Below, piece by piece: positions 1-17,077 of a stretch of DNA of 17,077 nt. Each line of letters begins with the position of its first letter. Within the stretch, counting starts at the first letter, position 1. This DNA comes from a candidate division TA06 bacterium SM23_40. Lineage in GTDB: Bacteria > LJUI01 > SM1-40. The stretch covers positions 1-17,077 of the forward strand of contig LJUI01000054.1 in the NCBI GenBank assembly GCA_001303705.1, in the 5' to 3' direction. The notes under the pieces were generated by a model. That model was not told the origin of the DNA. It saw nothing but the letters and a program-made list of their open reading frames with translations, and searched no databases. The translations under genes were made by a program, and so were the position numbers.

Positions 1-291
1 GGTATGGACAGGGGCGCTCTCTCTGGCCGCCGACTCGACGCGCATCAGCCTCATGAACTCCGTGAACCCTACGCCTGCCTGGCAGCGGCCCTCGCAGGCC
101 CGGCAGGTGAGGCAGGACCAGAGATCCGACTCGCCAGCGACTTCCTCACCCAATCCGACGATGGCGCGCTCAACGGCAAGACGAGGAGAGAATCGACAGC
201 CGACCCGGGAGAGCGGGCAGCTCCCCGTGCAGATACCGCACTCGAGACAGCGGTATGCCTTCGTCTGCCCGATGATCTCCTCGTAGGTCAT
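1..291 (-). CDS. HdrC-type iron-sulfur protein, N-terminal part (cut by window edge; probably HdrC-HdrB/HdrD-like)
   Basis: The frame opens at ATG 291-289 and runs without a stop to base 1, giving 97 residues; the 3' part lies outside the window. Two [4Fe-4S] CxxCxxCxxxC motifs are visible: CLECGICTGSC at residues 15-25 and CLTCRACEGRC at residues 60-70. This is the HdrC arrangement, relaying electrons between HdrA and an HdrB-type catalytic subunit. The sequence resembles the first 90 residues of the HdrC-HdrB fusion at 11333-12475 (shared YxCLECGxCTGxCPxSR and LWSCLTCRxC), so the missing part is probably a CCG-domain HdrB half; that is an inference. The start overlaps the stop of mvhD as ATGA, with GGAGG nine bases upstream. 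HdrC-type identity is firm, but a simple HdrC cannot be excluded. Confidence 0.85.
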   Translation of the reverse strand, partial: MTYEEIIGQTKAYRCLECGICTGSCPLSRVGCRFSPRLAVERAIVGLGEEVAGESDLWSCLTCRACEGRCQAGVGFTEFMRLMRVESAARESAPVHT

Positions 292-758
292 CGCCGGGCG
301 CCTCCTGCCTCCTCGACTCCACCGGGAGTGCGGGAAGAGACCGATCTATCCTCCCTGCTCATGGGACCGAGGTCGCGGATCCTCTCGACAAACTCGGCCA
401 TTACCGCAGCAAACCTCCCGGCCTCGGCTGCGGATATCCATTCTAACCCCAGTCGCCTCTCGTCTATTCCCGCAGTCCGGGCCAGGCGGATTGTCATCTC
501 CATCATCTCCTGGCAGCGCTCATTGCCGTCGACGTAGTGGCAGTCACCTATATGACATCCCGTCACCAGAACACCATCGGCGCCCTGGCGAAATGCCTCG
601 AAGATAAGAGAAGCGCTCACCCTGCCGGAGCACATCGTCCGGATCAGCCTGACTGACGGGGGGTACTGGAGCCGGGACACGCCCGCGCTGTCAGCCCCCG
701 CGTATGAACACCAGTTGCAGGCGAAGACGATGATGTCAGGCTCCCAGTCCTCTCTCAT
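288..758 (-). CDS. mvhD: MvhD-type [2Fe-2S] electron-transfer subunit
   Basis: This 156-residue protein carries the full cysteine set of the MvhD/FlpD family: CNWC at residues 14-17, MCSGRV (Cys43), and GCHIGDCHY (Cys68 and Cys73). In methanogens MvhD holds a [2Fe-2S] cluster and passes electrons from a hydrogenase or formate dehydrogenase to HdrA. No such dehydrogenase is in the window, so the donor is unknown. The start ATG overlaps the stop of the upstream hdrA as ATGA, with GGGAGGGG just upstream, and the stop overlaps the next gene as ATGA, so translation is probably coupled. The last 25 residues are Gly/Arg/Glu-rich and look disordered. It is a paralogue of 12463-12933 and of the C-terminal domain of 7119-9641. 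Confidence 0.93.
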   Translation of the reverse strand: MREDWEPDIIVFACNWCSYAGADSAGVSRLQYPPSVRLIRTMCSGRVSASLIFEAFRQGADGVLVTGCHIGDCHYVDGNERCQEMMEMTIRLARTAGIDERRLGLEWISAAEAGRFAAVMAEFVERIRDLGPMSREDRSVSSRTPGGVEEAGGARR

Positions 759-2536
759 CGTACCCCTCCCGCGCTCCCCCCCTCGTCACCGTGGCGGGCT
801 CCGGCCAACAGGGCGGGACGAGCCGCGCGCAGCATGGCACGGATCTGCTCGTCTGTGAAATGGAAGAGGGTCATCGCGCCACTCGGGCATCGCGCGGCAC
901 AGACGCCGCACCCCTTGCACAACACTTGATTGACCCTAGCGACCGCAAGTCCCCGTTCGTTCTCCACCATTTCGATCGCCGCATATCTGCAGAGGTCTCG
1001 GCACAGGCCGCAGCCACGACAGATCGCTTCATCGATATCGACCACTACCGGCTCGACGACGACCTTGCCATTGACGAGCGGCACCAGAGCGCGCGAGGCC
1101 GCAGCCGAAGCCTGCGCACACGCCTCGGATATCCGACACGGCCATCGGGCGGCGCCACAGAGGAACATACCCTCGGTCGCGAAGTCGACCGGCCGCAGCT
1201 TCACGTGCGCCTCGAGGAAAAAGCCATCCTTGTCGACCGGGACTCTGAGCATCTGACCCAGGGACCGCGCATCCGGACGGGCCACCATCGGCGTCGACAG
1301 GACGATCAGATCGGCAGGAAGAAGGACCTCCTCTCCCAGCAGCAAATCGTATATCCGCACACCCCGGCTATCGACGAGAGGGGGACGCTCTGGATCGTAT
1401 CTGGCGAAGACGACTCCCGCCTCCCGTGCGCGCGCAAACCAGTCCTCGAACTCGGTGCCATAGCCCTGGATGTCGCGATAGAGCACGTACACGCTCCTCC
1501 CGCTGTCTTCCTCGACAAGCATTGAGGCGTTCTTGATCGCGTTGGCACAACAGACACGGGAACAGTACTCGCGCTCGGGCAGCCTCGCCCCGACGCACTG
1601 GATCATGACGATGGTTCCGGCCTCGACAGACCCCTGGCTCATCCGGCGCGCAAGCTCGAGCTGTGTGATGACACGCTCCCCATCGTACCCGAACAGGCCG
1701 TGGGGCTCGAGCACGTCGGCCCCGGACGCGACCACGATGACGCCCGCTTCCAGTTCTCGCTCATCCCCGCCCGTGCGAACGGTGAGGACATAGTTGCCGA
1801 TGAATCCCCTGACACCTGTCAGCTCGGTAGCGGTCAGTACCTCGATGTGCCTGTGTTCGATCACCCGGGGGATGAACTCCTCGAGAACCTCGCGCGCCTC
1901 CCTGCCGGAAGGGTACAGACGGTAAAGACCCCGGAGCCGCCCGCCGAGGTCGGGCTCACGCTCGATGAGCACTGTATCGAATCCCGCATCTCCCAGATCG
2001 AGTGCCGCGTTCATGCCGGCGATCCCGCCCCCGATCACCACCGCTCTCCGGTCGACATCGACTTCAATCGGCTCCCTCGGCCCGAGCCTGGCCGCCTTGG
2101 CCACCGCCATTCGCACCAGCGCCGCCGCCTTCTTCGTCGCCCTCTCCTTATCATCCATATGGACCCAGGAGCACTGATTCCTGATGTTCGCCATTTCTAC
2201 GAGATAGGGATTGAGACCCGCCTCTCCACATACCTCGCGGAACAGAGGCTCGTGAGTCCTCGGGCTGCAGGCCGCGATGACAACTCTATTGAGGTTATGT
2301 TTGCGAATGGATTCGGATATTTCCTTCAGTCCGCTCTCCGAGCAGGCATACATCGTCGTCACCGAGTAGACGACCCCAGGGGATGCTCCGGCCTCCCTGG
2401 CCACAGCATCGACATCGAGAAACCCGGCTATGTTCGTGCCACAGTGGCAGACGAAAACACCGATCCTCAACTGATCGGCGCCTGCCTCCGCGGCAGATCT
2501 CAGACTCCCTGGTCCCATTTCTGTCCCCTGAGTCAC
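755..2536 (-). CDS. hdrA: HdrA-like FAD/iron-sulfur protein (second HdrA unit, no selenocysteine)
   Basis: This 593-residue HdrA homologue starts with the Cys-containing HdrA N-terminal domain (VFVCHCGTNIAG at 28-39, Cys65, Cys90, Cys122). An FAD-binding GGGIAGM follows at 169-175, then the iron-sulfur CVGAR...YCSRVCC motif at 314-330, and a C-terminal two-cluster ferredoxin (Cys506-516 and Cys540-550). It lacks the DCSI-U/C segment and the inserted ferredoxin found in the short HdrA just upstream, so the two genes look complementary and may work as one unit. The same domain set forms the second half of the fusion at 13016-17077. The first possible start is GTG 2536, overlapping the upstream stop as GTGA. 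ATG at 2518, seven codons in, has AGGGG at better spacing and may be the true start. Probable flavoprotein of an Hdr electron-bifurcating complex. Confidence 0.9.
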   Translation of the reverse strand: MTQGTEMGPGSLRSAAEAGADQLRIGVFVCHCGTNIAGFLDVDAVAREAGASPGVVYSVTTMYACSESGLKEISESIRKHNLNRVVIAACSPRTHEPLFREVCGEAGLNPYLVEMANIRNQCSWVHMDDKERATKKAAALVRMAVAKAARLGPREPIEVDVDRRAVVIGGGIAGMNAALDLGDAGFDTVLIEREPDLGGRLRGLYRLYPSGREAREVLEEFIPRVIEHRHIEVLTATELTGVRGFIGNYVLTVRTGGDERELEAGVIVVASGADVLEPHGLFGYDGERVITQLELARRMSQGSVEAGTIVMIQCVGARLPEREYCSRVCCANAIKNASMLVEEDSGRSVYVLYRDIQGYGTEFEDWFARAREAGVVFARYDPERPPLVDSRGVRIYDLLLGEEVLLPADLIVLSTPMVARPDARSLGQMLRVPVDKDGFFLEAHVKLRPVDFATEGMFLCGAARWPCRISEACAQASAAASRALVPLVNGKVVVEPVVVDIDEAICRGCGLCRDLCRYAAIEMVENERGLAVARVNQVLCKGCGVCAARCPSGAMTLFHFTDEQIRAMLRAARPALLAGARHGDEGGSAGGVR

Positions 2537-3825
2537 TCCCGGGCCCCTGTCAGGGCCTTGAAGGCCTTGGCCGCAGCGGCGGATCCCCCTGTGACCGAAT
2601 CGGGGATGTCGAGCGGCTCACGGCAATAGCCGCAGGCGTAGATACCCGGTACCGATGCCTGTACCGGCGACAGCGGGTCGCTCGCCACGAACCCATAGGC
2701 GTCGAGATCGACTCCCAGTCGCCGGGCCAGATCCCCGATCCCCGCGCTCGGCACGAGCGCCGTGCAGAGGACGACCAGATCGGCAGTGCCCTCGCCCAGC
2801 CAACCGGTGTCCGTATCTTCGTACCGGATCGACAATCGATGCTCTTTTCCGGCGACGACCTCCGCCACGCGACCGCGAATGTACGCTACGTCGTACATCT
2901 CTCTCGCCCGGCGTAGATATTCCTGAAACCCTTTCCCCCCGGCCCTGAGATCCATGTAGTAGATCGTAGACCTCACCTCGGGATCGTGTTCGGCGGCGAG
3001 AATCGCGGCCTTCGTCGCATACATGCAGCAGACAGCCGAGCAGTAGGGGCTGTTGCGCCGATCCCGGGATCCGACACACTGGATGAATCCGATCCGACGC
3101 GCATGGCCGCCATCGGAAGGCCGGCAGACGTGCCCTCCGGTCGGGCCCGCGGAGGACGTGAGCCGCTCCAACTGGAGGGACGTTATCACATCCGGGTGCC
3201 GCCCGAACCCGTACTCGCCCATCGGCGTGGGATCGAAGCAATCATACCCGACCGCAACGATGATCGCGCCGACCTCTAACGTCACTGTTTCATCCTGTTG
3301 TTCGAAATCGATGGCCCCGATGTCGCAGAACCGGAGGCATACGCCGCATTTCTGTTTCTCCAGATAGATACAGTGCTCGCGATCGATAGTGAAGGCCGCA
3401 GGCACCCCTTGATCGAAGTAACTGTAGATGGCCTTGCGGTTGGCAAGACCCATCTCGAACTCATCCGGCACATCCACCGGGCACTTCTCTGCGCAGCGGC
3501 CACAGGCAGTACACAGATCTTCCTTCACGTACCGCGCGTGCTTCCGCACGGTGACGGTGAACTGGCCGACTGAACCGCTGATCCCTTCTACCTCGCTCAG
3601 CGTGAGCAGCTCGATGTTCGGATGTCGACCGACATCCGCCAGCTTCGGCGCAAGTATTCAGATGGAGCAGTCATTCGTGGGGAATGTCTTCGCCAATTGC
3701 GCCATGCGTCCCCCGATAGAAGGATTCTTCTCGACGAGAAATACTCTCACCCCTCTATCGGCGAGATCGAGCGACGCCTGGATCCCGGCTATGCCGCCAC
3801 CGATGACCAGCACACTCCCTTCCAT
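2533..3825 (-). CDS. hdrA: Selenocysteine-containing short HdrA (in-frame TGA at 3660-3658)
   Basis: Read through one TGA, the frame from ATG 3825 to TGA 2533 gives 430 residues. Residues 1-55 form the FAD Rossmann start ([13 protein letters not shown] at 9-21), ending [12 protein letters not shown] is codon 56 and is followed directly by [15 protein letters not shown]. This matches the HdrA family block DCSI-[C or U]-I..PK..DVGRHP, where Cys or Sec is known. Downstream are a two-cluster inserted ferredoxin (about 105-170) and CVGSR...YCSAVCC (about 250-267). It lacks both the N-terminal Cys domain and the C-terminal ferredoxin, which the next gene supplies. An in-frame TGA lies six codons before the ATG, so the start is bounded; AGGGGG sits four bases before it. 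A conventional gene caller will truncate this gene to the part after the TGA. Confidence 0.9.
3620..3660 (-). promoter_or_regulatory. Candidate SECIS element of the short hdrA, with its UGA codon
   Basis: On the minus strand the in-frame TGA (3660-3658) is followed after 20 bases by GGATGTCGGTCGACATCC (3637-3620). This folds as a perfect 7-bp stem, extendable by one C-G pair, with a GGUC apical loop. Bacterial SECIS elements lie directly downstream of the UGA inside the coding region, and the E. coli fdhF element also shows GGUC at its apex. Loop-to-UGA distance here is about 27 bases. The hairpin overlaps codons for the conserved DVGRHP motif, so protein conservation alone could account for part of it. 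I did not identify the bulged U with certainty. Confidence 0.6.
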
Positions 3826-4182
3826 CAGTCCCCCTATCCATCAGACAGGCAGCGCGGGCCCCGAATCCGTGTCTCAAGCAGCCCACTCCGCTGCCTCTCA
3901 CGTTCCTACCTGGCACTCGACAGGGAGAATCTGTCTCACACTTAGTGCCCGATATCCGCCCCGACTATGCTTCCTCCTCCCCTCCGTATTCGGTGTGAGG
4001 GGCACGGTACCTCGCCCCGGTTCCATCCCGGCGAGGGGGATACCAGCCAGTTCCTGCTCCGCCCCACAGCAGGCGAGGGGTCCCCGGGTGCGGAACCCCG
4101 CCCGGTCGCTCAGGAGCGGTTACGGGAAGGGCGGGCAGGGCGGCAGCCCCGCGAAGCTCGGCGAGAACTGCCGCCGCCCCAA
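3826..4182. other. Gene-free 357-bp stretch with GC-rich inverted repeats
   Basis: No plausible coding region lies between the stop of mdh and the start of the selenocysteine hdrA. It holds several inverted repeats: GGCGGCAG/CTGCCGCC (4139-4146 with 4168-4175), CCTGCT/AGCAGG (4053-4058 with 4068-4073), and GGTA+CCTCGCC pairing with GGCGAGG+TACC (4006-4016 with 4030-4044, one 4-base bulge). It is the only long gap in the window and separates the mdh gene group from the second Hdr module, so it could hold a terminator, a promoter and a structured leader. I see no convincing -35/-10 pair, U-tract, tRNA or known riboswitch core. Confidence 0.6.
4139..4175 (-). terminator. Possible transcription-terminating or processing hairpin after mdh
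   Basis: An 8-bp perfect inverted repeat, GGCGGCAG and CTGCCGCC, begins seven bases after the mdh stop codon. The 21-base interior can form a small extra CGC/GCG pairing. No T-run follows on the transcribed strand, so this is not a classical intrinsic terminator. It may be a Rho-independent-like site of a GC-rich genome, an mRNA-stabilising hairpin, or simply incidental. Confidence 0.4.
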
Positions 4183-5109
4183 TCAGAGAGGAAGATGCTT
4201 CAGGTTGTCTTTGTAGATACCGGCCGACTTCTGGAACAGGTCTTTCTCCTCCGCCGCCATCTCGACCTCGACGATCTTCTCCACTCCCTTTTTGCCGAGA
4301 ACCGTCGGCACGCCGATGAATACGCCTTTCACCCCGTACTCGCCTTCGAGATAGCACGAGACCGGCAATAGCCGGCGGGTACCCTTGAGCAGACATTCCA
4401 ACATCTGCACTATGGCGGCCGCGGGAGCATAGTATGCACTCCCCGTCTTGAGGAGGCCGACGATCTCTCCCCCCGCCTTTCTCGTCCTCTGGACGATCGC
4501 ATCGAGGCGGTCCTTGGGAATGAGTTGCGGAACGGGCACGCCGGACACACTCGCCGAACTCGCGAGCGGCACCATCGAGTCTCCGTGGCCGCCCAGCACC
4601 ATGGCCTGCACATCGACACTGGAGATGCCCAGCTCCATGCCGATGAACGTCCGGAATCTGGATGTGTCGAGGATCCCTGCCATCCCGAACACCCGATTCT
4701 TGGGAAAACCCGTCAGTTTGTAGGCATAGTAGGACATCACATCCAGCGGATTCGTCACCATCAGGAGCATGCAGTCCGGCGCGTGTTTGATGACGTGATC
4801 CATGCAACTCTTCACGACTTCTGCGTTGGCCTTCAGTAAATCTTCCCGCGACATGCCCGGCTTGCGGGCGAATCCTGCCGTCATCACGACAACGTCAGAG
4901 CCCTTCATATCCTTGAAGTCATTCGTGCCGACAGTGCTGCATCCGAACCCCACGACCGGCCCTGACTCATAGAGGTCGAGGCATTTGCCCTGAGGCACGC
5001 CCTCAATGATATCGACGACGACGACATCGCACATCTCTTTCGCAGCAAGAAGGACTGCGGTCGTGGCACCCACATGTCCGCCACCGATGATGCTCACCTT
5101 CTTCTCCAT
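4183..5109 (-). CDS. mdh: Malate dehydrogenase (LDH-like type)
   Basis: This 308-residue protein is of normal length for the LDH-like malate dehydrogenases and would interconvert malate and oxaloacetate with NAD in the cytoplasm. Visible features are the nucleotide-binding GGGHVGATTA at 9-18 and the acidic Asp33 at the end of the second strand, typical of NAD preference. The substrate-binding Arg82 and Arg88 lie in ARKPGMSR (Arg82 position favours malate over lactate). Asp123 in TNPLDV, Arg151 region TSRFR, and the catalytic His175 in GGHGDSM are also present. ATG 5109 is chosen because AGAAGGAGG lies six bases upstream; the GTG two codons earlier would have no spacing. It follows the LarA homologue by about 70 bp. 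Its place between Hdr modules suggests, but does not prove, coupling of malate oxidation to Hdr electron transfer. Confidence 0.95.
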   Translation of the reverse strand: MEKKVSIIGGGHVGATTAVLLAAKEMCDVVVVDIIEGVPQGKCLDLYESGPVVGFGCSTVGTNDFKDMKGSDVVVMTAGFARKPGMSREDLLKANAEVVKSCMDHVIKHAPDCMLLMVTNPLDVMSYYAYKLTGFPKNRVFGMAGILDTSRFRTFIGMELGISSVDVQAMVLGGHGDSMVPLASSASVSGVPVPQLIPKDRLDAIVQRTRKAGGEIVGLLKTGSAYYAPAAAIVQMLECLLKGTRRLLPVSCYLEGEYGVKGVFIGVPTVLGKKGVEKIVEVEMAAEEKDLFQKSAGIYKDNLKHLPL

Positions 5110-5121
5110 TGACACCCTCCT

Positions 5122-5135
5122 TCTGACTGGTCAGA
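5122..5135. promoter_or_regulatory. Short palindrome upstream of mdh
   Basis: TCTGACTGGTCAGA is a 6+6 inverted repeat with a two-base centre, ending just upstream of the mdh ribosome binding site. It could be an operator or a chance palindrome. I do not recognise a specific regulator. Confidence 0.25.
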
Positions 5136-5178
5136 CGGTGATACAACCCACTCAGACATTCCTCCCTCTTCCTTCGAA

Positions 5179-6513
5179 CTACACTCCAACATCGCCGGGA
5201 TCCCGTACCTGCACATTGGGGACAACGACATTCGCATCGGTCAGGACGAGCACACGAGCGTCCTGCCCCACCTCCCCGAGCGCCCTGTCGATCGCCCCCT
5301 GGACGTCCGAGGCCGCTTCGACGAAGACCCTTTCGAGAACGCCGGGGGGAAGGTCCGTTACCGCACAGACCCTGACCCGCTCGAGCACATCCGCGAAGCG
5401 TGCGGCCGTATGATCACCCAGGCGATACGGCCGCTCCCCGATGATCGCCCGGACATCACCCGGGTTTTCGACTCCAGCAAGGATCTCGTGGAACGTGCTG
5501 GGCCCGACCCCCTCACGACAGCTCGAAACAAGGATCAGTATGCCGCCGTCTCTGACCGCCAGACTGGCATGCTGTATCGCCTTGTGTGACTGATAGAGGT
5601 CGATGTCCATCGGGGGATTGACGACAGCGATGACGACGTCCATCAGTCCATGTACCGGAACTGAGGCGATCTCTTTCGCCGGCCCCAGCGACGCGGCAAA
5701 TGCCGCACCGAGCTCACCCGCACATGCCGAGGCAAGTCTGCGCTTGCCGTCGATCACGAACTGAAGGGCGAAGACGTTCTCTTCGCCGATGACCTCCATC
5801 GCCTCGAGCATATCCTCGTGCACCGGATTGCCATCCAACTTGAGACACTTCGCATCGGGAAGCAATGCCAGGCGATGGTTTCCCTCTATCGTCCTGTAGG
5901 CGGAAACTCCGGGCAAGAACGACTTCCGCCCTCCGGTGAAGCCCGCGAAGTAATGAGGCTCGAGGGACCCGATCACCACGACTCGGGATGCGTCGCGTAC
6001 CCTCCTGTTGATGGCCACCTCCGTACCCCGGCTCGTGCGGCCGAGCGTGATCATCTCCTCATCATCGCGAGCACGGTGGATCTGAATACAGGGCCGAATC
6101 CGACGCAGCATCCTGCCGAATATGTAGCTCAGGCCCGCCTCGTCAGGAACACGATGGGACCCGGTCGCGACGACTACGGAGACCTGCCGCGTCCCGAATG
6201 CATCCCAGACGTGTTCGAGCGCCATCGGCGTCGGCGTCGCCCTCGACGGGTCGTTGACGAGAACGACGACGTCTTCGGCATCGGCGATGAAGTCATCGAG
6301 TCCGGGACGGCCGAGCGGCTGCTCCAGGGCCCGTACCAACAGGGCCTTCTCATCATGCTCGGGAGCGGAGGAAGGGCCGTAGACCCCGACGAGATTCCGG
6401 TCGGGGATCTCGATCTGGTCGAAGCTCTCGTGAGGGCCAATCGCGATCTTCACAGTTCCGTCTCGATCCGCCGGGGGCCTCCGCCGTTCTCCTGTCCCCG
6501 TGCTCACGCACAT
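5179..6513 (-). CDS. larA: LarA-family nickel-pincer-dependent racemase/epimerase homologue
   Basis: The 444-residue frame matches the LarA (lactate racemase) family. The catalytic and cofactor motifs are visible: GSHR (His120), PHYFAGFTGGRKSFLPG with His187 and Lys197 (the lysine that bears the pyridinium-bisthiocarboxylate nickel cofactor in LarA), GNHR (His213), and DLYQSHKA (306-313). LarA family members isomerise or epimerise 2-hydroxyacids, and many homologues are not lactate racemases, so the substrate is open. No larB, larC or larE maturation gene lies in the window. ATG 6513 overlaps the end of ndk by ten bases. A GTG at 6453 (residue 21, starting VKIAIGP) fits the usual family N-terminus better and may be the real start, since residues 1-20 look non-conserved. 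Confidence 0.88.
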   Translation of the reverse strand: MCVSTGTGERRRPPADRDGTVKIAIGPHESFDQIEIPDRNLVGVYGPSSAPEHDEKALLVRALEQPLGRPGLDDFIADAEDVVVLVNDPSRATPTPMALEHVWDAFGTRQVSVVVATGSHRVPDEAGLSYIFGRMLRRIRPCIQIHRARDDEEMITLGRTSRGTEVAINRRVRDASRVVVIGSLEPHYFAGFTGGRKSFLPGVSAYRTIEGNHRLALLPDAKCLKLDGNPVHEDMLEAMEVIGEENVFALQFVIDGKRRLASACAGELGAAFAASLGPAKEIASVPVHGLMDVVIAVVNPPMDIDLYQSHKAIQHASLAVRDGGILILVSSCREGVGPSTFHEILAGVENPGDVRAIIGERPYRLGDHTAARFADVLERVRVCAVTDLPPGVLERVFVEAASDVQGAIDRALGEVGQDARVLVLTDANVVVPNVQVRDPGDVGV

Positions 6514-6929
6514 CCGGAGAGCGCACGGGGACCGAAGAAAAACCCGATCTCGGCCCGCGCCGTCTCAGGAGAATCAGAGGCGTGTACAACATTGGCCTGG
6601 ATCGTCGTCCCCATGTCACCTCTCACCGTGCCGATCTCGGCTTTCGCGGGATCGGTGACGCCGACCAGCTCCCTCAGTCCCTGCACTGCCCGATCCGCCT
6701 CGAGCAGCACGACGACAACAGGCCCGGATGTCATGAACTCAACGAGCGGCCGGTAGAATGGTTTCCCCCGATGGATGGCATAGAACTCACCCGCGCGCTC
6801 ATCATCGAGTCGGAGCATCTGGATTGCGCACAGCCGAAACCCTCGGGCTTCGACTCTGGCGATCACCTCCCCCACCAATCCCCTGGCCACCCCATCGGGC
6901 TTCACGATCAGCAGCGTCCTCTCACTCAC
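6504..6929 (-). CDS. ndk: Nucleoside diphosphate kinase
   Basis: This 141-residue protein is of normal family size. It catalyses phosphate transfer between nucleoside tri- and diphosphates through a phosphohistidine. Visible motifs are VKPDGV (Lys10) near the start, TVRGDMG around 101-107, and the active-site NVVHASDS with His116. The start is GTG 6929, with GAGAGGAG about four bases upstream. The gene sits between the zinc-ribbon gene (18 bp gap) and the larA homologue (overlap). It is a housekeeping enzyme; its presence in an Hdr cluster probably reflects operon placement rather than a shared pathway. Confidence 0.97.
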   Translation of the reverse strand: MSERTLLIVKPDGVARGLVGEVIARVEARGFRLCAIQMLRLDDERAGEFYAIHRGKPFYRPLVEFMTSGPVVVVLLEADRAVQGLRELVGVTDPAKAEIGTVRGDMGTTIQANVVHASDSPETARAEIGFFFGPRALSGCA

Positions 6930-6947
6930 ACGACTCCTCTCGAGCTC

Positions 6948-7094
6948 CTAGCCCTTAGAGGCTTCTTCCTTCAACCGACGTACGCTATTGCTGCCACACT
7001 TGGGACAGCTCCGTTCCTCGATCTTGTCAGGATCGTATGAGTCCGTATATTCGTGATTGCACCGCAGGCACTTGAATTTCGCTTCCTCAGCCAT
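6948..7094 (-). CDS. Small zinc-ribbon protein (48 aa)
   Basis: ATG 7094 to TAG 6948 encodes 48 residues with two CxxC pairs, CLRC at 9-12 and CPKC at 30-33, separated by a charged 17-residue linker, as in small zinc-ribbon or rubredoxin-like knuckles. The linker lacks the rubredoxin CPxCG pattern at its first site, so zinc binding is more likely than redox iron. GAGG lies six bases before the ATG, and the gene fits tightly between hdrA-mvhD (24 bp) and ndk (18 bp), which supports it being real. The exact role is unknown; such proteins often assist nucleic-acid or protein binding. Confidence 0.75.
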   Translation of the reverse strand: MAEEAKFKCLRCNHEYTDSYDPDKIEERSCPKCGSNSVRRLKEEASKG

Positions 7095-7118
7095 TCCGAT
7101 CCTCGCTCACTCGATCGC

Positions 7119-9641
7119 TCACGTCTTGGCGACCTCGACCGGCTCCTTCTTCGCTTTCTTGGGCTTCTTCTTCGGCTTCTTCGCCTTCTCCGTCAGAATC
7201 CGTTTCGTCTCCTCTACTTCTTCCGGGGTGACGGCCTTACGTAGCTCCTCTATCTCGCGCATTACCTTGGCGAACTTCTGCCCTTCAGCCGCACTGATCC
7301 ACTCCAGCTGAAGCCGCTCTGGCCGGATCCCCTCTCTCTCGAGCTTATCCCAGAGCTTCTCCACCCGCCGCTGCGTCCAGCGGTTCGCATCGATGTAGTG
7401 GCAGTCGGCGAAGTGGCACCCGGAGACGAGGACCAGTGGCGCACCCTTACGAAATGCGTGGAGTACAAACTCCTGGTCCACGCGGCCACTGCACATGGTC
7501 CGAATCAGGCGCGCGTTCGGCGGGTACTGGAGGCGCGAGATCCCGGCGAAGTCCCCGCCGGCGTAAGAACACCAGTTGCAGGCGAAGACGACGATCTTCT
7601 CCATGGGATCTTCCTCGAGGATCGCATCGATCTGGGCGATGATCTGAGCGTCCTCGAAGTGACGCATCGTAATCGCCCCGAACGGGCACTCGGCCGCACA
7701 CGTGCCGCATCCGGCACACGATGCCTCGATGACGACAGCAGGAGTGCGTTTCTCTTTGTCGGCGATGATCGCATGATAGGGACAGACGTTGGCACAGATG
7801 GCGCAGCCTGTACAGATCTCGGGATCGATGACCGATGTGATTGCCTCGACGCTTATGCGCCCCTGACTCATGAGGATGTTGGCCCGGGCCGCCGCCGCTG
7901 AGGCCTGGGTGACGCTGTCCTTGATATCCTTGGGAGCCTCGCTGCACCCCGCAAAGAAGACGCCACGCGTAGGCGCATCAACAGGCAGAAGCTTGGGGTG
8001 GGCCTCCATGAAGAATCCATCGGATGTCGCCGAGAGCGTGAACAGTCCTTTGAGACTCTCCATGTCCCGTCTCGGCTCGACCCCCACGGAGAGGATCACC
8101 ATATCCGCGCGATGCTGCTCGAGCTGGCCGCTCGTCGTATCTTCCACACTCAGGATCAGGTCCTTTGTTGCCGGATCCTCCTCCACTTCGCCAGGCAGGC
8201 CCCTGATATACTGCACCCCGAGTGCCTTGCTCCTCTGATACAGATCTTCGAATCCCTTGCCGAACGCTCTGATATCCATGTAGAACACCTTGATATCCGT
8301 CTCAGGCCAGTGATCCTTGATCAGCAGACTGTCCTTTACTGTGTTCATACAGCAGACGTTGCTGCAGTACGGCTTGCCCCGCTGCTGCGATCGGGACCCG
8401 ACACACTGGATGAACGCGACCCTCTCCGGCTGGCGCCGATCGGTCGGGCGCACAAGATGCCCCTCGGTGGGTCCGCCCGAGTTGATGAGCCGCTCGAACT
8501 CGAGACTGGTGATCACGTTCTCGTATCTCGTATATCCGTACTCATCCTGCTCGGTCGGATCGTACACATCCATCCCGGTGGCGACGATGACCGTCCCGAC
8601 GTTGAGGGTAACTTCCCGGTCGGTCATGTCATAGTCGATGCACTCTTTTTCGCACTTTTCGAGACACTTCCCACAAGCTATCGGATTGTGCCCCAGGCAG
8701 GCCTCCATATCGATGACGAACGCCGAAGGAACGGCCTGGGGAAATGGCTGGTAGATCGCCTTCCTCGTGGAGAGACCGATGTTAAATTTATCGGGGACGA
8801 CGACCGGACAGACTTCCAGGCAGTCTCCGCACGCGGTGCATTCTTTCTCATCGACGTAGCGGGCACGCCGACGCACCGTCACGTTGAAGTTCCCGACGAA
8901 CCCCGTTGTTGCTGCGACTTCGCTGTAGGTCAGAAGCTCGATCCGTGGATGTCGACCGACATCCGTCATCTTCGGACCGAGTATTCATATGGAACAGTCC
9001 ATCGTGGGATATGTCTTGTCGATCTGAGCCATGATCCCCCCGATGGATGGCTCCTTCTCCACGAGATAGACCTGATATCCGGCGTTCGCCAGGTCGAGCG
9101 ATGCCTGTATGCCCGCGATCCCACCCCCGATGACAAGGGCCTTCCGCTCTACCGGCACCTCGAGTTCTTTCTGCTCTCTGAGGAGTGCCGCCCGCCACAC
9201 CGCCATCTTGACGAGGTCCATCGCCTTGCGTGTCGCCGCCTCCGGTTCATTGATGTGTACCCAGCTACAGTGTTCGCGGAGGTTGGCCATCTCCAGAAGG
9301 TACGGGTTGAGGCCCGCCTGCTGAATCGCAGCACGAAACGTCGGCTCGTGCATGCGAGGAGAACACGATGCGACGACGACCCGGTTCAGGTTATGCTCAC
9401 GGATGTGCTGCTTGATGACCTCCTGCCCTGGCTCAGAACACGTATACTTGTCGTTGCTTGCGATGACAACATGGGGCAACCCCTGAGCGAACTCGGTGAC
9501 AACACCGCAGTCCACCGTGCCAGCGATGTTCCTGCCGCAATCGCAAACATAGACGCCGATACGCAGCTCCTCACCGTGATTCCCATCGTCCAACGAAATC
9601 ACCTCCTCAGGCCTTCGAGCTCCCACGCTCACCTCGTACAT
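7119..9641 (-). CDS. hdrA: Selenocysteine-containing HdrA-MvhD fusion (in-frame TGA at 8987-8985)
   Basis: Reading through one TGA gives 840 residues. In order: the HdrA N-terminal Cys domain ([12 protein letters not shown], about 30-150), FAD motif [13 protein letters not shown] (172-184), TMDCSI ending at 218, TGA as codon 219, then [15 protein letters not shown]. Next come an inserted two-cluster ferredoxin (about 268-335), CVGSR...YCSNVCC (413-431), a C-terminal ferredoxin (610-655), an MvhD domain ([19 protein letters not shown]; about 680-800), and a Lys-rich tail ([13 protein letters not shown]). This joins the bifurcating flavin subunit and its electron entry adaptor in one chain. It follows hdrB and hdrC, so these three genes probably form one HdrABC complex. 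ATG 9641 has a weak ribosome site; TTG 9593 has a perfect GGAGGTGA five bases upstream and may be the true start. Confidence 0.92.
8947..8987 (-). promoter_or_regulatory. Candidate SECIS element of hdrA-mvhD, with its UGA codon
   Basis: The in-frame TGA (8987-8985) is followed after 20 bases by the hairpin GGATGTCGGTCGACATCC (8964-8947), identical in sequence and spacing to the one in the short hdrA at 3620-3637. It has a 7-bp perfect stem and a GGUC loop, at the distance expected of bacterial SECIS elements. Most of the 38 bases after the two TGA codons agree between the genes. The protein motif DVGRHP is encoded here, so selection on protein and RNA cannot be separated from two paralogues alone. 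Confidence 0.6.
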
Positions 9642-9695
9642 CCAATAGGAGATCTCTCATCGTTCTCACCACGACACTATTCATCGCCCGGCGCC

Positions 9696-10574
9696 TCAGC
9701 AGACGCGAGCGAGAATGCTGTCAACCTTGACACGATGCAGGTCCAGACCCAGCTCTTCAATGCTGAATCCCTGAGCTATGCCCAACAACTGGCAGTAGTA
9801 GATGACCGGTATCTCGTACTTCTCATCGAACTTCCGTGCCACCATGATCTGGCCGAGATCGAATGAACTGAAACATGTGGGGCAGATGAGCCCCATGCAA
9901 TCTGCTCCGGCCTGTGAAATCGAGGCGAATATATCCCGCGTCATCTGGATCGGTATCTCATCGCTCAGGCACCCTTTCCCGCAACAGAGGAGACGCTCCC
10001 GGTGGTTGATCGGAGTCGCCCCTGTCGCCTCCACGAGTCGCTCCAGTATCTCCGGGTAATCGGCGTCGTCGACGTGCATGATCTGAGAGGGCTTCAACAG
10101 ATGACAGCCGTAATGTATTGCCACTTTGATGTCATTGAGCGGCCTGGTCACGCTCTCGCGAATGCGGTCTACGCCGACGTCATCACGCAATACCTCTACG
10201 AGATGCCTCACCCTCGTGGTCCCCTCATACCGCATTCCGATCCTCGCCAGCCGCCGATTTATCCTCTCCTTGAGTTCCTCGTCCTCGGCCAGGAGGAAAG
10301 ACGCCTCCCGCAGCGTGGAGGTGCACCCACTGCACGCGGTCATCACATCGACATCCTCCTCCTCCGCGACTGCGAGATTCCGCGCCGCCACTGCCAGCCA
10401 CTGCTCCTTGTTCCTCGCCTTGAAGTAGATCGGATCAGGGCAGCAGGTGAAGCGGTCAATATCGACCAGCGGGACTTCGAGCCTCCCCAGCGACCTCCGT
10501 ATCGATGCCTCCATCTGGGGGTACTTCGCGGGAATCATACATCCCCAGAAGGGCGCGATCTTCCGTTCATTCAT
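9696..10574 (-). CDS. hdrB: Heterodisulfide reductase subunit HdrB-like
   Basis: This 292-residue protein has two cysteine-rich CCG domains, as in HdrB, which binds two noncubane [4Fe-4S] clusters and reduces disulfide substrates in methanogens. The first set is Cys12, Cys44-Cys45 and CSGC at 81-84; the second is Cys157 (YGCH), CCGKGC at 197-202 and CPTC at 231-234. All five ligands of each set are present, so it looks catalytically competent. In a bacterium the substrate is probably not CoM-S-S-CoB and remains unknown. ATG overlaps the hdrC stop as ATGA, with GGAG upstream, so hdrC and hdrB are likely translationally coupled. Confidence 0.95.
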   Translation of the reverse strand: MNERKIAPFWGCMIPAKYPQMEASIRRSLGRLEVPLVDIDRFTCCPDPIYFKARNKEQWLAVAARNLAVAEEEDVDVMTACSGCTSTLREASFLLAEDEELKERINRRLARIGMRYEGTTRVRHLVEVLRDDVGVDRIRESVTRPLNDIKVAIHYGCHLLKPSQIMHVDDADYPEILERLVEATGATPINHRERLLCCGKGCLSDEIPIQMTRDIFASISQAGADCMGLICPTCFSSFDLGQIMVARKFDEKYEIPVIYYCQLLGIAQGFSIEELGLDLHRVKVDSILARVC

Positions 10575-11248
10575 CTGTTGCTCCGCTTTGTCGTGCGTGG
10601 CTTCTTTCTTCCGACCTTCTTCGCGGACGCCTTCCCGCCGGATGCCTTCTTCGAAGGCTTCTTCTCCACCCCTGCCCTCTTTTCCGGCCTCACCTTCCCT
10701 GGACCCTCCTGAGAGCCCGCCTTCGAACCCAAGGGCTCCAGAACCTCGCCCGCCCCACCACCAGACGGCACTTCTCCTTCTTCGGGGTCCGCGAGAATCG
10801 CCGTTAATTCCTCGACCGGCACTCTAGGTATGGGATCGAGGCCCAGTTTCTCACGGCGCCTGTTCACCGACTCCGAGAGGACCGCGCTGTGTCCTCTAGA
10901 GCTTATCATCTCGGCGAACTTATTCACCTCATCGGGCAGCACCCCTCTCTCGGCGGCCATGTTCTTCAGGGCGATAATCACCTCAATCGGCCGCACGTCC
11001 TGGGGGCACCGCTCGTAGCATGTATAGCAATTGGTGCACAGCCAGATTACCGAATCAGCGCCGATCAGCTCCTCCTCCTGACCGAGCAGTGTCTTGAGCA
11101 GAATCGTGCGCGGGTTGAAGTCCTCTGAATATCGCGCCGCCGGGCAACCCGCGACGCAGGCGCCGCACTGAAGACAGTAATTGTGGTGGTCACCGCCGAT
11201 CGTACCATCCAGCTGTTCCCGGAACGTAAACGCTATCTTACTGCCCAT
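10571..11248 (-). CDS. hdrC: Heterodisulfide reductase subunit HdrC-like, with Lys-rich tail
   Basis: The 225-residue protein has two [4Fe-4S] motifs typical of HdrC, CLQCGACVAGC at 25-35 and CTNCYTCYERC at 71-81, and would carry electrons from HdrA to HdrB. The conserved HdrC core ends near residue 150. Residues about 170-225 form a low-complexity, strongly basic Gly/Lys/Arg/Ser extension not normally seen in HdrC. A similar Lys-rich tail ends the HdrA-MvhD protein two genes downstream. The start is ATG 11248 with GGAG upstream, 84 bp after the HdrC-HdrB fusion. Confidence 0.93.
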   Translation of the reverse strand: MGSKIAFTFREQLDGTIGGDHHNYCLQCGACVAGCPAARYSEDFNPRTILLKTLLGQEEELIGADSVIWLCTNCYTCYERCPQDVRPIEVIIALKNMAAERGVLPDEVNKFAEMISSRGHSAVLSESVNRRREKLGLDPIPRVPVEELTAILADPEEGEVPSGGGAGEVLEPLGSKAGSQEGPGKVRPEKRAGVEKKPSKKASGGKASAKKVGRKKPRTTKRSNR

Positions 11249-11303
11249 ATCTCAGTCTCCATCTGGCCCGCCCCAGGCCTCCGTATTCGGGCGCCGATCA
11301 TAT

Positions 11304-11326
11304 GTCGCAGCCCCCGGGCCGGCGAC
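11304..11326 (-). other. GC-rich hairpin between the HdrC-HdrB fusion and hdrC
   Basis: GTCGC and GCGAC pair across 13 bases, whose interior can pair further (GGCC with GGCT, including one G-T), giving a strong stem-loop just after the stop of the fusion gene at 11333. It has no T-run. It could set relative expression of the genes on either side by mRNA processing, or partially terminate; function is not shown. Confidence 0.35.
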
Positions 11327-11332
11327 GCCCTA

Positions 11333-12475
11333 TCAACCGACGACGCCCCCGATGAGAGCCATAAGATCAGTTATTTCGAGCCGGCCCTCTATCTCCTTGC
11401 CGCGTTCGGACTGTGCACACCGAAAGTGGATCTGACACTTGGGGCATGCCGTGACGAGGACCTCTGCTCCGGTAGCCGCCGCCTCCTTCAGGCGCATATC
11501 CTGTAAACGCTTGCTGAACGCCGTGCAGTTGGTCCATGACCCGACTCCACAGCAGATTGCATTCTTTCGATTCTTCGCCATCTCCAGTAGTTCGAGGCCA
11601 CCGATTGCACCGAGGGCCTGTCTCGGCTCATCGTATACACCCAGATGTCTGCCGAGCCGACACGGGTCCTGGTACGTCACGCCCTTCTGCAATGCGCCGA
11701 GCTCCAACTGACCCTCACCAAGCCATCCCGCCATGAGCTCACTGATGTGGACAAACTCGAATCCGGGGTCACCGAATAGTCGCGGGATCTCCACCCTGAA
11801 CACCTCGTAGCACTCCGGGCAGGAGAAGATGACCCGCTTTGCCCCGGCAGTCTCGAGCAGCGCGAGGTTGTGCCGTGTCAGCCGCTTGAAGTTCTCTACG
11901 TCGCCGCTCCACAACAGATCGTGTCCGCAGCACCGCTCGTCGGGCAGGACGGCTGGCGTGATGCCCATCGCATTCAGCACCTTGACGACGCCTCTGGCAC
12001 CGCTCAACGTATCGACCCCGAGTTCGGAGAAGAAAGCGTCGAAGTACGGCAGGCAGCCGACGAAGTACACATCCTCTCCTGCCGCTGACGTGCTGAGTGA
12101 GCCATCCAGCCATTCCAGTCTATTCTGTTGCAGTTCGGGAGCTGTCTGTATCCGCATCAGAGACTGTATCGCCCCACCGTGGGAGCAGGCACCCTCCTCG
12201 CCGACACCGTGAGCGCCCTCGCGCACAACCTTGACGAGCTCGATGTAGTCGATCGCCGCCGGGCAGCGGAGATCGCACTGCCGGCAGGTCAGGCACGACC
12301 AGAGCGACTGATCGTGATAGAGGTTATCGTATGAGTTGCGCGCGGCTCGTACAACGATCGATCGAGGCGAATACCTACCGTCGTACCGAGAGACCGGACA
12401 GATGCCGGTGCATTTGCCACACTCCAGGCAGGCATACGCCCTGGTCTTCCTCACTGCCTCGGCTATTGCTTCCAT
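11333..12475 (-). CDS. hdrD: HdrC-HdrB fusion (HdrD-like iron-sulfur protein)
   Basis: The 380-residue protein joins an HdrC-like part and an HdrB-like part, as in HdrD. Two [4Fe-4S] motifs are at 16-26 (CLECGKCTGIC) and 61-71 (CLTCRQCDLRC). Two CCG domains follow: Cys141, CCG 182-184 and CPEC 219-222; then PC 271-272, CCG 308-310 and CPKC 344-347. Such proteins form disulfide-reductase or related electron-output subunits (HdrD, GlpC, LldE-type families). It is encoded directly after mvhD (13-bp overlap), with AAGGA upstream of ATG 12475. That suggests it is the output partner of the HdrA-GltD-HdrA fusion. The gene at 1-291 looks like its paralogue. Confidence 0.92.
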   Translation of the reverse strand: MEAIAEAVRKTRAYACLECGKCTGICPVSRYDGRYSPRSIVVRAARNSYDNLYHDQSLWSCLTCRQCDLRCPAAIDYIELVKVVREGAHGVGEEGACSHGGAIQSLMRIQTAPELQQNRLEWLDGSLSTSAAGEDVYFVGCLPYFDAFFSELGVDTLSGARGVVKVLNAMGITPAVLPDERCCGHDLLWSGDVENFKRLTRHNLALLETAGAKRVIFSCPECYEVFRVEIPRLFGDPGFEFVHISELMAGWLGEGQLELGALQKGVTYQDPCRLGRHLGVYDEPRQALGAIGGLELLEMAKNRKNAICCGVGSWTNCTAFSKRLQDMRLKEAAATGAEVLVTACPKCQIHFRCAQSERGKEIEGRLEITDLMALIGGVVG

Positions 12476-12933
12476 GACGCTTCCTTCTCCTCATCGCTTG
12501 CCGACCGGATGCCGGCCAGCGGGCTCCTCCCCACCTTCTTCACATCGGCGACGAAGTCCCTTATGACCTGGGCCCACTTCGGCGCCTCGGCGGCCGATAT
12601 GCGCTCCAGACGCAGTCGTTCCTTCTCCAGGCCGAGGAGGTGCACAAGCTGCTCAACCTTCTCATACTGATCGCCAGCCCGCCTGGCACCGAACAGGTAG
12701 TGGCAGTCCTCAATATGGCATCCCGACACGAGCACCCCATCAGCCCCCAACTCAAATGCCTTCAGGACAAATGACGGGTTGATCCGTCCGGCACACATGA
12801 CGCGAATGACACGCACATTGGATGGATACTGCATCCGTCCAACGCCTGCACTGTCCGCCGCGGGATAGCTGCACCAGTTGCAGGCAAATGCTACGATCTT
12901 CGGCTCGAATTCTTCCGATACTTCAGCTCCCAC
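12463..12933 (-). CDS. mvhD: MvhD-type [2Fe-2S] electron-transfer subunit
   Basis: This protein has the MvhD cysteine set: CNWC, MCAGRI (the usual Ser is Ala), and GCHIEDCHY. I choose GTG 12933 as start because GGGGAGG lies seven bases upstream and the product is then 156 residues, exactly the length of the paralogue at 288-758. The frame stays open back to GTG 13008, which would add 25 residues of non-conserved sequence without a good ribosome site. It lies between the HdrA fusion gene and the HdrC-HdrB fusion and would feed electrons into that complex. Confidence 0.9.
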   Translation of the reverse strand: MGAEVSEEFEPKIVAFACNWCSYPAADSAGVGRMQYPSNVRVIRVMCAGRINPSFVLKAFELGADGVLVSGCHIEDCHYLFGARRAGDQYEKVEQLVHLLGLEKERLRLERISAAEAPKWAQVIRDFVADVKKVGRSPLAGIRSASDEEKEASWKQ

Positions 12934-13015
12934 CGATCGACCTCCCCGGGAGTAATCGCTGTCGTTCAATACATCGCTATACGTTGGCTCAGGCGAGTCT
13001 GCTTTCACTCGGTCT

Positions 13016-16000
13016 CTATCCTACGAGCATGGCCTCGACCATGGTCTCGATCTGCTCATCGGTGAAGTGACGGATCTGGGCTGCACCGCTGGGGCAGACT
13101 GAAGCGCAGGTCCCGCACCCTTTGCAGAGCGCCTCGTTCACCTTAGCGACGAGCCTGCCATCCTCCAGCTCCACAACTTCAATCGCATGGAACTCACACA
13201 CTTCAGCGCAGGTGCCGCACCCTCGACACCTCATCTCATCGATGATCGACGTGATCGGCTCGAGGGTGATCGTATCCCGGGCCAGAAGCGAACCGACACG
13301 CGACGCGGCTGCCGAGGCTTGCGCAATGGAATCTGCAATGTCCTTAGGCGACTGCGCACATCCGCAGAGGAAGATGCCTTCTGTCTGAGTATCGACAGGA
13401 CCGAACTTCGGGTGAACTTCGAGAAAAAATCCGTCGACACTCCGCGGGATCTTGAGCATTGTATGGAGCATCGCCGTCTCCTCCTCGCGCGGCACCATCC
13501 CCAGTGACAGCACTACTGCGTCGACGTCGAGCTCCAAGTCGGTCTCGAGCGATCGTTCGTGAATGATGACTTTCGCCGCGCGCCCATCCCCCTCAACCCT
13601 TGGCGGTTCCTCAGGCCAGTAGCGGATGAACAGCACCCCGAGACGTCTCGCATCCCGGTACATCTCCTCAGCCCCACGCGAGTACACCCTGATATCGCGG
13701 TGGAGCACGACGACATTCACGCCACGACGACGCAGCTCGATGGCCTGCTTCAACATTGCGTGACAACAGTACCGGGAGCACTCGGGATTCCCTTTCTCAC
13801 CCCTCGAGCCCACACACTGGACATAGGCAACAGTGCGAACAGGCCCCCCCGCGATCTCAACCGGGCCCTCCCCCCCGAGCATCTTCTCGAGCTCCATATT
13901 GGTGATGACATTGGGATAACGACCGTACCCATACTCATCCTCGGGCTTGTACAGGTCAGCTCCTACCCCCAGGACAATCGCGCCGATAGATAGCTTCTCC
14001 TTCTCGTCATTCGAGCGCCTGAGCGTAACATCGAAGTTGCCGACGAACCCTACAATGTCTTCCACTTCAGTCCCGGTGCGAACCTCAACTCCCAGAGAAT
14101 TCAGCTCCCTGACCTTCTCCTCGATGAGCTCGCGGCCTGACCGGCCACTCGGATAGAGTGAGGTGAGTTCCACCACTCTACCACCCAGCTGGTCGGCCTT
14201 CTCGACAAGGTAAACCTTGAAGTCCCTGGCGGCCAGATCGATCGCCGTCTGGATGCCGGAGATCCCCCCGCCAACGACCAGGACATCGTGCCCGACCTCC
14301 AGATCCCTTGGCGCCAGCGGGTCGAGCAGCCGTGCTCTGGCGACAGACATCCGGATCAGATCAGCGGCCTTGCGAGTCGCCGCCTCCGGCTCGGCCTGAT
14401 GCACCCAGGAACATTGATCGCGGATGTTCGCCATCTCGAACAGAAATGGGTTGAGACCGACCTTGGCGCAGGTCTCGCGGAAGATCGGTTCGTGAGTCCG
14501 CGGGGTGCATGCGGCGACCACGACCCGGTTCAGACCATGCTCGCGAATCGCATCCTGAATCTTCCGCTGGGTCGTCTCGGCGCAGGCAAAGAGTACTTCC
14601 TCGATATGGGCGACACCGGGCAGACTCTCCATGCGCTCGACAAGGCCGGGCACATCGACGACCGCCGCGATGTTCAGGCCGCAGTCGCAGACGAATATTC
14701 CGACCCGCGGCTCCTCGGCCAGCTCGAGCGGTGGGATCTCCACCTTCTCCGGCACCACACGCTCGCCAAGCACATGGCGCGCCGCGAGAGCCGCCACACC
14801 CGACGCCTCGGCAATCGAATCGGTGATATCCTTTGGCCCGGTGGCACACCCTGCCAGATAGATACCCGGCCTCGTCGAGTCGAGCGGGTACCAGACATCG
14901 TCGCGGCACTTGAAGAACGCATCGGTGCCGAGCTCAATTCCCAACACCGTCCCGAGGTCTGCCGTCCTCTCCGGCGGCACCAGGGCGGAGGCGAGCACGG
15001 CCATATCGACCCGCATGGACTCAATCCTGGCGCGCTCGGTGTCCTCATAGTGGATGAAGAGATCGCCGGTCTCCGGGTCTTCCTCTATCTTTGATGGCTT
15101 TCCGCGTATATATCGTGTCTTCGCCTCCGGATCCTTCGACCGGAGATAGAAGGCCTCAAATCCCTTGCCGAACGCCCGTATGTCCATATAGAAGATGATC
15201 GCCTCGGTTCCCGGCGCATGCTGCTCTAGCAGGAGGGCGTCCTTTATAGCATTCATGCAGCAGATGCGACTGCAGTAGTGGATCCCACGCTTCTCAGACC
15301 GCGAACCGACGCACTGGATGAACGCCACCCGCTCCGGCTCCTTCTCATCGCCGGGCCGTACCAGATGGCCACGGGTGGGGCCACTCGCGCTCAGCAGGCG
15401 CTCGAGCTCCAGTGAAGTGACCACGTTCTTGAATCTCTTGTACCCGTATTCACTGATCATCTCGGGATCATAGTAGTCGAGTCCGGTAGCGACGACCACC
15501 GCGCCCACATGGAGGTCGACGAACTCGTCTTCCATCCCATGCCGGATTGCATCGGGCTCGCACGCCGCAACACAGGCCTTGCACTCAGAGCACCCGGCGC
15601 AGTTGAGACACCGCTTCGCCTCAGATACCGCCTCAGATACCGCCTGCTCCTCATCAAATCCGAGATCGACCTCGCGGAAATCACCGGCCCGCTCACCCAA
15701 CTCCAGCGTCGGCATCACCGCACGCGGCGCCTGTCCCACCCCCCTCGTATCGGGCTTCACATCCGTCTCAAACGGACCCTCACCCTCACGCCCCACCGCC
15801 ATATCCGCGCCACGCAGATACCGGTCAATCGATATCGCCGCCTTCCTCCCCTGCGCCATCGCCTCGATATACGTCCTCGGACCCGTAACCGCATCACCTC
15901 CCGCAAACACTCCGGAAACGCTCGTCGCAAGCGTAACGGGATCCGCAGCGATCGAACCCCACCGCGTAATCTCCAGATCAACACCCTCGCCAACACCCTC

Positions 16001-17077
16001 CAGATCCGGAGACTGGCTGATCGCCGGCACCACCATGTCGATCTCCATCCTGAACTCAGACCCCTCGATCGGTATCGGACGACGACGACCTGACTCGTCA
16101 GGCTCACCCAGCTCCATCCGCACACACTCCATCGCCACTACCTTCCCACCAGACCCGATCACCTTCGTCGGAAGCGTCAAATACTCGATCTTCACTCCCT
16201 CGTGCTCCGCCTCCACGATCTCACGCTCCATCGCTGGCATCTCAACTCGCGACCGCCGGTAGACGATGCTCACATCCTCGCACCCCAGCCGCAACAGCGT
16301 CCTCGCCGCGTCTATCGCCGCATTCCCTCCTCCGATCACCGCAGCTCGCTTCCCAACCCGCACCTTCTCGCCAAGATTCACCGAGCGCAGAAACTCAACC
16401 GCACCCCATACACCCTCCAGATCCTCACCATCGATCCCCAGCTTCCGGCTCACATGCGCCCCGAGACCGAGAAAGATCGCACCATACCCCTCAGCCACGA
16501 GCTCCTCGAGCGTGACCTCACGCCCGATCCGCGTGCCGAGCCTGAACTCCACTCCCAGCCTCTTCAACACATCGATCTCGCCCTCCAGTAGATCCCGCGG
16601 CAGCCGGTAGGAAGGAATCCCCACCGCAAGCATCCCGCCAAGCACCGGCAGAGCCTCGAACACCGTCACCCCATAGCCCCGGCGCCGCAGATCATAGGCC
16701 GCCACCAGACCGGCCGGACCTGACCCCACAATGGCCACCCGCTCCTCACGCTCCTCCGCGATCTCAAGATCCCACTCCAGATCGCTCTCACGGTCCGCGA
16801 CAAACCGCTTCAGAAAGTCGATCGCGATCGCCTCATCGATGGTCGCCCGCTCGCAGGCAGCTTCACACGGATGATGACAGACACGCCCGGTGATGCCCGG
16901 AAACGGGTTGCGCTCCCGCACCAGGGCCAGCGCCTCCCGATACTTCCCTGCCGAGATGAGGGCGGTGTATCCCTGCGCATTCACGTGCAGGGGACAGGCG
17001 GCCTGACAGGGCGGGGTGCCCTGACGGTCGATGACGAATTTGTTGGGAACGGCCTGAGGAAACGGCCGGTAGATGGC
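13016..17077 (-). CDS. HdrA-GltD-HdrA giant fusion flavoprotein (N-terminus outside window)
   Basis: The frame is open from the right edge to TAG 13016, giving 1353 visible residues (Ala at 17077 is number 1). Residues 1-18 are the middle of an HdrA ferredoxin region (AIYRPFPQAVPNKFVIDR). A GltD/NfnB-like module then interrupts it: Cys24, Cys28, CHHPCEAAC (67-75), FAD motif GSGPAG (118-123), NAD(P)H motif GGGNAA (249-254), and GGDAVTGP (393-400). HdrA resumes with a Cys cluster (490-506) and CVGSR...CSRICC (589-607). A second HdrA unit follows: N-terminal domain (792-920), FAD motif GGGISG (936-941), CVGSR...CSRYCC (1088-1105), and a ferredoxin (1284-1328). It is probably an NAD(P)H-linked bifurcating core, by analogy with GltD-family enzymes. 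Conventional callers will start it at GTG 16984, which is only an internal codon. Confidence 0.92.
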   Translation of the reverse strand, partial: AIYRPFPQAVPNKFVIDRQGTPPCQAACPLHVNAQGYTALISAGKYREALALVRERNPFPGITGRVCHHPCEAACERATIDEAIAIDFLKRFVADRESDLEWDLEIAEEREERVAIVGSGPAGLVAAYDLRRRGYGVTVFEALPVLGGMLAVGIPSYRLPRDLLEGEIDVLKRLGVEFRLGTRIGREVTLEELVAEGYGAIFLGLGAHVSRKLGIDGEDLEGVWGAVEFLRSVNLGEKVRVGKRAAVIGGGNAAIDAARTLLRLGCEDVSIVYRRSRVEMPAMEREIVEAEHEGVKIEYLTLPTKVIGSGGKVVAMECVRMELGEPDESGRRRPIPIEGSEFRMEIDMVVPAISQSPDLEGVGEGVDLEITRWGSIAADPVTLATSVSGVFAGGDAVTGPRTYIEAMAQGRKAAISIDRYLRGADMAVGREGEGPFETDVKPDTRGVGQAPRAVMPTLELGERAGDFREVDLGFDEEQAVSEAVSEAKRCLNCAGCSECKACVAACEPDAIRHGMEDEFVDLHVGAVVVATGLDYYDPEMISEYGYKRFKNVVTSLELERLLSASGPTRGHLVRPGDEKEPERVAFIQCVGSRSEKRGIHYCSRICCMNAIKDALLLEQHAPGTEAIIFYMDIRAFGKGFEAFYLRSKDPEAKTRYIRGKPSKIEEDPETGDLFIHYEDTERARIESMRVDMAVLASALVPPERTADLGTVLGIELGTDAFFKCRDDVWYPLDSTRPGIYLAGCATGPKDITDSIAEASGVAALAARHVLGERVVPEKVEIPPLELAEEPRVGIFVCDCGLNIAAVVDVPGLVERMESLPGVAHIEEVLFACAETTQRKIQDAIREHGLNRVVVAACTPRTHEPIFRETCAKVGLNPFLFEMANIRDQCSWVHQAEPEAATRKAADLIRMSVARARLLDPLAPRDLEVGHDVLVVGGGISGIQTAIDLAARDFKVYLVEKADQLGGRVVELTSLYPSGRSGRELIEEKVRELNSLGVEVRTGTEVEDIVGFVGNFDVTLRRSNDEKEKLSIGAIVLGVGADLYKPEDEYGYGRYPNVITNMELEKMLGGEGPVEIAGGPVRTVAYVQCVGSRGEKGNPECSRYCCHAMLKQAIELRRRGVNVVVLHRDIRVYSRGAEEMYRDARRLGVLFIRYWPEEPPRVEGDGRAAKVIIHERSLETDLELDVDAVVLSLGMVPREEETAMLHTMLKIPRSVDGFFLEVHPKFGPVDTQTEGIFLCGCAQSPKDIADSIAQASAAASRVGSLLARDTITLEPITSIIDEMRCRGCGTCAEVCEFHAIEVVELEDGRLVAKVNEALCKGCGTCASVCPSGAAQIRHFTDEQIETMVEAMLVG
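15616..15639. repeat. Two-copy 12-bp tandem repeat in the fusion gene
   Basis: CGCCTCAGATAC occurs twice in direct succession. On the coding strand it writes AVSEAVSEA in the linker between the GltD module and the resumed HdrA Cys cluster. It looks like a recent slippage duplication in a tolerant linker. Confidence 0.8.

Follow-up and report, generated by a model that had tools for sequence, protein, structure and literature searches.

The genome of candidate division TA06 bacterium SM23_40 carries a gene for a fusion of HdrA2 and MvhD whose frame is interrupted by a TGA, and the question that this locus raises is whether the gene is broken or whether the TGA is read as selenocysteine (Sec). 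An earlier note on the 17,077-nucleotide stretch of contig LJUI01000054.1 analysed here (the window) had proposed the latter for the interval 8947-9641, which extends from the 3′ end of a SECIS-like stem-loop through to the start codon of the fusion. HdrA is an established CxxU selenoprotein family, having been counted among the bacterial selenoproteins since 2006 (PMC1794560) and being listed in a 2026 review as NF040770 with a CxxU motif and one Sec (PMC13188914), while several Sec-containing HdrA/HdrL proteins are encoded beside mvhD in Desulfobacterium autotrophicum HRM2 (PMC2702500). A claim of Sec is less surprising for this reason, and the fusion is an addition to a known class. Our analysis indicates that the gene, although apparently broken, is intact and that its TGA is very probably read as selenocysteine.

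The interrupted frame and the decoding of UGA

The features concerned are the following.

7119..9641, minus strand: HdrA2-MvhD fusion gene, 840 aa, with Sec219 predicted
8985..8987, minus strand: in-frame TGA at codon 219 of the fusion, which corresponds to Cys197 of 5ODC_A and closes the motif C216-S-I-U219 (CxxU)

The open reading frame upstream of the TGA runs on the minus strand from ATG 9641 to 8988, comprises 218 codons and ends in TYPTMDCSI, and past the TGA the frame remains open down to a terminal TGA at 7119, the read-through product being of 840 residues with a single internal TGA at residue 219. The description in the earlier note of a frame ending in TMDCSI and followed by a further match to HdrA was thereby confirmed. 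The ATG at 9641 represents the longest option for the start, and a later GTG or TTG start is possible. The joined product scores 1230.4 bits against the NCBIfam model NF040770 (HdrA2), which has a cut-off of 1100, and it matches the HdrA chain 5ODC_A (E=2e-243), its C-terminal part also matching the MvhD chain 5ODC_D (E=2e-40). Residue 219 falls without a gap over Cys197 of 5ODC_A (DCSI-TGA-ILGPKM versus DCSICILAPKM), so that the TGA is in frame at the second Cys of a CxxC motif; the alignment with Cys-type homologues that the note had suggested as a check thus bears out its placement of the TGA at the Cys/Sec position of HdrA.

The selenium machinery was sought in the same genome (2.88 Mb in 189 contigs, about 90% complete), as had also been suggested, and all of its parts were found. 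A tRNA-Sec gene whose anticodon is TCA (77.7 bits, with ARAGORN concurring) lies directly upstream of selD on contig C58, while selA and selB are adjacent on contig C5, and tRNA-Sec, selA, selB and selD all score over curated cut-offs. The selD gene itself contains an in-frame TGA just downstream of the tRNA-Sec gene, in the motif CAGUASK (L136:469-471, contig C58), and SelD of this genome is probably also a selenoprotein. A general reassignment or suppression of UGA, as Trp, Gly or Cys and with no involvement of Sec, would be compatible with the frame, which is open with TGA read as any sense codon. However, TGA is the terminator of ordinary genes in this genome, including the fusion and hdrB, the tRNAs inspected include tRNA-Trp with anticodon CCA and tRNA-Cys with anticodon GCA, and tRNA-Sec is present together with selA, selB and selD; on the strength of the terminators and tRNAs general code reassignment was rejected, and we consider it very improbable. 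A pattern scan for tRNAs with a UCA anticodon returned the tRNA-Sec and one other pattern match, located inside the hdr cluster of contig C35.

The stem-loop downstream of the TGA

The putative recoding signal lies a short distance past the TGA.

8947..8964, minus strand: bacterial SECIS stem-loop of the fusion, GGATGTC-GGTC-GACATCC

The corresponding hairpin, GGAUGUC-GGUC-GACAUCC, has 7 bp and a GGUC loop, its apical loop being situated 27 nt past the UGA. The 51-nt segment at the TGA folds with -22.4 kcal/mol (z -3.4), a value equalled by none of 200 shuffles. The published model of the bacterial SECIS prescribes a stem of 4-16 bp, a loop of 3-9 nt with an early G, a spacing of 16-37 nt and an MFE of at most -7.5 (PMC13188914), and the stem-loop of the fusion satisfies every one of these rules. 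As an Rfam search of positions 8800-9100 returned no matching SECIS family, the case for a SECIS rests on the folding, codon and covariation tests. Folds at 8967-9030, upstream of the TGA of the fusion, and at 3490-3557, in a shorter hdrA gene described below, were no better than shuffles.

Codon choice in the hairpin was analysed in 84 Sec fusions, with expectations derived from the codon usage of each gene itself. Asp was encoded by GAT in 83 of the 84 genes (37.6 expected), Gly by GGT in 83 (18.3 expected) and His by CAT in all 84 (37.4 expected), while the Val or Ala codon ended in C in 84 of 84 cases (31.8 expected) and the Arg codon was, again in 84 of 84, one that pairs with codon 9 (44.2 expected). 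At control positions the numbers were close to those expected, with GGT for the Gly three codons past the TGA in 18 genes versus 18.3, and CCC in 27 for Pro4 and in 43 for Pro13, versus 32.8 for each; the biggest deviation among the controls was that of Ile1, encoded by ATT in 35 genes versus 21.4 expected. One pair of the stem is variable, formed by the second base of codon 9 and the third base of codon 11, and it reads T-A in 49 genes, C-G in 26, T-G in 9 and C-A in none. On a protein tree built without the hairpin region the type of this pair changed at least 16 times, and of 13 independent pairs a mean of 9.6 showed a joint change of both sides and none a change in opposite senses (sign test, p about 0.002). 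Moreover, 6 or 7 of the 7 hairpin pairs are formed in 91 of 91 Sec genes, as compared to 1-4 in 21 Cys homologues. The codon and covariation data are direct evidence that the hairpin is maintained by selection as an RNA structure, and this SECIS of HdrA-MvhD is almost unchanged in dozens of distant bacteria. Nearly invariant and covarying, it overlies the protein motif D(V/A)GRHP, a combination that offers a simple signature by which genes of this type can be recognised in DNA.

A further explanation is that the locus encodes two separate proteins, the first terminating at the UGA and the second starting at an ATG at 8969, six codons downstream. That ATG is present and gene callers will annotate the locus in this manner; some termination at the UGA is usual in Sec genes and could give the short form when selenium is scarce. 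Two proteins would, however, split the FAD-binding thioredoxin-reductase domain and lose the conserved Cys column, and the distance between TGA and hairpin is fixed in orthologues, all of which renders this explanation highly unlikely. Insertion of Sec at residue 219, as claimed in the earlier note, is strongly supported by the machinery genes, the TGA in the Cys column, the spacing of the predicted SECIS and the selection on the hairpin.

Distribution of the TGA in relatives and paralogues

A set of 80 related loci was retrieved from a species-genome collection with query peptides that exclude the TGA position, and 79 of these, as well as five further genomes, carry TGA at the Sec column of the fusion, a proportion which is no estimate of the frequency of Cys fusions, as the ranking of the loci followed their resemblance to the Sec form and Cys fusions were under-sampled. 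The sole exception, Bathyarchaeota L095, is the one archaeal fusion seen among the loci and has TGT, and thus Cys, at this position and no hairpin. According to record titles the loci derive from Aminicenantes, Zixibacteria, Eisenbacteria, Marinimicrobia, Chloroflexi, Planctomycetota, Acidobacteriota, Desulfobacteraceae and others. Given this recurrence, and a lone in-frame stop in 840 codons that falls on a conserved Cys, the placement of the TGA is not due to chance. The other in-frame stops across 85 aligned fusions are two TAA near the C-terminus and TGA at residue 216 (in four) or at Cys35 (in one).

Sequencing error, or a pseudogene arising from a nonsense mutation, would be in keeping with a single stop in an otherwise intact frame, but it is contradicted by the recurrence of the TGA in separate assemblies from many phyla, by the fact that the only other recurrent stop is a second TGA at the neighbouring Cys, and by a downstream part that is homologous to its end, with the synonymous sites of the hairpin conserved. 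We regard this explanation as exceedingly improbable, and the pattern of a stop followed by unrelated sequence in relatives, which the earlier note had named as counter-evidence, was not what these loci display.

In the HdrA-MvhD gene of a Planctomycetota MAG a TGA (L087:756-758) stands in place of Cys35 in the N-terminal CxC motif, with a hairpin able to fold (-17 kcal/mol) behind it, and this may be a second Sec or else an error of assembly. Five orthologues, L072, L079, L093, L103 (= L137) and L138, read MDUAIU, with two TGA codons three codons apart, the upstream one being at the position of Cys194 (sites L072:1100-1111, L079:2462-2473, L093:503-514 and L103:2074-2085). In all five the second TGA is immediately followed by a further hairpin of 7 bp, whose loop of GAC or GUC lies 16 nt past the upstream UGA and a mere 7 nt past the downstream one, while just one of 86 single-TGA loci forms 7 pairs at this place. 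This suggests one SECIS per UGA, albeit from five genes, three of which are probably close relatives. The broader reading, to which we give an even chance, is that bacterial HdrA2-MvhD constitutes a Sec lineage, with Sec as trans [4Fe-4S] ligand, from which double-Sec UAIU branches arose with a tandem stem-loop for each UGA, the loops being 16 nt past the first and 27 nt past the second. A literature search of partial coverage found no two-Sec HdrA, and no earlier account of how widely the Sec clade of HdrA-MvhD extends or of a covariation analysis of this kind.

The window harbours a second Sec gene, which forms part of a tandem hdrA pair.

2533..3825, minus strand: short hdrA lacking the N-terminal domain, second Sec gene
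3658..3660, minus strand: in-frame TGA of the short hdrA, in the same alignment column as that of the fusion
3620..3637, minus strand: SECIS hairpin of the short hdrA, with a core identical to that of the fusion
755..2536, minus strand: hdrA with N-terminal domain and Glu at the Cys197 position

The 51-nt segment of the short hdrA folds less convincingly than that of the fusion (z -1.35). A tree of the HdrA core unites the Sec fusions in a single supported clade, to which the Cys fusion L095 and methanogen HdrA are adjacent; the short Sec-HdrA is placed apart from these, together with a further Sec-HdrA from contig C86 of this genome. The fusion and the short hdrA are thus separate paralogues, and although the earlier argument from two genes with TGA at the same position holds good against sequencing error, its description of them as independent has to be qualified, since they are paralogues in separate clades. 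They possibly have separate Sec histories, the starred branches of this quick tree with long branches forcing at least two Sec/Cys changes, and the identical hairpin core may reflect the common D(V/A)GRHP motif. The tandem pair at 755-3825 is complementary, with Sec in the member without the N-terminal domain and Glu in the member that has this domain, and the latter is by analogy the likely heterodimer partner of the short Sec-HdrA. On contig C86 of the same genome a second tandem hdrA(Sec)-hdrA-mvhD cluster (L128) was observed, in which mvhD reads CNWU with an in-frame TGA, at a known Sec position of MvhD.

The predicted complex and the proposed role of Sec219

We hold it to be highly probable, judging from sequence, that the fusion is a selenoprotein in which SelB, with Sec-tRNA(UCA), would use the stem-loop downstream of UGA 219 to insert selenocysteine, thereby giving a full HdrA2-MvhD subunit of a predicted soluble, HdrABC-type flavin-based electron-bifurcating complex. 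K409 and E356 have been described as the FAD-stabilising Lys and Glu in M. thermolithotrophicus HdrA (PMC12054007). In the structure of the methanogen complex the N-terminal [4Fe-4S] cluster of one HdrA receives Cys197 of the second HdrA as a ligand and lies on the route that electrons take to ferredoxin (PMC9012536). By homology with this residue Sec219 is probably a trans cluster ligand, which would stand in for Cys197 at the partner's cluster, on the ferredoxin branch; the fusion combines the N-terminal domain with Sec in the place of Cys197, and it may be envisaged as a symmetric dimer in which two Sec ligands cross over. It is also conceivable, though unlikely, that Sec219 is no cluster ligand and that CxxU forms a redox-active selenenylsulfide near the flavin. 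CxxU is a common thiol-redox arrangement, and Cys216 is conserved alongside and is itself TGA in five orthologues; against this stand the description of Cys197 as a residue of the partner subunit that ligates the cluster, and the finding that tandem or fused HdrA pairs share out the N-terminal domain and Cys197 between their members (PMC9012536), a complementarity also seen in the window. With Sec at the expected cross-subunit ligand site, Sec and Cys orthologues represent a natural test of the role of selenium in flavin-based electron bifurcation.

The fusion shares NF040770, CxxU and a bacterial-type Sec decoding with the known HdrA selenoproteins (PMC1794560, PMC13188914), but differs from these in that HdrA is here fused to MvhD, and its host is an uncultured bacterium to which no sampled genome is closer than the same domain. 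D. autotrophicum HRM2 (HdrA1, HdrA2 and HdrL) similarly has several Sec-HdrA paralogues per genome, mvhD nearby and HdrL-type GltD fusions, whereas in that organism mvhD adjoins hdrA as a gene of its own (PMC2702500). The HdrABC-MvhAGD complex (5ODC chains A and D) aligns with the HdrA and MvhD parts over their whole length, Cys197 corresponding to Sec219, yet has Cys instead of Sec, a separate MvhD and the hydrogenase subunits MvhA and MvhG. Type Ia HdrA (HdrA-MvhD) of methane-metabolising archaea has the same domain order with a C-terminal MvhD (PMC12054007), but is archaeal, and the archaeal fusion L095 has Cys and no hairpin. Automatic annotation splits the fusion and its relatives from many uncultured phyla into two false genes, which hides a central enzyme of energy metabolism.

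The gene neighbourhood comprises the following further features.

288..758, minus strand: mvhD-like gene, Cys form
4183-5115, same strand as the hdr clusters: malate dehydrogenase gene, TIGR01763 over cut-off
9696..10574, minus strand: hdrB, TIGR03288 at 320 bits, below the 345 cut-off
10571..11248, minus strand: hdrC, TIGR03290 at 113 bits, below the 160 cut-off
11333..12475, minus strand: HdrD/GlpC-like Fe-S oxidoreductase, with weak matches to several Fe-S oxidoreductase families
12463..13008, minus strand: mvhD-like gene, Cys form
13016..16984, minus strand: large GltD-HdrA-HdrA fusion, HdrL-like

The genes hdrB and hdrC adjoin the fusion directly upstream, which makes an HdrABC-MvhD complex likely, their best matches being HdrB and HdrC, each under the curated equivalog cut-off. 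No MvhAG or FdhAB partner genes were recognised among the window genes examined. Electrons from NAD(P)H could be brought in by the HdrL-like GltD fusion, the second HdrA unit of which has neither Cys nor Sec at the Cys197 position. The malate dehydrogenase gene is located between the two hdr clusters, and a link of these clusters with central carbon metabolism is possible.
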